A stretch of 64,000 nucleotides of DNA from Desulfoferula mesophila (GTDB taxonomy: Bacteria; Desulfobacterota; Desulfarculia; Desulfarculales; Desulfarculaceae). The position numbers and the translations under genes are program-made. Each line of letters opens with the position of its first letter. Positions within the stretch are counted from its first letter, which is position 1. Below are positions 1 through 64,000 of the stretch, one piece after another. The notes below the pieces were generated by a model. It was not told the origin of the DNA. It did not search any database and saw only the letters and a list, made by a program, of their open reading frames with translations. The stretch covers positions 2,867,501 to 2,931,500 of the forward strand of contig NZ_AP028679.1 of the NCBI RefSeq assembly GCF_037076455.1, given 5' to 3'.

Positions 1-75
1 GGCAACATGACCGTAACCGTGCCTTCCCAAGGCGTCGCCGGAGGCGGAGCCCCGTCCACCGGTGCCGTCCGCTAG
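1..75 (+). CDS. C-terminal end of an unidentified upstream protein (partial)
   Basis: The first 24 codons read open and end at a TAG at 73-75. The tail contains NMTVTV followed by a Gly/Ala/Pro/Ser-rich stretch. It lies 63 bases before the macA-like gene on the same strand, so it may belong to the same efflux operon, where an outer-membrane channel or second adaptor would be expected. The visible residues are too few to assign a family. The frame itself is only modestly supported, because any GC-rich frame of this length may be open by chance. Confidence 0.4.
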   Translation, partial: GNMTVTVPSQGVAGGGAPSTGAVR

Positions 76-138
76 CAACCCCAACCGCCATGTTATAAAA
101 TCTGCCCAAGTCGGCACCCTCATAATCGGGAGCGCTTC

Positions 139-1389
139 TTGAAAAAAGCCAAAGGGCTAAAATGGACGGCGGCCGCGCTGGTGATCTTGGCCCTGGCCGC
201 GGGGCTGTGGACTTGGTGGCCCCAGGGCGATCAGGGCTTGCAGGTCAGCGGCAAAGAGTTTCAGGTCAAGCGCGGCACCATCCGACGCATGGTGGTGTCC
301 ACCGGTACGGTGAAGCCCCAGGTGGGGGCCGAGGTCAAGGTCGGCGCGCGGGTCAGCGGCCGGGTGGAAAAGCTATTGGTCAGCATCGGCCAGACGGTCA
401 AGGCGGGCCAGGTGGTGGCCTTGATCGAGCACCAGGACCTGGAGGCCAAGCTGCGCCAGGCCCAGGCCGAGCTCAACGCCGACCAGGCCCGCCTGGTGCG
501 GGTGCAGACCACCGGCCCCAAGGAGATCGCCCGGGCTCAGGCCGAGCTGACCGAGGCCAAGGCCACCCTGGACCTGACCACCCTGGACTATGGCCGTCAG
601 GAGAAGATGCGCTCCAGCGACCTGGTGGCCCAGGACGCCCTGGATCGGGCCCGGGAAAAGCACCAGGTGGCCCAGGCCCGCCTCAAGGCGGCCCAAGCCA
701 AGCTCAACCAGGTCCGCCACACCTATGAGCAGGACGTCAAGGTGGCCCAGGCCGACCTGGCCGCTTCCCAGGCCAAGCTGGCCACCGCCCAGGTAAACCT
801 GGACTACGCCACCATCCGGGCCCCCATCGACGGCGTGGTCTCCAGCGTGTCCACCCAGGAGGGCGAGACCGTGGCCGCCAGCCTGAGCGCGCCCACCTTC
901 ATCACCATCGTGGATCTGGCCCGCCTGCAAGTGGACGATTTCGTGGACGAGACCGACATCGGCCTGGTCAAGCTGGCGCAAAAGGCCTTTTTCACGGTGG
1001 ACGCTTATCCGGAGCAAAAGTTCCGGGGCGAGGTGGAGGCCATCCAGCCCTCGGCCAAGATCGTGGACGACGTGGTCTACTATCCGGTGACCGTCAAGAT
1101 CCTGGGCGACTACCAGGACAAGCTCAAGCCGGAGATGACCGCCACGGTGAACATCATCGCCGGGGTGCGCCGGGACGCCCTGCTAATCCCGGCGCCGGCC
1201 ATCCGCCGCAAGGCCGGCAAGACCATGGTCTACGTGAAGCGCGAGGGCACGGTGGTCCTGGTTCCGGTGGAGGTGGGCTGGACCGAGGAGTTGCGCGCCC
1301 AGATCACCAAGGGCCTTCAGGAAGGCGAGACCGTAATTATTCCCACCAGCGCCCCCCTGACCTCCGCCAGACCGGGCGCGGGGCACTGA
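139..1389 (+). CDS. macA: MacA/HlyD-family periplasmic adaptor protein of an efflux pump
   Basis: This is a 416-residue membrane-fusion protein that would link an inner-membrane ABC transporter to an outer-membrane channel. Residues about 9-28 form an N-terminal membrane anchor after a KKAKG start. A biotinyl-lipoyl half-motif (GARVSGRVEKLLV) is near residue 70, a long Ala/Gln/Lys-rich alpha-helical hairpin spans about 95-220, and the second lipoyl half (ATIRAPIDGVV) follows. The C-terminal beta-barrel contains MTATVNI. The start is a TTG at 139 with GGGAG just upstream. The next gene, an ABC ATPase, begins 7 bases after the stop, followed by two permeases, which is the macAB arrangement. The exported substrate cannot be told from sequence. 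Confidence 0.9.
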   Translation: MKKAKGLKWTAAALVILALAAGLWTWWPQGDQGLQVSGKEFQVKRGTIRRMVVSTGTVKPQVGAEVKVGARVSGRVEKLLVSIGQTVKAGQVVALIEHQDLEAKLRQAQAELNADQARLVRVQTTGPKEIARAQAELTEAKATLDLTTLDYGRQEKMRSSDLVAQDALDRAREKHQVAQARLKAAQAKLNQVRHTYEQDVKVAQADLAASQAKLATAQVNLDYATIRAPIDGVVSSVSTQEGETVAASLSAPTFITIVDLARLQVDDFVDETDIGLVKLAQKAFFTVDAYPEQKFRGEVEAIQPSAKIVDDVVYYPVTVKILGDYQDKLKPEMTATVNIIAGVRRDALLIPAPAIRRKAGKTMVYVKREGTVVLVPVEVGWTEELRAQITKGLQEGETVIIPTSAPLTSARPGAGH

Positions 1390-1396
1390 TACCCCG

Positions 1397-2125
1397 GTGA
1401 TCAAGCTAAAGGGCATCACCAAGACCTATTACCGGGGCAAGGTTGAGACCCCGGTGCTGTTGGGCATCGACCTGCACGTGCGCCCCGGCGAGTTCCTGGC
1501 CATCATGGGCCCCTCGGGCTCTGGCAAGTCCACCTTGCTGCACATCCTGGGCCTGCTGGACCGCCCCAGCGGCGGCTCCTACCTCCTGGATGGCGCGGAG
1601 GTATCCACCCTGAGCGACGACGAGCTGGCCCGGCTGCGCAACGACAAGCTGGGCTTCGTGTTCCAGGCCTTTCACCTGCTGCCCAAATCCACCGCCCTGG
1701 ACAACGTGCTGCTGCCCTTCACCTACGCCGGTCACTATCCCCCCGACGCCCGGGAGAAGGCCCGCGTGGCCTTGGGCCGGGTGGGCCTGGAGCACCGGCT
1801 GCACCACCGTCCCGGCGAGATGAGCGGCGGGGAGTGCCAGCGGGTGGCCATCGCCCGGGCCCTGGTCAACGACCCGGAAGTGATTTTCGCCGACGAGCCC
1901 ACCGGCAACCTGGACCAGCGCTCCTCCCTGGAGATAATCAGCATCCTGCAGGGGCTGCACGCCGAGGGACGCACCATCGTCCTGGTCACCCACGACTCGG
2001 CGGTGGGTTGCATGTGCAACCGCTTGCTCCGGGTGGTCTACGGCAAGGTGGCCAGCGACGAGGCGGTGGCCGAGCCCACCATGGCCCTCCAGCAACTGGA
2101 GGTCCTCAAGGGCGCGGCCAAATGA
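1397..2125 (+). CDS. MacB/LolD-type ABC transporter ATP-binding protein
   Basis: This 242-residue ATPase energises the pump formed with the adjacent permeases. Walker A is GPSGSGKST near residue 38, the Q-loop lies in [10 protein letters not shown], the signature is [15 protein letters not shown] and Walker B is [12 protein letters not shown]. The [10 protein letters not shown] and DEPTGNLD forms are typical of the LolD/MacB/FtsE group. The signature has Glu-Cys where Gln-Gln is usual, a tolerated variant. In E. coli MacB the ATPase and permease are fused, whereas here they are separate. The start is GTG at 1397. The stop overlaps the ATG of the next gene (ATGA), implying translational coupling. 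Confidence 0.93.
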
Positions 2126-3336
2126 ACCTGGGCTGGCGCTTGATAAATGCCGCCCTTGGCTCCCTGTGGGCCTTCCGCTCCTATGCCGCGCTGATGATGA
2201 TCGGCCTGATCATCGGCATCGCCTCCCTCACCGTGATTCACCAGATCGGCCAGGGGGCCCAGCAGGCGGTGAGCGCCCGCATGGCCTCCATGGGCTTTGG
2301 GGCCGACTCCTTTTTCATCTCCTCCGGCGGCGGACGCCTGGGAGTGCGCCGGGGCATGAAAAGGGTCATGACCCTGACCCCCGAGGACGCCCAGGCCATT
2401 GCCCGGGTGGACGGGGTGGCCCACGTGCTGCCCCACAAAAACGTGGCCCGTACCCAGGTTTCGGCCGGCGGCAACAACACCACCACCCGGGTGCGCGGGG
2501 CCACCCCCGGCTGGGCCGCGGCGCGCAACTGGCCCATGCTGTCGGGGCGCTTCGTCAGCCGGGCCGATATCGGGGGCAACGCCAGGGTGGCGGTGCTGGG
2601 CACCACGGTGGCCAGGGAGCTTTTCGGCACGGCCAACCCGGTGGGCAAGCGCATCCGCATCGGCCGCACTCCCTTCATCGTGGTGGGGGTGCTGGAATCC
2701 AAGGGCGCCAGCAGTTGGCACGACCGCGACGACATGGTGCTGGTGCCCCTGTCCACGGCCACCAAACGCCTGAGCCGCGACGACAAGCTCAGCGGCATGC
2801 GGGTCACCATGAACGACGCGCGGCGGGTGGAAGAGGTCAAGGCCGAGGTGACCCGCGTTTTGCGGGAAAACCACACCCTGGGACCGGGGGTGCCCGACGA
2901 CTTCTTGATCATCACTCCCGACGAGTTGATGAAGCTCATCACCCGCCAGAGCCGTTCCCTGGTGGTCATGCTCACCTTTGTCAGCGCGGTGAGCCTGTTC
3001 GTCTCCGGGGTGGTGATCATGAACATCATGCTGGTGGCGGTAAGCGAGCGGGCCTATGAGATCGGGGTGCGCCGGGCGGTGGGGGCCAGGCGGCGCGACA
3101 TCCTCTATCAGATCCTGGTGGAGTCGCTCATGGTGGCGGCGGCGGGCGGGGTGTGCGGCCTGCTCTTTGGCCTGCTCTTGTCCTACCTGGCCACCTGGCT
3201 GTTGGCCATACCCACCGCCTTCAGCCCCATGGGCTTCTTGTGGGCCCTGGGTTTCAGCGCGGCGGTGGGCCTTTTCTTCGGCGTGGCCCCGGCCAAAAAA
3301 GCGGCCGGCCTCAACCCGGTGGAGGCCCTTCGATGA
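2122..3336 (+). CDS. MacB-like ABC transporter permease, first of two
   Basis: This 404-residue permease starts at the ATG overlapping the ATPase stop. It has the MacB plan: one N-terminal transmembrane helix (about residues 20-40), a large periplasmic MacB-PCD domain (about 45-270), then three C-terminal helices with the FtsX motif. The family motif RRAVGARRRDIL sits near residue 320 between helices, and the tail reads GVAPAKKAAGLNPVEALR, typical of FtsX/MacB proteins. It is a paralogue of the next gene, and the two could form a heterodimer with the shared ATPase. Its stop overlaps the next ATG. Confidence 0.92.
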   Translation: MNLGWRLINAALGSLWAFRSYAALMMIGLIIGIASLTVIHQIGQGAQQAVSARMASMGFGADSFFISSGGGRLGVRRGMKRVMTLTPEDAQAIARVDGVAHVLPHKNVARTQVSAGGNNTTTRVRGATPGWAAARNWPMLSGRFVSRADIGGNARVAVLGTTVARELFGTANPVGKRIRIGRTPFIVVGVLESKGASSWHDRDDMVLVPLSTATKRLSRDDKLSGMRVTMNDARRVEEVKAEVTRVLRENHTLGPGVPDDFLIITPDELMKLITRQSRSLVVMLTFVSAVSLFVSGVVIMNIMLVAVSERAYEIGVRRAVGARRRDILYQILVESLMVAAAGGVCGLLFGLLLSYLATWLLAIPTAFSPMGFLWALGFSAAVGLFFGVAPAKKAAGLNPVEALR

Positions 3337-4559
3337 ACCTGATGCGCTCCCGCCGCCTCATGGCCGCCGCCTGGGAGGGGTTGTGGGGCCACCGCCTGCG
3401 CGCCGCTCTGGCCGCGGGGGGGCTTTTGGTGGGGGTGGCCGCGGTGGTGGTGATGGTGGCCGTGGGTCAGGGCACGCGCAACCAGGTGTTGGAGCGCATC
3501 ACCGCCCTGGGCACCAACGCAATCTGGGTGCACTCGGCCAAGCGCGCCTTCAGCGGCCTGCGCGGGCGCACCACCAGCGCGGTCTCCGTCCTGGAACCAA
3601 GCGACGCCGAGGCCATCGGGCGCCTGGAAGGGGCCGAGGGCGCCACGGCCCTGGATACGCGACTGGTGCGCATTTCCGGTCCGGAAGGCACCACCGACGC
3701 CCAGGTGGTTTCCTCGCTGCCCAACATCTTCGAGTTGGAGGGCCAAGGCTTAAGCGAAGGCCGCTTTTTCAACGCCTTGGAAGAGCGCTCCGGCAAGCGG
3801 GTGGCGGTGATCGGCCGGACCCTGCGCGAGCACCTGGCCGGGGAAAACTCCCTGGTGGGGCGCACCATCGAGCTCAAGAAGCAGCCTTTCCTGGTGGTGG
3901 GGGAGCTCTTGCCCAAGGGCGTGGACGCCAACGGCAACGACCTGGACGACCGGCTCTACATTCCCCTCAAGACCGGCCAGGCGCGCCTGATGGGCGGCAG
4001 GCGCTACGTGGGGCTTCTGCTGGCCAAGGCCGAAAGCGAGGACGCTATCGGCGGCTTGACCCAGGAGATCACCCGGCTGCTGCGCCAACGGCACAACCTG
4101 CGCCCCGGCCAGCCTGACGATTTTTCCCTGTACACCCAGCTGGAGGCCATCCAGACCAGGGAGGAGTCCAGCCGCATCTTTTCGGCCACCATTACCGGCG
4201 TGGCCGCCGTTAGCCTATTGGTGGCCGGGGTGGGCATCATGGCGGTGCTGCTCATCTCGGTAAAGGAGCGCACCACCGAGATAGGCCTGCGCCGGGCGGT
4301 GGGGGCCAGGCGGCGCGATATCCTCTGGCAGTTTTTGGCCGAGGCGGTGATCCTGGGCCTGGCCGGGGGGGGCGGCGGGGCCTTGCTGGGCCTGGCGGCG
4401 GCCCTGGCGGTGCGGCTCTTCGGCTCCCTGGATTTCGCCCTGCCCGTGGCCCCGGCGGTGGGCGCGGGCTTTTTGGGCCTGGTCATATCCATGGTCTTCG
4501 GCCTGGCCCCGGCCCGCCGGGCGGCGGGCCTCACCCCGGTGGAGGCCCTCAGAGACTAG
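3333..4559 (+). CDS. MacB-like ABC transporter permease, second of two
   Basis: This 408-residue paralogue of the preceding permease has the same plan: N-terminal helix at about 22-45, periplasmic domain, three C-terminal helices, RRAVGARRRDIL and a tail ending RRAAGLTPVEALRD. The coding stretch for the RRAVGARRRDIL motif is almost base-identical to that of its neighbour (about 3068-3105 against 4289-4326), although the rest has diverged. It is the last recognisable gene of the efflux operon. About 140 bases follow before the convergent hydrogenase operon, and I see no clear terminator in them. Confidence 0.92.
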   Translation: MNLMRSRRLMAAAWEGLWGHRLRAALAAGGLLVGVAAVVVMVAVGQGTRNQVLERITALGTNAIWVHSAKRAFSGLRGRTTSAVSVLEPSDAEAIGRLEGAEGATALDTRLVRISGPEGTTDAQVVSSLPNIFELEGQGLSEGRFFNALEERSGKRVAVIGRTLREHLAGENSLVGRTIELKKQPFLVVGELLPKGVDANGNDLDDRLYIPLKTGQARLMGGRRYVGLLLAKAESEDAIGGLTQEITRLLRQRHNLRPGQPDDFSLYTQLEAIQTREESSRIFSATITGVAAVSLLVAGVGIMAVLLISVKERTTEIGLRRAVGARRRDILWQFLAEAVILGLAGGGGGALLGLAAALAVRLFGSLDFALPVAPAVGAGFLGLVISMVFGLAPARRAAGLTPVEALRD

Positions 4560-4703
4560 GCCGCGCCGTCCGCCCCAAAGCAACGAGGCCGCCCGCTATC
4601 GCGAACAGCCTCCTCGCATCGGACCAACATCCGGCATCACCTTCGCCTGCAGCCGCCTGACCAGAGGCCGCCGGCGCGGCATGGCGCTTTCCGGCCGACC
4701 GCG

Positions 4704-4922
4704 CTAAGCCCCGAACTGGGCCCCGCAATAAGGGCAGTAATTGAAGCCGGTGTCGTGCAGGGCCTCGCCGCAGGCGCTGCAGCGAGTGATCATCTCATTG
4801 GCGCAAAAGGGGCAGTAGAGGAAGCAGCCGCACTGCTCGCGCGCCTCCAAGGGCATATCCTGCCACTGTTCCTGGCAATCCTGTTCCTGGCAAACCTTTT
4901 CCTTGCGGGCCGTATCGGACAT
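4704..4922 (-). CDS. small double zinc-ribbon protein in the hydrogenase operon
   Basis: This 72-residue protein carries CPFC and CSAC pairs followed by CPYCGAQFG, plus additional Cys residues in its N-terminal half (VCQEQDC, CGCFLYC). The pattern suggests one or two zinc ribbons or a treble-clef metal site. It is the last gene of the hydrogenase transcription unit, two bases after the hypC stop, so a role in nickel delivery or subunit handling is plausible but only inferred. It is not HypA: it lacks the N-terminal MHE motif and is shorter. It contains no signal peptide or membrane segment. Confidence 0.7.
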   Translation of the reverse strand: MSDTARKEKVCQEQDCQEQWQDMPLEAREQCGCFLYCPFCANEMITRCSACGEALHDTGFNYCPYCGAQFGA

Positions 4923-4924
4923 GT

Positions 4925-5164
4925 CTATTCTCCCGTCCCCTCCTGGGGGACTTTTTCGGTAAGCTCCCGGAGCAGTTCCAGGGAGGCCAGGGCGTCGTCT
5001 TCCTGGACCTTGTGCAGGGCAAAGCCCGCGTGGGTTATCACGTAGTCGCCCAATTCCAACTCCGGCACCATCAGGGTAGAGATGCGCCGGTGCACCCCGC
5101 CCACCTCCACGGTGGCCATGTCCTGGGCCAGCTCAATTACCTTGGCTGGTATGGCCAAACACAT
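4925..5164 (-). CDS. hypC: hydrogenase maturation chaperone HypC/HybG
   Basis: This 79-residue protein begins MCLAIPAKV, the HypC hallmark. The N-terminal Cys2 carries the Fe(CN)2CO unit with HypD and hands it to the hydrogenase large-subunit precursor. The middle GDYVITHAGFALHKV is also typical. The gene overlaps the 3' end of the maturation protease gene by 32 bases and precedes the small zinc-ribbon gene. No hypA, hypB, hypD, hypE or hypF is in the window, so the rest of the maturation machinery must be elsewhere. This copy is probably dedicated to the adjacent hydrogenase. Confidence 0.95.
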   Translation of the reverse strand: MCLAIPAKVIELAQDMATVEVGGVHRRISTLMVPELELGDYVITHAGFALHKVQEDDALASLELLRELTEKVPQEGTGE

Positions 5165-5678
5165 TGGTCACCTCGCGGGGTTGGGCGGCGGGGCGGGCCG
5201 GAGAGCCCAGGCGCTCCAGTTCCAGGAGCACCTGCTCCACCAGGGGCTCCACCGCCTTTTCCACCCTGGGGGTCAGTTCCAGACCGTAGTGGTCGATGTC
5301 GTCGAACTCCACCCCTATGACCACCACCTCGGGCGGGGTGCCCATGAGGGGCAGCAGGGCCATGGTCTCCATCAGGTCTATCTGGTGCAGGCTGTCCTTG
5401 TATTGGATGTGCTCGGGCCGGGCCTCCCAGGGGAAGCGGTAGACCGTGCCGGGCTCTTCGCCGCCGCGCACCGCGTCCACCACGATCACCCGCTGGGCCT
5501 CCATCATGGTCCCGGACAGGGCCAGGCCCAGCACGCCGCCGTCCACCACCTTGACGTTGGGCGGAAAGTCGTAGCGGGCCATCAACTCATGGACCACCCG
5601 CACGCCCACCCCTTCGTCGGTGAGCAGCACGTTGCCCACTCCCAGCACCAGAATTTCTTGTGCCTCGGGCTCGTTCAT
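5133..5678 (-). CDS. [NiFe] hydrogenase maturation endopeptidase (HyaD/HybD family)
   Basis: This 181-residue cytoplasmic protease removes the C-terminal peptide of the hydrogenase large subunit after nickel insertion. The N-terminus ILVLGVGNVLLTDEGVGV matches the HycI/HybD GxGNxLxxDEGxG motif, whose Glu binds nickel. A second Asp is in VVDGGVLGL and a His is in DDIDHYG. It lies between the large-subunit gene and hypC, overlapping hypC. The large subunit ends with a removable 15-residue tail after DPCIACGVH, which fits this protease as its partner. Confidence 0.93.
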   Translation of the reverse strand: MNEPEAQEILVLGVGNVLLTDEGVGVRVVHELMARYDFPPNVKVVDGGVLGLALSGTMMEAQRVIVVDAVRGGEEPGTVYRFPWEARPEHIQYKDSLHQIDLMETMALLPLMGTPPEVVVIGVEFDDIDHYGLELTPRVEKAVEPLVEQVLLELERLGSPARPAAQPREVTNVFGHTSQGN

Positions 5679-5701
5679 CTTGGCCTCAAATATAGCAGAA
5701 A

Positions 5702-5730
5702 GGCGGCGGGGCAGCGATGATCCCGCCGCC
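5702..5730 (-). terminator. GC-rich hairpin between hydrogenase large subunit and protease genes
   Basis: A perfect 9-bp inverted repeat (GGCGGCGGG and CCCGCCGCC) with an 11-base loop lies just downstream of the large-subunit stop on the minus strand. The stretch after it in the direction of transcription is only moderately T-rich. It may attenuate transcription or protect the upstream mRNA, so that structural subunits are made in excess of maturation proteins. Confidence 0.5.
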
Positions 5731-5751
5731 CCGCCGCCCGTGATCAGGCGC

Positions 5752-7410
5752 CTAGCATACCTTGAACTTGCGCACCTCGTTGGTGTCCGGATCTATCACG
5801 TGCACCCCACAGGCGATGCAGGGGTCAAAGGAGTGCACCGTGCGGATGATCTCCAGGGGAGCCTTGGGATCGGCCACCGGGGTGCCGATAAGGGCCTCCT
5901 CCACCGGGCCCACCTGGCCCTGGGCGTCGCGGGGCCCCAGATTCCAGGTGGAGGGCACCACCAGCTGGTAGTTGGCGATCTTGTCTTCCTTGTCCTGGTG
6001 AATCCAGTGGCCCAGGGCGCCGCGCGGCACGTCTATGAGCCCGTAGCCCATGGTCTCGCCGGGCCATTTCCACTCGGCCACGGTCTCCACTTTGCCGTCG
6101 CGGATCAGCTCGATGGCCTCGTTGATCCAGGCGGCCATTTCGTCGGCGATGACCTTGGTCTCGATGGCCCGGGCGGCGGTGCGTCCCAGGGTGCTGAACA
6201 GGGCCGTGGCCGGCACGTTGAGGTGCTTGAGGGTGGCCTCCACCATGGTCTTCACGCCGGGCTGGCCCTTGGCGTAGGCGGTCAACACCTGGGCCAGGGG
6301 CCCCACCTCCATGGGCTTGCCATGATAGCGGGGGGCCTTGAACCAGGAGTATTTGCCGTCATAGTCGAAACGGGCGTTGTCCAGCGGCTCGGTGACCCCC
6401 TTGGCCGGCGGCAGGGGCGGACCGTTCTTGTACCAGGCCCGGGTCACCTCTTCGGTGATGGCCTCCGGGTCCACGGCGGAGATGCCCCCCAGGTCGCGGT
6501 TCATGATGACCCCGCCGGGCATGAAGAACTTCTCTTCCAAATAGCGGCCCGAGTTTTGCGGGAAGCCGCCGTAGGCCAGGAAGTTGGTGCAACCGCCGAT
6601 GTTGCGGGCGCCCCAGTCCTTGTAGAAGCTGGCCACGGCCAACACGTCGGGGATGTAGACGTTGTCGATAAACTCCTGCATCTCCTTGAGGTAGTAAAGG
6701 AACTCGGCCAGGCGGTCCACGTTGCTGATGTCGCGCACGCAGGTGACTCCGCCGGTGCAGTAGGCCTGCACGTGGGGGTTCTTGGCGCCGAAAATGGCCA
6801 TCATGCGCGCCGCCCGGGACTGGATGCGCAGAAGCATTAGGTAGTGGGTAACGGCCAGCAGGTTGGCCTCCGGGGGCAGGCGGTAGTCGGGGTGGCCCCA
6901 ATAGCCGTTGGCAAAGGGCCCCAGCTGGCCGCTGGCCACCAAGGTCTGAAGTTTTTCTTTGACCGCCCTGAAATCCGCGGCGCCGCTGTTGGGGTAGTTG
7001 CCCAACTGGTCGGCCAGGGCGGCGGTCTTCTTGGGATCGGCCTTCATGGCGCTGACCACGTCCACCCAGTCCAATGCGCTGAGCACGTAGAAGTGGACCA
7101 TGTGGTCGTGCAGGAACTGGGCGCCGTGCACCAGGTTGCGGCAGATGCGGGCCAGGGGCGGAATTTTCACTCGCACCGCGTCGTCCAGGGTGCGGATGGA
7201 GGCCAAGGCGTGCACCTCGGTGCACACCCCGCAGGCGCGCTGGGTGAGCAAGGGAGCGTCACGGGGATCGCGTCCTTGCAGAATTATTTCCAAACCGCGA
7301 AAAAGCTGGGCCGAAGACCAGGCGTTGGTTACCTTGCCGTCTTCAATCTCCACATCGATGCGCAGGTGCCCTTCAATGCGGGTTATGGGATCGATGGTGT
7401 ATTTGGCCAT
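5752..7410 (-). CDS. [NiFe] uptake hydrogenase large subunit
   Basis: This 552-residue catalytic subunit binds the Ni-Fe site. The N-terminal metal motif is RACGVCTEVHA near residue 59, with Ala where many homologues have Ile. The C-terminal motif is DPCIACGVH near residue 529, followed by a 15-residue extension that the neighbouring protease would cut after the His. The opening DPITRIEGHLRI is characteristic of group 1 periplasmic uptake enzymes. It follows the small-subunit gene by 59 bases and is probably exported with it as a complex. No cytochrome b subunit is adjacent, so the electron acceptor is not evident here. Confidence 0.95.
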   Translation of the reverse strand: MAKYTIDPITRIEGHLRIDVEIEDGKVTNAWSSAQLFRGLEIILQGRDPRDAPLLTQRACGVCTEVHALASIRTLDDAVRVKIPPLARICRNLVHGAQFLHDHMVHFYVLSALDWVDVVSAMKADPKKTAALADQLGNYPNSGAADFRAVKEKLQTLVASGQLGPFANGYWGHPDYRLPPEANLLAVTHYLMLLRIQSRAARMMAIFGAKNPHVQAYCTGGVTCVRDISNVDRLAEFLYYLKEMQEFIDNVYIPDVLAVASFYKDWGARNIGGCTNFLAYGGFPQNSGRYLEEKFFMPGGVIMNRDLGGISAVDPEAITEEVTRAWYKNGPPLPPAKGVTEPLDNARFDYDGKYSWFKAPRYHGKPMEVGPLAQVLTAYAKGQPGVKTMVEATLKHLNVPATALFSTLGRTAARAIETKVIADEMAAWINEAIELIRDGKVETVAEWKWPGETMGYGLIDVPRGALGHWIHQDKEDKIANYQLVVPSTWNLGPRDAQGQVGPVEEALIGTPVADPKAPLEIIRTVHSFDPCIACGVHVIDPDTNEVRKFKVC

Positions 7411-7469
7411 CTGAATCGTCCTCCTTCAGGGAACTGGTTTGGTTCAGCTAAACCTTCCGTCGGTCCGGT

Positions 7470-8408
7470 TTAGATGGACACATAGAAGGGGGACTGCTCG
7501 TCCCAGAAGTTCGGCTCGGAGCAACCGATGCAGGGGTGCCCCGCCCCCACCGGCCAGTTGGTGCCGTCGTTAAACTTGATCAGAGGACAGTTGTTGTAGG
7601 TGTTGGGGCCTTTGCATCCCATCTCGAACAGGCAATAGCCCTTCATGGCTCCGTCGTCGCCGAAGGTCTTCACGAACTCCCCGTTCTCGTAGTGGGAGCG
7701 GCGGGGGCAGTTCTCGTGGATGGTCTGGCCATAGGCGAACAAAGGACGGCCGTTGTCATCCAGGGCGGGCAGCTTGCCCAGCAGCAGGAAGTGCACCACC
7801 GTGGAGACCATGTTGATCACGTTGGGCGGACAGCCGGACACGTTCACCGTCTTGATGCCGGTGGCCTCGCTCACGCTCATGGCCTTGGTGGGGTTGGGGG
7901 CCGCGGCCTGCACCCCGCCGAAGCAGGCGCAGTTGCCCACACAGATGGTGGCCAGGGCATGCTTGGTGGTCTCCTTGGCGATCTCCAGCATGGTGCGGCC
8001 GCCCACCCGGCCGTAGATGCCGTCGTTTTTGGTGGGGACGCCGCCCTCGCACACCAGGATGTATTTGCCATCGTATTTGGCCATGGCATCGCTAAGGGAC
8101 TTTTCAGCGTTGTGGCCCGAGGGAGCCATGATGGTCTCGTGATAGGCCACGTTGATGATGTCCAGGAGAATCTGGTCGATCCAAGGGCGGGTGCTGCGGA
8201 TAAAGGACTCGCTGCACCCGGTGCACTCGGCGAAATGCAACCAGATGACCGTGGGGCGCTGTTTGGTCACCATGGCCTCGGCCACCTTGGGAATCATGTT
8301 GGGGGCCAGGCCCAACACCGAGGTGACCACCGTGGCGTATTTTATAAAATCACGCCGGTTTACTCCCTTGGCGTCTATCGTGCTCAACACTTCTGCCTTT
8401 AGCTCCAT
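7470..8408 (-). CDS. [NiFe] uptake hydrogenase small subunit, Tat-exported
   Basis: This 312-residue iron-sulfur subunit carries a twin-arginine signal (NRRDFIKYATVVTSVLG) at about residues 17-35. The proximal cluster motif HFAECTGCSES follows, and CVGNCACFGG and SGCPPN supply further ligands. The C-terminal half contains the medial and distal cluster Cys residues (ENCPRRSHYENG, GCKGPNTYNNCPL, HPCIGCSEPNFWD). The mature domain has the usual group 1 length, and there is no C-terminal membrane anchor, so it may be soluble in the periplasm. The start ATG has AAGGGAAAG upstream. It is the first gene of the hydrogenase operon. Confidence 0.95.
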   Translation of the reverse strand: MELKAEVLSTIDAKGVNRRDFIKYATVVTSVLGLAPNMIPKVAEAMVTKQRPTVIWLHFAECTGCSESFIRSTRPWIDQILLDIINVAYHETIMAPSGHNAEKSLSDAMAKYDGKYILVCEGGVPTKNDGIYGRVGGRTMLEIAKETTKHALATICVGNCACFGGVQAAAPNPTKAMSVSEATGIKTVNVSGCPPNVINMVSTVVHFLLLGKLPALDDNGRPLFAYGQTIHENCPRRSHYENGEFVKTFGDDGAMKGYCLFEMGCKGPNTYNNCPLIKFNDGTNWPVGAGHPCIGCSEPNFWDEQSPFYVSI

Positions 8409-8838
8409 CGCTCTTTCCCTTCTCGCTCCCCCCGTTAGCGTTGTGGGGAAACAACCTTGATAACAGTTGGTTGCCTAAGACTCACACCTATCCCTCGGGC
8501 CTACGGACTTACGCCCTTACGGCCTATGCCGCAGAAGGAACGGTGTTTTTGGGCTTATAAGCGGCGCGTTCGGTAGGATAGCAACAGACCCGGGGCAGAG
8601 GTCGGAGCGAGAATCGGAGATTGTGCTCAAGTGCTCACCACACCGCATTTGTGTTATCATCATGGACTTTTAGCGGCTTCGCGGTCAAGTCGATTTTACT
8701 TATTAATAGTTATTACTTTAATAAATTATATGGCCATGGGTAGGCCTGCATTTCAGGTCTATTTCCGCCTTGCTTTACACCTTCTTCCGGCCAACATATA
8801 CTCCAAGCATTACGGTAAAAGAGAGAGTTAACTTGGCC
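8409..8838. other. intergenic region between divergent hydrogenase and chelatase operons
   Basis: These 430 bases separate the divergently transcribed hydrogenase (minus) and chelatase (plus) operons. The stretch around 8690-8735 is strikingly AT-rich for this genome. I see no convincing coding sequence. Short frames such as 8631-8831 lack a ribosome site and family resemblance. The region must hold the hydrogenase promoter, which I could not pin down. Confidence 0.6.
8774..8802 (+). promoter_or_regulatory. candidate sigma-70 promoter of the chelatase operon
   Basis: TTTACA at 8774-8779 is followed after 17 bases by TATACT at 8797-8802, a good match to the -35/-10 consensus. It lies about 35 bases before the first start codon. 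Confidence 0.55.
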
Positions 8839-10869
8839 ATGGCTTTCCAAAGCAGCGCTCCGGCCGACCACGCAGGCTATCCCTTCGCGGCCATAGTGGG
8901 GCAAGACCGTCTGAAAAGGGCCCTCTTGCTCTTGGGGGTGGATCTGGGCCTGGGCGGGGTGCTGCTGCGGGGGGAAAAGGGTACGGCCAAGTCCACCGCC
9001 GCCCGGGCCCTGGCCGCGCTGCTGCCTCCCATCGCGGTGGTGGACGCCTGTCCCCAGGGCTGCGATCCGGCCGGGCCCCTTTGCCCGGCCTGCGCCGCCC
9101 GCCCCGCTCCCCTGCCCAAGCGCCTAGTGCCAACGCCCTTTGTGGAGCTTCCCCTGGGAGCCGGCGAGGACTGCCTGGCGGGCAGCATCGACCTGGCCGC
9201 CGCGGTGCGCCGGGGGGAGTTGCGCGCCCGCCTGGGGCTGTTGGCCCGGGCCCACCGGGGGGTGCTCTACATCGACGAGGTCAACCTCCTGCCCCCTCAT
9301 CTGGCCCACCTGGTGCTGGACGCGGCGGCTTCCGGGGTGGCCCATCTGGAGCGCGAAGGCCTCAGCCTGAGCCACCCGGCCCGCTTCGCCCTGGTGGCTT
9401 CCTACAACCCCGAAGAAGGACCCCTGAGCCCCCAACTGGCCGACCGCTTCGGCCTGTGCGTGCAGGTGAGCGGAGAGCCGGACCCGACCCTCAGGGTTGA
9501 GGTGCTGCGCCGCCGCCTGGCCTTTGAAAACGACCCCGCGGCCTTTGCCGCCCGCTGGGCCCCGGCCGAGGACGAGCTGCGCCGCCGCCTGGTGCGGGCC
9601 CGCGCCCTGCTGCCCGAGGTGCTGGTGAGCCCGCCGGCCCGCCGCCAAGCCGCCCTGCTGGCCGCCCGAGCCCACAGCCAGGGGCAGCGGGGCGAGCTGG
9701 CCTGCATCCGCGCGGCGCGGGCCCTGGCCGCCTGGCGCGGCCTGGCGGAGGTGGCCCCCGAGCTGGTGGACGAGGTGGCCCCCCTGGCCCTCTTGCACCG
9801 GGCCAGGCGTGCCAACGCCCCGACGCCCCCTCCCCTGCCCCGGGTGCTACGCGAAGAGTTGCCGCCCGAGGAGGCCCAAGCCGCCCGCGCCGAGCCGGTG
9901 GAGCGGGAGATGGCCCAGAGCGGCGACCAGCCCGGCCAGGAGCGAAGCCTGCGCATCCTGAGCCCCGGCGAGGTGCGCCCGGTGGCCACCCGCCTGCCCG
10001 CCCGGGAATCCACCAGTCGGGTGCAGGCGGGCCGCCGCGACAGCCGCGAGGTGACCGGATCCCGGGGACGCTACATCCGGGCCTCGGCCCAGCGCCTGGG
10101 GCGGGGTTTGGCCCTGGACGCCACCTTCCGGGCCGCCGCGCCCCATCAAATAAGCCGCCGCACTCCCGGCGGCCCGGCCCTGGTGGTCAGGGAGCCGGAC
10201 ATCCGGGAAAAGGTGCGCGCCGCCCGGCGGGGCCGCCTACTGGTGTTTTGCGTGGACGCCTCGGGCTCCATGAACGCGGCCGCGCGCATGAAGACCACCA
10301 AGGCCGCGGTGCTGGGGGTGCTCACCGAGGCCTACCAGAAGCGCGACCGGGTGGGCCTGGTGGCCTTTGGCGGCACAGGAGCGCGGGAGCTGTTGCCCCC
10401 CACCTCCAGCGTGGAGGTGGCCCGGCGCATGCTGGCCGAGTTGCCCACCGGCGGCAAGACCCCCCTGGCCGCCGGTCTGGTCAGCCTGGCCGCCGTGCTG
10501 GAACGGGAACTGGCCGCCGATCCCAAGCTCACCCCCCTGGCCATCATCATGACCGACGGGCGGCCCAACGTGCCCTTGGCCGCCGGCCAGGGCCTGGGCT
10601 ATGATCCGGGCAAGGCGGGCAACAAGGGCGGCGGCTGGGGCGACGGCTGGGGCGACGGCGGCTACGCCGACCGGGAGGTCTTGAACCTGGCCCGCCGCCT
10701 GCACACCAGCTTCCGGGCCCGCTTCGTGGTGGTGGACACCGACACCGGCCATCACCACGAGATAAACCTGTGCCGGGCCATGGCCGAATACCTGGGGGCC
10801 CATTGCGTATCCCTGCGCCGCCTCACCGCCGAGGGGGTGCTGGATCTGGTGCGGCGGCACTGGGAATGA
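8839..10869 (+). CDS. magnesium/cobalt-chelatase-like AAA+ protein with VWA domain (ChlI-ChlD fusion type)
   Basis: This roughly 676-residue motor protein combines an N-terminal ChlI/BchI-like AAA+ domain (Walker [10 protein letters not shown], Walker B VLYIDEVNLL, sensor VASYNPEEG), an Arg/Glu/Pro-rich linker (about 330-440) and a C-terminal von Willebrand A domain with an intact MIDAS (DASGSMNA, later IIMTDGRPN). A Cys-rich loop (CPQGCDPAGPLCPAC) sits after Walker A. Such proteins help a large CobN/BchH-type subunit insert Mg or Co into a tetrapyrrole. No large subunit is in the window. I use the ATG at 8839; a TTG six bases upstream has GAGAGAG better placed and may be the true start. The stop overlaps the next gene. 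Confidence 0.85.
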   Translation: MAFQSSAPADHAGYPFAAIVGQDRLKRALLLLGVDLGLGGVLLRGEKGTAKSTAARALAALLPPIAVVDACPQGCDPAGPLCPACAARPAPLPKRLVPTPFVELPLGAGEDCLAGSIDLAAAVRRGELRARLGLLARAHRGVLYIDEVNLLPPHLAHLVLDAAASGVAHLEREGLSLSHPARFALVASYNPEEGPLSPQLADRFGLCVQVSGEPDPTLRVEVLRRRLAFENDPAAFAARWAPAEDELRRRLVRARALLPEVLVSPPARRQAALLAARAHSQGQRGELACIRAARALAAWRGLAEVAPELVDEVAPLALLHRARRANAPTPPPLPRVLREELPPEEAQAARAEPVEREMAQSGDQPGQERSLRILSPGEVRPVATRLPARESTSRVQAGRRDSREVTGSRGRYIRASAQRLGRGLALDATFRAAAPHQISRRTPGGPALVVREPDIREKVRAARRGRLLVFCVDASGSMNAAARMKTTKAAVLGVLTEAYQKRDRVGLVAFGGTGARELLPPTSSVEVARRMLAELPTGGKTPLAAGLVSLAAVLERELAADPKLTPLAIIMTDGRPNVPLAAGQGLGYDPGKAGNKGGGWGDGWGDGGYADREVLNLARRLHTSFRARFVVVDTDTGHHHEINLCRAMAEYLGAHCVSLRRLTAEGVLDLVRRHWE

Positions 10870-11375
10870 GGAGGGGTGTGGAAAAATACCGCCAATTGGG
10901 CCTGGAGATGGGCCTCAGCCACGTGGTGCCCCTGGGGCCGGAGCAGGTGTTCTTCGATCCCCGAGCGCGGCTCAAATGCCGCTGGGGCTGCGAGGACTTC
11001 CACCAGCCCACCATCAAGTGCGGAGCGCGCGGCCTGAGCCAGGCCGAGTGCGTGGAGATGATAAACCGCTATTCGGATATCCTGCTCTTGCATGGCCACG
11101 ACGCCCATGTTTTGAGCAAGGCGGTGTTGGCCTTGGAAGCGGCGGCTTTCCATGACGGCCACTACTTCGCCTTTGGGGTTAGGTATTGTAAACTCTGTCC
11201 CTCCTGCGCGGTGGACCGGGGCAAGGAGTGCATCCAGCCCGACAAGGTGCGCCCCTGCGACCAGGCCATGGGCATAGACGTGTACCGCACCGCCCGGGCG
11301 GCGGGCCTGCCCATCCGGGTGTTGCAGAGCCGAGACGAACAACAGAACCGCTACGGCTTCGTGCTGATTAATTGA
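10866..11375 (+). CDS. DUF2284-type Cys-rich predicted metal-binding protein
   Basis: This protein of about 169 residues has Cys clusters at KCRWGC, IKCGARG, CKLCPSC and [12 protein letters not shown], typical of DUF2284 proteins thought to bind metal or an Fe-S cluster. The ATG at 10866 overlaps the stop of the chelatase gene (ATGA). An in-frame GTG at 10878 behind GAGGAGGGG is an alternative start. Its position between two chelatase-motor genes, coupled to both by overlap, suggests a part in metal delivery or sensing for a chelatase reaction. That role is inferred from context only, and no biochemical function is established for the family. Confidence 0.75.
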
Positions 11376-11395
11376 GCGAGCAAGGAAAAGCAGCC

Positions 11396-12427
11396 TTGGA
11401 CAAACAGACTTCGGATAAATCGGCCAATCCCGCCTACCCCTTCGCGGCCATCGTGGGCCAGAACGACATGAAGCTGGCCCTGATTCTCAACGTGGTCAAC
11501 CCCAAGGTGGGCGGCGTGTTGATTCGCGGCGAAAAGGGCACGGCCAAGTCCACCGCGGTGCGAGCCCTGGCCCGCCTGCTGCCCGCCCAGCCCACGGTGA
11601 GCGACTGCCCCTACAACTGCGACCCGGCCAACCCCTGCCCCGCCTGCCGGGAGCGCCTGGCCGCCGGCGAGAGTTTGCCCGTGGAGCAGCGGCGGGTCCG
11701 GGTGGTGGAGCTGCCGGTGGGAGCCACCGAGGACCGCCTCTTGGGCACCCTGGACCTGGAAGCGGCGTTGAGCGAGGGCGAGGCCCGCTTCTCGCCGGGC
11801 ATCCTGGCCGCGGCCAACCGCCAGATTCTCTACGTGGACGAGGTGAACCTCTTGGACGACCACCTGGTGGATGTGCTGTTGGACGCGGCGGCCATGGGGG
11901 TGAACACGGTGGAGCGCGAGTCGGTGAGCCTGAGCCATCCGGCGGCCTTCACCCTGGTGGGCACCATGAACCCCGAGGAAGGCGAACTCAGGCCTCAGCT
12001 CACCGACCGCTTCGGCCTGTGCGTGCAGGTCAAGGGCCTGGCCGACCCCGCCCTGCGCCAGGAGGTGATCGTGCGCCAGTTGGCCTGGGAGGCCGATCCG
12101 GCCGCCTTTGCCGCCGCCTGGGCCACGGAAGGCGAGGCCATAGGCCTCTCCATCGCCCAGGCCAGGGAGCTACTGCCCTCGGTGCAGGCCGGACCGGGGG
12201 TGTTGGAGCGGGTGGTGGCGGTGAGCCTGGGCCTGGGCACCGACGGCCACCGGGGCGACCTCACCCTGCTCAAGGGCGCGCTGACCCTGGCCGCCTGGGA
12301 GGAGCGCGGCGAGGCCACCTTGGATGACGTGAACCGCGCGGCCCTGTTGGCCCTGCCCCACCGCTTGCGGCGGCGGCCCCTGGCCGAGATGGAGTTCGAC
12401 ATCGCCGACAAGATCAAGCGAATATGA
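11396..12427 (+). CDS. magnesium/cobalt-chelatase ChlI-like AAA+ ATPase
   Basis: This roughly 343-residue protein is a stand-alone ChlI/BchI-type motor. It has Walker [11 protein letters not shown], a Cys loop ([14 protein letters not shown]), Walker [13 protein letters not shown], sensor [19 protein letters not shown] and a C-terminal helical lid with [11 protein letters not shown]. It resembles the N-terminal half of the VWA-containing gene upstream and would form mixed AAA+ rings with it. The TTG at 11396 has AAGGA nine bases upstream. A TTG at 11372 overlapping the previous stop is the alternative. Both chelatase genes keep all ATPase motifs, unlike classical BchD, whose motor domain is degenerate. 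Confidence 0.87.
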
Positions 12428-12437
12428 GCCAGGGTTT

Positions 12438-12479
12438 GGTTACGGATTGCCCGGCATATTTTGACGAGGCTCCGTAACC
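12438..12479. repeat. inverted repeat between convergent genes
   Basis: GGTTACGGA at 12438-12446 is repeated inverted as TCCGTAACC at 12471-12479, with 24 bases between. It sits between the convergent chelatase gene and the small zinc-protein gene. There is no T-run on either side, so it may be a factor-assisted bidirectional terminator or a protein site. Confidence 0.35.
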
Positions 12480-12507
12480 GCCATGAGGGGCCTGGCGTTG
12501 CCGTAAC

Positions 12508-12867
12508 TCAGTCCTGATCCTTGAAATGCTTGAAGGCCTTGCCGCCATCGGGCATCATGGCCCCCCGCACCAGCTCCATGTGCCGGAGGGAGGCGATCTC
12601 GCGCATGAGGGCGGCCTCCTCCAGGCCCGTGGCCTTTATCAAATCCGCCAGGCTGGCGTGTCCCTGTTCACCGATCAGCTTGAGGATGGTCTCCTGGGCC
12701 GCGTTCAACTCCTGGGTGTCCAGGCGGCTGGCTGTGTAGGTGGCCCAGGGATCGCAGGTCTTGGCCGGGCTGATGGCGTCGATGTAGCAATCTTCGCACA
12801 GTTTGAGCCCCCCGTGTTCGCGCATCTCGTCCGGTTCCATGCTGGTGTTGCATTTTTCGCAGAGCAT
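12508..12867 (-). CDS. small protein with N-terminal zinc ribbon and winged-helix-like segment
   Basis: This protein of about 119 residues begins MLCEKCNTSM and has a second Cys pair at LCEDC, which gives a treble-clef or ribbon metal site. It is followed by a helical segment (ETILKLIGEQGHASLADLIKATGLEEAALMREIASLRHMELV) shorter than a full regulator but with the rhythm of a winged helix. GGAGG lies five bases before the ATG at 12867, so I prefer it to the ATG four codons upstream, which overlaps that ribosome site. It might be a small metal- or redox-responsive regulator. No family name is recognised. Confidence 0.65.
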   Translation of the reverse strand: MLCEKCNTSMEPDEMREHGGLKLCEDCYIDAISPAKTCDPWATYTASRLDTQELNAAQETILKLIGEQGHASLADLIKATGLEEAALMREIASLRHMELVRGAMMPDGGKAFKHFKDQD

Positions 12868-13009
12868 TGTTACCTCCATTCATGGCCCTGTATATTTCGA
12901 TACCCCAGGATGGGCCGCAATGCAACCGAGGCAAAGCCCTGGCCAACTCCGGGCCGTGGCGGCATAATGGGATAGCCTTGCCCCAGGCTATAATCGAGGG
13001 AGCTCGGAG

Positions 13010-14461
13010 ATGACCGCCCGTTCGTCCTACGCCAAACCAACGGCCACGGCCAAGAAGCTTTCGGCCCTGGTGCTGGCCCAAGATCAGCCCACCCTTGATG
13101 GCATCAATCAAGGTTTGCGAAGCAGTTTTGAGTTGAGACTGGTTTCCAGTTTTCAGCAGGCGCAGGAATACTTGCGCCAACAGGCCGTGGACCTGCTGCT
13201 GGTGGAAGCCCACTTGGCGGACGCGGAATTGCCCGAGCTGCTGGGTGAAATGGCCAACCGCTTCCCCCATGCCCCCGTTATCCTGCTGACCGGCCTCAGC
13301 GAGGTGGATTACGCCCTGGACGCCATCGGTTTGGGGGCAGCCGACTACTTGCGCAAGCCCTTTACCATGGGAGAGCTGCGCCACACCCTGAGCCGTGCCA
13401 TGGAACGTCAGCGATTGCGCAGGGAGTTGGAGATCATCCGCTCGGGCCCGGCCCGCAGCCTGGCCTCCGTCATAGCCCGGGACACGCTGATGAAGGAGGT
13501 GTGCCACCTGGCCGAAACCGTGGCCGGCACCGACGTGACCGTGCTGCTCAGCGGAGAGACCGGCACCGGCAAGGGCCTCTTGTCCCGGGCCATCCACGAC
13601 AGCTCGCCGCGCCGGGAAGGTCCCTTTGTGGAGATAAACTGCGCGGCCATTCCGGCCACCTTGATCGAGAGCGAGCTGTTCGGGCACGAGCGGGGTTCCT
13701 TCACCGGGGCGGTGGCCCGCAAGATCGGCCGGGTGGAGGCGGCGGCCAAAGGCACCCTGTTCCTGGACGAGGTGGGCGAGATGCCCTTGGACATGCAGGC
13801 CAAGATGCTGCGCTTTTTGCAGGAATTCACCTTCGAACGGGTGGGGGGCACCGAAAAGCTCAAGGCCGAGGTGCGGGTCATCGCGGCCAGCAACCGCGAC
13901 CTGGGCCAGGCGGTGCGCCAAGGCCTGTTCCGGGAGGATCTGTTTTACCGGTTGCACGTCATAGAGCTCAGGGTGCCCGCCCTGCGCGAGCGTCGCGAGG
14001 ACATCCTGCCCTTGGCCGAGCACTTCCGGGAGATTTTCAGCGCCAAGTACGACAAGCCGGTGCTGGGCTTTTCTCCCGCGGCCACCGGCCAGATGATGCA
14101 CCACGCCTGGCCCGGCAACGTTCGCGAGATGGAGCACGCCGTGGAGCGCGCGGTGATCCTCTGCCCCGGCGACGTCATCGACCGCCTGGACCTGGCCACC
14201 GATTCCCTGACGCCATTGTCGCCGCCCGCACCGCTCAATGAGCCTGAGCACGGCCCCCGGATCAACCTGGACATCCCCCTGGCGGATTTCCTGGCCATGC
14301 ACGAGCGGGATTATTTGGCCGCCCAACTGGGTCAAAGCCGAGGCAGGATCAGCCGCACCGCCCAAGCGGCGGGGCTGAACCCCAAGACCTTGTACTTGAA
14401 GATGCAGCGTCACGGTCTGCGCAAGGAGGACTTTCGCGACGATGGTGACGAGGAAAAGTAG
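13010..14461 (+). CDS. NtrC-family sigma-54 activator with an atypical receiver domain
   Basis: This 483-residue protein has a receiver-like domain (about 18-130), an AAA+ sigma-54 interaction domain (about 150-375; Walker A GETGTGKG, Walker B FLDEVGEM, R-finger region) and a C-terminal Fis-type helix-turn-helix (about 435-475). In the receiver the phospho-acceptor position reads LLLVEAHLAD, with Glu where Asp is expected, while the downstream Thr (LLTG) and Lys (RKPF) are kept. Asp-to-Glu can mimic phosphorylation. The sigma-54 loop is GSFTGA rather than GAFTGA. No histidine kinase gene is adjacent. GAGGGAG precedes the ATG. Targets are unknown. Confidence 0.9.
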   Translation: MTARSSYAKPTATAKKLSALVLAQDQPTLDGINQGLRSSFELRLVSSFQQAQEYLRQQAVDLLLVEAHLADAELPELLGEMANRFPHAPVILLTGLSEVDYALDAIGLGAADYLRKPFTMGELRHTLSRAMERQRLRRELEIIRSGPARSLASVIARDTLMKEVCHLAETVAGTDVTVLLSGETGTGKGLLSRAIHDSSPRREGPFVEINCAAIPATLIESELFGHERGSFTGAVARKIGRVEAAAKGTLFLDEVGEMPLDMQAKMLRFLQEFTFERVGGTEKLKAEVRVIAASNRDLGQAVRQGLFREDLFYRLHVIELRVPALRERREDILPLAEHFREIFSAKYDKPVLGFSPAATGQMMHHAWPGNVREMEHAVERAVILCPGDVIDRLDLATDSLTPLSPPAPLNEPEHGPRINLDIPLADFLAMHERDYLAAQLGQSRGRISRTAQAAGLNPKTLYLKMQRHGLRKEDFRDDGDEEK

Positions 14462-14585
14462 CCGAGGTAAGGTTAGCAATCGTCAGGGGGGCATGTAATA
14501 ATTCGCTGATTGCGTTTTGATTATTGGCCGCGGCGGCTGCTCGGCGAGGAGCGGGCCGGGTCTTTGGCGAGCGAGGGACGGCAGC

Positions 14586-15737
14586 GTGATTGATAACGAC
14601 CTGGATAAATCGCAGGAGCGGGCTTTGGCGGTGTTCGGCGGCGACGCCGTGCACGGGGGCGACATATGGGGCTGGTCGCGGCGACTGAACAAGCCGGTGG
14701 ACGAAATACTGGACCTGTCGGCCTCCCTGAACCCCCTGGGGCCGCCTCCCGGCCTGGACCAAGCAATAGCCAGGGCCATGAGCGGGATATGCCACTACCC
14801 CGACCGCCTATCCTATGAGTTCCGCGAGACCCTGGCCGGCAAGCTGGGCACCAGCGCCACTTGTCTTCTGCCGGGCAACGGCTCCACCGCGCTGATCCGC
14901 ATGATCGCCCGCGCCCTGGACCTGAAAAACATCGTGCTGCTGGCTCCCGCTTTTGGGGAGATGGCCCGTTCCCTGGCCATCGCCGGGCGTCACTTCCACT
15001 ATTTGCTCACCCGCGAGCAGGACGGCTTCGTGCCCACCTTCCATGACCTGGAAAACCTGTGGGACATGGAGCCCTCGGCGGTGATCTTCAGCAACCCCAC
15101 CACTCCGGCGGGCACCCTCATCCCCCGCGATATCCTCGACAGCATCATCGAGCGCGCCGCCCGCCGGCGGGTGTGGGTGGTGGTGGACGAGGCCTTCATC
15201 GACTTCGCGGACGAACAGGCCCGCTCCTGGGCCTGCGAGGCCATGAAGCGACACAAGCGGCTTTTGGTGTTGCGCTCGCTCACCAAGTTCTTTTGCATCG
15301 CCGGGCTTCGCCTGGGCTATGCCATGGCCGACGCCGACACCCTGAGCGATTTCGCTCCCCTGGGCCAGCCCTGGTCGGTCAACACCCTGGCCCAGGCCGC
15401 GGGCGTGTTCTGTCTGGGCCAGGATGAGTACGTCCAAAAGACCCGCGAGTCCATGGACCGCTGGCGCCGGGAGCAGACGGCCGCCTTGGACGAGCTGGGG
15501 CTGGGTCCCATGCGCGGCGTGGCCAACTACCTGCTGTGCCGCCTGCCGGGCGACGGACCCACCGCCGCCCAAGTGGCCGCTCACACCGCCCAGCAGGGAG
15601 TGCTGGTGCGCCCGGCCGCCTCTTTCGTGGGCTGCGGCGAGCACCATCTCAGGGTAGCGGTGACCACCACCGAGGAGCAGCAACGGCTGCTGGCGGCGCT
15701 GCGACCGGCCCTGGCCCAAAAGGTTGACCGAGTTTAG
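14586..15737 (+). CDS. CobD-like PLP-dependent aminotransferase (threonine-phosphate decarboxylase/HisC family)
   Basis: This 383-residue fold-type I PLP protein resembles CobD, which decarboxylates L-threonine phosphate to the aminopropanol arm of cobalamin, and the related histidinol-phosphate aminotransferase. Visible motifs are the N-terminal HGGDIWGWSRRL and DLSASLNPLGPP, typical of CobD, LLPGNGSTALI, the FSNPTTPAGTLI loop, VVVDEAFIDF, and the PLP-lysine region LRSLTKFFCIAGLRLGY. HGGD and SASLNPLGPP favour CobD over HisC. A GTG at 14586 with GAGGGA upstream is preferred to the earlier in-frame start at 14517. It is the only cobamide-synthesis-like gene here outside the B12 locus at 57.6 kb and has no visible riboswitch. 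Confidence 0.8.
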   Translation: MIDNDLDKSQERALAVFGGDAVHGGDIWGWSRRLNKPVDEILDLSASLNPLGPPPGLDQAIARAMSGICHYPDRLSYEFRETLAGKLGTSATCLLPGNGSTALIRMIARALDLKNIVLLAPAFGEMARSLAIAGRHFHYLLTREQDGFVPTFHDLENLWDMEPSAVIFSNPTTPAGTLIPRDILDSIIERAARRRVWVVVDEAFIDFADEQARSWACEAMKRHKRLLVLRSLTKFFCIAGLRLGYAMADADTLSDFAPLGQPWSVNTLAQAAGVFCLGQDEYVQKTRESMDRWRREQTAALDELGLGPMRGVANYLLCRLPGDGPTAAQVAAHTAQQGVLVRPAASFVGCGEHHLRVAVTTTEEQQRLLAALRPALAQKVDRV

Positions 15738-15752
15738 ATTGGAATTCTACAA

Positions 15753-15788
15753 GGGCTGTTCCCGGCAAGCCGGGAGGTCCATCAGCCC
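15753..15788. terminator. nested hairpin between convergent genes, likely bidirectional terminator
   Basis: An outer GGGCTG/CAGCCC pair (15753-15758, 15783-15788) encloses an inner CCCGG-CAAG-CCGGG hairpin (15761-15774). It lies between the stop of the CobD-like gene and that of the LpdD-like gene. Confidence 0.5.
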
Positions 15789-16180
15789 TATTGACGAACC
15801 AGGGCCTCCAATAGCAGCTCGCCCAGGCGGCGGCCGTTGGCGCTCACCTGCTTGATGCCCTCGGGCTCCAGGCCGTCCCAATGGCAACCCGCGGTGACCA
15901 CCACCCTGGTCTCCAGCCGGGCCGAGAGCAACTCGGCGATCGCCTGGGCCAGGCGGTCCTCCTTGTGGCTGGGATAGGTGAACACCGAGGCGGTGGCGCT
16001 GGTTCTCGCGGGGTCTGCAAGCGAGGGGCGCGGCGCGGCCATGGCCACCGCCCCCACGTGGGGCAGCTCTCCCCCGGTAATCAACACCACCAAATCCGGT
16101 CCCACCCAAAAGGCGCTGGCGCTGATGTCCAGGCGGCCGGAACCGGTGCTGACCGACAGGCTTTCGGGCATGGCTGACAT
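15788..16180 (-). CDS. LpdD-like protein (gallate decarboxylase subunit D / prenyl-FMN chaperone-like)
   Basis: This protein of about 130 residues contains LVVLITGGELPHVGAVAMA, followed by SVFTYPSHKEDRLAQAIAELLSARLETRVVVTAGCHWDGL, which matches my recollection of the LpdD-like domain proposed to assist prenylated-FMN delivery to UbiD-type decarboxylases. The ATG at 16180 has GAGGGGAGGGG upstream; an ATG seven codons earlier abuts the previous stop (TAAATG) and is possible. A UbiD-like N-terminal remnant lies 5 kb upstream on the same strand, so this may be left from a former decarboxylase locus, or it may serve UbiD proteins encoded elsewhere. Confidence 0.65.
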   Translation of the reverse strand: MSAMPESLSVSTGSGRLDISASAFWVGPDLVVLITGGELPHVGAVAMAAPRPSLADPARTSATASVFTYPSHKEDRLAQAIAELLSARLETRVVVTAGCHWDGLEPEGIKQVSANGRRLGELLLEALVRQ

Positions 16181-16201
16181 GGCCCCTCCCCTCACAGGCA
16201 T

Positions 16202-16984
16202 TTACTCCAAAGGCTCCAGCTTTTGCTTCTGGCTGATGGCATACACATCCTCAAAGGCGGCCACCGGGGCCGGTCCGCGTATGACCACCCCAGCCACCAC
16301 GAAGCCCGGAGTGCCGTCCATCTTGAAGGCCTTGGCCTCTTCCCGGTCCTTATTGAGGAGTTGCTCCAGGCTTTTGTCGGCCAGGTCCCGGCTCAGGCGG
16401 GCCTGATCGACGCCCAGCTTTTTCAGCAAGGGCTGCACCGAGCCGATCCCCTTTTTGGCTATGATCTCCTGGTCCTTGAAGACCTCCTGGTAAAACCTCC
16501 AGGCCTTGGCCGGGTCTTGGCGGCCGATGGCCTCGTAGTACAGCGCCAGTTGTTTGGCCAGATCCGAACCGGGCGAATGCTTTACCAGCAGCTTGAAGCG
16601 GTGGGGGTCCTTGGCCAGCAAGTTCTCCAGGTTTTGGGCGGCCTGGCGGCAGGCGGGGCACATGAAGTCGGTATACTCCACCACCAGCACCTTGGCCTGG
16701 GGGTCGCCCAGTATGGGCCGCCGGGGGTCCACCGTGGGGACCAAGGGGTTGGCCAGGCCCCGCTCGATGTTGGCGCGCCAGATCAGGCGCTGGCGAATCT
16801 CGCGCCCCTGCATGACCAGGTCGTAAAGCTCCACCTTGTGGTGGGAGAGCACCTCCATGACCGCCTCGGGATGCTTGGCGAGGTAGTCCTTGATCTGCTC
16901 CGGGCTGGGATTTTGGGCCAGCGCCGGGATGGACGCGAGGCAGCAACAGAGCAAAATTAACAGGCCGAACCTTTTTGCTGGCAA
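16202..16984 (-). CDS. exported DsbA/DsbG-like thiol-disulfide protein
   Basis: This 260-residue thioredoxin-fold protein has an N-terminal signal peptide (lipophilic LLILLCCCLAS ending PALAQ), a helical domain, then VVEYTDFMCPACRQAA with a CPAC active site near residue 110 and the cis-Pro loop GTPGFVVAG near the end. It would act in the periplasm on protein disulfides. I place the start at the TTG at 16984, because AAGGAGGA lies eight bases upstream and the signal peptide then begins properly; 28 extra residues from an upstream ATG would spoil it. It abuts the LpdD-like gene. A membrane partner (DsbB/DsbD-like) is not present nearby. Confidence 0.87.
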   Translation of the reverse strand: MPAKRFGLLILLCCCLASIPALAQNPSPEQIKDYLAKHPEAVMEVLSHHKVELYDLVMQGREIRQRLIWRANIERGLANPLVPTVDPRRPILGDPQAKVLVVEYTDFMCPACRQAAQNLENLLAKDPHRFKLLVKHSPGSDLAKQLALYYEAIGRQDPAKAWRFYQEVFKDQEIIAKKGIGSVQPLLKKLGVDQARLSRDLADKSLEQLLNKDREEAKAFKMDGTPGFVVAGVVIRGPAPVAAFEDVYAISQKQKLEPLE

Positions 16985-17121
16985 GGACCGATCCTCCTTG
17001 GCGCGCCGGATGGAAACCGGCTTGGGTGCAACGTTGCGGGCCAAGCCCGTGGCGGGCTTGCGCGCCACCGACGGAGCCTATTCTACTAAAAATTACGCTT
17101 CGCCGATACTCGGCGCCCCGC

Positions 17122-18210
17122 TCAATACAGATTCTGGCGGTGCCTGGTAAGCCGCACCGCCCCCTGTGCGGAAACCCAGAAAGTGTCTTCCACCCTGAGG
17201 CCACCCACTTCGCGGTCATAGGCCGTGGTCTGCATCAGGGCCACCACCATGTTTTCCAGAAGTTCGGTGGCGCTGTGCCGCTCGATCACCGGGTGAAACT
17301 CCGACTGCCTGAGCCCCACCCCGTAGCCCAGGTCGCTGGGCAACAGGCGCTCCAGGCCCTGGGAGGCGAACACCGCCCGGGCCGCCGCGTAGACCTCCTT
17401 GGCCGCCGCGCCGGGCCTCAGCGCCGCGGCCGCCGCCTCTTGGGCCTGATGCACCAGGCGCAGGTAGTCGCGCTGCCTCTCGGTGGGCTCGCCCACGAAG
17501 GTGGTGCGGCACAGGTCCGAGGAATAGCCGGCCACCACCGCGCCCAGGTCTATGACCACCGGCTCGCCGGGCTGCATGATCCTGGGCGAGGCGATGGGGT
17601 GGGCCAACAGAGTGCGCTCTCCCGAGGCCACGAAGGTGCTGAAGGCGGGGCGCAGGGAACCGGCCTTGCGCATCGCGTATTCCGCCTCGGCGGCCACCTC
17701 CAGCTCGCTGACTCCGGGAGCCACGGCGGCCAGGGCAACCTCCATGGCCTGGTCGGCCAGGGCCGCGGCGGCCCGGATGTGCGCTAGCTCCTGGGGGGTC
17801 TTGATGGCCCGCAGCTTGTCGATCAGCGGGGTGATGTGCACCAGCTCGGCCTGGGGAAACTCGCCCACCAGCATCTCGTACTGCCGGGCCACCATGAAGT
17901 CCTTCTCGATGCCGATGCGCTTGGGCGCTGGCCCGCCCTGCTTTTTGAGCATCTTGATCATGCGCCCCATAAGGCTCTGCTCGGGGAAGACGTAGGTGCC
18001 CACCCGGTCCAGGTTGCAACGCTCCCTGGCCTCGGGCGCATCGAGCCATAGGGTGCAGAATATGGGCTCTTGCCGGGCCGAGACGAGCACCCCCGAGCAA
18101 ACCGAGGCGTAGCCGGCCAAATAGAAAACATCGTGGGGCTTGAGCACGAAGGCGGCGTCCAGCTCCAGGGCGTCCAATTCAGGTTGCAGGCGATCTATAG
18201 CTGATTGCAT
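17122..18210 (-). CDS. M24 (pita-bread) peptidase-family protein with incomplete metal site
   Basis: This 362-residue protein has a creatinase-like N-terminal domain (about 1-120) and an M24 pita-bread domain. The first two metal Asp residues are present (VVIDLGAVVAGYSSDLCRT), as are the upstream LLAHP His and the last acidic ligand (LRVED). The usual GHGIG His is Tyr (LGYGVGL), and the Glu of the MVFTVEPG motif is replaced (MVVALMQTT). Two of five di-metal ligands therefore appear lost, which argues against ordinary Xaa-Pro peptidase activity and for a creatinase-like or non-catalytic role. The start ATG at 18210 has GGAGA upstream. The substrate is unknown. Confidence 0.8.
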   Translation of the reverse strand: MQSAIDRLQPELDALELDAAFVLKPHDVFYLAGYASVCSGVLVSARQEPIFCTLWLDAPEARERCNLDRVGTYVFPEQSLMGRMIKMLKKQGGPAPKRIGIEKDFMVARQYEMLVGEFPQAELVHITPLIDKLRAIKTPQELAHIRAAAALADQAMEVALAAVAPGVSELEVAAEAEYAMRKAGSLRPAFSTFVASGERTLLAHPIASPRIMQPGEPVVIDLGAVVAGYSSDLCRTTFVGEPTERQRDYLRLVHQAQEAAAAALRPGAAAKEVYAAARAVFASQGLERLLPSDLGYGVGLRQSEFHPVIERHSATELLENMVVALMQTTAYDREVGGLRVEDTFWVSAQGAVRLTRHRQNLY

Positions 18211-18362
18211 TACACGGTCTCCGCTTGCCCCCAAAGGCCAGGAGGCTTGGATGAGAATATGGCAAGGCCCGGACGCAACGGCAACAACTCCGGCGGCCGG
18301 GCCTCTATTGTAACCCCGCCCCCCGGAGCGGACCAGGGGGTGGGCCAGTGGAATATGCGGGG

Positions 18363-18971
18363 CTAGGCCACGGTCTCGATCCCCCGCTGCAAGGCCTGGT
18401 AGTTGAGCTCCAGCTTGCTGGGCGGGAAGGTGGAGGCCATGTCCTGCTTGACCTCCTCCTCGCTGATGGGCAGCAGCTTGGCCCCCAAAAGGGCGCCCAA
18501 GAGCACGATGTTGGAAACGATGGGCGCGCCCAGCTCCACCGCGATATCGGTGGCCGGGGTGAACAGGGCCTTGGCGCTGAGCTCTTGGATGGCCCGGCGC
18601 AGCTTGTCCACGTCGGGATACTCGGCCCGTCCGGCCAACACCCCCACCGGCATGGCGGTCTGGGTGTTGCTTAAGGTAACCACGTTCTCGTTGCCGAAAT
18701 TGCTCAGAAGGCGCAGGGTCTCCAGGGGCTCCAAGCTGACGATCAGGTTGGCGCCACCCTTGGGGATCAGGGGACCATAGGCGTGCTTTTTGGAGATGCG
18801 CAGGCTGGAGAACACCGAGCCGCCGCGCTGGGCCGCGCCGAAGGTCTCGCCGATGGCCAGGTGATAGCCGTTTTCAGCCAGAATGCGTCCGATGAGCCGG
18901 GCGATGAGGATGTTGCCCTGGCCGCCCACGCCGCAAACGATCAGATTGTAGGGGTCCGTGGCAAGGCTCAT
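18363..18971 (-). CDS. iorB: indolepyruvate:ferredoxin oxidoreductase beta subunit
   Basis: This 202-residue gamma-type subunit of the 2-oxoacid oxidoreductase family works with IorA to oxidise aryl-pyruvates such as indolepyruvate to aryl-acetyl-CoA, reducing ferredoxin. The N-terminus VCGVGGQGNILIARLIG and the EPLETLR segment are characteristic. It overlaps the 3' end of iorA by four bases. The pair would serve anaerobic aromatic amino-acid degradation, or the reverse reductive carboxylation. It is followed after about 150 bases by the M24-like gene on the same strand. Confidence 0.93.
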   Translation of the reverse strand: MSLATDPYNLIVCGVGGQGNILIARLIGRILAENGYHLAIGETFGAAQRGGSVFSSLRISKKHAYGPLIPKGGANLIVSLEPLETLRLLSNFGNENVVTLSNTQTAMPVGVLAGRAEYPDVDKLRRAIQELSAKALFTPATDIAVELGAPIVSNIVLLGALLGAKLLPISEEEVKQDMASTFPPSKLELNYQALQRGIETVA

Positions 18972-20887
18972 TTGGCCACCTCCTGAATCTCAATAGCCTT
19001 GAAGGGACAGACCGAGGCGCAGGCGCCGCAGCCGGGGCAAGCGTCTTCGCGGATGCTCGCCTTGCCGGTCACCGGGTCCTTGAGCAAGGCGGGGCAGCGG
19101 AACTTGCTGTAGCAGGTGCCGCACTCTTCACCTTTGCATTTGTCCTGATTGACCACCACCTTGTAAGGCTTGTTTTTGTCCGCCTTCATGCGCACCAGCT
19201 CGCAGGCGCGCCGCAGCACCAGAATGCGCACGCCTTGACCCTCGGCCATCACGCCGCGCAGCGCCTTGGTGGCGCCTCTAATGTCAAAGGGATCGGCCAC
19301 CGTGACCGGCACGCCCAGGGCCTCGCACAGCTTGACCACGTCGATCTTCGGAGCGGCCTCGCCCATGGCGTTGTAGCCCACGCCCGCGTGGGCCTGGAAA
19401 CCGGTCATGGCCGTGGCGGAGTTGTCCAAAACCACATGCACCAGGTTGGCCTGGTTGTAGATGGCGCTGACCAGGCCGGGCAACACCGCGTGGTAGAAGG
19501 TGGAGTCGCCGCAGATGCTCACCACCGGCTTGTCCCAGCCGAACTTGTGCATCTGGCCCAGTCCGGAGGCCAAGCCGATGCTGGAGCCCATGGCGTGCAG
19601 CATGTTCATCTGGCACTTGCCCTCGGGGAACACGTCCAGGGTGTAGCAGCCGATGTCGCCGGTGACGTAGACCTCGCCGCCCTCGGCCTTGACGGCCTTG
19701 TCCAGGGCCCAGAAACTGGCCCGGTGGGGACAGCCGGGGCACCAGGTAAGGCCGCGGCTGATGAGCATCTCGTCGGTGATTTGCTTCAGCTTGGCCTGGT
19801 AGGCCTCGCCGGGGCCCTGGTGGGTCTTGCCGGTTAGCTTGCCCAGGGCGTCCAGGGCGCGGTCGGGCGTGATCTCCCCGGCCATGGGCACGTGGCCCGA
19901 CTCTTTGCCCAGCACCGGCACCGAAGCGGCCTCGGTGCCGTTGAGGGCGTCCTTGACCAGCACCTCCACCACCGGGTCCACCTCTTCCAGGACCAGGATC
20001 TGCTTGGCCTGCTTGGCGCGCGCGCGCACCAGCTCCGTCGGGAAGGGCCACAGGGTGGCCAGCTTGAGCAGGCCCACCTGATCCTCGAGGCCCAGCATCT
20101 CCAGGGCCTCCCGGCCGCAGGAAACGCCGTTGCCGCTGGCGATTACCAGCAGCTCGGCGTCCTCGGGACCGAAATACTCGTTGAACTTGGAGGTCTCGAA
20201 CACCTCCTTGATCTTGGCCAGGCGCTCCAGGGCCATCACGTGATGGACCTTGCCCAGGTAGGGGTTGACCGCGGCGGAGCAGTCGGGGTGGGCTTGGCCC
20301 TTCTTGGCCTCGGGCAAGGGGCCCAGCTCCACGATGCTGGACCCGTGGGACAGGCGGGTATAGCTGCGCAGGAACACGTAGCAGTCGTACTCGCGGGACA
20401 GGTCAAAGCAATAGCGGATCATCTCCCGGGCCTCGGCCACGTTGGTGGGCTCCAGCATGGGGGCGTAGGCGAAGCGCGCCTGCCAGCGGCTGTCGGTTTC
20501 GTCGCCGCTGGAGTGGGCGTCCGGGTCGTCGCACACCACCACCACCATGGAACCGCCCTGGTCACCCAGGCCGGTGAGGCTGCAGTGGGTGAGAAAGTCC
20601 AGGGCCACGGCCAGCCCGGCGTTTTTCATGGCCGCCAGACTGCCCAACCCAGCCACCGCCGCCGCGCCGGCGCCTTCGCAGGCCACCTTCTCGTTGGACG
20701 ACCATTCCACGTGGATGCCGCGCTTTTTGGCCTCATGGGACAGGCGCTCGATGATCTCGGAGGATGGCGTGCCGGGATAGGCCGAAGCGTAGTCCACCCC
20801 GGCTTCCAGGGCGCCCCTCACCAAGGCTTCGTTGCCCAGCAGAAAGACCTTTTGCGTCTCCGCCGTCTTGGTTTTTTGCTCGCTCAT
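18968..20887 (-). CDS. iorA: indolepyruvate:ferredoxin oxidoreductase alpha subunit
   Basis: This 639-residue subunit contains a pyrimidine-binding domain at the start (GNEALVRGALEAGVDYASAYPG), a middle domain, a thiamine-diphosphate domain with GDIGCYTLDV and ICGDSTFYH (about 390-480), and a C-terminal ferredoxin domain with two Cys sets (CKGEECGTCYSKFRC and CPGCGACASVC). It pairs with iorB immediately downstream. Its ATG overlaps the stop of an upstream reading frame, which would couple their translation if that frame is expressed. The probable promoter lies near 21.5 kb. Confidence 0.95.
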   Translation of the reverse strand: MSEQKTKTAETQKVFLLGNEALVRGALEAGVDYASAYPGTPSSEIIERLSHEAKKRGIHVEWSSNEKVACEGAGAAAVAGLGSLAAMKNAGLAVALDFLTHCSLTGLGDQGGSMVVVVCDDPDAHSSGDETDSRWQARFAYAPMLEPTNVAEAREMIRYCFDLSREYDCYVFLRSYTRLSHGSSIVELGPLPEAKKGQAHPDCSAAVNPYLGKVHHVMALERLAKIKEVFETSKFNEYFGPEDAELLVIASGNGVSCGREALEMLGLEDQVGLLKLATLWPFPTELVRARAKQAKQILVLEEVDPVVEVLVKDALNGTEAASVPVLGKESGHVPMAGEITPDRALDALGKLTGKTHQGPGEAYQAKLKQITDEMLISRGLTWCPGCPHRASFWALDKAVKAEGGEVYVTGDIGCYTLDVFPEGKCQMNMLHAMGSSIGLASGLGQMHKFGWDKPVVSICGDSTFYHAVLPGLVSAIYNQANLVHVVLDNSATAMTGFQAHAGVGYNAMGEAAPKIDVVKLCEALGVPVTVADPFDIRGATKALRGVMAEGQGVRILVLRRACELVRMKADKNKPYKVVVNQDKCKGEECGTCYSKFRCPALLKDPVTGKASIREDACPGCGACASVCPFKAIEIQEVAK

Positions 20888-21261
20888 TGCTTCCTCGTAT
20901 TTCTGGTTGTCCGCTCCTGGTAGACGATGCCGAGAGCAGGATGGGTTCCGACCGTTTTCATTGCCCCCAGGTCATCGTCGAGTCCTTTTTGTCGAACCCG
21001 GCGTGGCAAAAAGGGCAATGCAAAAAAGCTGGCTGCACTCCGGGCAGGCGCCCCAAACGTCCTTGCCGGAAATGCGCTCTCAGTGCCGTCATCCAGGACG
21101 GGCCTTTCCACGATGATCACCGGGAACTTTTTCATGGCGTCGAGCTTGCGCCGCAAGGCGGTGATCTCGTCGGCGGCCTTCAGGGGCTTTTTCACGCGCA
21201 GCATTGTTTCTGGCTTGTCCCGTTCCAGTTGCGCCAAGTAGGCTCTCAGGTCTTGAGGCAT
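20884..21261 (-). pseudogene. UbiD-like decarboxylase N-terminal remnant with frame-broken tail
   Basis: The first 60 residues (DLRAYLAQLE, MLRVKKPLKAADEITALRRKL, FPVIIVERP) resemble the N-terminus of UbiD-family decarboxylases, which are normally about 450 residues; this frame stops at 125. After about residue 60 the similarity ends. The other two frames hold zinc-ribbon-like pieces: GKDVWGACPECSQLF in one and LHCPFCHAGFDKKD in the other, ending at a stop near 20963. Two frame changes would join them. I read this as a decayed or chimeric gene. Its stop overlaps the iorA start (ATGA), so translation of the fragment may still affect iorA. Confidence 0.5.
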
Positions 21262-21295
21262 TAATCGCGCGTCCTTTCAAGGAGCGCGGCCAGGA

Positions 21296-21318
21296 CCGGG
21301 CTCCCCCGCGGAGCCCGG
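21296..21318. terminator. perfect GC hairpin
   Basis: CCGGGCTCC and GGAGCCCGG form a 9-bp stem with a 5-base loop. On the minus strand it lies upstream of the UbiD-like remnant and downstream of a possible 32-residue gene. It has no T-run, so it may be an attenuator or RNA-stabilising structure. Confidence 0.4.
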
Positions 21319-21333
21319 CCCTTGGTTTGGTTT

Positions 21334-21432
21334 CTAGGCCGCCGCCAATTCCTTGCCCTTGCGGGTGATGGCTACAGCCACTGCCAACAGGGCGAAGCCC
21401 GCCAGGTATTTGGATGCAGGGCGACGAGGCAT
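21334..21432 (-). CDS. possible 32-residue single-pass membrane peptide
   Basis: The frame encodes MPRRPASKYL, a hydrophobic segment AGFALLAVAVAI and a charged end TRKGKELAAA, which looks like a small inner-membrane protein with positive ends. It is directly followed by a hairpin and lies in the leader of the iorA transcription unit. There is no clear Shine-Dalgarno sequence before the ATG, so it may not be translated. No family is recognised. Confidence 0.3.
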   Translation of the reverse strand: MPRRPASKYLAGFALLAVAVAITRKGKELAAA

Positions 21433-21519
21433 ACAAAAAATCTGCAAAACCACTCGGGCGGCGCATCTGTTTCAATGCATGCTGTGGTTTCTCATTGTGA
21501 AATACGCGGTGCAATTTAT

Positions 21520-21549
21520 AAATTACTAGGCCCCGACGACCTCTGTCAA
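21520..21549 (-). promoter_or_regulatory. candidate promoter for the iorAB unit
   Basis: On the minus strand TTGACA (complement of 21544-21549) is followed after 18 bases by TAATTT (complement of 21520-21525), within an AT-rich stretch. It points toward iorA and is divergent from the IclR promoter. Confidence 0.45.
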
Positions 21550-21894
21550 GGTTTTTTAGCGGCAAAAAAGCGCGGTGGCCAATCCCAACTGGGCAAGAAG
21601 TGAAACAGGAGTTACAATATTTAAAACGCCCTTGCTGAGGGTAGAACGCTGCGTTCTCTTGTTTAATGGGCATAATTGCAATGTCGGCCTGGCCCCGGGG
21701 AATGACGTGACCGGTGCTTTTCCCTGTAACCCTCATTAAACAAACGGAGTTACCGCCGTATGAAAAATTTGCCCGACCGTTAGCTAAAAATGACTCGCCT
21801 ATGCAGCGTAAAAGGAAAACCTTCAACCAGGGGGGGCATCATGTTTTCCCATCCCACAACGCCAATCGGTGTCGGTCCGCCGCCGTTTTTTCCC

Positions 21895-21924
21895 TTGACA
21901 GGCCTGGCCGGGCAAGAATATGTT
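21895..21924 (+). promoter_or_regulatory. candidate sigma-70 promoter of the IclR gene
   Basis: TTGACA at 21895-21900 is a perfect -35. TATGTT at 21919-21924 follows after 18 bases. The ATG at 21950 lies about 25 bases further, preceded by GGGGA. Confidence 0.55.
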
Positions 21925-21949
21925 ATATTTGAATTGGGGAATTCATATT

Positions 21950-22759
21950 ATGAAGAGTAACGGCGGCGGTGATAACGGCAAGTACCGGATCAAGGTGCTG
22001 CAAAAAGCGTTTCGGCTGTTGGAGTTGTTCCACGACAAGGTGGATGAGCTTTCAGCCACTGAAATCACCGAAAAGCTGCAATACAACAAGACCACGGTCT
22101 TCCGCATCATTTCCAACCTGGAAGAGGAAGGCTACCTGGAAAAGAATCCCGAGACGGGCAAGTACCGCCTGGGGATGAAGCTCTTTTTCCTGGGCAGCCT
22201 GGTAAAGCCCTATCGCCACCTCAAGAGCACGGCCAAGCCCCTTTTGCGCAGCCTGAACCAGCAGACCGGGGAGACGGTGCACCTGGCGGTGTTGCACAAG
22301 AACCAGGCCCTGTACCTGGACAAGATCGAAAGCAACCACACCGTGAGGGTGGTCGTTTCCCAGGTCGGACAAAAACTTCCAGCCCACTGCTCCGGGGTGG
22401 GCAAGGTTCTGTTGGCCCACCTGCCCGAAGACGACGTCAAGGAGGCGGTGGAAGAAACCGGCCTGCCCTCTTTTACCCAAAACACCATCACCACCTGGAA
22501 CCAGCTCAAGCAGGAGTTGGACCTGGTGCGCGAGCAGGGTTTCGCCCAGGACGACGAAGAAATTGAAATGGGGCTCAAATGCGTTGCCGCGCCGGTCTTC
22601 CTGGACAACCAGGTTATCGCGGCCTTGAGCGTTTCAGTTCCCAAGGAACGCTTTGAAAAAACTCCGAGCGATCTAAGGCTCATGGTGGTGCGTGCCGCCC
22701 AGGAGTTGAGCGGAGTGTTGCAGGAATCCATAGCCAACCTCAGACCCTCGGCGGATTGA
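21950..22759 (+). CDS. IclR-family transcriptional regulator
   Basis: This 269-residue regulator has an N-terminal winged helix (about 12-75: VLQKAFRLLELF, LSATEITEKLQYNKTTVFRIISNLEEEGYLEK) and a C-terminal IclR effector domain (about 90-255: GETVHLAVL, LPAHCSGVGKVLLAHL, CVAAPVF, ALSVSVP). Such proteins usually control aromatic or carboxylate catabolism operons. It reads in the same direction as the five genes that follow, 54 bases before the first of them, and so probably regulates them. The iorA unit is divergently transcribed and is another possible target. GGGGA precedes the ATG at 21950; an upstream in-frame ATG at 21920 overlaps the promoter. Confidence 0.93.
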   Translation: MKSNGGGDNGKYRIKVLQKAFRLLELFHDKVDELSATEITEKLQYNKTTVFRIISNLEEEGYLEKNPETGKYRLGMKLFFLGSLVKPYRHLKSTAKPLLRSLNQQTGETVHLAVLHKNQALYLDKIESNHTVRVVVSQVGQKLPAHCSGVGKVLLAHLPEDDVKEAVEETGLPSFTQNTITTWNQLKQELDLVREQGFAQDDEEIEMGLKCVAAPVFLDNQVIAALSVSVPKERFEKTPSDLRLMVVRAAQELSGVLQESIANLRPSAD

Positions 22760-22813
22760 GGCGGGGCCCGGCTTATTCTTGGTCCCGCCCGGCGCATGGG
22801 TTAGGAGAAAAAA

Positions 22814-23434
22814 ATGAAGACGGTTAGGGTACAGCCCCAAGTGGATATGGAGCTATGCCGGGGCTGCAAAAACTGCCAGATGGTCTGCCCGGTTTACGCC
22901 ATCGAGGTGGCGCGGGTGGACGGCAAGCCACAGGTCAATATTAATTTCGATGTTTGCGTGGGTTGCTGGAACTGCGAACAGCGCTGTCCCGATCACGCCA
23001 TTTCCATGGTTCCCTGCGAGCCCTTCGATCTGGCCACCGACGTGAGCCGATTTGACTACGACGAGATTCGCGCGCTTTGCCGCAAGGCCCATTTCCATCC
23101 CAAACAGATCGTCTGCTACTGCACCGCCACCCGGGCCGAGGAGCTGGCCGCCGCCATTCTGGACGGCGCCTCCGACCCCGCCCAGTTGGTGCGGGCCACC
23201 GGCGCCGGCTCCGGTTGCGGCATCGAGTGCAACCAGCCCATCCTGCGCTTCCTGGAGGCGGCGGGCAAAACCTTCGAGCGCCCCAAGCAGAGCTACCAGT
23301 GGTACGGCCGCACCGCCACCGTATGGGACGTGAGCGACAAGGTGAAAAAGGAGCACCCCGGCTTCAGGTTCGACAACGACCGGGAGCTGCTCGACAGCGT
23401 GGTGGATGCCCCCGTCCACGACCTGAAATCTTAA
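22814..23434 (+). CDS. ferredoxin-like protein with two [4Fe-4S] motifs and a BFD-like [2Fe-2S] domain
   Basis: This 206-residue protein has two 4Fe-4S motifs (LCRGCKNCQMVCPV and VCVGCWNCEQRCPD, about 15-60), then a second domain with CYC, a helical stretch and GSGCGIEC (about 98-140), the spacing of BFD-like (bacterioferritin-associated ferredoxin) [2Fe-2S] domains. The final 60 residues have no recognised domain. It would pass electrons to an enzyme of the same operon. AGGAG lies before the ATG. It is the first structural gene after the IclR regulator, and its stop is 16 bases before the next start. Confidence 0.8.
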   Translation: MKTVRVQPQVDMELCRGCKNCQMVCPVYAIEVARVDGKPQVNINFDVCVGCWNCEQRCPDHAISMVPCEPFDLATDVSRFDYDEIRALCRKAHFHPKQIVCYCTATRAEELAAAILDGASDPAQLVRATGAGSGCGIECNQPILRFLEAAGKTFERPKQSYQWYGRTATVWDVSDKVKKEHPGFRFDNDRELLDSVVDAPVHDLKS

Positions 23435-23450
23435 GGGAAAGGCGGACGCC

Positions 23451-24899
23451 ATGTACAACAAGGCCATCGACCCGGCCCCTACCCGGGTTTCCCAATACGG
23501 CGTGGACCCCAAGTACGTTCTCAAGCGGGGCGCCGAGTTGAAAAACATCGTGGGCGTTCCCCTAGCCGACCTAGTCAGCGGCCTGCCGCCGGTGATCTTC
23601 CCCAAGGCCGGCAACGACGTGTCGACGATCCGCAAGGAGACCGAGGCCGCCCTGGCCAAGGTGGACATGTCCAAGATCACTCCGGGCAGCACCGTGAACA
23701 TCCTGGCCTCCCACCACGGCTTCACCTTTTACGGCGGCCAGCCCTACGCGGAGATGCTCCGGACCATCAAGGACATGGTGGAGCAGCGTACCGAGTGCAA
23801 GGAGGTCCGCTTGCGGGCCGGTTTGGGCATGCGCTTCCGCGAGACCGAGGAATACATCAAAGCCCACGGCCTGGACGAGTACTTTAACGGCAAGGCCCTG
23901 GGCATCGCCCCCATCGACGCGGGCATTCCCATCGAAACCGAGTTGGGCACCCTGTTCGGTCTCAAGAAGGCCTATGACGCCGACTTCATCATCCACGCCC
24001 ACAACAGCGACGTGCGCGAGGTGCACTTCCACCGCCAGGTGGACCGGGCGGTCAAGCCCTTCGGCATGAGCTACGCCCGCTGCGAAACCCGTTCCACCTA
24101 CCACATGAACCTGGGCCCCCGGGCGGCCAACTTCGTGGCCCGCTCCATCTTCGAGTCCGAGTTCGTGCAGAGCAAGTTCGCCTTTGCCTGCTTCCTCACC
24201 ATGTCCCCCGCCGGGGCCACCGGGGTGGACGCCGACGCCGACCTCTACGCCCTCAACGACCGGGTCACCGTGGCCGGCATGCGCGATTACGGCAAGATCA
24301 TGACCCTGTTCGGGGCCATCGACGAGTGCATCGTGATCCTGGACTTCCCTTGCCCGGTGCCCTACGTCTTCGCCTGCGGGGTCATCTACGCCAACATGAC
24401 CTGCGCCAACCTGGACGTCTTCGACCTGGACTATCCCCTGCCGCCCTACACCTGGTACACCGAGACCATGTACGACGACCGGGGCAAGCCCCTGATTCCC
24501 GAGGTGCCGCCGGTGAACCCGGCCATCAAGACCGTGGTGCACAACTACGCCTGGATCGGCTACCCCTCGGTGTTCTTCGCCGAGAAGAGCCCCACCATCG
24601 TGGTGGGCAAACAGCAGGCCGAGCTGTTTGACCGAGACCCCATGAACCTCAACTACATGAAGCACGCCCTATTGGCCGACAACCTGGACGGGGCCATGGA
24701 CTACGCCTATCACACCACGGGCACCGACAAGGTGATTCTGTTCGACGGCGCGCCGGGCGGGCTCAACGTGAGCGCCCCCCTGGCCGAACACCTTTACAAG
24801 GTGGCGCCGGGCGTGATGGAGCGGGTGGAGCAAAAGCTGCTGCCCAAATGGCTGGCCCAACGCAACGTCGATCCGTCGATGTTGGATCAAGTTGCCTGA
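23451..24899 (+). CDS. conserved protein of uncertain family, possibly LarA-like
   Basis: This 482-residue cytoplasmic protein has no signal or membrane segment. The order STVNILASHHG, a helix with EMLRTIKDMVEQ, RAGLGMRFRETEEYIKAHGL, GIPIETELGTLFGLKKAYDADFIIHAHNSD and EVHFHRQ recalls the N-terminal layout of lactate-racemase (LarA/DUF2088) proteins, in which His and Lys residues hold a nickel-pincer nucleotide or related cofactor. The LarA C-terminal half is not obvious. I cannot name a function. The next gene overlaps its stop (ATGA-type). The rest of the operon has NadC-like and MoaB-like genes, which could in principle make or handle a nicotinate- or pterin-derived cofactor. Confidence 0.5.
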   Translation: MYNKAIDPAPTRVSQYGVDPKYVLKRGAELKNIVGVPLADLVSGLPPVIFPKAGNDVSTIRKETEAALAKVDMSKITPGSTVNILASHHGFTFYGGQPYAEMLRTIKDMVEQRTECKEVRLRAGLGMRFRETEEYIKAHGLDEYFNGKALGIAPIDAGIPIETELGTLFGLKKAYDADFIIHAHNSDVREVHFHRQVDRAVKPFGMSYARCETRSTYHMNLGPRAANFVARSIFESEFVQSKFAFACFLTMSPAGATGVDADADLYALNDRVTVAGMRDYGKIMTLFGAIDECIVILDFPCPVPYVFACGVIYANMTCANLDVFDLDYPLPPYTWYTETMYDDRGKPLIPEVPPVNPAIKTVVHNYAWIGYPSVFFAEKSPTIVVGKQQAELFDRDPMNLNYMKHALLADNLDGAMDYAYHTTGTDKVILFDGAPGGLNVSAPLAEHLYKVAPGVMERVEQKLLPKWLAQRNVDPSMLDQVA

Positions 24900-25735
24900 T
24901 GACGCCTTATGCGCCCGCAACCTCCGTGCATTGGTGGCCGCCGGATATTCGGCAACGGATATTCGACGGCCACCAGCACCGTTTGCTGCGGGCGCAGATC
25001 ACCGCTGAACAGGCCGGGGTGCTCAGCGGCCTGACCCGCGCCGCCGAGTTGGCCGCCCAGACCGGGGTCAGCTTCGCCTCGTCATTGAGCGACGGCGGCG
25101 AGGTGTCCGCCGGTCAGGTGGTGGCCAGCCTGACCGGAACTCCCTTTTATATCATCAGGGCCGAGGAGCTGCTCCTGGGCGAGCTCTCCAAGGCCTCGGG
25201 CATCGCCACCGGGGCCCGGCGGGCCCTGGACCTGGCCGGCGGCCGCTTTCTGGTGGTGTGCGGGGCCTTCAAGAAGATGCCCCACGTCATCAAGGGCCAG
25301 GTCCGCCAGGCCGTGGCCCACGGCGGGTTGCGCATGCGCATGGCTCCCCACCCCTTTGTGTACGTGGATAAAAACTACGTTCGCATCCTGGGAGGCGTGA
25401 CCCAAGCCATGGAGGCGGTGGCTCCCTTGCAAATGCCGGTGGTGATCCAGTTGCGCGGGGAAATGGAGCCCATCGCCCAAGAGGCCCTGGCCGCCGCGCG
25501 AATGGGCGCGGCCACCCTGATGGTGGACACCGGCAACCTGGACGACCTGGAAGCCGCCTCCGTCGCCTTGCGCCGCGAAAACCTGCGGGAGAAGGTCAAG
25601 CTGGCCTTTGCCGGCAACCTGCGCCTAAGGGACCTGCCAGCTCTGGCCGGCCTGGACATCGACGCGGTTGATATCGGCTACAGCGTGGTGGACGCCCCCT
25701 GCCTGCCCATGCGCTTTGACGTGATCCAAGCATAA
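24899..25735 (+). CDS. NadC-like (quinolinate phosphoribosyltransferase-fold) protein
   Basis: This 278-residue protein follows the NadC/ModD plan: an N-terminal domain (about 1-100) with GEVSAGQVVASLTGTPFYIIRAEELLLGELSKASGIATGARRAL, and a barrel domain with MGAATLMVDTGNLDDLEAA and VDIGYSVVDAP. The NadC substrate motif RKTxPGxR is not kept; the aligned stretch reads AFKKMPHVIKG, and the Arg of TAERT is Ala-Glu-Glu. It is therefore unlikely to be an ordinary quinolinate phosphoribosyltransferase and may use another acid or base. Its ATG overlaps the previous stop, and the next gene starts at its stop, so the operon is translationally tight. Confidence 0.7.
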   Translation: MTPYAPATSVHWWPPDIRQRIFDGHQHRLLRAQITAEQAGVLSGLTRAAELAAQTGVSFASSLSDGGEVSAGQVVASLTGTPFYIIRAEELLLGELSKASGIATGARRALDLAGGRFLVVCGAFKKMPHVIKGQVRQAVAHGGLRMRMAPHPFVYVDKNYVRILGGVTQAMEAVAPLQMPVVIQLRGEMEPIAQEALAAARMGAATLMVDTGNLDDLEAASVALRRENLREKVKLAFAGNLRLRDLPALAGLDIDAVDIGYSVVDAPCLPMRFDVIQA

Positions 25736-26638
25736 GTGAACATCATGCAGTATCGCCTTTTGGAAAAAACCGAAATCTGGATAACCCCCATCTCCCTGCG
25801 CGATGCCGACCTGGCGGCCTGCGCCGAGGCGGCGGGCAAGGTGCTGGGGCTCACCCCCCCGGAGATCATGGTCACCGACGCCCAGACCAATCACCTGGTG
25901 TTCGACGTGCTCACCCCCACCGTGGAGGCCGGCCAGATCGTGGCCCGCAAACAGGCCCTGCTGGACGCCCTGGGGCGGGTGGCGGGGGTTCAGATCAGCC
26001 CGGACACCGAGGTGCACTCAGACGGCATCCTGGGCATGATCAGCCTGGGGCCGGACGAGGGCCGCGAGGTTCTGGAGCGAACCGAAAAGCTGGCCGATCA
26101 GATCAAGCAGCGCCTGGCCCGGCGGGCCAAAATCTTTCCCACCGGCACTGAGGTGATCAACGGTCAGATCAAGGACACCAACACGCCTTTCCTCAAGGGC
26201 CGGTTGGAGGACATGGGCTTCAGCGTGACCACCTCGCCTCCCCTGCCCGACCAGCAGAACCGCATCGCGGGCTCCTTGCGCGACGCGGTGGAAGAGGGCT
26301 ACGGCCTGATCGTCACCACCGGCGGGGTGGGGGCCGAGGGCAAGGACCAGACGGTGGAGGCCCTGTTGGCCCTGGACCCCCAGGCGGCCACGCCCTACGT
26401 ACTCAAGTTCACCAAGGGCCAGGGCCGCCACGCCAAGGACGGGGTGCGCCTGGGCGTGGGACGCTTGGGCCAGAGCACCATGGTCACCCTGCCCGGACCC
26501 AACGACGAGGTGCGCCTCACCTGGCCGGTGCTTAGCCGGGGGCTTAGCGAAAACTGGTCCAAGGAGCGCCTGGCTTCCCATTTGGCCGACGCCCTGCGGC
26601 AAAAGTTCCTGGATCGTCAACCGCATCACGCCCACTGA
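25736..26638 (+). CDS. MoaB/CinA-type molybdopterin-binding domain protein
   Basis: This 300-residue protein has a C-terminal MoCF-biosynthesis domain (about 125-285): FPTGTEVINGQIKDTNTPFLKGRLEDMGFSV, IVTTGGVGAEGKDQTVEALLAL and TLPGPNDEVRLTW. The N-terminal 115 residues are not recognised. MoaB/CinA-type domains bind molybdopterin-like or nucleotide substrates. In this operon it follows a NadC-like gene, suggesting cofactor chemistry or sensing rather than general molybdenum-cofactor synthesis, but that is inference. A GTG at 25736 directly follows the previous stop; an ATG nine bases later is the alternative start. Confidence 0.75.
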   Translation: MNIMQYRLLEKTEIWITPISLRDADLAACAEAAGKVLGLTPPEIMVTDAQTNHLVFDVLTPTVEAGQIVARKQALLDALGRVAGVQISPDTEVHSDGILGMISLGPDEGREVLERTEKLADQIKQRLARRAKIFPTGTEVINGQIKDTNTPFLKGRLEDMGFSVTTSPPLPDQQNRIAGSLRDAVEEGYGLIVTTGGVGAEGKDQTVEALLALDPQAATPYVLKFTKGQGRHAKDGVRLGVGRLGQSTMVTLPGPNDEVRLTWPVLSRGLSENWSKERLASHLADALRQKFLDRQPHHAH

Positions 26639-26666
26639 GATAGGGCTGGACGGGGAGAAATAAACC

Positions 26667-27452
26667 ATGAGCATGAACCAAAAGCAGATCGCCCAGGCCG
26701 CCAAGAGCCTGGCCCAGGCGGCCAAAGACCGCAAGCCCATCGCCGCGCTGACCGAGACCTACCCCGGCATCACCGTAGAGGAGGCCTACCGGATTCAGAC
26801 CATCAACGTCGACGCCCGGATCAAGGCGGGGGCCCGGGTGGTGGGCAAGAAGATCGGCCTAACCAGCCCGGCCATGCAACAGATGCTGGGCGTGGACGAA
26901 CCCGACTACGGCGTGCTCCTGGACGACATGCTTGTCTACCAGGGGGTGGCCTTTGAAACCGGCACCCTGTTGCAGCCGCGCATCGAGGGCGAGATCGCTT
27001 TTGTGATGGGCAAGGATCTCATGGGTCCGGTGACCCCGGCCGAGGTGGCCCTGGCCGTGGCCGGAGTCACCCCCGCCCTGGAGATCATCGATAGCCGGAT
27101 CAAGGACTGGAAGATCAAGATCCAGGACACCGTGGCCGACAACGCTTCGTCCGCCGCCATTGTGATCGGCGCCAGCCTGATCCCCTTGGGAGAGTTGGAC
27201 CTGCGCCACGTGGGCTTCGTGCTGACCAAAAACGGCCGCCTGGCCGGCACCGGAGCCGGAGCCGCGGTTTTGGGCAGCCCCATCCAGTCGGTGGCCTGGC
27301 TCATCAACAAGATGGCCGAGATGGGCGTGGGCGTGAAAGCCGGCGAGATCATCCTCTCGGGCGCCGCTTCGGCGGCCGTGGACGTGGCTCCGGGCGATTC
27401 CATCCACCTGGTGGTGGACCGCCTGGGCGAAGTCGCCTGCTGTTTCGCCTAG
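26667..27452 (+). CDS. 2-oxopent-4-enoate (2-hydroxypentadienoate) hydratase family protein
   Basis: This 261-residue member of the fumarylacetoacetate-hydrolase-fold hydratases (MhpD/DmpE/HpaH type) has PIAALTETYPGITVEEAYRIQ, VVGKKIGLTSPAMQQMLGVDEPDYG, the metal-binding PRIEGEIAFVMGKDL, PALEIIDSRIKDWK and LLGSPIQSVAWL-like segments. In meta-cleavage pathways this enzyme hydrates 2-hydroxypenta-2,4-dienoate to 4-hydroxy-2-oxovalerate; the related decarboxylase is similar in sequence. No aldolase (DmpG) or acetaldehyde dehydrogenase follows, so the pathway is incomplete here. It is the last gene of the IclR-linked operon. Confidence 0.87.
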   Translation: MSMNQKQIAQAAKSLAQAAKDRKPIAALTETYPGITVEEAYRIQTINVDARIKAGARVVGKKIGLTSPAMQQMLGVDEPDYGVLLDDMLVYQGVAFETGTLLQPRIEGEIAFVMGKDLMGPVTPAEVALAVAGVTPALEIIDSRIKDWKIKIQDTVADNASSAAIVIGASLIPLGELDLRHVGFVLTKNGRLAGTGAGAAVLGSPIQSVAWLINKMAEMGVGVKAGEIILSGAASAAVDVAPGDSIHLVVDRLGEVACCFA

Positions 27453-27776
27453 CTGGCGGCATCAAGCACGGTTTTCATCCTTTGCCAATCTTGCGATTGG
27501 CGCTCTGACTTAAGGGCGGCGAGGGGCTAGCCTGGCTTTAATAAGCCGGCCATGGCCCCAGCCGCCCGTTTCTTTCCTCCGATTGCTCCTGAGCCCCGCT
27601 CGTGGTCCCACTCCCTGATTCTGGCCTGAATTAAGCGCCCAACCATGCCGCTGGCGCGCCCCTGGTTAGGGCGGGGGCGCTGCCGCTGTTTGGCTGCGCC
27701 GGGGAAATAGGGGCTTGACAAACTGCAAACGTTTGCGATATCCCAAATCATTACTTAACGGAGGCGGTGAGGGTTC
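27453..27776. other. intergenic region before the LacI regulator
   Basis: This region holds a 7-bp hairpin (GCCAATC-TTGC-GATTGGC, 27484-27501) just after the hydratase stop, which may end that operon, and the LacI gene promoter with its operator. TTGACA at 27715-27720 is a likely -35; the -10 is weak and would overlap the right half of the operator. I see no gene here. Confidence 0.5.
27723..27739 (+). promoter_or_regulatory. LacI-family operator, copy 1
   Basis: CTGCAAACGTTTGCGAT contains the perfect 12-bp palindrome GCAAACGTTTGC with the central CG typical of LacI/GalR operators. It starts three bases after a TTGACA -35 element and lies 38 bases before the LacI start, implying autorepression. 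The same 17 bases recur at 28854-28870. Confidence 0.8.
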
Positions 27777-28790
27777 ATGGCCACCATCAAGGAAATCGCC
27801 AAGAAAGCCGGTGTTTCCTATTCCTCCGTCTCGCGGGCCCTGAACCAGCAAAGCGGGGTGCGCCCCGAGGTCCGCAAAAAAGTCCTGGAAATCGCCCGGG
27901 AACTCAATTATCACCCCCATTCCTCGGCCAAGGCCCTGGTGCAGAACCGCATAGGGGTTCTGGGAGTGATCATCTCCCGCACCAGCGAGTTCGCCTTTCA
28001 GAATCCTTATTTTTCACACATGTTGCTCGGCCTTAGCTCGGTGGCCAACGACATGGGCTACCACCTGATGCTGGTGATCAACCAGCAGCAGAGCTATGCC
28101 TCGCTGTATCACAGCCACCTGGTGGACGGCATCGTGGTGTTGGCCAACCGCATAGACGACCCCTACCTTCCCGAACTGGCCAAGGACGGCGTTCCCGCCG
28201 TGGTGGTTCCCGGCTTTCCCGATAGCTGGGAGTTCGACCTGCCCAGCGCGAATTCGGAAAATTATCAGGACGTCTACCGGGCCATCACCTACCTGCTCAA
28301 CTTGGGCCACCGGGATATCGCCTTTATCTTGGGTGGCATGAATTCCATATATTCCCTGGTACGCCTGGAGGCCTACAAGGCGGCTTTCCGTGACAAGGGG
28401 CTGGAATATAAGGATAAATACCTAAAAGAAAGCGACTTCTCCAAGACCGACGCCTTTCGGCTGATGGGGGAATTGCTCGACCTGCCCGACCCGCCCAGCG
28501 CAGTAATCAGCATCAACGACGCCACCACTCCCGGCGTCTTGCATCAAATCAACAGCCGCGGGCTGCGCATACCCGAAGACATTTCCGTGGTGGCCATTGG
28601 CTGCTCGGACTTGGTTGATTTGACCGACCCGCCGCTGACCACCATCAAGGTCCCCGTGATCCAGGTGGGTCGGGCGGCGGCCAGGGTTCTTATCGAGTTA
28701 ATCGAAACAGGCGATTGCCGGGAGCGGCATGTCGTCATCCCCTCCGCGTTCGTGGTCCGGGAATCCACCGGAGTATGGCCCAGCCGCTGA
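27777..28790 (+). CDS. LacI/GalR-family transcriptional regulator
   Basis: This 337-residue repressor has the LacI helix-turn-helix and hinge (about 2-60: TIKEIAKKAGVSYSSVSRALNQQSGVRPEVRKKVLEIARELNYHPHSSAKALV) and a periplasmic-binding-protein-like effector domain (about 62-330), including HLVDGIVVLANRID and the late motif IPEDISVVAIGCSDL. It is flanked by two identical operators, one before itself and one before the BKACE gene, so it most likely represses both. The inducer should be a substrate or intermediate of the downstream pathway; LacI proteins for organic acids, not only sugars, are known. GGAGG lies before the ATG. Confidence 0.95.
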   Translation: MATIKEIAKKAGVSYSSVSRALNQQSGVRPEVRKKVLEIARELNYHPHSSAKALVQNRIGVLGVIISRTSEFAFQNPYFSHMLLGLSSVANDMGYHLMLVINQQQSYASLYHSHLVDGIVVLANRIDDPYLPELAKDGVPAVVVPGFPDSWEFDLPSANSENYQDVYRAITYLLNLGHRDIAFILGGMNSIYSLVRLEAYKAAFRDKGLEYKDKYLKESDFSKTDAFRLMGELLDLPDPPSAVISINDATTPGVLHQINSRGLRIPEDISVVAIGCSDLVDLTDPPLTTIKVPVIQVGRAAARVLIELIETGDCRERHVVIPSAFVVRESTGVWPSR

Positions 28791-28853
28791 GGCGGCCGGA
28801 AAGCGACCGGAACTGGGGAGCCGATTAAAAGGCCCGGAATTTTTTGCTGATTA

Positions 28854-28870
28854 CTGCAAACGTTTGCGAT
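28854..28870 (+). promoter_or_regulatory. LacI-family operator, copy 2
   Basis: The 17 bases are identical to those at 27723-27739, with the same GCAAACGTTTGC palindrome core. It lies 54 bases before the BKACE gene and probably controls the operon from 28925 onward. Confidence 0.8.
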
Positions 28871-28924
28871 CTTAGCTGAAAAACATCGCCTCCCCCGCGG
28901 AGGCCTGAGAAAGGGTGCCCAGGC

Positions 28925-29788
28925 ATGGATTACGCCATCCCCGCCGACCGCGTGGTCATCACCGTGGCCCAGACCGGAGCCATCACCAAAAAGTCGCTCA
29001 ACCCCAACGTGCCCGAGCAGCCGGCGGAGATCGCCGAGTCGGCCTTGCAGTGCTACAACGAGGGGGCGGCCATCGTGCACATCCACGCCCGCGATCCCCA
29101 GGGCGAGAACACCTCGGAGGTGGCCGTATTCGAGGACATCCATGGCCGCATCCGCGACAAATGCGACCTCATCATCCAAGACAGCACCGGCGGCGGCCCC
29201 AACCTGACCCAGGAGCAGCGCATCAACTGCATCAAGGCCGGCCCGGACATGGCCTCCTTGAACATGGGCAGCCTGATGCGGGTGGCCGGCCCCTACAAGG
29301 GGGTGCCCTTTTCCAACATGCCCGAAGAGATCGACTGGTTCGTGGAGCAGATAACCAAGCAAGGCATCAAACCGGAGATGGAGGTCTACAGCCATTCCAT
29401 GATGCACGAGGTGCACCGGATCATAAGGGAAGGCCGGGTGCAAAAGCCTTACTACGTCAACATCGTGCTGGGCATGCGCTACCAGGGGGCCGAACCGGCC
29501 AGCCCCGCCACCCTCACCTCGCTGGTGAACAACCTGCCGCCGGACAGCATCTTCAACTGCACCGGGGTGGGCTCGGCCCAGCTCCCCCTGGCCACCATGG
29601 CCATGGTCATGGGCGGCTGCGTGCGGGTGGGCCTGGAAGACAACATCTACTACGCCAAGGGCCAGTTGGCCGAGAGCAACGCCCAGTTGGTGGCCCGGGT
29701 GGTGCGCATCGCCCGCGAGCTGGGCAAAGAGCCCGCCACCCCGGCCGAGGCCCGGCAATACCTGGGTCTGCCCGCCAAGCAGGCCTAA
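28925..29788 (+). CDS. beta-keto acid cleavage enzyme (BKACE, DUF849)
   Basis: This 287-residue TIM-barrel, zinc-dependent enzyme condenses a beta-keto acid with acetyl-CoA and splits it into acetoacetate and an acyl-CoA. Motifs include the Glu-rich loop near EQPAEIAES, the zinc His pair AAIVHIHARDP, IIQDSTGGG, the second metal region VYSHSMMHEVHR and GGCVRVGLEDNIYY. Length and motifs fit the family (for example Kce of lysine fermentation). The actual keto acid is not certain; dehydrocarnitine, 3-oxoadipate and 3-keto-5-aminohexanoate are known substrates of relatives. The gene follows the LacI operator and precedes a hydroxyacyl-dehydrogenase gene by 25 bases. Confidence 0.93.
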   Translation: MDYAIPADRVVITVAQTGAITKKSLNPNVPEQPAEIAESALQCYNEGAAIVHIHARDPQGENTSEVAVFEDIHGRIRDKCDLIIQDSTGGGPNLTQEQRINCIKAGPDMASLNMGSLMRVAGPYKGVPFSNMPEEIDWFVEQITKQGIKPEMEVYSHSMMHEVHRIIREGRVQKPYYVNIVLGMRYQGAEPASPATLTSLVNNLPPDSIFNCTGVGSAQLPLATMAMVMGGCVRVGLEDNIYYAKGQLAESNAQLVARVVRIARELGKEPATPAEARQYLGLPAKQA

Positions 29789-29813
29789 GCCCATCAACGA
29801 GGACGTTAGACAC

Positions 29814-30779
29814 ATGCACTTGGATCAGATCAAAAACATCACGGTAATCGGGCTGGGCACCATGGGACCCGGCCTGGCCCAGGCCTTTGCCCTGGCCGGT
29901 TTCCGGGTCACCGGCTTTGATGCCAATCCCCAGATGCCGGCCCAGGCCAAAAAGATATTCCAGGCCAACCTGGACAGTTTGGTGGAGTTCGGGGAGCTGG
30001 AGGCCGAGGCGGCCCGGGCGGCGGGCACGCGCCTGGATTTCGCGGAGAGCCTGGCCGAAGCGGTGGGCAAGGCCGACCTGGTGGTGGAAACGGTCAGCGA
30101 GAAGCGCGACATCAAGCGCCAGGTCTACGCCCAGATCGCCGAGCACCTGCCCCAGGGCAGCCTGCTGTGGAGCAACACCTCCACCCTGAACATCTACGAT
30201 CTGCTGCCCGAAGCCTTGATCCCCCGCTCCATCATCTCCCATTGGTTCGCCCCGCCCCACATCATCCCCCTGGTGGAGGTGGTCAAGGACCCCAGGGTGG
30301 AGCAGGCTACCGTGGACACCACCCTGGCCCTGCTGGAGGTGTTGGGCAAAAAGGCCATCGTCATCGAAAAGTTCGTGCCCGGTTTCGTCATCAACCGCAT
30401 CCAGCGCCTGCTGGGCTATGAAATATTCTTCCTGCTGGAAAACGGCTACATCAGCCCCGAGGACCTGGACCTGGCGGTCAAGGCCAGCATCGCCCCGCGC
30501 ATGATGCTCTTGGGCCTGGTGCAGCGCTACGACTTCACCGGCCTGGAGCTGAGCGCCCGCAACCTGCAGGACCAGGAATTTTTCGACCCGCCTTTGGACC
30601 ATCACCCCGCGCCGCTGTTCTCCCGCGTGGAGGAGGGCAAGCTGGGGGTCAAAAGCGGGGAAGGCTTTTACGACTATCGCGGCCGGGAGTTGAGCGACAT
30701 CCTGCGCGACCGCGACCGCTACCTGATGCGCATCATCAAGAACCTGGACTTTTGCATCCAGAAGGATCGCCTGGTTTAA
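29814..30779 (+). CDS. 3-hydroxyacyl-CoA dehydrogenase-family protein (beta-hydroxy acid dehydrogenase)
   Basis: This 321-residue NAD-dependent dehydrogenase has the Rossmann motif VIGLGTMGPGLAQAFALAG at the start, DLVVETVSE, the catalytic-loop NTSTLNIYDL and SHWFAPPHIIPLVEVV, and a C-terminal helical domain with KSGEGFYDY. Proteins of this length include crotonobetaine-pathway L-carnitine dehydrogenases that act on free beta-hydroxy acids. Coupled to a BKACE gene, it probably oxidises a beta-hydroxy acid or hydroxyacyl-CoA to the beta-keto form that BKACE cleaves. The substrate is not identified. Confidence 0.88.
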   Translation: MHLDQIKNITVIGLGTMGPGLAQAFALAGFRVTGFDANPQMPAQAKKIFQANLDSLVEFGELEAEAARAAGTRLDFAESLAEAVGKADLVVETVSEKRDIKRQVYAQIAEHLPQGSLLWSNTSTLNIYDLLPEALIPRSIISHWFAPPHIIPLVEVVKDPRVEQATVDTTLALLEVLGKKAIVIEKFVPGFVINRIQRLLGYEIFFLLENGYISPEDLDLAVKASIAPRMMLLGLVQRYDFTGLELSARNLQDQEFFDPPLDHHPAPLFSRVEEGKLGVKSGEGFYDYRGRELSDILRDRDRYLMRIIKNLDFCIQKDRLV

Positions 30780-30829
30780 CCGCATGGGGCTCGCGGCCCC
30801 GCCAAAACATCGAGGAAGGATTTCAGATC

Positions 30830-32509
30830 ATGACCGTTGGCGACAGACTGGCGCAACTACTGGCCGAAAGCGGCGTGCAGCACGTTTTCGGCGTGCCCGG
30901 CGGACAAACCCTGCCCCTGTATGAAGGCATTCGCAAGAGCGGCGGGGCCATCAATCACGTACTTATGCGCGACGAGCGCAGCGCCGGTTTCGCGGCGGAC
31001 GCCTACGCCCGCCTCACCGGCAAGCTGGGAGTGTGCGACGCCACGGTGGGGCCCGGCGCCACCAACCTGCTCTCCCCCCTGGCCGAGGCCCATTGCTCCT
31101 CCATACCCATGCTGGCCATCATCTCCGACATCTCCCGCGCCTGGGAGCACCGCCGGGTACGGGGCAACGCCTCCCAGGCCATGCAGCAATTGGAGATGTT
31201 CAAGCCGGTGAGCAAGTGGCAGGTGACCCTGACCCAGCCCGCTTCCTTGGAAAACGTGCTGGACCAGGCCATCCGGGTGGCGGTTAGCGGCCGCCCCGGC
31301 CCGGTGGTGCTGGCCATGCCCGACGACGTGGGCGATTTGGACATAGACTGGCTGCGCCGGGTCAAACCCGACGCCACCTTCCCCCGCCACCGCAGCGCCC
31401 TTGACCCCGCCCAAACCCTGGCGGCCCGCCAGGCATTGCTCCAGGCCAAGAAGCCGGTACTGTTGGCCGGCGGCGGGGTGCACTCCTCCGGAGCCCTCGG
31501 CGAACTGGCCGCCCTGGCCCGCAAGCTGGGATGCCCCGTGGTGACCACCATCACCGGCAAGGGGGTAATGGCCGAAACCGATTCCCAGGTGTTCGGGGTC
31601 ACCGGCTCCATGGGCAGCCCCAAGGCCAACGAGGTGGTGCGCCAGGCGGACCTGGTGTTTTTCATCGGCTGCAAGGCGGGGCAACTGGCCACCTTTGGCT
31701 ACGACTGCCCGGCCTACGGCGTGACCACCATCCACCTGGACATCGACGCCGAGGAGATCGGGCGCAACTTCCCCGATAGCATCCCCCTGGTGGGCGACGC
31801 CCGCTTGGGCCTGGGCGATCTCCTGAGCGCCTTGGAAGGCGACAGCTTCGCCTACCAATGGAACCTGGAGGAGCTGCGTGCCATCAACCAGAAATGGTAC
31901 GACGACATCACCCTGCGGCCCCAGGCTCCCGGCGATCCCCTCAAGGCCCAGGCGGTCACCCGCCTGATCGACCAGGCCATGGCTCCCGGCGACCTGGCGG
32001 TGTGCGACGCCAGCCTGCCCTCGGGCTGGGCGGCGGCCTACCTGCGCCTCAAGGAGGCCGGCCGCTACTACCTGGCCCCGCGGGGCCTGGCCGGCCTGGG
32101 CTGGGGCGCCCCGGCCGCGGTGGGCGCGGCCCTGGCCCGCCCCCAGGCCGAGCGGGTGTTTTTGTTCGCGGGCGACGGCGGCTACGCCTTTTCCTTGCAG
32201 GAGATGGAGGTGATGGTGCGCCTGAAGCTGCCGGTGATCACCTGCCTGTTCAACAACGACGTGCTGGGCTGGATAAAGCACGTGCAGCTTGCCCGCTATG
32301 GTGACAACCACATTTCCACCGACTTCAGCCACATCGACTTTGCCACCGTGGCCAAGGGCTTTGGGGCCCGGGCCTATAGCGTGAACACCTTGGAGGAACT
32401 CGGCGAAGTATTGGAAACCGAACGCCGGCCCCAGGGTCCGGTGATGATCGACATGACCACGGACCAGTACGAAACGCCGGTGCTGCGCAACGCCTCGGGC
32501 GCGGCCTGA
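30830..32509 (+). CDS. acetolactate-synthase-like thiamine-diphosphate enzyme
   Basis: This 559-residue ThDP protein has an N-terminal pyrimidine domain with the activating Glu (MRDERSAGFAADAYARLTG), a central domain, and a C-terminal pyrophosphate domain with the GDG-N motif (FAGDGGYAFSLQEMEVMVRLKLPVITCLFNND). It resembles acetolactate synthase, glyoxylate carboligase and related 2-oxoacid decarboxylases and carries no regulatory-subunit gene beside it, so a catabolic decarboxylase or ligase is likelier than branched-chain synthesis. The ATG at 30830 follows GAGGAAGGA; an upstream in-frame start at 30752 overlaps the preceding gene. It is third in the LacI-linked group. Confidence 0.88.
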   Translation: MTVGDRLAQLLAESGVQHVFGVPGGQTLPLYEGIRKSGGAINHVLMRDERSAGFAADAYARLTGKLGVCDATVGPGATNLLSPLAEAHCSSIPMLAIISDISRAWEHRRVRGNASQAMQQLEMFKPVSKWQVTLTQPASLENVLDQAIRVAVSGRPGPVVLAMPDDVGDLDIDWLRRVKPDATFPRHRSALDPAQTLAARQALLQAKKPVLLAGGGVHSSGALGELAALARKLGCPVVTTITGKGVMAETDSQVFGVTGSMGSPKANEVVRQADLVFFIGCKAGQLATFGYDCPAYGVTTIHLDIDAEEIGRNFPDSIPLVGDARLGLGDLLSALEGDSFAYQWNLEELRAINQKWYDDITLRPQAPGDPLKAQAVTRLIDQAMAPGDLAVCDASLPSGWAAAYLRLKEAGRYYLAPRGLAGLGWGAPAAVGAALARPQAERVFLFAGDGGYAFSLQEMEVMVRLKLPVITCLFNNDVLGWIKHVQLARYGDNHISTDFSHIDFATVAKGFGARAYSVNTLEELGEVLETERRPQGPVMIDMTTDQYETPVLRNASGAA

Positions 32510-32599
32510 GCCGGCCACCGGCGTCGGGATCGAGAGGACATGAGGAGTTCTACCTGATCGCAAGGTAGCGAAGTCAAACCTAGGGAAAAGGAGAGTCGC

Positions 32600-33574
32600 A
32601 TGAGGCGTCGTAAACTGGGAACCATTTTGGCCGGCATCGCGGCCCTGTCGCTGGTGTTGCTGGGCGGCACGGCTCTGGCCGCCTACCCCGACAAACCTAT
32701 CACCTTCCTCGTCAACTACGGCGCGGGCGGCACCACCGACCTTACCAGCCGCTTGCTTTGCTCGGTGGCCGAAAAGCCCCTGGGCCAGACCATCACCGTG
32801 GTCAACAAGCCTGGCGGCGGCGGCACGGTGGAGCCCACCTATCTGGCCACCCGCAAACCCGACGGCTACACCATCGGCGTAACCAGCTTCTCGCCCATGG
32901 CCGTGGCCCCGCACATGATGAAGGTCAACTACACCCTCAAGGACTTCGCCTTCATCGCCGGTGTGTGCCGTTACCTCTACGGCGTGGCCGTGAAGGCCGA
33001 CTCGCCCTACAAGACCTGGGCCGATCTGATGAAGGCCATCGAGAGCGGCAAGCGTTTGACCATGGCCACCCCCAGCCCGGTGCAGGCCATCCTCTTCCCC
33101 CGCCTGGCCAAGTTCACGGGCAAGAAGATGGATAACGTGGTCTGGGTCCGCTACAAGTCGGGCAAGGAGACCACCGTGGCCCTGCTGGGCGGCCACGTGG
33201 ATATGATCGTGGGCAACCCCATGGACATCGCCCCCCAGGTGAAGACCGGCGAACTGCGCATGTTGGCCTCGGCCAGCCCGGTGCGTTGGCCCTTGCTGCC
33301 CGATGTGCCCACTCTGCACGACCTAGGCTACAAGGTGGACATCGACTCCTGGCTGGGCTTCGCCGCTCCGGCGGGCATAAAGGAAGACCGCCGCGCCAAG
33401 CTGCAGGCCGCCTTCAAGTCCGCCGTGGAAGACAAGGCCATCCAGAAGAAAATGATCGATCTGGGCATGGCCCCCATGTTCATGAGCGGCCCTGACTACG
33501 CCAAGTTCTGCGAGAAGGGCTTTAAGGAAATGGGCGAGGACCTCAAGACCGTGGGTCTGGAAAAGAAAAAGTAG
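32600..33574 (+). CDS. tripartite tricarboxylate transporter substrate-binding protein (TctC/BugT)
   Basis: This 324-residue periplasmic receptor has a Sec signal peptide (RRRKLGTILAGIAALSLVLLGG ending TALA) and the TctC/Bug signature: YPDKPITFLVNYGAGGTTDLTSR, NKPGGGGTVEPTYLA and the late AGIKEDRRAKLQAAF. Such receptors bind small carboxylates. It stands in tandem with the ThDP gene and before the TctA-TctB fusion, so the imported acid is probably the substrate of the neighbouring catabolic genes. A 7-bp hairpin follows the gene, in keeping with higher expression of the receptor than of the membrane part. AAAGGAGAG precedes the ATG. Confidence 0.95.
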   Translation: MRRRKLGTILAGIAALSLVLLGGTALAAYPDKPITFLVNYGAGGTTDLTSRLLCSVAEKPLGQTITVVNKPGGGGTVEPTYLATRKPDGYTIGVTSFSPMAVAPHMMKVNYTLKDFAFIAGVCRYLYGVAVKADSPYKTWADLMKAIESGKRLTMATPSPVQAILFPRLAKFTGKKMDNVVWVRYKSGKETTVALLGGHVDMIVGNPMDIAPQVKTGELRMLASASPVRWPLLPDVPTLHDLGYKVDIDSWLGFAAPAGIKEDRRAKLQAAFKSAVEDKAIQKKMIDLGMAPMFMSGPDYAKFCEKGFKEMGEDLKTVGLEKKK

Positions 33575-33683
33575 CTCGGGATAAACCGAGCGATGGGTGG
33601 CTCCCGGCCGTTGATTTTTGTGGACCCGCGCCCGTGTGAAGGGATAGCGGGGCCGCAAGCAAGCCAAACGCCGCGGCACACTT

Positions 33684-33702
33684 CAGCCTGTTCAGCAGGC
33701 TG
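33684..33702 (+). terminator. hairpin between receptor and permease genes
   Basis: CAGCCTG-TTCAG-CAGGCTG makes a perfect 7-bp stem 110 bases after the tctC-like stop, without a T-run. A second short stem (GCTCGG/CCGAGC) directly follows the stop. Both could stabilise the receptor mRNA. Confidence 0.35.
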
Positions 33703-33769
33703 GGGCCGCCCATCACCAAGATCCGACCAAGGGGCCTAGTGACGCGATACCACCATTCGAGGAAAGCAC

Positions 33770-35815
33770 ATGTGGGATCTATTATTTAATGGCTTCGCTG
33801 AAATCCTGGCCCCGGGCAACCTCATATACCTTTTTGGCGGGGTGATGGTGGGCATCATCCTGGGGGCCATCCCAGGCTTGACCGCCACCATGGGCATCGC
33901 CATGGTCATCCCCCTGACCCTCACCCTGCCCGCCCTACCCAGCCTGATGATGCTCATGGGAGCCTATAAGGGCGGCATCTTCGGCGGCTCCATTTCGGCG
34001 ATACTTTTGTGCGCGCCGGGAACCTCGGCGGCCGCGGCCACTGTAGCCGACGGCCATGCCCTGGCCAAGGCGGGCAAGGCCATCAAGGCGCTCAAGATAT
34101 CCCTGACCGCCTCGGTGATCGGCGACACCTTCAGCGACATCGTGCTTATTTTCCTGGCCGTGAACCTGGCCCGGGTGGCCCTGCAATTCGGCCCCGGCGA
34201 GTTCACCGCCGTGGCCATCATGGCCCTGACCATCGTGGGCCCGGCCTCGGGCAAGTCCCTGCTCAAGGGCCTCATCACCGCACTGCTCGGCCTGCTGGTG
34301 GCCTTGATCGGCCTGGATCCAGGCACCTCCCTGCCCAGGCTCACCTTTGACCTCAACGAGCTTGTGGACGGCATCGCCCTGGTGCCCATGCTCATCGGCC
34401 TGCTGACCATTCCCGAAATCATGGCCCAGTACGAAGAGAGGGTGAAGACTGTAAAGGCGCACATCCCCCCACCCTCTTGCAAGGACGACACCCGCATCAC
34501 CCGCAAGGACTGGAAGCAGATGGTGCGCCCCATGATCAGCGGCTCCCTGCTGGGCACCACCATCGGGATCATCCCCGGCCTGGGGCCCACCCTGGGAGCT
34601 TTCATGGGCTACGACGCCGCCTGGCGCCAATCCAAGCACCGCGAGGAGTTCGGCCGGGGCTCGGTGGAGGGCATCGCCGGGGCCGAGTCGGGCAACAACT
34701 CGGTGAGCGGGGCCAACCTGGTGCCGCTGTTGGGCCTGGGCGTGCCGGGCGACGTGGAAGCGGCCATCCTGGTGGGAGCCTTCCTGATCCACGACCTGAC
34801 CCCCGGCCCTCTGATTTTCCAGGAAGCGCCGGAAGTTATCTACGGCCTGTACGCGGGCCTGCTCACCGCCAACCTTCTGCTCTACTGCATAGCCCGGGGC
34901 CTGCTGCCCGCCTTTACCAAGGCGGCGGGGCTCAGGGTCACCATCATCTTCCCGGTGATGCTGGTGCTGTGCGCGGTGGGCTCCTACGCCTTCAACCAAA
35001 GCCTGTTCGACGTGGGGGTGACCTTCACCTTCGGTCTGCTGGGCTACGCCCTGAACAAGCTCAACTTCCCGCGCGCCACCTTCCTCATCGGCTTTATCCT
35101 GGGCCCCTTGCTGGAGGACAACTTCCGCCGGGCCATGGTGATCAGCCAGGGCGACATCGCCATTCTTTTCGACAGCCCCCTGTCCATCGGTCTGTGGATA
35201 TTCACCGCCATTTCGGTGAGCACCATTCTCTACAGCAAATGGCGGCAGCGCCAGAGGGTGGCCAAGCTGGCGCCCCCCCATGCTCCGGATCCCACGGAAC
35301 CGGAGCAGGCAGCCGAGGCCGCCACGGACGGCCGGGGCGGCTACCTGCGCGTGTCGCAATTCGCCCTGCAACTTGTCGGCGCCCTGGTTCTCTTAGCTTT
35401 CTTTCTGTTTTGCTATCTGATCCTGTTCCCGGCCCAAGTGGAAACCCCCGGCGGCTTCGGCGTCTCGGCCCTCCTGTTCCCCAACTCTCTGCTGTTACTG
35501 GGCTGCCTGTTCTCGGGCCTGCTGGCCCTGGACCTGATTCGCCGGCGCAAAACCTTCGGCTACAGCAAGATGAATTACCACGCGGCGCTCAGGGTATGCA
35601 TCTACGTGGGCGGCATGCTCCTGTACCTGCTGGGGCTGGAGTATCTGGGCTTCATGATCAGTTCGGTGCTGGGCATCCTGGGATTCTGCGTCCTCCTGGG
35701 CGAGCGCAAAATGACCGTGGTGGGGCCGCTGGCGGTGTTGGCCCCCCTGGCGGTGGACTTCCTGTTCGAGTACGCCCTGAAGGTGCAGTTGCCGAGCATG
35801 CCCTGGGTGGAATAG
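33770..35815 (+). CDS. tripartite tricarboxylate transporter TctA-TctB fusion permease
   Basis: This 681-residue membrane protein joins the large TctA permease and the small TctB subunit. Residues about 1-495 are TctA (GGVMVGIILGAIPGLTATMGIAM, SAILLCAPGTSAAAATVADG, GSLLGTTIGIIPGLGPTLGAFMGY, GNNSVSGANLVPLLGLGVPG). A hydrophilic linker rich in Pro, Glu and Ala (about 500-525) leads into a TctB domain with four hydrophobic segments (about 528-680). TctA and TctB are usually separate genes. With the TctC-like receptor upstream this completes a sodium-coupled importer. It is the last member of the LacI-linked group before a quinone-oxidoreductase gene. Confidence 0.93.
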   Translation: MWDLLFNGFAEILAPGNLIYLFGGVMVGIILGAIPGLTATMGIAMVIPLTLTLPALPSLMMLMGAYKGGIFGGSISAILLCAPGTSAAAATVADGHALAKAGKAIKALKISLTASVIGDTFSDIVLIFLAVNLARVALQFGPGEFTAVAIMALTIVGPASGKSLLKGLITALLGLLVALIGLDPGTSLPRLTFDLNELVDGIALVPMLIGLLTIPEIMAQYEERVKTVKAHIPPPSCKDDTRITRKDWKQMVRPMISGSLLGTTIGIIPGLGPTLGAFMGYDAAWRQSKHREEFGRGSVEGIAGAESGNNSVSGANLVPLLGLGVPGDVEAAILVGAFLIHDLTPGPLIFQEAPEVIYGLYAGLLTANLLLYCIARGLLPAFTKAAGLRVTIIFPVMLVLCAVGSYAFNQSLFDVGVTFTFGLLGYALNKLNFPRATFLIGFILGPLLEDNFRRAMVISQGDIAILFDSPLSIGLWIFTAISVSTILYSKWRQRQRVAKLAPPHAPDPTEPEQAAEAATDGRGGYLRVSQFALQLVGALVLLAFFLFCYLILFPAQVETPGGFGVSALLFPNSLLLLGCLFSGLLALDLIRRRKTFGYSKMNYHAALRVCIYVGGMLLYLLGLEYLGFMISSVLGILGFCVLLGERKMTVVGPLAVLAPLAVDFLFEYALKVQLPSMPWVE

Positions 35816-35901
35816 CCAAACCAGAGCCCAGTTTCCCGGCGCTCCCGGCCGGCCTGGGGTAAAATTGGCCCGTATGGCTTGAAACGCAAAGTGGAGGCAG
35901 C

Positions 35902-36885
35902 ATGCAAGCGGTACTGGTCAAACAACCCGGAGGCCCCGAACAACTCTACCTGGGCGAGGCCCCGGACCCCGCGCCCAAGGAGGGGCAAGTGCTGGTCAAG
36001 GTGGCGGCCACCGCGGTAAACCGGGCCGACACCCTGCAACGCCGGGGCATGTATCCCCCTCCCCCCGGCGAAAGCGAAATCCTGGGCCTGGAGATGGCCG
36101 GCGAGGTGGTGGAGACCGGGCCCGGCTGCGAACTGCGCCGGCCCGGCGACAAGGTGTTCGGCATCCTCTCCGGCGGCGGCTACGCCCAGTACGCGGCCCT
36201 GGACGAGGGGCTGGCCATGCCCATCCCCGAGGGCATCGCCCTGGAGCAGGCGGCGGGCATGGCCGAGGTTTTTCTCACCGCTTACCAGGCGCTGTTTTGG
36301 TTGGGCGAGCTGCAAGCCGGCGAGAACGTGTTGATCCACGCCGGAGCCAGCGGGGTGGGCACCTCGGCCATCCAGTTGGCCAAAATGGCCGGAGCCAGGG
36401 TCCTGGTAACCGCCAGTTCTCCGGAGAAGCTTCAGGCTTGCCGCTCCCTGGGGGCCGATGTGGGCATCAACTACAAGCTGGAAGATTTTCCCGCCAGGGT
36501 GATGGAGGCCACCGAGGGCCATGGCGCGGACGTGCTTATCGACTTCATCGCGGCCCCCTACTACCAGCGCAACCTGTCTTCCCTGGCCGTGGACGGCCGC
36601 ATGGTGATGCTGGCCTTTATCGGCGGCCATCAGGTGGAGCAGGTGGACCTGCGGCCCATGCTCAACAAGCGCCTTACGATAAAGGGCACCACCCTGCGCA
36701 GTCGCTCCCTGGACTACCGGGTGCGCTTGAGCCAGGAGTTTATCGCCAAATACGCGGCCCGCTTCAGCGCGAGTGAGTTGAAGCCGGTTATTGACAGTGT
36801 GCTTGCCTTGAGCGATGTTAGGGCGGCCCATGAACGGATCGAGGCCAACCTCAACGTTGGCAAGATAATTTTGCGGATCGCCTGA
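35902..36885 (+). CDS. zinc-free quinone oxidoreductase (MDR family)
   Basis: This 327-residue NAD(P)H-dependent reductase of the TP53I3/PIG3-like branch has the N-terminal catalytic domain (QAVLVKQPGGPEQLYLGEAP, ATAVNRADTLQRRGMYPPPPG, ILGLEMAGEVVE) and a Rossmann domain with HAGASGVGTSAIQLAKMAGARVLVTA. It lacks the structural-zinc Cys cluster of alcohol dehydrogenases. It reduces quinones or activated enones in relatives; the local substrate is unknown. GGAGG lies before the ATG. A thiolase gene follows after about 100 bases. Confidence 0.92.
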   Translation: MQAVLVKQPGGPEQLYLGEAPDPAPKEGQVLVKVAATAVNRADTLQRRGMYPPPPGESEILGLEMAGEVVETGPGCELRRPGDKVFGILSGGGYAQYAALDEGLAMPIPEGIALEQAAGMAEVFLTAYQALFWLGELQAGENVLIHAGASGVGTSAIQLAKMAGARVLVTASSPEKLQACRSLGADVGINYKLEDFPARVMEATEGHGADVLIDFIAAPYYQRNLSSLAVDGRMVMLAFIGGHQVEQVDLRPMLNKRLTIKGTTLRSRSLDYRVRLSQEFIAKYAARFSASELKPVIDSVLALSDVRAAHERIEANLNVGKIILRIA

Positions 36886-36987
36886 CCCGAACCGCGCCCC
36901 GGCAGTAGAGCGGCGCGACCCCGGACGACTTGGCCCAAGGGCATTGGCGGGCTTTCCAGTTGAGTTGCATTACAGGAGAAGCATCCC

Positions 36988-38247
36988 ATGAAAATTATGA
37001 TTTGCGGCGCGGTGCGCACCCCCATCGGCAATTACATTGGCTCCCTGCGCGATGTCCCGGCCTACAAACTGGGCGCCCTGGTCCTCAACGAAGCCGTCAA
37101 ACGGGCCGGAGTGGACCCGGCAACGGTGGACGACGTGATCATGGGCCAGTCCTACCAAAACGGCGAATCGGTGAACATCGCCCGCATGTCTTTGTTGGCC
37201 GCCGGCTGGCCCGACCACGTGACCGGGATGACCCTCGACCGCCGTTGTTTGTCGGGTCTGGACGCCATTTGCCAGGGCGCCATGAAGATCATGAGCGGCT
37301 ACGCCGACATCGTGGTGGCCGGCGGGGTGGACAGCATGAGCCGGGCCGAATTCTACATTCCCGGCGAATTCATGAAATGGGGCGTGGGCGGGGCCAAAGA
37401 CCCCAAGTGGGGCTTAATGCCCCGGGGCCACGGAGCCCTGCCCATGTGGGGTATCCCCTTGTTCGACCGCATCCAGAGGGCGCGGGTGATGTCCCAGCCC
37501 GTGGAGCGCTATGGCGAGCTCAACTCCATGATGTCCTGGGCCGAGGCCGCGGCCAAGGCCGAAGGCGTTACCCGCGAGGAGGCCGACCGCTGGTCGCTGC
37601 GCAGCCACCAACGGGCCATCGCGGCCATCGACGCGGGCAAGTTCGATGAAGAAATCGTGCCGGTGGAGGTGCCCGGCAAAAAAGGCGCGGTCAATCTGGT
37701 CAGCCAGGACGAACCGCCCCGGCGCGATTCCTCCCTGGAGCGTCTGGCCAAGCTGCCCACCGTGTACCCGGACGGCATTTGCACGGCGGGCAACTCGTCC
37801 ACCGAAAACGACGGCGCGGCCGCCGTGGTGTTGATGAGCGAGGAAACCGCCAGCAAGCTGGGCGTGACTCCCCTGGGCAGCCTGGTTTCCTTCGGGGTGG
37901 CCGCCGCCGATCCCTCTCTCACCTACCCGGCCGTGCCGGCCTCGGTGAACAAGGCCTTGGACAAGGCCGGCCTGACCTTGGAGCAGATAGACCTCATCGA
38001 GATACAGGAGGCCTTCGCCGCCCAGGTGCTGGCCGACGCCAAGCTCATGGGCCTGACCTACGAGGACATGGACCCCATGGTCAACGTGAACGGTTCGGGC
38101 ATTTCCCTGGGCCATCCCATCGGGGCCACGGGAGCCATGCGCATGGTAACCCTGCTGCAAGAGATGAAACGCCGGGGAGCTTCCTTGGGCATGGAGACCA
38201 TCTGCGGCGGCGGCGGCCAGGGCATCGCGGCGATCGTGGCCCGCTAG
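36988..38247 (+). CDS. thiolase (acetyl-CoA C-acyltransferase family)
   Basis: This 419-residue thiolase has the nucleophile Cys in DRRCLSGLDAI near residue 90, NGSGISLGHPIGATGAMRM with the catalytic His, and the proton-transfer Cys in ICGGGGQGIA near the C-terminus. QEAFAAQVLAD is the conserved mid-protein motif. It could split acetoacetyl-CoA or another 3-ketoacyl-CoA with CoA. It is one of two thiolases in the window; the other lies in the liv/CoA-transferase unit at 42-43 kb. GGAG is found 10 bases upstream of the ATG, and the next gene follows after 20 bases. Confidence 0.94.
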   Translation: MKIMICGAVRTPIGNYIGSLRDVPAYKLGALVLNEAVKRAGVDPATVDDVIMGQSYQNGESVNIARMSLLAAGWPDHVTGMTLDRRCLSGLDAICQGAMKIMSGYADIVVAGGVDSMSRAEFYIPGEFMKWGVGGAKDPKWGLMPRGHGALPMWGIPLFDRIQRARVMSQPVERYGELNSMMSWAEAAAKAEGVTREEADRWSLRSHQRAIAAIDAGKFDEEIVPVEVPGKKGAVNLVSQDEPPRRDSSLERLAKLPTVYPDGICTAGNSSTENDGAAAVVLMSEETASKLGVTPLGSLVSFGVAAADPSLTYPAVPASVNKALDKAGLTLEQIDLIEIQEAFAAQVLADAKLMGLTYEDMDPMVNVNGSGISLGHPIGATGAMRMVTLLQEMKRRGASLGMETICGGGGQGIAAIVAR

Positions 38248-38267
38248 GTCAGCAAAGGGACCGCACC

Positions 38268-39218
38268 ATGTTGATCCGCTCTTTTTCCCCCACCTTTGGC
38301 AAAATAGCCACCGAACCCGCCCAGTGGCTGCGCGACCAGGGGTGGCAGGTGGAGCTTTGCCCGCAGGACCATCCCGTGGACCAAGCCACGGCCAGGGACC
38401 TAGTCGGCGACTGTGACGGCCTGGTCTGCGGCATGACCCCCATTGATCGGCAAATGCTCTTGGCCGCGCCGCGCCTCAAGGTGGTCTCCATGCACGGCAC
38501 CGGCACCGGCCACATCGACCTGGAGTTCGCCAGGCAGCGCGGAGTGGTGGTGTGCAACGTGCCCGGCGGCAACCAGCGGGCCGTGGCCGAACTGGCCCTG
38601 GGGCTGATCCTGTGCCTGGCCCGCGGCATCCCCCAGGCCCGCCAACAGGTGTTGGAGGGGGGCTGGTCCCCGGTCATAGGTTGCGAGATAAAGGGCAAGA
38701 CCCTGGGCATCCTGGGCCTGGGCAAGATCGGCCGCGAGTTGGCCCGCATGGCCCGGGCCCTGGGCATGGAGGTGGTGGCTTACAACCGCACCCCGCTTCC
38801 GGAGTTCGCCGCCCAGCTCGGCCTGGCCCTGGTGCCCCTGGACGAGCTGCTGGCCAAAGCGGATTTCATCAGCCTGCACCTGCCGGGCACGCCCGAGACC
38901 ATGGGCCTTATCGGAAAGCGCGAGCTGGCCTTGGCCAAGCCGGGGGCCTATTTGCTCAACCTGGGCCGGGGCGGGGTGGTGGACGAGGCCGCCCTGTACC
39001 AGGCCCTGACCCAGGGCCGCCTGGCCGGAGCCGCCCTGGACGTGCTGGCCCAGGAGCCGCCCCAAGACAATCCCCTGCTGGAGCTGCCCCAGGTGATCGT
39101 GGTGCCCCACATCGGCGGTTACACCATGGAGAGCCTCAACCAGGTGGGCTGGACCTGCGCCCGCAATATCGCGGCGGTGCTCAAGGGCGAGAAGCCGCCC
39201 TATCCGGTAAACCTTTGA
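38268..39218 (+). CDS. D-isomer-specific 2-hydroxyacid dehydrogenase
   Basis: This 316-residue NAD-dependent dehydrogenase has the nucleotide motif GKTLGILGLGKIGRELARMARALGMEVVAYNR, DFISLHLPGTPETMGLIG, the catalytic Arg in LLNLGRGGVVDEAAL, the Glu in ALDVLAQEPP and the His in VVPHIGGYT. It is a short 3-phosphoglycerate-dehydrogenase-like form without a regulatory domain. It may interconvert a 2-oxo acid and a D-2-hydroxy acid related to the surrounding catabolism, but its substrate cannot be read. The ATG at 38268 follows AAAGGGA and lies 20 bases after the thiolase stop. Confidence 0.92.
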   Translation: MLIRSFSPTFGKIATEPAQWLRDQGWQVELCPQDHPVDQATARDLVGDCDGLVCGMTPIDRQMLLAAPRLKVVSMHGTGTGHIDLEFARQRGVVVCNVPGGNQRAVAELALGLILCLARGIPQARQQVLEGGWSPVIGCEIKGKTLGILGLGKIGRELARMARALGMEVVAYNRTPLPEFAAQLGLALVPLDELLAKADFISLHLPGTPETMGLIGKRELALAKPGAYLLNLGRGGVVDEAALYQALTQGRLAGAALDVLAQEPPQDNPLLELPQVIVVPHIGGYTMESLNQVGWTCARNIAAVLKGEKPPYPVNL

Positions 39219-39365
39219 GAGCCGAACGGGCCGCATAAAGGGGGCCATGACGGCTGAAGCGGTGGACCGCGAGCCCTCTGACGCGTACCCTGAGGCTAGG
39301 GCAATTTTTTCAGCGCTGGCGAGAGGCTAGACCACGGTAGCTGCCTAGCCAGGGAGGTGGGCACC

Positions 39366-40526
39366 ATGAAACTGACCGGCGAGTTCAAGAAGTGGCTGGT
39401 CGGGCTCCGGCACGACCTGCACCAACATCCCGAAGTGGCCCTCAAGGAGGAGCGCACCACCCGGCAAATCCTGGCCCACCTGAAACAGATGGGCATCGAG
39501 GCCCACGGCCTGTCCGGCATGACCGGCGTGGTGGGGCTGATCCCCGGGGCCCAGGAAGGCCCCACCCTGGCCATCCGGGCCGACATCGACGCCCTGCCCA
39601 TCCAAGAGATGAACCAGGTGCCCTACAAGTCGACTCACCCCGGCATGATGCACGCCTGCGGCCACGACGTGCACACGGCCGTTCTGTTGGGCACGGCGCG
39701 CCTGGTATTGGAATCAGGCCTGGCGGGTGAGTTGCGGGGCAATCTGAAGCTGATCTTCCAGCCCGCCGAAGAGACCGGCGTGGGGGCCCGCATGATGGTG
39801 GAGCGGGGGGTCTTGGAAAATCCCGCCGTGGACCGCATCATCGCCGCCCACGTGGCCGGCGATTTGCCGATCGGCCACATGGGCATCAACTTCGGCCAGA
39901 GCCACGCCTCCAACGACCTTTTCCGCCTGCGCATCAAGGGCAAGGGCACCCACGGGGCCAGACCCAGCCAGGGCAACGACCCGGTGGTGGCCGGGGCCTA
40001 TCTGATCAGCGCCCTGCAGGTGGGCGTGTCGCGCAAGGTGGACCCCCTGGAGCCCGCGGTGATAAGCGTGTGCAGCTTCCACGCGGGCTCGGCCCTCAAC
40101 GTCATCCCGGAGACCGCTGAACTGGGCGGCACCATCAGGGCCATGACCCCGGCGGTGCAAAAGGAGCTGAACCAGCACTTGCAACGCTCGGTGCGGGGCA
40201 TATCAGAAACCTTTGGGGTGGAGTGCGAGTTGGAGGTGGAGGAGGTTTTCCCCCCTTGCCTCAACGATCCCCAGGTGGTGGAGTTCATGGAGCAGTGCGC
40301 CGCCCAGGTGGTGGGCCTGGACAAGGTGCACCACTCGCCGCCGGTCACCGGCTCGGAGGATTTCGCCTTTTTCACCCAGTTGGTGCCAGGGGCCATCGTG
40401 CGCCTGGGCTGCGGCGACGGCCACGGCGAACCGGCCCTGCACTCGCCCCGCTTCGACGTGAGCGACGAGGTTCTCTTCACCGGGGTCAAGGTTTTCTACG
40501 AGGCCGTCAGCAAGTACCTGGGCTGA
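39366..40526 (+). CDS. M20-family amidohydrolase (hippurate hydrolase/IAA-amino-acid hydrolase-like)
   Basis: This 386-residue metal-dependent amidohydrolase has LRHDLHQHPEVALKEERTT, the metal site AIRADIDALPIQE and MHACGHDVHTAVLLGTA, the catalytic Glu pair in FQPAEETGVGARMMV, and the C-terminal SEDFAFF. Relatives cleave N-acyl amino acids such as hippurate or N-acetyl-diaminopimelate. The ATG at 39366 follows AGGGAGG. It ends the plus-strand run of catabolic genes and is followed by a bidirectional terminator. A role in releasing a carboxylic acid from an amide for the local pathway is possible but unproven. Confidence 0.92.
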   Translation: MKLTGEFKKWLVGLRHDLHQHPEVALKEERTTRQILAHLKQMGIEAHGLSGMTGVVGLIPGAQEGPTLAIRADIDALPIQEMNQVPYKSTHPGMMHACGHDVHTAVLLGTARLVLESGLAGELRGNLKLIFQPAEETGVGARMMVERGVLENPAVDRIIAAHVAGDLPIGHMGINFGQSHASNDLFRLRIKGKGTHGARPSQGNDPVVAGAYLISALQVGVSRKVDPLEPAVISVCSFHAGSALNVIPETAELGGTIRAMTPAVQKELNQHLQRSVRGISETFGVECELEVEEVFPPCLNDPQVVEFMEQCAAQVVGLDKVHHSPPVTGSEDFAFFTQLVPGAIVRLGCGDGHGEPALHSPRFDVSDEVLFTGVKVFYEAVSKYLG

Positions 40527-40547
40527 GCCAGCCACGCCAAACAGCAA

Positions 40548-40572
40548 GGGCGGCCCCCATGAGGGGCCGCCC
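40548..40572. terminator. bidirectional terminator between convergent operons
   Basis: GGGCGGCCCC and GGGGCCGCCC form a perfect 10-bp stem with a 5-base loop, followed by CGTTTATT on the plus strand. It lies between the M20 stop and the stop of the convergent CoA-transferase gene. Confidence 0.7.
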
Positions 40573-40596
40573 CGTTTATTGTCGCGAGCCTTGGCC

Positions 40597-41265
40597 CTAG
40601 AACCTGGCTGGCCCTTCGGGCGGCAGGAGAAGCTCGACGCCGGTGCGCTGGCGCACCTCCTCCAACTCCACCTCTTCGGCGATCTCCAGCAAAAGCAGGC
40701 CGCGCCGGGTGGGCTGCATCACCGCGATCTCGGTGATGATGAGGTCCACGCAGGCCTTGCCCGTGAGGGGCAACGAACACTCCTCCACGACCTTGGGATT
40801 GCCCGCCCGGTCGTTGTGGTTGGTTACCACTATCAGGCGCCGGGCCTTCTGGGCCACTTCCATGGCCCCGCCGATGCCCGGCGCGTACTTACCGGGGATG
40901 ATCCAGTTGGCCAAATCGCCCTTGGCGCTCACCTCCAGGGCCCCCAGGAAGGCCACGTCCAGACGCCCTCCCCGGATCATGGCGAAGGACAGCGCGCTGT
41001 CGAAAAAGGAGGCGCCCGGCACCAGCTCCACATAGGCCCCGCCGGCGTCGATGAGGTTGCGGTCCTCCTGGCCCCGGGGGCAACGGCCGCCCATGCCCAA
41101 GACCCCGTTTTCCGCGTGCACGAAGAACTGTATCTCCGGCGGCAGGAACTTGGCGATCAGGGTGGGGATGCCGATGCCGAAGTTGACGACCTTGCCTTCG
41201 CTGATCTCCCGGGCCGCCCGGGTGGCGATTTTCTCTTTATATGATGTGGTGCTCAAGGATGCCAT
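40597..41265 (-). CDS. CoA-transferase subunit B (3-oxoacid type)
   Basis: This 222-residue subunit carries the catalytic Glu in HAENGVLGMG near residue 50 and the GIPTLIAKFLP start of the family I beta subunit. It pairs with subunit A, whose gene overlaps its start by 29 bases. Family I enzymes move CoA between acids such as acetoacetate, 3-oxoadipate, butyrate or acetate. Next to a thiolase, the likely use is to activate acetoacetate or 3-oxoadipate. It is the last gene of the minus-strand liv/thiolase unit. Confidence 0.93.
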   Translation of the reverse strand: MASLSTTSYKEKIATRAAREISEGKVVNFGIGIPTLIAKFLPPEIQFFVHAENGVLGMGGRCPRGQEDRNLIDAGGAYVELVPGASFFDSALSFAMIRGGRLDVAFLGALEVSAKGDLANWIIPGKYAPGIGGAMEVAQKARRLIVVTNHNDRAGNPKVVEECSLPLTGKACVDLIITEIAVMQPTRRGLLLLEIAEEVELEEVRQRTGVELLLPPEGPARF

Positions 41266-41932
41266 ACTCCTCGCTGAGCTCTTCCAAGAGAACTACGTGG
41301 TCCACAAATGCGCCGGGCGTATGGACGTGCTCGGGCTCCAGGTCGCCTATCTCCACCAGCTCTTCCACCTCGGCGATGACCGTGGTGGCGGCGGTGGCCA
41401 TGATGGGGTTGAAGTTCATGGCGCTCTTGGCATAGACCAGGTTGCCGAAACGGTCGGCCTTGGCCGCGTGCACCAGGGCCACGTCCGCCTTGATGGCCGA
41501 CTCCACGATCAGCTCCCGCCCTTCGAACCACATGGTCTGCTTGGTGCTGGAGAGCAGTTCGGTGTCCATGCCGATGTCGGTGAGCAGGCCGAAGAGCCCA
41601 GCGCCGCCGGCCCTGATCTTTTCGGCCAAGATGCCCTGGGGATAGAACTCCACCTCCACCTCGCCCCGGTTCATCATGCCGATGACCGTCTTGTTGAGGC
41701 CCAGGTGGGTGGTGATTATCTTGCGCACCAAGCCGGCCTCGATCAGCTTGGAGATTCCCATGTGATCTTCGTTGGCCTCGTTCTTGACCACGGTCAACTC
41801 GTTGACACCGCCTTGCAGCAGGCCGTTGAGCAAGGTGAAGGGGGTGCCCGGCACGCCGAAGCCGCCCACCATCACCGTGTCGCCGGGCTTCACCCGGCCC
41901 AAGGCCGCATCAAGGCTGCAAACTTTGTTCAT
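41237..41932 (-). CDS. CoA-transferase subunit A (3-oxoacid type)
   Basis: This 231-residue alpha subunit contains the CoA-binding glycine motif VMVGGFGVPGTPFTLLNGL near residue 20, EFYPQGILAEKIRAGGAGLFGL, and AKADRFGNLVYAKSAMNFNP. It forms the active enzyme with subunit B, whose start codon it overlaps. The gene follows the thiolase by about 30 bases, and the trio resembles the end of an acetoacetate or 3-oxoadipate pathway. Acetoacetate made by the BKACE enzyme at 28.9 kb would be a suitable substrate. Confidence 0.93.
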   Translation of the reverse strand: MNKVCSLDAALGRVKPGDTVMVGGFGVPGTPFTLLNGLLQGGVNELTVVKNEANEDHMGISKLIEAGLVRKIITTHLGLNKTVIGMMNRGEVEVEFYPQGILAEKIRAGGAGLFGLLTDIGMDTELLSSTKQTMWFEGRELIVESAIKADVALVHAAKADRFGNLVYAKSAMNFNPIMATAATTVIAEVEELVEIGDLEPEHVHTPGAFVDHVVLLEELSEEYGILEHHII

Positions 41933-41961
41933 AACCTACGACTTCTCCCAGACGCGCGGGC

Positions 41962-43164
41962 CTAGCTCACACGCTCGATAAGGGTGGCCACACCCTGGCC
42001 ACCGCCCACGCAAGCGTTGGCCACACCCCAACGCGCTTGTTTCTCCTCAAGTATGCGGGCCAGGGTGCCCACCAGACGCACGCCGGTAGCTCCCAAGGGA
42101 TGGCCCAGGGCGGTGCCTCCGCCCTTTACGTTGACCCTGTCCGGGTCCAGGCCCAGCTGCTTGATGCAGTTGAGGGCCACGATGCAAAAAGCCTCGTTGA
42201 TCTCCCAGTAGTCGACATCCTCCGCCCCAAGGCCGACCTTGTCCAGGGCCATGTTCGAAGCGGGCACCGGCCCCTCGCCCATCAGGGTGGGGTCCACGCC
42301 CACGAAACCCACCGAGCGCACGGCGGCCAAGGGCCTCACTCCCCTGGCATCCGCCGCCTGGCGGGACATGAGCACCATGGCCGAGGCCCCGGCGTTGAGC
42401 GGGCTGGAGTTGCCCGCGGTGATCACCCCGTCCTCGCTGAACACCGGCTTGAGCTTGCTCAAATCCTCCAGGGTGGTCTGGGGGCGCACCGCTTGGTCGC
42501 GGTCCACCATGAACTGGTTGCCCTCGGGATCCTTGGCGGGCAGGGGCAAAATCTCGCCCGCGAAAAACCCTTCCTGTTGGGCCTTGGCCGCCAGCTGATG
42601 GGAGCGCAGGGCCCAGCGGTCCAGGTCTTCACGGGTGAAGCCGCACTGGCGGTGCAGCTTTTCGGCGGTCAGCCCCATGAACATGGTAGTGTCCATGTCC
42701 CAGTGGGCCAGACCCTCTTCCTCGTAGAGCCGGGGGTTCACGCTGATGGTGCCGTTAGTGAAAAGCGTCGGCCCCATGGGCACCCGGGTCATGTGCTCCA
42801 TGCCGCCCACCACCACCACGTCGGCGAAGCCGGTGGCTACCTCCATGAAGCCGATGTGCAGCCCGGCCATGGATGAGCCGCATTGCTGGTCCAAGAACTT
42901 GGCCGGGGTGCGCTCGGACATGTTGGCCAAAAAAAGCGGCAAGCGTCCGCCGTAGGTCCAGTTTTCGCTGACCCCAAAGGAGCAGCCCACCAAAAAGTCC
43001 TGAACCTCTTCCGGCTTGGCCTTGGCCTGCTCCAATACGGGCGGCAGCACCGCGGCCAACAAATCGTCGGCCCGGTAGCCACCCAGCCAGTCCCGGGAGG
43101 GATCCTTGGGACGGGCACGGGATTGGGCGGTGCGCAGATAACCGGCGATGACTACTTCTTGCAT
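41962..43164 (-). CDS. thiolase (acetyl-CoA C-acetyltransferase / 3-oxoadipyl-CoA thiolase-like)
   Basis: This 400-residue thiolase has the nucleophile Cys in DQQCGSSMAGLHIG near residue 90, GGGTALGHPLGATGVRLVG with the catalytic His, and ANACVGGGQGVATL with the second Cys. The ATG at 43164 follows GGAG by eight bases; the open frame extends upstream to 43386 but without homology. It is transcribed with the CoA-transferase genes, so together they could convert acetoacetate or a 3-oxo acid into acetyl-CoA units. It lies downstream of livK on the same strand. Confidence 0.93.
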   Translation of the reverse strand: MQEVVIAGYLRTAQSRARPKDPSRDWLGGYRADDLLAAVLPPVLEQAKAKPEEVQDFLVGCSFGVSENWTYGGRLPLFLANMSERTPAKFLDQQCGSSMAGLHIGFMEVATGFADVVVVGGMEHMTRVPMGPTLFTNGTISVNPRLYEEEGLAHWDMDTTMFMGLTAEKLHRQCGFTREDLDRWALRSHQLAAKAQQEGFFAGEILPLPAKDPEGNQFMVDRDQAVRPQTTLEDLSKLKPVFSEDGVITAGNSSPLNAGASAMVLMSRQAADARGVRPLAAVRSVGFVGVDPTLMGEGPVPASNMALDKVGLGAEDVDYWEINEAFCIVALNCIKQLGLDPDRVNVKGGGTALGHPLGATGVRLVGTLARILEEKQARWGVANACVGGGQGVATLIERVS

Positions 43165-43257
43165 GATGCTTACTCCGTTGGCTAGGGCACGTTTCCGGAG
43201 GGGCCCGCCCATGGCCGGCGCGGCGGGCCCACCCGGAGTCGGGTCCTGGATGGCGGC

Positions 43258-43277
43258 GGCGGGGGCGAACCCCCGCC
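43258..43277 (-). terminator. GC hairpin after livK
   Basis: GGCGGGGG-CGAA-CCCCCGCC gives an 8-bp stem with a tetraloop 19 bases beyond the livK stop on the minus strand; a second stem (GGGCCCGCC/GGCGGGCCC, 43201-43230) follows. Neither has a T-run. They may limit read-through into the thiolase gene or protect the abundant livK mRNA. Confidence 0.4.
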
Positions 43278-43295
43278 ACCGTCTTGGGAGGGGAC

Positions 43296-44507
43296 TTATT
43301 TCACGCTCCACCACGCGGGCAGGATTAACTTGGCAGTGGCGTACTTCGCGGGGTAGACCGGAAGACGCTGGCCCTTGCCCTGCCACTGGTGCCAGATCAT
43401 CATGGGGCGGCCGTCGCTGCCGCAGATGGTGTTGTGGTTTTTCTTGAACTGGATGCGACCGCTGACGCCGACGTAGTCGGTCTTCTCGATGGCCGCCACC
43501 AGGGCGTCGGGCTTGGTGCTGCCCGCGGCCTTCACCGCGCCCGCCACCACGTACACCGCGTCATAGGTGAAGCCCGAGGCGTACTTGGGCTCCTTGCCGA
43601 ACTCCTTGATGTAGTCGGCCCAGAAAGGCTTGGTCTTGGGGGTCAAGGGCACATCGTAGGCGCCGTACATGAACACGGTCTCGCTCTTGCACTTGCCGTT
43701 GGTCTTGTCCCAGAAGTCCTCGGAGCCGGCGCTGGTGTCGCAGCCGCCGATGGGCGGGCCCTGCATGTCGTGCCACTGGTTGATGTACACCGCGCCGTCG
43801 GCGATGGCGCTGATCTCAAGCAGGAACTGCACGTTGGCGTTCTTGACCCGGCTCAGGATGGGCGCGAAATCGGTCTCCTTGAAGGGGAAGCGGATGTAGT
43901 CGCTTACCTCGATGCCCTTGGTCTTGATCTGCTCCACGAACTGAGAGCCCATGAGCTTGGTCCACTTGGCGTCCTCGGCCATGACCGCGATCTTCTTGAT
44001 TTTGAGTTTAGGCTTGAGGAAGCCGTCCACGAACTCCACCATGCCGTTGACCTGGTCGGTCTCGTTGAGCATGAGGCGGAAGAAATACTTATAGCGGTCG
44101 TAGTCCTTGGCCACCTTCTCGCCGAAGGTGTTGGAGGAGGAAGCGGTGGAGATGAAGGGCACCTTGTAGCGGGCCACGTGGTCCATGAGCGAGAGCACCA
44201 CGCCCGAGGAGAAGGCGCCCATGACCGCCTTGACCTTGTCCACCATCACCAGCTTCTTGTAGCCGTTGATGGCCTTTTCCGGTTTGATCTCGGTGTCCTC
44301 GATGAACAGCTCCAACTTCTTGCCGTCGATGCCGCCGGCGTCGTTGATGCGCTTCACCGCCATCTTGGCCGCGTTTACCTCGCCCTCGCCCACCTGGTGG
44401 CTCAGGGGGGCCAACAGGCCGATGCGAATGGTGTCGGCCGCCGAGGCCGGACCCGCGGCCACAACCGCCAGGCCCAGAATCAGCATGACTGCCAGAAATT
44501 TTTTCAT
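43296..44507 (-). CDS. livK: branched-chain amino acid-type ABC transporter substrate-binding protein (LivK-like)
   Basis: This 403-residue periplasmic receptor has a Sec signal (KKFLAVMLILGLAVVAAGPASA) and the family I LivK fold: IRIGLLAPLSHQVGEGEVNAAKMAVKRINDAGGIDGKKLELFIEDTE, VKAVMGAFSSGVVLSL and KVPFISTASSS. In many anaerobes such receptors bind aromatic or short organic acids rather than leucine. Here livHMGF lie directly upstream and thiolase/CoA-transferase genes downstream, so a carboxylate ligand is plausible. It is the last transporter gene of the unit, 39 bases after livF. Confidence 0.93.
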   Translation of the reverse strand: MKKFLAVMLILGLAVVAAGPASAADTIRIGLLAPLSHQVGEGEVNAAKMAVKRINDAGGIDGKKLELFIEDTEIKPEKAINGYKKLVMVDKVKAVMGAFSSGVVLSLMDHVARYKVPFISTASSSNTFGEKVAKDYDRYKYFFRLMLNETDQVNGMVEFVDGFLKPKLKIKKIAVMAEDAKWTKLMGSQFVEQIKTKGIEVSDYIRFPFKETDFAPILSRVKNANVQFLLEISAIADGAVYINQWHDMQGPPIGGCDTSAGSEDFWDKTNGKCKSETVFMYGAYDVPLTPKTKPFWADYIKEFGKEPKYASGFTYDAVYVVAGAVKAAGSTKPDALVAAIEKTDYVGVSGRIQFKKNHNTICGSDGRPMMIWHQWQGKGQRLPVYPAKYATAKLILPAWWSVK

Positions 44508-44546
44508 GAATCCTCTCCCTGCTATTTAGTTAAAAGTCCTCGGAGC

Positions 44547-45254
44547 CTAAAGCCCCAGATATGAACTCCTGATGCTTGGATCTTCGCTAAGCTCTTTGCT
44601 GGTGCCGCTTATGGTAATGTGACCCTCTTCCAGAACGTAGACCCGCCGGGCCAGCTCGAAGGCCATGTGGGCGTCCTGCTCCACCAGAAGGATGGTGGTG
44701 CCCTTGGCCATGATCTGGCGCACCGCGGTGGCGATGGCCTCCTTGACCAAGGGAGCCAGGCCGAAGGAGGGCTCGTCCAAAAGCAGGATGCGCGGGCTGG
44801 CCATCAGGGCCCGGCCCACGCACAGCATCTGCTGCTCGCCGCCGGACAGAGTGCCGGCCATCTGGCGCAGGCGCTCGCCCAGACGGGGGAACAAATCCAG
44901 CACGTACTCGTAGTTGGTGTCCCTCTCCGCCTTGTCCTTGGCCAAAAAGGCGCCCAGCTCCAGGTTTTCGCGGACCGAAAGCTGGGGGAACAAGTGGCGT
45001 CCCTCGGGGGCCTGTACGATGCCCAGGGCCACGGTCTGGCTGGAGGTGACCCCGGTCAGGTCGTGCCCCTGGAAGGTCATCTTGCCCTCCCAGTCCTTGA
45101 GGGCGCTGATGGAGCGCAGCAAGGTGGTCTTGCCCGCTCCGTTGGGGCCGATCACCGCCACGCACTCGTCGTTTTCGATGGCCAGGCTCACCCGGTCCAG
45201 GACTAGGGCGCTGCCGTAGCGCACCACCAGGTTTTGAATCTCAAGCAGAGGCAT
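44547..45254 (-). CDS. livF: branched-chain amino acid ABC transporter ATP-binding protein LivF
   Basis: This 235-residue ATPase has Walker [12 protein letters not shown], the signature LSGGEQQMLCVGRALM, Walker B ILLLDEPSFGLAP and the H-loop region in LVEQDAHMAFELA. The EPSFGLAP form is typical of LivF. I start it at the ATG at 45254, which overlaps the end of livG by 14 bases, since the upstream part of the frame has no similarity. It forms the ATPase pair with LivG. Confidence 0.94.
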   Translation of the reverse strand: MPLLEIQNLVVRYGSALVLDRVSLAIENDECVAVIGPNGAGKTTLLRSISALKDWEGKMTFQGHDLTGVTSSQTVALGIVQAPEGRHLFPQLSVRENLELGAFLAKDKAERDTNYEYVLDLFPRLGERLRQMAGTLSGGEQQMLCVGRALMASPRILLLDEPSFGLAPLVKEAIATAVRQIMAKGTTILLVEQDAHMAFELARRVYVLEEGHITISGTSKELSEDPSIRSSYLGL

Positions 45255-45999
45255 AGCTATCCTTGGTCCCCAGATAGGCCTCCACCACCGCGGGGTGGTT
45301 GACCACCTCCTGGGGGGTGCCGGCGGCCAGCTTCTGTCCAAAGTCGATGGCCACGATGCGATCGGCCACCTTCATCAGTTCCTTGAGCTTGTGCTCGATG
45401 ATCAAAAGGGTTATGCCCTCCTGATTGAGCGTCTTTATCAGCTCCACGATGGCCTGGGTCTCTATGGAGGACAGGCCCGACAGGGGCTCGTCCAGAAGCA
45501 AGAGCTCCGGCTGCACCATCAGGGCCCGGGCGATGTCCAACAGGCGCAGGTCGCCGTGGCCCAGGGCCGAGGCGGGCTGCTCCAGATCCTTGGGCAGGCC
45601 CACCTGCTCGGCCACTTCCAGGATGCGGTGGCGGGCCGCCTCTTCGTCCAGGCCCTGGCTCAGGAAACGCGGGCCGTAACAGGCCACCCGGATGTTGTCG
45701 AACAGGGAAAGCTCGGGAAAGGGCTTGACCAACTGGAAGGTGCGGGCCAGTCCCTGGTTGACGATCTGATGAGGCTTCTTGCCCAAGAGGCTTTCGCCCC
45801 GGAAGCTAACCCGGCCGGCGGTGGCCGGCAAAAAGCCGGTGATCAGGTTGAACACCGTGGTCTTGCCCGCCCCGTTGGGGCCGATCAAACCCAGGATCTG
45901 GCCCCGGTCCAGGGAGAAGCTCAACTTCTCCACCGCGGCCAGGCCTCCAAAGTGCTTGGTGAGTTCGTCCACCACCAAATAATCGCGCGCTTGTGCCAT
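45241..45999 (-). CDS. livG: branched-chain amino acid ABC transporter ATP-binding protein LivG
   Basis: This 252-residue ATPase has Walker [18 protein letters not shown], the LivG-specific [18 protein letters not shown] and [16 protein letters not shown], Walker [13 protein letters not shown] and the switch [10 protein letters not shown]. The ABC signature reads [15 protein letters not shown], where LPYGQQRRLEIARAL is usual, a notable but probably functional variation. It sits between livM and livF; the gap to livM is three bases. Confidence 0.94.
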
Positions 46000-46002
46000 G
46001 GC

Positions 46003-46962
46003 CTAACCTCGCTTGCCGCCCAGCTTGAAGGCCCGGGCTATGGGCTGCCCCCAGCTGATGATGCCCTTGGGGGCGAAGAAGATGATCACCACCACCATCA
46101 CGGTGTAGATGAGCAGGCGATACTCCTCCATGTCCCGGGACAGCTCATTGAACAGCACCAGGATCAGGGCCCCCAGGAAGGGCCCGGTGATGGTGCCCAT
46201 GCCGCCCACCATGGCCATGATGAGGATGGTGGTGGAGAGCACCTGCTCCATGCTGGTGGGCCCCACGTGGGTCAGCGAGTAGGCGTAGACGCTGCCCCCG
46301 ATGCCGCACAGGGCGCCGCTGATGGAATAAGCGCGGATCTTGACCCAGGCGGTGTTGATGCCGCTGGCCAGCACCGAGTCCTCGTTCTGGCTGATGGCCT
46401 TGAGCACCAGGCCCCAGCGCCCCCGGGTGAACCAGATGAGGAAGAGAAAGATCAGCGACATGACGATCAGCACGAAGTAGTAGTCGCCGACCAGGGAGTC
46501 GGTGAGCGGGTGGATGCCCGGGATACCCTCCTCGCCGCCGGTGTACTCGCTGAACATGATGGAGGACTCGTAGGCCACCGCCGCGAAGGCCATGGTGATG
46601 ATGGCGAAATAGGGCCCCTGCATGCGCAGGGTGAGGTAGCCGATGAACATACCCAAAACACCGCAAAGGACGGCGCACATGGGCAGCACCAACAAGGGCG
46701 GCAGGCCCAGGTGCAGGTCCACGAAGGCGGTGAGATAGCCGGCCAGGCCGATGAACAGGGCGTGCCCGAAATTCATCAGATGGGAATAGCCGGCGAACAC
46801 GTCCCAGCTGGTGGCGAAGATGATGTAGAAGTAGGCCGTGGTGAAAACCGAGAGCAGGTAGAAGTTGTCGGAGAACAGGGGCACCAGATAGAACCCGAAC
46901 AGAATCAGGCCGTAGAAAACGGCGGTGCGCTTTTGGGCCGGAGTTTTCAGATAGGACAGCAT
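46003..46962 (-). CDS. livM: branched-chain amino acid ABC transporter permease LivM
   Basis: This 319-residue permease has about nine hydrophobic segments and the LivM motif GHALFIGLAGYLTAF near residue 75, RMQGPYFAIITMAFAAVAYE, and the ATPase-contact loop RGRWGLVLKAISQNEDSVLASGINTAWVKI. The ATG at 46962 overlaps the livH stop by one base. The frame continues upstream inside livH but without homology. With LivH it forms the membrane channel. Confidence 0.94.
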   Translation of the reverse strand: MLSYLKTPAQKRTAVFYGLILFGFYLVPLFSDNFYLLSVFTTAYFYIIFATSWDVFAGYSHLMNFGHALFIGLAGYLTAFVDLHLGLPPLLVLPMCAVLCGVLGMFIGYLTLRMQGPYFAIITMAFAAVAYESSIMFSEYTGGEEGIPGIHPLTDSLVGDYYFVLIVMSLIFLFLIWFTRGRWGLVLKAISQNEDSVLASGINTAWVKIRAYSISGALCGIGGSVYAYSLTHVGPTSMEQVLSTTILIMAMVGGMGTITGPFLGALILVLFNELSRDMEEYRLLIYTVMVVVIIFFAPKGIISWGQPIARAFKLGGKRG

Positions 46963-47822
46963 CAGTGCAACCTCCTGCCCAGGATGCCCGAGGGTCTGAA
47001 CACCAGGAACACGGTGAGCAGCACCAGGGAAACCACCTCGGTAAGCTTGGGCGAGACCACGAAGCCGGTGAAGGTTTCCAGCCAGCCCAGGAAAAAGGCG
47101 GCCAGGATGCTGCCGGTGAGGCTGCCGATGCCGCCCACCACCACCACCACGAAGGCCTTCATCAGGGGCATGTTCCACATCTCCGGGGTCATGGACATGA
47201 TCGGCGAGATGAGGGCCCCGGCCACCGCGGCCAAGAAGGCCGAGGCGAACATGGAGAGGTTGAACACCTTCTCGGTCTCGATGCCCACCAGGCGCGCCCC
47301 GTCCTCGTCCATGGACACGGCCAGGGCGGCCACGCCGTAGCGGGTGCGGGTGAGCGTCAGCCACAGGCCCAGCAGCACCACCGCGGTGATGCCCACGATG
47401 AGCAGTTGGTGCCAGCTCACAACCACCCCATTGAGGTCCACGCTGCCTTCCACCAGGTTGGGGATGTTCATGCCCTGGGAGCCGTAGGTGAGCAGGATGA
47501 CCTCCTGGGAGGCGAAGGCGATGGCCACGGTGAGGACCAGCACGTAGGTGTGCGAGGAGCGCATGGGCTTGAGGAACACCCGGTCCAGGAGCATGCCCAG
47601 GGCCCCCACCAGCACCGCGGCCAAAAGGATGGCCGGCGGCAGGGGGATGCCCAGGCTGTAGAACAGGGTGTAGGTGAAGTAAGCGCCCAGCATGTAGAAA
47701 GTGCCGTGGGCCAGGTTGAGGATGCCGGCCACCGCGAAGATCAGGGTGAAGCCGGTGGCGATGAGGGCGTAGACGCAGCCCTTGATGGTGCCGAATATGA
47801 TGATCTCTTGCAGGAGTTCCAC
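46962..47822 (-). CDS. livH: branched-chain amino acid ABC transporter permease LivH
   Basis: This 286-residue permease contains the LivH signatures GTIKGCVYALIATGFTLIFAVAGILNLAHGTFYMLGAY, and RTRYGVAALAVSMDEDGARLVGIETEKVF for ATPase contact. It has about eight membrane segments. I choose the GTG at 47822, seven bases after AAGGA, over an upstream ATG in the same frame; the encoded N-terminus then fits the family. It is the first gene of livHMGFK-thiolase-CoA-transferase, which lies downstream of a sigma-54 activator gene and an AT-rich control region. Confidence 0.93.
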   Translation of the reverse strand: MELLQEIIIFGTIKGCVYALIATGFTLIFAVAGILNLAHGTFYMLGAYFTYTLFYSLGIPLPPAILLAAVLVGALGMLLDRVFLKPMRSSHTYVLVLTVAIAFASQEVILLTYGSQGMNIPNLVEGSVDLNGVVVSWHQLLIVGITAVVLLGLWLTLTRTRYGVAALAVSMDEDGARLVGIETEKVFNLSMFASAFLAAVAGALISPIMSMTPEMWNMPLMKAFVVVVVGGIGSLTGSILAAFFLGWLETFTGFVVSPKLTEVVSLVLLTVFLVFRPSGILGRRLH

Positions 47823-48261
47823 GTCGCTTTCCTTACTGCCGCCTGCCGAAACAACGGCCAGAACCGCCAAGACATCGTCTGGTGGAAGGTTTGTGGAACT
47901 CCCCCGCCCCAGGGGCACCATTCCGGCGCGTTGCCGGTCGCTGTTGCATGGTCTTTGCTGTCAAGGCCTTCTCCCGTGTAAGTTGCCTCGCCGGACACCC
48001 GATAATTAGTATCGCTAATACATAATGACTACATATTAGTGATTAGCATGAATGAGCGCTCAAGCGAATCTGGGTGGCTGTTACAAGCAAGAGATGGGCC
48101 ATTTTGGGCAATATGCTGTAATCACAGGCAAAATCGGATACCACAGTCTAGCGTATCGATGCACTAATGCATCAGTACGCCAGTTAAAATACTTATATTT
48201 TATATTTTTGGCTTAATTCAGTGGAGTTACGGATATTGATGCGCATTAGCATCGCGATGCC
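47823..48261. other. AT-rich control region between the sigma-54 activator gene and livH
   Basis: These 440 bases are far more AT-rich than the surroundings between about 48000 and 48260. They contain three 16-bp palindromes (listed separately), an ATTAG-TATCG-CTAAT inverted repeat around 48006-48020, and several partial TTAGTGATTAG-like repeats. The liv promoter must lie here on the minus strand. A TGGTAT-TTTTGC pair near 48127-48143 resembles a sigma-54 promoter but its spacing is one base too long. I see no gene. Confidence 0.6.
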
Positions 48262-48271
48262 TTATTGCATC
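48158..48271. repeat. three GATGC-N6-GCATC palindromes, likely regulator sites
   Basis: Copies lie at 48158-48173, 48238-48253 and 48256-48271, each GATGC, six bases, then GCATC, with AT-rich centres (ACTAAT, GCATTA, CTTATT). The last two are 18 bases apart start to start. The third overlaps the end of the activator gene. They could be upstream activator sites for the PAS/sigma-54 protein encoded next to them. Confidence 0.55.
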
Positions 48272-50001
48272 GATTTAATGCCGTAGCGTTTGGCCTTGCG
48301 GGCCAGGGTGGACTGATTCACCCCCAAGCGGCTGGCCGCCTTGCGCTGGCTGCCGAAGTTATCGAGGGCCTGGGCGATGAGCCGCCGCTCCACCTCGGCC
48401 ACGGCCGAGGACAGGCACCAGCCCTCCTCACCTTGGGGGCGGCTTTCAGGCGGGGCCTGCACCGGAGCGGGCAGGTCCGGCACGTCGATGCGCTCGCCCG
48501 GGGTGAGCACCACCAGGCGCTCCAGGATGTTGGACAACTCGCGCACGTTGCCGGGAAAATGGTAGTTGCAAAGGCAGTCCACCGCCGCCGGGGTGAGCAC
48601 CTTGTTGGTGCGGCACTTGCGGTTGAACTCGCCCAGGAAAAAGCGGATCAACGAGGGGATGTCCTCCACCCTTTGGCGGAGGGGGGGAATGGTGATGGGC
48701 ACCACGTTGAGCCTAAAGAACAGGTCTCCCCGGAAGGTGCCCTGCTCCACCATGGCCTCCAAATCGCGGTGGGTGGCGGCCACCACCTGGGTCTCGATGC
48801 GCCGGGCCTGGGTGCCGCCCACCCGCACCAGCTCGCCCTCCTCCAAAAAGCGCAGCACCTTTACCTGCACGTTCAGGGGCAGTTCGCCCACCTCGTCCAA
48901 AAGCAGGGTGCCGCCCTCGGCCAACTCGAACAGGCCCGGCTTACCCTTGGAGCGGGCCCCGGTGAAGGCTCCTTGCTCATGACCGAACAGCTCGCTCTCG
49001 ATCAGGGCTTCGGGTATGGCCCCGCAGTCCACCCGGATGAAATCGCCATCCTTGGTGCGCGAGGCCTTATGGATCACGCGGGCGAACATGCCCTTGCCCA
49101 CCCCGGACTCGCCCCGGATTAGCACCGTGGAATCCACCTCGGCCACCTTCACCGCGGTGGAAAGCACCCGCTGCATGGCCTCGGAGCGGATCACCACCTG
49201 ACGCAGGAAATCCCGCTCGTGGTACAGGGACTCGATCTGGGAGCGGTAGGCCGAGTTGAGGGCCTTGGTCTCCTCCAGCTCGCGCTGCAGGCGGTTTAGC
49301 TCGGTGATGTCGCGCTCGTTGACCACCACCATGCTCAACCTGCCGTCCGGCTCCATCACCGGGTTGCCCGTGACCAGGATTTCCTTGCCGTGGGGAAGCC
49401 GCTGGGTCATGGTTACCGGCTCGCGGCGCTTGAGCACCTCGAGGCTTACCGAACGATCCACCACGCCGGAGGCCACCACCTCCTGCATGGACTTGCCCAC
49501 CACCTCCTCGGCCTTGATGCGGTTGATGCGCTGGGAGGCCTGGTTCACCCGGATCACCTTGCCTTCGGCGTCGCAGATCCACAGGCCGTCGAAGGAGGAC
49601 TCGATGATGGCGTTGGGCAGGCGCACCAGCCGTTTGTAGCAATCCAGTTCGGTGACCAGCTTTTCATAGTCGCTGATGTCTTGCAGGGTGCAGACCACCC
49701 CCACCACCTGGTCCTCTTGCATGATGGGGCGGCGGTTGGCCACGATGGTGTTGCCCGAAATTTCCAGCTTGTGGCCGATCTGGGGCTCGCCGGTTTGCAG
49801 CACCCGGCGCAGCTCAGGCCAGTTGTCCGGCAGCACCTCGGCCGCCGCGCGCCCCAACATCGTGTCGGGCTCCCGGCCCAGAAGCTCCCCGGCCGCCTGG
49901 TTGTAGACCTCTATCACCCCCTGGGCGTCCAGAACCACCAACCCGGTGGCCGCGGCGTCCAAGACCCGCTCCAAGCGCATTTCAGGGGATTTATCAGGCA
50001 T
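48262..50001 (-). CDS. PAS-domain sigma-54-dependent activator with TyrR-like helix-turn-helix
   Basis: This 579-residue activator has two PAS domains (about 8-115 and 127-240), a short coiled linker, a sigma-54 AAA+ domain (about 265-490; Walker A GESGVGKGM, GAFTGA loop intact in HEQGAFTGARSK, Walker B LLLDEVGEL) and a C-terminal helix-turn-helix (QRKAASRLGVNQSTLARKAKRYGI) of the TyrR/Fis kind. It has no receiver, so it should sense a ligand through the PAS domains. It is transcribed toward the liv operon, which it probably activates, perhaps in response to the transported acid. Confidence 0.94.
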   Translation of the reverse strand: MPDKSPEMRLERVLDAAATGLVVLDAQGVIEVYNQAAGELLGREPDTMLGRAAAEVLPDNWPELRRVLQTGEPQIGHKLEISGNTIVANRRPIMQEDQVVGVVCTLQDISDYEKLVTELDCYKRLVRLPNAIIESSFDGLWICDAEGKVIRVNQASQRINRIKAEEVVGKSMQEVVASGVVDRSVSLEVLKRREPVTMTQRLPHGKEILVTGNPVMEPDGRLSMVVVNERDITELNRLQRELEETKALNSAYRSQIESLYHERDFLRQVVIRSEAMQRVLSTAVKVAEVDSTVLIRGESGVGKGMFARVIHKASRTKDGDFIRVDCGAIPEALIESELFGHEQGAFTGARSKGKPGLFELAEGGTLLLDEVGELPLNVQVKVLRFLEEGELVRVGGTQARRIETQVVAATHRDLEAMVEQGTFRGDLFFRLNVVPITIPPLRQRVEDIPSLIRFFLGEFNRKCRTNKVLTPAAVDCLCNYHFPGNVRELSNILERLVVLTPGERIDVPDLPAPVQAPPESRPQGEEGWCLSSAVAEVERRLIAQALDNFGSQRKAASRLGVNQSTLARKAKRYGIKSMQ

Positions 50002-50184
50002 CCTTAAGGCTCCGGCTCCCGCTTGCCGCCTCGGGGGACATCCCCGGAGTGTTTAGGCAAGGCGGCCATTTCCGCTTACCATACAACAACCTGCCGCCAT
50101 GTCCAGGCATCTCTGGTAAAGGCTGGAGCGAACTTCGCGCGCCGATGGCGACCCGCAACGGCGCGCCTCGACGGCTCATGGCCC

Positions 50185-50222
50185 AAAAAAGCCGGGACGG
50201 AAGAGGTGTCTCCCGTCCCGGC
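50185..50222 (-). terminator. intrinsic terminator of purA
   Basis: On the minus strand a stem of about 11 bp (GCCGGGACGGG with CCGTCCCGGC) is followed by TTTTTT (complement of 50185-50190), about 30 bases beyond the purA stop. This is a classic rho-independent terminator. Confidence 0.8.
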
Positions 50223-50253
50223 TGTATTATGCCTTGGCTACTGGTGAGAGCGT

Positions 50254-51626
<1,373 letters not shown>

Positions 51627-51642
51627 CGAGACAAAGCCCAAA

Positions 51643-51671
51643 TTGCCGCCCGGCTATTCCCATGCTATAAT
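51643..51671 (+). promoter_or_regulatory. promoter of tRNA-Gly
   Basis: TTGCCG at 51643-51648 and a perfect TATAAT at 51666-51671 are 17 bases apart. The tRNA begins 13 bases after the -10 element. Confidence 0.75.
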
Positions 51672-51683
51672 CGCCGACCTAAC

Positions 51684-51761
51684 GCGGGAGTAGCTCAGCC
51701 CGGCTAGAGCGTCAGCCTTCCAAGCTGAGGGTCGCGGGTTCGAATCCCGTCTCCCGCTCCA
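51684..51761 (+). tRNA. tRNA-Gly, anticodon TCC
   Basis: The acceptor stem GCGGGAG pairs with CTCCCGC (51751-51757), followed by discriminator T and an encoded CCA. The D-arm starts TAGCTCAG, the anticodon loop is CTTCCAA with TCC, and the T-arm has GTTCGAATC. It is a single gene with its own promoter and terminator. Confidence 0.95.
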
Positions 51762-51771
51762 AACAATACCA

Positions 51772-51806
51772 AGGGGTTAGCCAATCTGGCTAACCCCTAT
51801 TTTTTT
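51772..51806 (+). terminator. intrinsic terminator of tRNA-Gly
   Basis: AGGGGTTAGCC-AATCT-GGCTAACCCCT forms an 11-bp stem followed by A and seven T bases, a strong rho-independent terminator 10 bases after the tRNA. Confidence 0.9.
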
Positions 51807-51875
51807 GCCGAATGACCAAAAAGTGACTTTAGGGCTCAAATTCAGCTCTCTCCAGCAAGTGTAAACCTCCCCCGA

Positions 51876-52685
51876 TTAGTGCCAGTCAACAGTAGAAACT
51901 TCGGGTGAATTTATAGCGAGGTATTCGGCTGGTGTCAGGTTGCCGAGGGACTCATGAGGGCGTTCCTCGTTGTACTCCTTGAGCCAGCGATCCGTGATTT
52001 CCCGCACCTCGCTTAGACGGGAAAATATGTAAAGGTCCAGCACCTCTTCCCGATAGGTCCGGTTGAAGCGTTCAATGTATGAATTCTGGGTGGGCTTGCC
52101 GGGCTGAGTGAAACCCAAATCGATACTATGCTCCTCGGCCCATTGGGCCATAGCTACACTGACCAGCTCCGGGCCGTTGTCCAGCCTCAGCCTGGACGGG
52201 TAGCCCCGCCAGGCAGCGATACGCTCCAGCACTCGGATTATCCTTTGGGCGGGGAGATTGACGTCCACCTCTATGGCCAGGGCCTCTCGATTGAAATCAT
52301 CCACCACATTAAAGGTCCTGAATCGCTGGCCGCCATACAGGGCATCGCTCATGAAGTCCACCGACCAGCAGATATTGGCCAGATCCGGCACTGCAAGCGG
52401 CTGGGGATCACGAGTAGGCAGGCGCTTCTTACCCTTCCTGCGAAGGTTTAGCTTCAGGGCGCAGTACACTCGGTACACCCGCTTGTGATTCCAGCCATGT
52501 CCATCCCGCCGAATTACTTGAAACAGTTTGGCAAAGCCGTATCTGGGATATTTGTCTGCCAGCGAAGTCAGCGCCTCGATGATCGGACCATCGTCGCGGG
52601 GCTTGGGTCGGTAGGCATAAACCGACCGGCTCAGCCTCAGGGCGCGGCAGGCCCGGCGAATGCTCAGACCGTGCTCTTTGCACAT
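51876..52685 (-). CDS. IS3-family transposase OrfB (DDE integrase domain)
   Basis: This 269-residue catalytic part has an HTH_21-like start (EHGLSIRRACRALRLSRSVYAYRP) and an rve integrase core with the acidic triad in WSVDFMSDAL, LRLDNGPELVS and NSYIERFNRTYREEVLD. It is probably made as an OrfAB fusion: the frame continues upstream of the ATG as NIRPAGRRDLAKF and meets orfA at GAAAGAAAAATA, where a -1 slip would join them. Confidence 0.93.
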   Translation of the reverse strand: MCKEHGLSIRRACRALRLSRSVYAYRPKPRDDGPIIEALTSLADKYPRYGFAKLFQVIRRDGHGWNHKRVYRVYCALKLNLRRKGKKRLPTRDPQPLAVPDLANICWSVDFMSDALYGGQRFRTFNVVDDFNREALAIEVDVNLPAQRIIRVLERIAAWRGYPSRLRLDNGPELVSVAMAQWAEEHSIDLGFTQPGKPTQNSYIERFNRTYREEVLDLYIFSRLSEVREITDRWLKEYNEERPHESLGNLTPAEYLAINSPEVSTVDWH

Positions 52686-52717
52686 GAACTTAGCCAGATC
52701 GCGCCGACCCGCTGGCC

Positions 52718-52984
52718 TTATATTTTTCTTTCGATGACGTCCTTCAGAGCCCGATTCTCAAGGCTCAAGTCGGCGTACATCTGCTTTAGACGCCTGTTTT
52801 CTTCTTCAAGCTCCTTGAGCCGGACGATGTCCGAGGCCTCCATGCCCCCGTACTTGGACTTCCATTTGTAGTAGGTGGCGCTGCTGACACCGTATTCCCG
52901 GCAGACCTCCTTGGCGGTCCTGCCCCCTTCCACCTCTTTCAGAATTTTGACGATCTGAGTTTCGCTGAATCTGGTCCTGCGCAT
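52718..52984 (-). CDS. IS3-family transposase OrfA (helix-turn-helix, leucine-zipper)
   Basis: This 88-residue protein has an HTH_Tnp_1 domain (RTRFSETQIVKILKEVEGGRTAKEVCREYGVSSATYYKWKSKYGG) followed by a heptad region (RLKELEEENRRLKQMYADLSLENRALKDVIERK). It binds the element ends and, through frameshifting, forms the N-terminus of the full transposase. Confidence 0.93.
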   Translation of the reverse strand: MRRTRFSETQIVKILKEVEGGRTAKEVCREYGVSSATYYKWKSKYGGMEASDIVRLKELEEENRRLKQMYADLSLENRALKDVIERKI

Positions 52985-53110
52985 CGTGAAGAGTCCTCCT
53001 TGCAGACCTCAGTCTGCCAGAAGTCTCTACCTCAAACTGGCCCTATTTTAAGGGAGGGTTACACCCCGACTGCGGAGATGATAAGGTGAGGCGTCCCCTG
53101 GCCAGGAGTT

Positions 53111-53809
53111 GTGGACTTGCTTTCCAAACTATCCAAGATGACGCCCCTCAAACAAACGCTCATTCGTCTTCTGGCCCGGCCCAGCGCGGTGGTCGCCGCC
53201 CTGCTCCCCAGCCGCCGCTCCATCCGCGTAATGCGCCGGCTCAACCGCATCATCTTGTCCGCGCCCCAGCTTCTGGCCATAGCCCAAAAGATCGAGGAGC
53301 AAGCGCCTTGCCGGGTGCTGATCTTCGGCGTGGGCCATGACAGCTTGTTTTGGCACCGGCTCAACCGCAACGGCCGCACGGTGTTCCTGGAAGACGACGA
53401 GGGCTGGCTGAGGAAAGTAACGGCCAAGGTGAAAAACCTGCAGGCCTACGCGGTGGGCTACGACACCGAGCAAAAAGATTGGCAACGATATCTGGGCAAT
53501 CCCGCCCTGCTGGTCATGGACCTGCCCTTGCCGGTCACGGAGCGGCCATGGGATCTGATCTTGGTGGACGGGCCGGCGGGATGGTGCGACAACGCCCCCG
53601 GCCGCATGAAAAGCATCTACCTGGCCCACCAGCTGGTTAAACCGGGCGGCGACGTGTTCGTCCACGACTGCGAGCGTGAAGTGGAGGAGGCGTTCTGCGA
53701 GCGGTTCCTGGGCCGGGAAAACCTGATAAGGGAAATAGCCGCGCCGCAAGGCTTGCTGCGCCACTACCGCATACTCTCCCCCGGCCCCAAACGTCCCCCA
53801 ACAAATTAG
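53111..53809 (+). CDS. DUF579-like (plant-type polysaccharide 4-O-methyltransferase-like) protein
   Basis: This roughly 232-residue protein contains CRVLIFGVGHDSLFWHRLNRNGRTVFLEDDEGWL, WDLILVDGPAGW and KPGGDVFVHDCEREVEEAF. This layout matches the polysaccharide-biosynthesis/DUF579 family, whose plant members methylate glucuronic acid on xylan; bacterial homologues are uncharacterised. The GHDSLFW part would bind S-adenosylmethionine. The N-terminal 50 residues have basic and hydrophobic character but no clear signal. The start is uncertain: GTG at 53111, TTG at 53117 (AGGAG better spaced) or the ATG at 53138. The gene stands alone between the IS element and a broken hydrolase gene. Confidence 0.72.
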   Translation: MDLLSKLSKMTPLKQTLIRLLARPSAVVAALLPSRRSIRVMRRLNRIILSAPQLLAIAQKIEEQAPCRVLIFGVGHDSLFWHRLNRNGRTVFLEDDEGWLRKVTAKVKNLQAYAVGYDTEQKDWQRYLGNPALLVMDLPLPVTERPWDLILVDGPAGWCDNAPGRMKSIYLAHQLVKPGGDVFVHDCEREVEEAFCERFLGRENLIREIAAPQGLLRHYRILSPGPKRPPTN

Positions 53810-53969
53810 TAAGCTTTGCCTTCCTCCTGGCCGTCGATTCAGCCCAAAGTTCCTCGCCCGCCCCAATGCGGGCTTGTGTCCCATGTCTGGAAGGGATAAA
53901 TTTTAAACGCCCGCCCTATGTTCCTGCCCGAGCGGCCCATGAAAAACCCGGTATCCGAAAGGCACCACC

Positions 53970-55065
53970 ATGAAACTAAAACCAGTCGCCTGGTTACTTT
54001 TGCTCTTGGGAACGGCGGTCCTGCTGCCCGCCGCATCCTAATTCCTGCACCGATTTCATCCTCAAAGCGGCTGACGGCACCGTGGTGGACGGCCGTTCCC
54101 TGGAGTGGGCGATACCCACCAAGTCTCGGATCATCGTGCACCCGCGCGGCCACAAATACGTCAGCCAGGCTCCGGGCGGAAAATCCGGACTGGCCTGGAC
54201 CGGCAAATACGCCTTCGTCAACGTGAACATGTACGACGTGGACGTGGTGGTGGACGGCATGAACGAAAAGGGCCTGTCCGTGGGAGCCCTGTTCCTGCCC
54301 ACCTCCCAGTTCCCCCAGCTTAAACCGGAGGAGGCCTCCCGCTCCTTGTTCGTGTTGCAATTCGGCCACTGGCTCTTGAGCAACTTCAGCACCGTGGCCG
54401 AGGTGAAAAAGGCCTTGCCCTCGGTGATAGTCTGGAGCGAGTTCCTTCCCAGCATGGGCATGCAGTTCACCGCCCACACCGCCGTGCACGACGCCCAGGG
54501 CAACAGCATCGTCATCGAGTTCCTGAACCATCAGTGCCAGGTGCACGACAACCCCACCGGGGTGATGACCAACGCCCCGGACTTCGGCTGGCAGCTGTCC
54601 AACCTGAGCAACTACCTGAATCTGTCGCCCTACAACGCGGCGCCTGTCGATTATTGGGGCCTGAAGGTGAGCCCCACCGGCCAAGGCAGCGGCATGCTGG
54701 GCCTGCCCGGCGACGTCACCCCGCCCTCGCGCTTTGTCCGGGCGGTGCTGATGACCCAGTTCTCCCTGAAGCCCGCCGACGCCTCCCAGGCGGTGAACCT
54801 GGCCAACCACATCCTCATGTCCCTGGACATCCCCAAGGGCTTAAGCCGGGAAAAGTCGGAAAAACAGACCCTGTACGACCGCACCATGTGGGTGGTGATC
54901 AAGGACCTGAAGCGCCGGGTGTATTACTACCGCTCCTATGACAACCAGGTGCTCAGGGCGGTGCATCTGGGCAAGCTAGACCTGAAGCCGGGAGCCAAGG
55001 TCGTGTCCATGCCCCTGGAGACCCCGCCCGCCGCCATCGCCGACACCAGCGATATGCTGCGCTGA
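53970..55065 (+). pseudogene. choloylglycine hydrolase/linear-amide Ntn-hydrolase, frameshifted after the signal peptide
   Basis: From the ATG at 53970 the frame encodes a signal peptide (MKLKPVAWLLLL to LLPAAS) and then stops at TAA 54039-54041. A different frame continues from 54040 with NSCTDFILKAADGTVVDGRSLEW and runs to 55065. The Cys of SCTDF is the expected N-terminal nucleophile of a linear-amide C-N hydrolase, normally exposed by signal cleavage. The rest is family-like: VDVVVDGMNEKGLSVGALF, IVIEFLNHQ, DNPTGVMTNAPDFGWQ. One base change around 54030-54045 would restore the gene, so this is either a real recent frameshift or a sequencing error. Confidence 0.75.
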
Positions 55066-55080
55066 CCCTCGACATGATTC

Positions 55081-55121
55081 GGCCCCGGCCCGGCCTCCCC
55101 CGGGGAGCGCCGGCCGGGGCC
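55081..55121. terminator. hairpin between convergent genes
   Basis: GGCCCCGGCC and GGCCGGGGCC make a perfect 10-bp stem, with a second smaller stem inside (CTCCCCCGGGGAG), followed by GTTTGCG. It lies between the hydrolase stop and the stop of the convergent CBS gene. Confidence 0.65.
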
Positions 55122-55147
55122 GTTTGCGTCCGTTGGCAAACGCCGGT

Positions 55148-55606
55148 CTAGTCGCCTTGGCCTACCAGGGTGCGCAGAATATCTTCCTTACCCACCACGC
55201 CCACCAGTTTGCCCTCGTCCAGAACCGGCAGGGTGTGAAAGCCCTTTTCCACCATCAGGGAGGCTATCTCCTCGATGGGGGTATCCGGTCCCACGGTGAC
55301 CGGATCGGGGGTCATGGCCTGCTCCACGCTGGTGGCCGCTATCTTTTGCACCTCGCGCTCGATCTTTTTGAGCGAGGTCAGGGGAATGAAGGAATCCAGC
55401 AGGGTGAAATAGGAAGGCACCGGCAGGGCCTCCTGTTGGGAGATCAGGTCGCTCTGGCACAGGATGCCTTTCAGGCGGCCGGCCTTGTCCACCACGGGCA
55501 GGGCGTTGAAGCCCTTTTGCAAAAGCAGCTTGGCCGCCTTGGTCACCTCGGTATCCGGGGTGAGAGTGAGCACCTCGCGAGTCATGATGTCTTTGGCCTT
55601 GATCAT
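55148..55606 (-). CDS. two-CBS-domain protein
   Basis: This 152-residue cytoplasmic protein consists of a CBS pair: the first repeat at about 1-60 (MIKAKDIMTREVLTLTPDTEVTKAAKLLLQKGFNALPVVDKAGRLKGILCQSDLI) and the second at about 90-150 (AMTPDPVTVGPDTPIEEIASLMVEKGFHTLPVLDEGKLVGVVGKEDIL). CBS pairs bind adenine nucleotides and act as energy-state sensors. It is not fused to an effector, and its partner is unknown. The gene is monocistronic. Confidence 0.93.
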   Translation of the reverse strand: MIKAKDIMTREVLTLTPDTEVTKAAKLLLQKGFNALPVVDKAGRLKGILCQSDLISQQEALPVPSYFTLLDSFIPLTSLKKIEREVQKIAATSVEQAMTPDPVTVGPDTPIEEIASLMVEKGFHTLPVLDEGKLVGVVGKEDILRTLVGQGD

Positions 55607-55861
55607 TTCACCTAGTCCCTTGCATGAGTGAACTCCCAGAATACCTAAATATAATTTTAACCCTTTTGCCGCAGCGGGGGAGCAGGATATTCGCCGGGGG
55701 GAGCGTCCCGCCCGCTTTGCTCCCTGCTCGGCGGGCCGGAGACGAAAGGCGTCTTGTCCCGGCCAAATGAATTGGGTAGTTTATAGGCCTGTCGTTCGCA
55801 AGGTGTCCCACAGCCTTGAAGGCCGAGGCGAGAGCCCACCCCGAGACACTGGAGGCCTGAC

Positions 55862-57433
55862 ATGCCGCGCACCCAAGTTGCGATAATCGGAGCCGGGCTG
55901 GCCGGAATCCTGGCCGCCGTGGCGGCCTCCCGGGCTGGAGCCCGGGTTTTGCTCATAGACCGGGGCGGCATGGGCCTGGGCAGCAACTCGGCCATGAGCA
56001 ACGGCAACTTCGGCGGCCCCACCGCGCAATACGCCTTGGACAACTACGTGGAGGACACCCTGCGCGCGGGGAGGGGCCTGTGCCGCGCCTCCTGGGTGCG
56101 GCGGGTGGGGCAAGAGCTTCCCGCCTCCTTCGCCTTCATGGGGGAGCTGGGGGTGGAGCTCAGCGACCATGGCGACTCCTACCTTTCCCCCACCCACAAG
56201 CAGGACGGATTTCGGGGGGCCTGGTTCATGGCCACCCTGGCCGCGCGCCTGCGGGACGAAAAAAACCTGGAGCGCCTGGCAAAGTTCCAGGTGCGGCGCA
56301 TCCTGACCCGAGACGGCCGGGCGGTGGGCCTGGAGGGCCGCGACGCCCAGGGGCGCCTGGTGCGGGTGGCGGCCTCGGCGGTGGTGCTGGCCGCCGGAGG
56401 CGCCGGGGCGGTGTACGCGGTCAACGACAACATGAAGGCCATCATGGGTCAAGGCTACGCCCTGGCCGCCCAAGCCGGGTTGCCCCTGTGGGACATGGAG
56501 TTCGTGCAGTTCTACCCCTTGGTGCTGGTGGAGCCGGGCCTGCCCCGGGTGATGCTCTATCCCCGCTATCCCCAGGGCACCCGCCTGATCAACGCGGCCG
56601 GCCAAGACCTCCTGGCCCGCTCGGGCATTGTCGACGTGAACCAGGGCATCATGGAGTTGCGCGACCGCCTGTCCGCGGCCATGGCCCGGGAAGCGGCGTC
56701 CGGGCCGGTGCGGGTTGATTTCACCGGCGTGGCCGAGGAGCACTGGTCGCGTTATCCCCTGGCCATGCTGGGCAAGATGCGCTTTGATTTCCGCCGCAAA
56801 CCGGTGGCGGTGATGCCCGGAGCCCACTTTTGCATGGGCGGGGTAAAGGCCAAGCCGGACGGCGCCACGGCCCTGCCCGGCCTGTTCGCCTGCGGGGAGA
56901 TGCTCTGGGGCATGCACGGGGCCAACCGCCGGGGAGGCAACGCCCTGACCGAGTGCGTGGTCTCCGGCCGCCTCACCGGCCTGGGCGCGGCGGCCTATGC
57001 CCTGACCCAGGATGCGCCTCCCGCCGTGCCGGAGGCCCCGGCCGACGACGGCGCCCCGGAAGCCGAGAAGGGCATGACCGAATTGCGCGCCTTGCGCCAA
57101 AAGCTGCGGGACATCGCCTGGCAACGGGCGGGCATAGAACGCCGGGAAGAGGACCTGGCCCTGGGCCACAGCGAGCTGACCGCCTGGCACCAGGAGCTTG
57201 CCGCCACGCCGGTGGGCGGGGCGCGGCCGGATTGGCTGCGCTGGGACCTGGAATGCGGCGGGCGCTTCCTGAGCGCGGTACTTACCGCCAGCCGGGCCCG
57301 CCGGGAAACCCGCGGGGCGCTGCTTCGCTCCGACCATCCCCAGACCGACGACGCCGCCTGGTTGGTCAACAGCCGCCTGGAGGCCGGGGCTGACGGAGGC
57401 TGGTCCCTGAGCCATCACGCGGTGGAGGCCTGA
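55862..57433 (+). CDS. fumarate reductase/succinate dehydrogenase-type flavoprotein
   Basis: This 523-residue FAD protein has the dinucleotide motif QVAIIGAGLAGILAAVAASRAGARVLLIDRG, the FAD loop SNSAMSNGNFGGP, VVLAAGGAGAVYAVN, the substrate region around MGGVKAKPDGATALPGLFACGEMLWGMHGANRRGGNAL with the characteristic HG-A-R-GG-N motif, and a C-terminal helical domain (about 405-500). It is related to SdhA/FrdA, NadB and adenylylsulfate reductase alpha. No iron-sulfur or membrane subunit gene is adjacent, so the electron donor is unclear. It lies upstream of the cobalamin riboswitch, on the same strand. Confidence 0.87.
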   Translation: MPRTQVAIIGAGLAGILAAVAASRAGARVLLIDRGGMGLGSNSAMSNGNFGGPTAQYALDNYVEDTLRAGRGLCRASWVRRVGQELPASFAFMGELGVELSDHGDSYLSPTHKQDGFRGAWFMATLAARLRDEKNLERLAKFQVRRILTRDGRAVGLEGRDAQGRLVRVAASAVVLAAGGAGAVYAVNDNMKAIMGQGYALAAQAGLPLWDMEFVQFYPLVLVEPGLPRVMLYPRYPQGTRLINAAGQDLLARSGIVDVNQGIMELRDRLSAAMAREAASGPVRVDFTGVAEEHWSRYPLAMLGKMRFDFRRKPVAVMPGAHFCMGGVKAKPDGATALPGLFACGEMLWGMHGANRRGGNALTECVVSGRLTGLGAAAYALTQDAPPAVPEAPADDGAPEAEKGMTELRALRQKLRDIAWQRAGIERREEDLALGHSELTAWHQELAATPVGGARPDWLRWDLECGGRFLSAVLTASRARRETRGALLRSDHPQTDDAAWLVNSRLEAGADGGWSLSHHAVEA

Positions 57434-57584
57434 GCCGGGCCAGGCCCAGGATAAGCAACACAGCGCGTCCAGCAACCGGCTCTCCAGGCCGCCGAAGCCG
57501 TTGCGGTGCTTGCCTCGCCGCCCCAGCGGCGCGGCAAGGCGCGCTTATTGACAGCCCCCCTCGCCCGTGTAAGAATTTCGCCAT

Positions 57585-57745
57585 CATAGGAGCGGGTGGC
57601 CATAAGGGCCCCAAAGGGAAGACGGTGCGAATCCGTCGCGGTCCCGCCGCTGTAACCGGTTACGAAAGCCGCGATGCCACTGACCCAAGGTTGGGAAGGC
57701 GCGGCCGGTAGGCTTGAGCCGGAAGCCAGAAAACCTGCCCGCTCC
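57585..57745 (+). promoter_or_regulatory. cobalamin riboswitch
   Basis: The segment carries the B12-element landmarks in order: ATAGGAGCGGG, AAAGGGAAGACGGTGCGAATCC, GCGGTCCCGCCGCTGTAACCGG, GCCACTGACCC, and the closing B12 box GAAGCCAGAAAACCTGCC. It precedes an intrinsic terminator and the BtuF-CbiZ gene by about 150 bases. It should shut the cobamide transport and salvage operon when adenosylcobalamin is plentiful. The rest of the 57434-57584 gap holds nothing I recognise. Confidence 0.93.
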
Positions 57746-57833
57746 CCGGCGCCCCCCAACGCTGCGAAAGACGGTGAGGCGCCAACGACCGTTCGCACGG
57801 TCGTGCTTGGGGGTATGGAAGCAAGGGAGCATC

Positions 57834-57861
57834 CCCGAGTCCGTTGGGCTTGGGTTTTTTT
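57834..57861 (+). terminator. terminator of the riboswitch expression platform
   Basis: CCCGAG (57834-57839) pairs with CTTGGG (57849-57854, one G-U pair), followed by seven T bases at 57855-57861. A strong ACGACCG-TTCG-CACGGTCGT hairpin-like segment around 57785-57804 could be part of the alternative structure. Confidence 0.65.
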
Positions 57862-57897
57862 GTTCCTTGTTTCGGCCCCCCGGGGAAAGAGGAGACT

Positions 57898-59937
57898 ATG
57901 TCCCGCCGCTGGTTTGCGTTGTGCCTTTTGGCCGCGCTTTTGCTTTGGAGCCCGGCCCACCCGGCCTGGGCCTCGGCCGATTTCATCGACTTCGCCGGAC
58001 AACCTCACCATCTGGACGCCCCGCCCCAGCGGGTGGTGTCCCTGGTGCCCGAGGTCAGCGACGCCCTGTATGCCCTGGGGGTGGGCGGCACGCTCAAGGG
58101 CCACACCATGTACACCCGCACTCCGGCCGGGGAGCCGCCGGCCGCCCTGGTGGGCGGCTTCTTCGCGCCCAGCGAAGAGGCCATCCTCAGCCTCAAGCCC
58201 CAGGTGGTGTTCACCAGCCGGGTGCAGGCCGGGCTGGAGAAGAAGTTGGCCGCCCGGGGAATCATGGTGGTGCGTTTGCACGCCCGCGACCTGAAGGACC
58301 TCTACGCCCGCCAGGAAATTTTGGGGCTGATATACGAACGCCCCGCCCAGGCCCGCCGACTCAACGATCAGCTACGAGCGGATTTCGACCTGGTGGCCCG
58401 CAAGGTGGCCCTGGTGCCCCAGGGCGAGCGGCGGCGGGTGATGCGCCTGATGGCCGTGGACCCCCAGGGCGGCTTTGTCTACGCCCCTGGCGACGACTCC
58501 TTTCAGAACGAGCTTATCCGCGCCGCCGGGGGCATCCCTCCCCAGTTGGGGGCCAAAGGGGGCTCGGTGAAGATGAGCCTGGACCAGTGGCGGGCCTTTG
58601 ATCCCCAGGTGGTCTATGCCTGCGGCGACGCCAAGGCGGCCCGCAAGTTCCTGGAGCGTGAGGGCTGGAACCAGGTGGAGGCGGTCAAGAAGCACCGGGT
58701 GATCGCCCTGCCCTGCGACCTCACCTGCCGTCTGTCGTTGGACTCGGGGCTTTTCGCGCAATCTCTGGCCGCCAGGGTCTACGGCGATTTTTTCGCCCAA
58801 AAGAAGTACCAGCTTTATCCCTCGGAGGTGCTGAGCCGCCAGCCGCTGGAGATCGACCTGGCCTACGTGCGCCGGGCGCAGGTGGATCAGGTACGCATCC
58901 AGGACTTCGCCCATCGCACCCTGCTCATCGCTTTCAAAGCGCCCATGACGGTGCTGAGTACCTTGGAGGGCCAGCTGGACGGCGTGACCCTGATCGGTAA
59001 TCACTACATGCCGCCGCCCGCCTGGGGGCTGGGCCACGGCGGAGGCCTGGAGGAGCTGCGCCTGCGGGTGGTCCAGGCCCTGCAAATCGATGCCCGCACC
59101 TCCAGCCTGCTGTTCACCGGGGCGGACATGAACCACCTCTCCGTGCAGCGCCGGGAGGGCCAGGGCCTGGCGGTCTACGCCCTGGTCACCGCCGGGGCCA
59201 TGCACAACGCCCTGCGCATCGCCCAAGAGGGCGGGGCCTACGTGGAGCCGGGCACCATCAACATCCTGGTGCTCACCAACCGCAGCCTCACCCCCCGGGC
59301 CATGGCTCGGGCGATGATCACCATTACCGAGGCCAAGACCGCCGCGCTGCAAGACCTGGACCTGCGCAGCAGCGAGCAGCCTTTGGCCTACCAGGCCACG
59401 GGCACCGGCACCGACAACATCATCGTGGCCCAGGGCGCGGGCCCGCGGGCCGAGCTTACCGGCGGGCACAGCCGCTTGGGGGCCCTGATGGCCCAGGCGG
59501 TGTATGCCGGGGTGCTGGAGGCCCTAGCCAAGCAGAACCGTCTGCACCAGAAGCGCCCCGTCCTGTTGCGCCTAAAGGAGCGGGGAGTGAGCCTCTACGC
59601 CCTGGCCGGGGGCCGGGCGGCGGCCTGCCCTTCCGTGTCCCTGGGGCGCTTGGAGGCGGCCCTGCTGGAGCCGGACAACGCCGCCCTGGTGGAGACCGCC
59701 CTGGCCCTCAGCGACGCCCAGGCCCGGAGCCAGCTCAGCGGCCTGGGGCCTTTCCGCCAGATGTGCGACGCGCGGGCCCGGAGCATCGCCGGCCAGCACC
59801 CCCTGGCCCCGGCTCCCGATTTGCGCGGCCAGGGGCTGCCCGAGCCGCTGGCCCTGGCCCTGGGGGCCGTCATGCGCGGCCTGGCCTCCCAGCCCCAACC
59901 GATGATCCCGGTGTCCGGGGGGGAGTGCGGCTCCTGA
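57898..59937 (+). CDS. exported fusion of BtuF-like cobamide-binding protein and CbiZ adenosylcobinamide amidohydrolase
   Basis: This 679-residue protein begins with a signal peptide (RRWFALCLLAALLLWSPAHP to ASA, about 1-26). Residues about 30-290 form a BtuF/FecB-type binding domain (APPQRVVSLVPEVSDALYALG; AFDPQVVYACGD). Residues about 300-540 match CbiZ, which cleaves the nucleotide-loop amide of cobamides: LIGNHYMPPP, LFTGADMNHLSV, LVTAGAMHNALR, GTINILVLTNRSLTPRAMARAMITITEAKTAALQDL, ATGTGTDNIIVAQG and GHSRLGALMAQAVYAGV. CbiZ is normally cytoplasmic; here the signal peptide would place it outside. GAGGAG precedes the ATG at 57898. The gene is first after the riboswitch. Confidence 0.88.
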   Translation: MSRRWFALCLLAALLLWSPAHPAWASADFIDFAGQPHHLDAPPQRVVSLVPEVSDALYALGVGGTLKGHTMYTRTPAGEPPAALVGGFFAPSEEAILSLKPQVVFTSRVQAGLEKKLAARGIMVVRLHARDLKDLYARQEILGLIYERPAQARRLNDQLRADFDLVARKVALVPQGERRRVMRLMAVDPQGGFVYAPGDDSFQNELIRAAGGIPPQLGAKGGSVKMSLDQWRAFDPQVVYACGDAKAARKFLEREGWNQVEAVKKHRVIALPCDLTCRLSLDSGLFAQSLAARVYGDFFAQKKYQLYPSEVLSRQPLEIDLAYVRRAQVDQVRIQDFAHRTLLIAFKAPMTVLSTLEGQLDGVTLIGNHYMPPPAWGLGHGGGLEELRLRVVQALQIDARTSSLLFTGADMNHLSVQRREGQGLAVYALVTAGAMHNALRIAQEGGAYVEPGTINILVLTNRSLTPRAMARAMITITEAKTAALQDLDLRSSEQPLAYQATGTGTDNIIVAQGAGPRAELTGGHSRLGALMAQAVYAGVLEALAKQNRLHQKRPVLLRLKERGVSLYALAGGRAAACPSVSLGRLEAALLEPDNAALVETALALSDAQARSQLSGLGPFRQMCDARARSIAGQHPLAPAPDLRGQGLPEPLALALGAVMRGLASQPQPMIPVSGGECGS

Positions 59938-59938
59938 T

Positions 59939-60844
59939 ATGAACTACGCCCGCCCCATAGGACTGTTGCTGGTCTTGGTCCTGACCTTGGCGGCCTCCTC
60001 CGCCTGGGCCCGCCTGGTCACCGACGAGATGGGCCGCCAGGTTAAGGTGCCAGCGCAGCCCCAGCGGATCATCGGCCTGACCCCTTCGCTCACCGAGGTG
60101 GTCTTCGCCCTGGGCCTGGGCGAGAGGGCGGTGGGGGCCACCACCTGGGCCGACTATCCCCCGGCGGCGCGCAAGCTGACCAGGGTGGGGCCCTACGTGT
60201 CGCCCAACCTGGAGCGCATCTTGGCCCTGAAGCCAGACCTGGTGCTGATCAACAAGGACGGCAACCCGCCCTGGCTGGTGGATCGCCTGGGCGAGCTGGG
60301 GGTGCCGGTGTACGTCACGGTGCCCACGGTCCCCCAAGACCTGCCCGCCGGCCTGGAGCGCCTGGGCGACCTGTTGGGCGCGCCCCAGGCGGGTCGGCGC
60401 CTGGCCGACAAGCTGCGCCGGGAAATGGAACAGGTTGCCGCGAGGCTGCGCGGGGTCAAGCCCCGTCCCACCCTGATGGTCATAGGCAGCCACCCCCTGG
60501 TATCGGTGGGGCCGGAGACCATGAACGGCCACTTGCTGACCATGGCCGGGGCCAAGAACATCGCCGCCGGGATCAACCAGCGCTGGCCGCGCCTGAACCT
60601 GGAGTACATCACTGAGGCCAAGCCCCAGGTGATCATCCTCTCCACCATGGAGCGGGGCCAGAACCTGGAGCGCGACCTGACCTATTGGCGCACCCTGCCC
60701 GGCGTGGGCGACCGTCCCGGGGTGCGGGTGGAATGGATATCCTCGGACCTCATCGACCGGCCCGGACCCAGGATGGGCCAGGGGCTGGAGGAACTGGCCC
60801 GGCTGGTGCATCCCGAACGCTTCACCCCGGAGGCCAAGCCATGA
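59939..60844 (+). CDS. btuF: cobamide ABC transporter substrate-binding protein (BtuF-like)
   Basis: This 301-residue receptor has a signal peptide (RPIGLLLVLVLTLAASSAWA) and the BtuF/FecB helical-backbone metal-receptor fold: MGRQVKVPAQPQRIIGLTPSLTEVVFALGLGERAVGATTWADYP, PNLERILALKPDLVL and GAKNIAAGINQRWPRLNLEYI. It begins two bases after the fusion gene and overlaps the permease start. Under B12 riboswitch control it is most likely a corrinoid receptor. Confidence 0.92.
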   Translation: MNYARPIGLLLVLVLTLAASSAWARLVTDEMGRQVKVPAQPQRIIGLTPSLTEVVFALGLGERAVGATTWADYPPAARKLTRVGPYVSPNLERILALKPDLVLINKDGNPPWLVDRLGELGVPVYVTVPTVPQDLPAGLERLGDLLGAPQAGRRLADKLRREMEQVAARLRGVKPRPTLMVIGSHPLVSVGPETMNGHLLTMAGAKNIAAGINQRWPRLNLEYITEAKPQVIILSTMERGQNLERDLTYWRTLPGVGDRPGVRVEWISSDLIDRPGPRMGQGLEELARLVHPERFTPEAKP

Positions 60845-61842
60845 GGGCCACGCCCAGCCGGCTTTTGGCGGTTTGCCTGGGCCTGGGGCTCCTGCTGGTG
60901 CTGTCTTTGCTGGTCGGTCTGTGGCTGGGCACGGTGAGCATCGGCCCGCGGCAGTTCTGGCAATGGCTGAGCGGCGAACTGCAAGGCCCCTCGGCGATAA
61001 TCCTGGGGCAGCTGCGCCTGCCCCGTCTGCTGCTGGCCGCCCTGGTGGGGGCCTGCCTGGGTCTGTGCGGGGCGGTGTTCCAGGCCATTTTGCGCAATCC
61101 CCTGGCCGAGCCCTTCATCCTGGGGGTTTCCGGCGGGGCGGCCTGCGGAGCGGTGGCTTCGGTGCTGGTGGGGCTCACCGGCCTGTGGGGGCAGTCCGCC
61201 CTGGCCTTTGGCGGAGCCCTGGGCACCGTGGGCCTGGTCCTGGCCATCGCACGCCGCCGGGGCTCCATGGAGACCAGCACCCTGATCCTCACCGGGGTGA
61301 TGATCAACGCCTTTTTCACCGCCCTGATCATGTTCGTGATCTCCACCACCACCGACCAGAAGCTGCACGCCATTCTGTTTTGGCTCTACGGCGATCTGGC
61401 CGCGGCCAACCTGACCAAGGTGGGCCTGTTGTTGCCGGTGACCCTGGTGGGCGCCGGGGTGATTTTCGCCTACGCCCGCCACCTCAACCTGCTCACCGCC
61501 GGATCGATAGCCGCCGCTTCCATGGGGGTGGCCGTGGAGCGGGTGAAGATGATCATGTTCCTGGTGGTGAGCCTGCTGGTGGGGGTCACGGTCAGCCTGT
61601 CCGGGCTCATCGGCTTCGTGGGGCTCATGGTGCCCCACCTGGTGCGCATGACCCTGGGCCACGATCACCGTCTGCTGTTGCCCGCCTCGGCCCTGTTCGG
61701 AGCCTGCTTCCTCATGCTGGCCGACACCGTGGCCCGCATCATCATCAGCCCCTCGGCCCTGCCGGTGGGGGTGGTCACCGCCTTTTTGGGCGCGCCGTTT
61801 TTCGTGTTGCTCATGGCCAAACGAGGGAGCCGCTGGTGGTAG
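60841..61842 (+). CDS. btuC: cobamide ABC transporter permease (BtuC-like, FecCD family)
   Basis: This 333-residue permease has about ten hydrophobic segments. FecCD motifs are LRLPRLLLAALVGACLGLCGAVFQAILRNPLAEPFILGVSGGA, the coupling region GLIGFVGLMVPHLVRMTLGHDHR, and the end LPVGVVTAFLGAPFFVLLM. The ATG overlaps the previous stop (ATGA), and the next ATPase start overlaps its end. It forms the transport channel for corrinoids with BtuD. Confidence 0.94.
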   Translation: MRATPSRLLAVCLGLGLLLVLSLLVGLWLGTVSIGPRQFWQWLSGELQGPSAIILGQLRLPRLLLAALVGACLGLCGAVFQAILRNPLAEPFILGVSGGAACGAVASVLVGLTGLWGQSALAFGGALGTVGLVLAIARRRGSMETSTLILTGVMINAFFTALIMFVISTTTDQKLHAILFWLYGDLAAANLTKVGLLLPVTLVGAGVIFAYARHLNLLTAGSIAAASMGVAVERVKMIMFLVVSLLVGVTVSLSGLIGFVGLMVPHLVRMTLGHDHRLLLPASALFGACFLMLADTVARIIISPSALPVGVVTAFLGAPFFVLLMAKRGSRWW

Positions 61843-62636
61843 AGCACGGTCAGATAGCCTTGCGCGGCCAGGGCCTGAGCTTCGGCTACGGCAACGCCCA
61901 GGTGATCCGCGAGGTGGACCTGAGCCTGAAGCGGGGCGAACTCCTGGGCATAATCGGGCCCAACGGCAGCGGCAAATCCACCCTGCTGGGCCTGCTCTGC
62001 GGCCTTTTGCCCCCCAGCTCGGGCGGGGTGGAGCTGTTGGGCCGCAAAATCGGCTCCTACACCAGGGTGGAGGTGGCCCGCCTTCTGGGCCTGGTGCCCC
62101 AAGACGCCGAACTGGCTCCGGGCTTCACCGTGCGCCAGACGGTGCTCACCGGCCGCTTCGCCCTGCAAGGGGGGCGGATGTTTGAGAACCACGAAGACCT
62201 GGCCGCCGCCCAAAAGGCCCTCGACGACACCGGCATGAGCGGTCTGGCCCAGCGCCAGACCGGTGAGCTGTCCGGCGGCGAGCGCCAGCGTCTGGCCCTG
62301 GCCAGGGCCCTGGTCGCCGAGCCCCGGGTGCTGCTTTTGGACGAACCCACCAGCGCCCTGGACCTCAAGCATCAGTTGGGCATGATGAGCCTCTTGGAAC
62401 TCGCCTGCGCCCGCGACCGCCTGGCCGTGTGCCTGGTGAGCCACGATCTCAATCTGGCGGCCCTGTTTTGCCACCGCCTGCTTTTGATCAGCCAAGGGCA
62501 GTCCCTGGCCTGGGGCCCGCCCCAGGAGGTGCTCACCCCCGATCTGCTGGCCCAGGCCTATGGGGTGGAGGTGTTGGTGGACCGCGAACCCAGCCGGGGC
62601 AGGCCCCGAGTGACCCTCAGCGCACCCCGGCCTTGA
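61836..62636 (+). CDS. btuD: cobamide ABC transporter ATP-binding protein (BtuD-like)
   Basis: This 266-residue ATPase has Walker [18 protein letters not shown], the signature LSGGERQRLALARALV, Walker B VLLLDEPTSALDLKHQ and the switch VSHDLNLAALFCHRLLLI, typical of FecE/BtuD. The GTG at 61836, seven bases after GAGGGAG, is preferred to earlier starts inside btuC. It ends the riboswitch-controlled operon; a new strong promoter begins within its last codons. Confidence 0.93.
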   Translation: MVEHGQIALRGQGLSFGYGNAQVIREVDLSLKRGELLGIIGPNGSGKSTLLGLLCGLLPPSSGGVELLGRKIGSYTRVEVARLLGLVPQDAELAPGFTVRQTVLTGRFALQGGRMFENHEDLAAAQKALDDTGMSGLAQRQTGELSGGERQRLALARALVAEPRVLLLDEPTSALDLKHQLGMMSLLELACARDRLAVCLVSHDLNLAALFCHRLLLISQGQSLAWGPPQEVLTPDLLAQAYGVEVLVDREPSRGRPRVTLSAPRP

Positions 62637-62661
62637 CAAAGCCCTCCGAAGCTCCAATAAT
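62633..62661 (+). promoter_or_regulatory. strong sigma-70 promoter for the small-peptide gene
   Basis: A perfect TTGACA (62633-62638) overlaps the btuD stop, and AATAAT (62656-62661), one base from TATAAT, follows after 17 bases. The ATG of the peptide gene lies about 45 bases downstream. It is the best promoter match I see in the window. Confidence 0.75.
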
Positions 62662-62707
62662 TTATCTAATAACTCGTCCCATGAAGGGACCAACTGGAGG
62701 ACAGATC

Positions 62708-62770
62708 ATGAAGATCCAAAAAGTAGTGCGCACGCAGCGCGGGCTCTGCAAGTGCAAGAGCTCCTGCTAG
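62708..62770 (+). CDS. 20-residue basic, Cys-rich peptide; candidate RiPP precursor
   Basis: The frame encodes MKIQKVVRTQRG followed by LCKCKSSC and a stop. The first 12 residues are basic and could be a leader; the last seven hold three Cys in a C-x-C-x3-C pattern. A perfect GGAGG lies seven bases before the ATG, a near-consensus promoter lies upstream and a strong terminator follows, which together suggest abundant expression of this tiny gene on its own transcript. The downstream genes include what looks like a radical SAM protein with a PqqD-like domain, the usual company of modified peptides. I know no named family with this sequence. Confidence 0.7.
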   Translation: MKIQKVVRTQRGLCKCKSSC

Positions 62771-62781
62771 CTTAAGCTAGC
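62766..62781. repeat. perfect 16-bp palindrome over the peptide stop codon
   Basis: GCTAGCTTAAGCTAGC covers the end of the last Cys codon and the TAG stop, directly before the terminator hairpin. It could add an RNA stem, or be a protein site. Confidence 0.6.
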
Positions 62782-62784
62782 TAT

Positions 62785-62817
62785 AAAGGGGAGGCACCAC
62801 GAGGGCCTCCCCTTTTT
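62785..62817 (+). terminator. intrinsic terminator after the peptide gene
   Basis: AAAGGGGAGGC (62785-62795) pairs with GCCTCCCCTTT (62805-62815), and the T-run continues TTTTTCTTT. It separates the peptide from the downstream genes, so those would be expressed at lower level by read-through or from their own promoter. Confidence 0.85.
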
Positions 62818-62838
62818 CTTTGCCTATAGGAGCCGTTT

Positions 62839-63348
62839 TTGACCATCGCGAGACTAACGCGCAAGATCGTCCTGGTCGTTTTGGGGCTGGTCCTGCTCAC
62901 CCTAGCCGTGGCCTGGGATTCGCCGCCCGCGGGGGGCATGCCTATGGTCAGGGTCTCCTTCGGCCAACACCAGGTGTTGGCCGAAGCGCCGGTGAGCCCG
63001 GCCCAGCGTCTCAAGGGATTGGGCGGCCGCCAGAACCTGGCGCCGGGCCAGGGCATGCTGTTCATCTTTGCCGGCCGGGCCCTGGGCATGTGCATGCGCG
63101 ACATGAAATTCCCCCTGGATTTCGTCTGGCTGGACCAAGGCAAAGTGTGCCAGATCGACCCCAACGTGCCCGCCGGGGGCGAACGGGTCACGGTGCGAGC
63201 CAAGGTTCCGGCCCAGATGGTGTTGGAGGTGCCCTCCGGCTGGGCCCAGGAGCATGGGGTGTACGTGGGCCAGGAGGTGAGGGTCGACCTCGTAAGCGGG
63301 CAGTTGCCCGAATCCCTGGCCAAAGTCATAGGAAACAACCGGACATGA
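62839..63348 (+). CDS. DUF192-family membrane-anchored or exported protein
   Basis: This 169-residue protein has an N-terminal hydrophobic segment (KIVLVVLGLVLLTLAVAW, about 9-26), then a DUF192 domain (about 38-155): VRVSFGQHQVLAEAPVSPAQRLKGLGGRQNLAPGQGMLFIF, MCMRDMKFPLDFVWLD and VLEVPSGWAQEHGV. DUF192 proteins are small beta-rich proteins of unknown function, usually exported or membrane-attached. The start is a TTG at 62839 with AGGAG upstream. It lies between the peptide terminator and the Cys-rich gene, overlapping the latter by four bases. Confidence 0.85.
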   Translation: MTIARLTRKIVLVVLGLVLLTLAVAWDSPPAGGMPMVRVSFGQHQVLAEAPVSPAQRLKGLGGRQNLAPGQGMLFIFAGRALGMCMRDMKFPLDFVWLDQGKVCQIDPNVPAGGERVTVRAKVPAQMVLEVPSGWAQEHGVYVGQEVRVDLVSGQLPESLAKVIGNNRT

Positions 63349-63698
63349 CCTCCCTTGAAAGCCAGGCCGACCTGCTGCGGCGCACCGCCTGCGCCGGGCT
63401 GTGCCGCTATTACAAGCCCCACAAGCGCGAAGATCCTGGCTGCGGCGGAGTGGAACTGCTCAAGCGCCGCCCGGACCTGGCCCCCCTTTTGGAGGCCCTG
63501 CCCTCGCCCCCGGACGACGGCCTGTTCGCCCTGGCCGAGGACGATCCCCGCCTGCTGGCGGTGTGCGGGGCCTGCGAATTTCGCATCGACGGCTGCGATT
63601 TCCGCGATCCGGCGGTGGCTCGCGACCAGTGCTCGCCTTGCGGCGGCCTGCGGGCCGTGGCCTGGCTGCTGGACGAGAACCCGGAGCTGAAGCTGTGA
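63345..63698 (+). CDS. Cys-rich protein of unknown family, part of the peptide locus
   Basis: This 117-residue protein has eight Cys at 16, 20, 33, 74, 77, 84, 96 and 99: an N-terminal set (TACAGLCRYYKP, DPGCGG) and a C-terminal set (VCGACEFRIDGCDF, QCSPCGG). The arrangement suggests one or two Fe-S clusters or zinc sites. There is no signal peptide. Its ATG overlaps the DUF192 stop, and its own stop overlaps the GTG of the next gene, so the three are translated together. A role in electron supply to the adjacent radical SAM-like enzyme, or as a scaffold, is possible. I do not recognise the family. Confidence 0.75.
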   Translation: MTSLESQADLLRRTACAGLCRYYKPHKREDPGCGGVELLKRRPDLAPLLEALPSPPDDGLFALAEDDPRLLAVCGACEFRIDGCDFRDPAVARDQCSPCGGLRAVAWLLDENPELKL

Positions 63699-64000
63699 GC
63701 CCCCCCAACCCGGCGCATTACCTGCGCCTGGCCCCCCACGTGTGCCTGCGCCAGTTGGAAGAGCCTTATCTCTACGATCGCCGGGCCGACGAACTCTACG
63801 AACTGAACCAGGAGGGCCTGGAGGCCTTGCAAAAATGCCGGGGCCACCTGACCATGGAGCAGGCGGGCCTGGAGCCCGAGTTCGCCCAGGTGTGCCTGGA
63901 GGAGGGGCTGCTGGAGCTTAATCCCGACCCCTGGCCCATGCCCCTGGCCCTGGGGCCCGGCCCCTCGCCTTCCCTGCGCTATCTGGAGCTGCAGGTTACC
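63695..64000 (+). CDS. N-terminus of a probable radical SAM peptide maturase with PqqD-like domain (cut by window end)
   Basis: The first 102 residues are visible from a GTG overlapping the preceding stop (GTGA). Residues about 8-75 (LRLAPHVCLRQLEEPYLYDRRADELYELNQEGLEALQKC, then a helix and VCLEEGLLEL) have the layout of PqqD-like leader-peptide recognition domains. After a Pro-rich linker the frame reads SLRYLELQVT and is cut; in many radical SAM/SPASM enzymes a segment like this directly precedes the CxxxCxxC cluster motif. The radical SAM motif itself is outside the window, so the assignment is inferred from the N-terminal layout and the neighbouring peptide gene. Confidence 0.6.
   Translation, partial: MSPPNPAHYLRLAPHVCLRQLEEPYLYDRRADELYELNQEGLEALQKCRGHLTMEQAGLEPEFAQVCLEEGLLELNPDPWPMPLALGPGPSPSLRYLELQVT

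Follow-up and report, generated by a model that had tools for sequence, protein, structure and literature searches.

A predicted exported BtuF-CbiZ fusion behind a cobalamin riboswitch: a candidate system for cobamide processing outside the cytoplasm in Desulfobacterota

Described CbiZ enzymes and corrinoid uptake systems

The remodelling of cobamides is regarded as taking place inside the cell, and adenosylation requires cytoplasmic ATP. CbiZ of Rhodobacter sphaeroides and Methanosarcina mazei, an amidohydrolase of adenosylcobinamide or pseudocobalamin, is intracellular in the literature that we found, and the characterised enzymes are described with adenosylated substrates (PMC3541065), which counts against action outside the cytoplasm. 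The protein analysed here, a BtuF-CbiZ fusion from Desulfoferula mesophila, has the Pfam family and the conserved motifs in common with these enzymes and therefore presumably cuts the same bond, but its CbiZ domain is predicted to be exported and is joined to a binding domain. A BtuD-CbiZ fusion of Cytobacillus spongiae (489 aa) likewise couples CbiZ physically to corrinoid import; unlike the fusion in D. mesophila, it acts inside, because it is attached to a cytoplasmic ATPase. The BtuBFCD system of Escherichia coli combines a TonB receptor, BtuF, BtuC, BtuD and a cobalamin riboswitch, as is the case here, but without an extracytoplasmic cleavage step. CbiR of Akkermansia muciniphila also carries out a first step of cobamide remodelling that has been suggested to be coupled to uptake, although it has an unrelated fold and cuts the phosphoribosyl bond, and the periplasm is not mentioned in that report (PMC7733943). 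A coupling of CbiZ to uptake was already suggested in the same work (PMC7733943). Our full-text literature searches returned no exported CbiZ and no BtuF-CbiZ fusion, although the original CbiZ papers may mention fusions. The new element is the compartment of CbiZ.

The fusion locus of Desulfoferula mesophila

We analysed a stretch of 64,000 nucleotides of the D. mesophila genome (contig NZ_AP028679.1), hereafter the window. The locus comprises the following features in window coordinates.

57548 to 57576, + strand: sigma-70-like promoter, TTGACA-17-AAGAAT with TG ahead of the second hexamer (1 found against 0.1 expected in shuffled sequences)
57577 to 57756, + strand: cobalamin riboswitch aptamer (RF00174, 109.2 bits against a cut-off of 31.5)
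57834 to 57861, + strand: intrinsic terminator between riboswitch and fusion gene, a 9-bp stem (57834-57854) followed by T7
57898 to 59937, + strand: predicted exported BtuF-CbiZ fusion, 679 aa, ATG start, ribosome-binding site AGAGGAG
57898 to 57972, + strand: signal peptide of the fusion, predicted cleavage between AWA and SA
58033 to 58713, + strand: BtuF-like (Peripla_BP_2) domain of the fusion by Pfam, associated with conserved C242, C273 and C277
58933 to 59514, + strand: CbiZ domain of the fusion by Pfam, motifs intact, T453 within PGTIN
59939 to 60844, + strand: second, separate BtuF, 140 bits to the BtuF model, N-terminus signal-peptide-like, both docking Glu residues kept in its family
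60841 to 61842, + strand: BtuC permease of FecCD type, assigned from homologues and position, overlapping btuF by 4 bases
61836 to 62636, + strand: BtuD ATPase (ABC_tran, 6e-36), with a probable GTG start

These assignments bear out what the earlier note had read from the letters alone, namely a B12 riboswitch ahead of a single open reading frame with a signal peptide, a BtuF-like domain and a CbiZ domain (the latter now supported by Pfam and by motif alignment), followed by a second BtuF, BtuC and BtuD in that order. The leader has a fold z of -2.8, and the terminator is the probable expression platform of the riboswitch. The longest open reading frame begins at TTG 57844; this codon sits inside the terminator stem and has no ribosome-binding site, whereas AGAGGAG precedes ATG 57898, which was therefore taken as the start of the fusion. 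Elsewhere in the window, isrN (RF01396) matched at 52577-52719 (+) with 57.7 bits (cut-off 44), an unexpected hit here; the name of the family refers to an Hfq-binding sRNA.

Peripla_BP_2 matched residues 46-272 of the fusion (6e-16), and the fold of this N-terminal domain matched 1n2z in Foldseek with a TM of 0.75 on the target. CbiZ (PF01955) matched residues 346-539 (5e-49; 167 bits against a curated cut-off of 27) over profile positions 2-191 of 191. TAGxxxNAxR, PGTIN, TEAK, ATGTGTD and GGH are all intact in this domain, and the motifs are kept in 57 diverse fusions as well as in solo and named CbiZ proteins; a degenerate CbiZ was rejected on these grounds. The earlier note had named an uncleaved, cytoplasmic N-terminus and the loss of CbiZ catalytic residues as findings that would speak against it; with the family motifs intact in the alignment, neither applies. 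A genome search identified the fusion as the sole CbiZ of D. mesophila.

A search by sequence found no solved structure of CbiZ, and the CbiZ part was modelled with AlphaFold from five sequences (mean pLDDT 67). At this model quality, the best match was NylC with a Z of 13.0 and 4.2 Å over 199 residues, followed by Nyl50, ornithine acetyltransferase, ThnT and DmpA-type enzymes, whereas unrelated folds stayed below 9; Foldseek was also run on the model alongside this Z-scored comparison with DmpA/NylC-type folds. In sequence, GTINIIVLTN of CbiZ aligns with NTTxxVxVTN, the stretch that starts at the nucleophile of the P1 peptidases, and T453 (window 59254-59256) is thereby placed on the Thr or Ser nucleophile that opens the second chain. 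This sequence signal is weak: the hhalign score of CbiZ against DmpA/NylC-type enzymes was 26.7, whereas 60 column shuffles reached at most 21.9 and the reversed profile 15.4, yet the probability was only 4-11%. The CbiZ domain is thus tentatively predicted to resemble the DmpA/NylC/ThnT/ornithine acetyltransferase (ArgJ-like) threonine amidohydrolase fold of peptidase family S58, and because the hhalign probability is only 4-11%, T453 is put forward as a candidate nucleophile.

Export and distribution of the fusions in Desulfobacterota

The fusion begins with MSRRWFALCLLAALLLWSPAHPAWA, followed by SA after the predicted cleavage site, and resembles a signal peptide. Signal peptides were called with a purpose-written rule, not a trained predictor, and the same rule was applied to all groups: a charged start, a hydrophobic stretch of 12 residues, and a cleavage site or lipobox. 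By this rule, the window protein has a charged n-region, a hydrophobic h-region and a cleavage site, and 53 of 58 BtuF-CbiZ fusions carry a signal peptide or lipobox (the latter in L073, L074 and L080, for example), against none of 35 CbiZ proteins of cytoplasmic type. Separate BtuFs were positive in 15 of 17 cases and BtuD proteins in 0 of 19; the stretch just ahead of CbiZ inside the fusions gave 0/59. Several fusions that fail the rule still look signal-peptide-like by eye. Among CbiZ proteins without BtuF, the single positive (1/36) is L004, a lipoprotein whose position in the tree is inside the exported clade and which has lost the binding domain but retained the export signal; a BtuF-less lipoprotein CbiZ of this clade is recorded as L126 (genome G019; CbiZ at 1306-1884 of its contig). 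In the tree, the exported CbiZ domains form one clade on one side of a branch (99/98). A D. mccartyi CbiZ, which has no obvious signal peptide, lies outside it, although its place is unsure because of a long branch. Export of the fusion, as proposed in the earlier note together with a survey of signal peptides in such fusions, is therefore well supported by the sequence comparison. The signal peptide of the window protein begins with SRRWF, which its nearest relatives also have, and the protein may be exported by the Tat route, but its h-region is strongly hydrophobic.

The survey of fusions covered Desulfobacterota. Of the genomes searched, 12 of 20 in the family, 49 of 63 in the class and 81 of 395 in a sample of the phylum encode CbiZ. 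Two architectures were read from the DNA, the BtuF-CbiZ fusion, in most cases 670-730 residues long, and solo CbiZ, typically with about 400 residues. Both are present in at least 14 genomes, which suggests that CbiZ occupies two compartments of one cell. The earlier note had presented one fusion; the fusions form a clade spread over many families, and the BtuF-CbiZ arrangement is a conserved system of Desulfobacterota. A search of plasmids returned CbiZ matches of other types and no fusion. Three shorter exported fusions were also found, with open reading frames of 524-539 aa (L085, 4378-5949; L086, 4426-5997; L087, 1431-3047), whose match to the BtuF model covers only about half its length; L085 is accompanied by a TonB receptor and three cobalamin riboswitches. 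One genome carries three tandem BtuF-CbiZ fusions behind TonB-receptor open reading frames (L069, 3000-11108).

Gene neighbourhoods were compared in 45 loci with longer flanks, many other loci stopping at contig ends. About half of these 45 loci have a TonB receptor near the fusion, and genes for DUF2162, MotA/ExbB and DUF2149 proteins may lie between the two, as in L090, L093 and L096 (2433-4172); these three genes may serve specifically to energise the TonB receptor. Of 25 loci scanned for riboswitches, 16 have one of the cobalamin type upstream on the same strand, and every locus with BtuCD adjacent also encodes a separate BtuF (11/11). A chance or isolated fusion was rejected: further fusions were found in relatives, and since the gene order recurs in other genomes, the arrangement in the window is not due to chance.

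Proposed function and alternatives

Neither CbiD nor CbiC was found in a search of the D. mesophila genome, in which CbiB, CobA, CobS and a CobU-CobT-CobS cluster are present. With the former missing and the later genes present, it looks as if the corrin ring is not made and the cobamide is finished from cobyric acid. In the same genome, two cobalamin riboswitches precede a TonB receptor gene. We consider it probable that the locus encodes a riboswitch-controlled system for extracytoplasmic cobamide processing and uptake. When corrinoid is scarce, the riboswitch would permit transcription, and the fusion would leave the cytoplasm and lose its signal peptide. Corrinoids entering through the TonB receptor would be held by the fused BtuF-like domain, while the tethered CbiZ would hydrolyse the amide that bears the aminopropanol/nucleotide arm, leaving cobyric acid for the separate BtuF to carry to BtuCD. 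In the cytoplasm, CobA would adenosylate the cobyric acid, CbiB would re-attach the linker, and CobU, CobT and CobS would restore an arm that bears the lower ligand native to the cell. Judged from the sequences, the fusion most likely serves to cleave cobamides outside the cytoplasm. The comparison supports export, intact enzyme motifs, the operon, and the absence of corrin-ring genes alongside the later genes; we infer activity without prior adenosylation, the substrate range and the hand-over to the second BtuF.

The exported CbiZ might instead mainly salvage environmental cobinamide to cobyric acid, rather than act on intact cobamides with foreign lower ligands. Archaeal CbiZ does act on adenosylcobinamide (PMC3541065), and CbiB of this genome can use cobyric acid, but CobU of the same genome salvages cobinamide without CbiZ, and a D. 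mccartyi CbiZ falls outside the exported clade, although the tree does not settle the substrate. We regard a main role in cobinamide salvage as rather unlikely.

The partner of BtuCD was considered from the docking residues. BtuF docks to BtuC via Glu74 and Glu202, and Glu-Arg pairs of this kind are indispensable in relatives (PMC3741162). Docking positions were read from an alignment to E. coli BtuF (Glu72, Glu202), in which residues 72 and 74 of this protein are Glu and Ile; Glu72 was taken to be the residue numbered Glu74 in that study. Glu occupies both positions in all 16 separate BtuFs but in only 4 of 55 fused domains. Acidic residues at both positions are found in 13/55, including the window protein (E94, D229), and 36/55 have an acid one place past the C-lobe position (E203); the fused domain might still dock, as this shifted acid could replace the C-lobe Glu. 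Such docking would allow a reading in which the fusion itself binds BtuCD and cleaves its cargo at hand-over, the second BtuF being a parallel carrier of uncleaved corrinoids, and the fusion of CbiZ to a substrate-binding domain inside a btuCD operon would fit it. We consider this quite improbable, given the contrast in docking Glu residues, the separate BtuF wherever BtuCD is adjacent, the shortened BtuF part of L085-L087 and its absence from L004; on this alignment, the fused domain has likely ceased to dock to BtuCD. The hand-off of the product to the second BtuF that the earlier note proposed gains support from the docking contrast and the BtuCD loci.

The fused domains also differ in their cysteines, with C242 and C273 in 54/55 and C277 in 45/55, whereas separate BtuFs have no Cys at the first two positions and one at the third in 3/16. 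The codons lie at window 58621, 58714 and 58726, C273 and C277 falling just beyond the Pfam Peripla_BP_2 match, and the residues align with E. coli 215, 241 and 245, positions that we take to be near the B12 pocket. These cysteines could form a disulfide or serve as cobalt ligands.

It is highly improbable that the CbiZ domain lacks activity or has another amide as its substrate and that the protein stores or senses corrinoids outside the cytoplasm: the literature searched shows no assay of any member of the exported clade, but every family motif is kept across the 57 fusions, and the CbiZ domain persists where BtuF is shortened or lost.

With extracytoplasmic cleavage as the preferred reading, it is a serious though tentative possibility that in much of a phylum the first remodelling step takes place outside the cytoplasm: a threonine-nucleophile amidohydrolase of DmpA/NylC fold would be joined to a corrinoid trap that no longer docks to BtuCD, and cobyric acid would pass to a second, dedicated BtuF. 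The predicted DmpA/NylC-like fold with T453 would bear on the whole CbiZ family by offering a possible catalytic mechanism. If the first step takes place outside, corrinoids of any lower ligand could be imported through one transporter, an enzyme independent of adenosylation would be required, and severed nucleotide loops and cobyric acid could reach neighbouring cells. The fusion offers a single protein with which to test where remodelling begins in sulfate-reducing communities.
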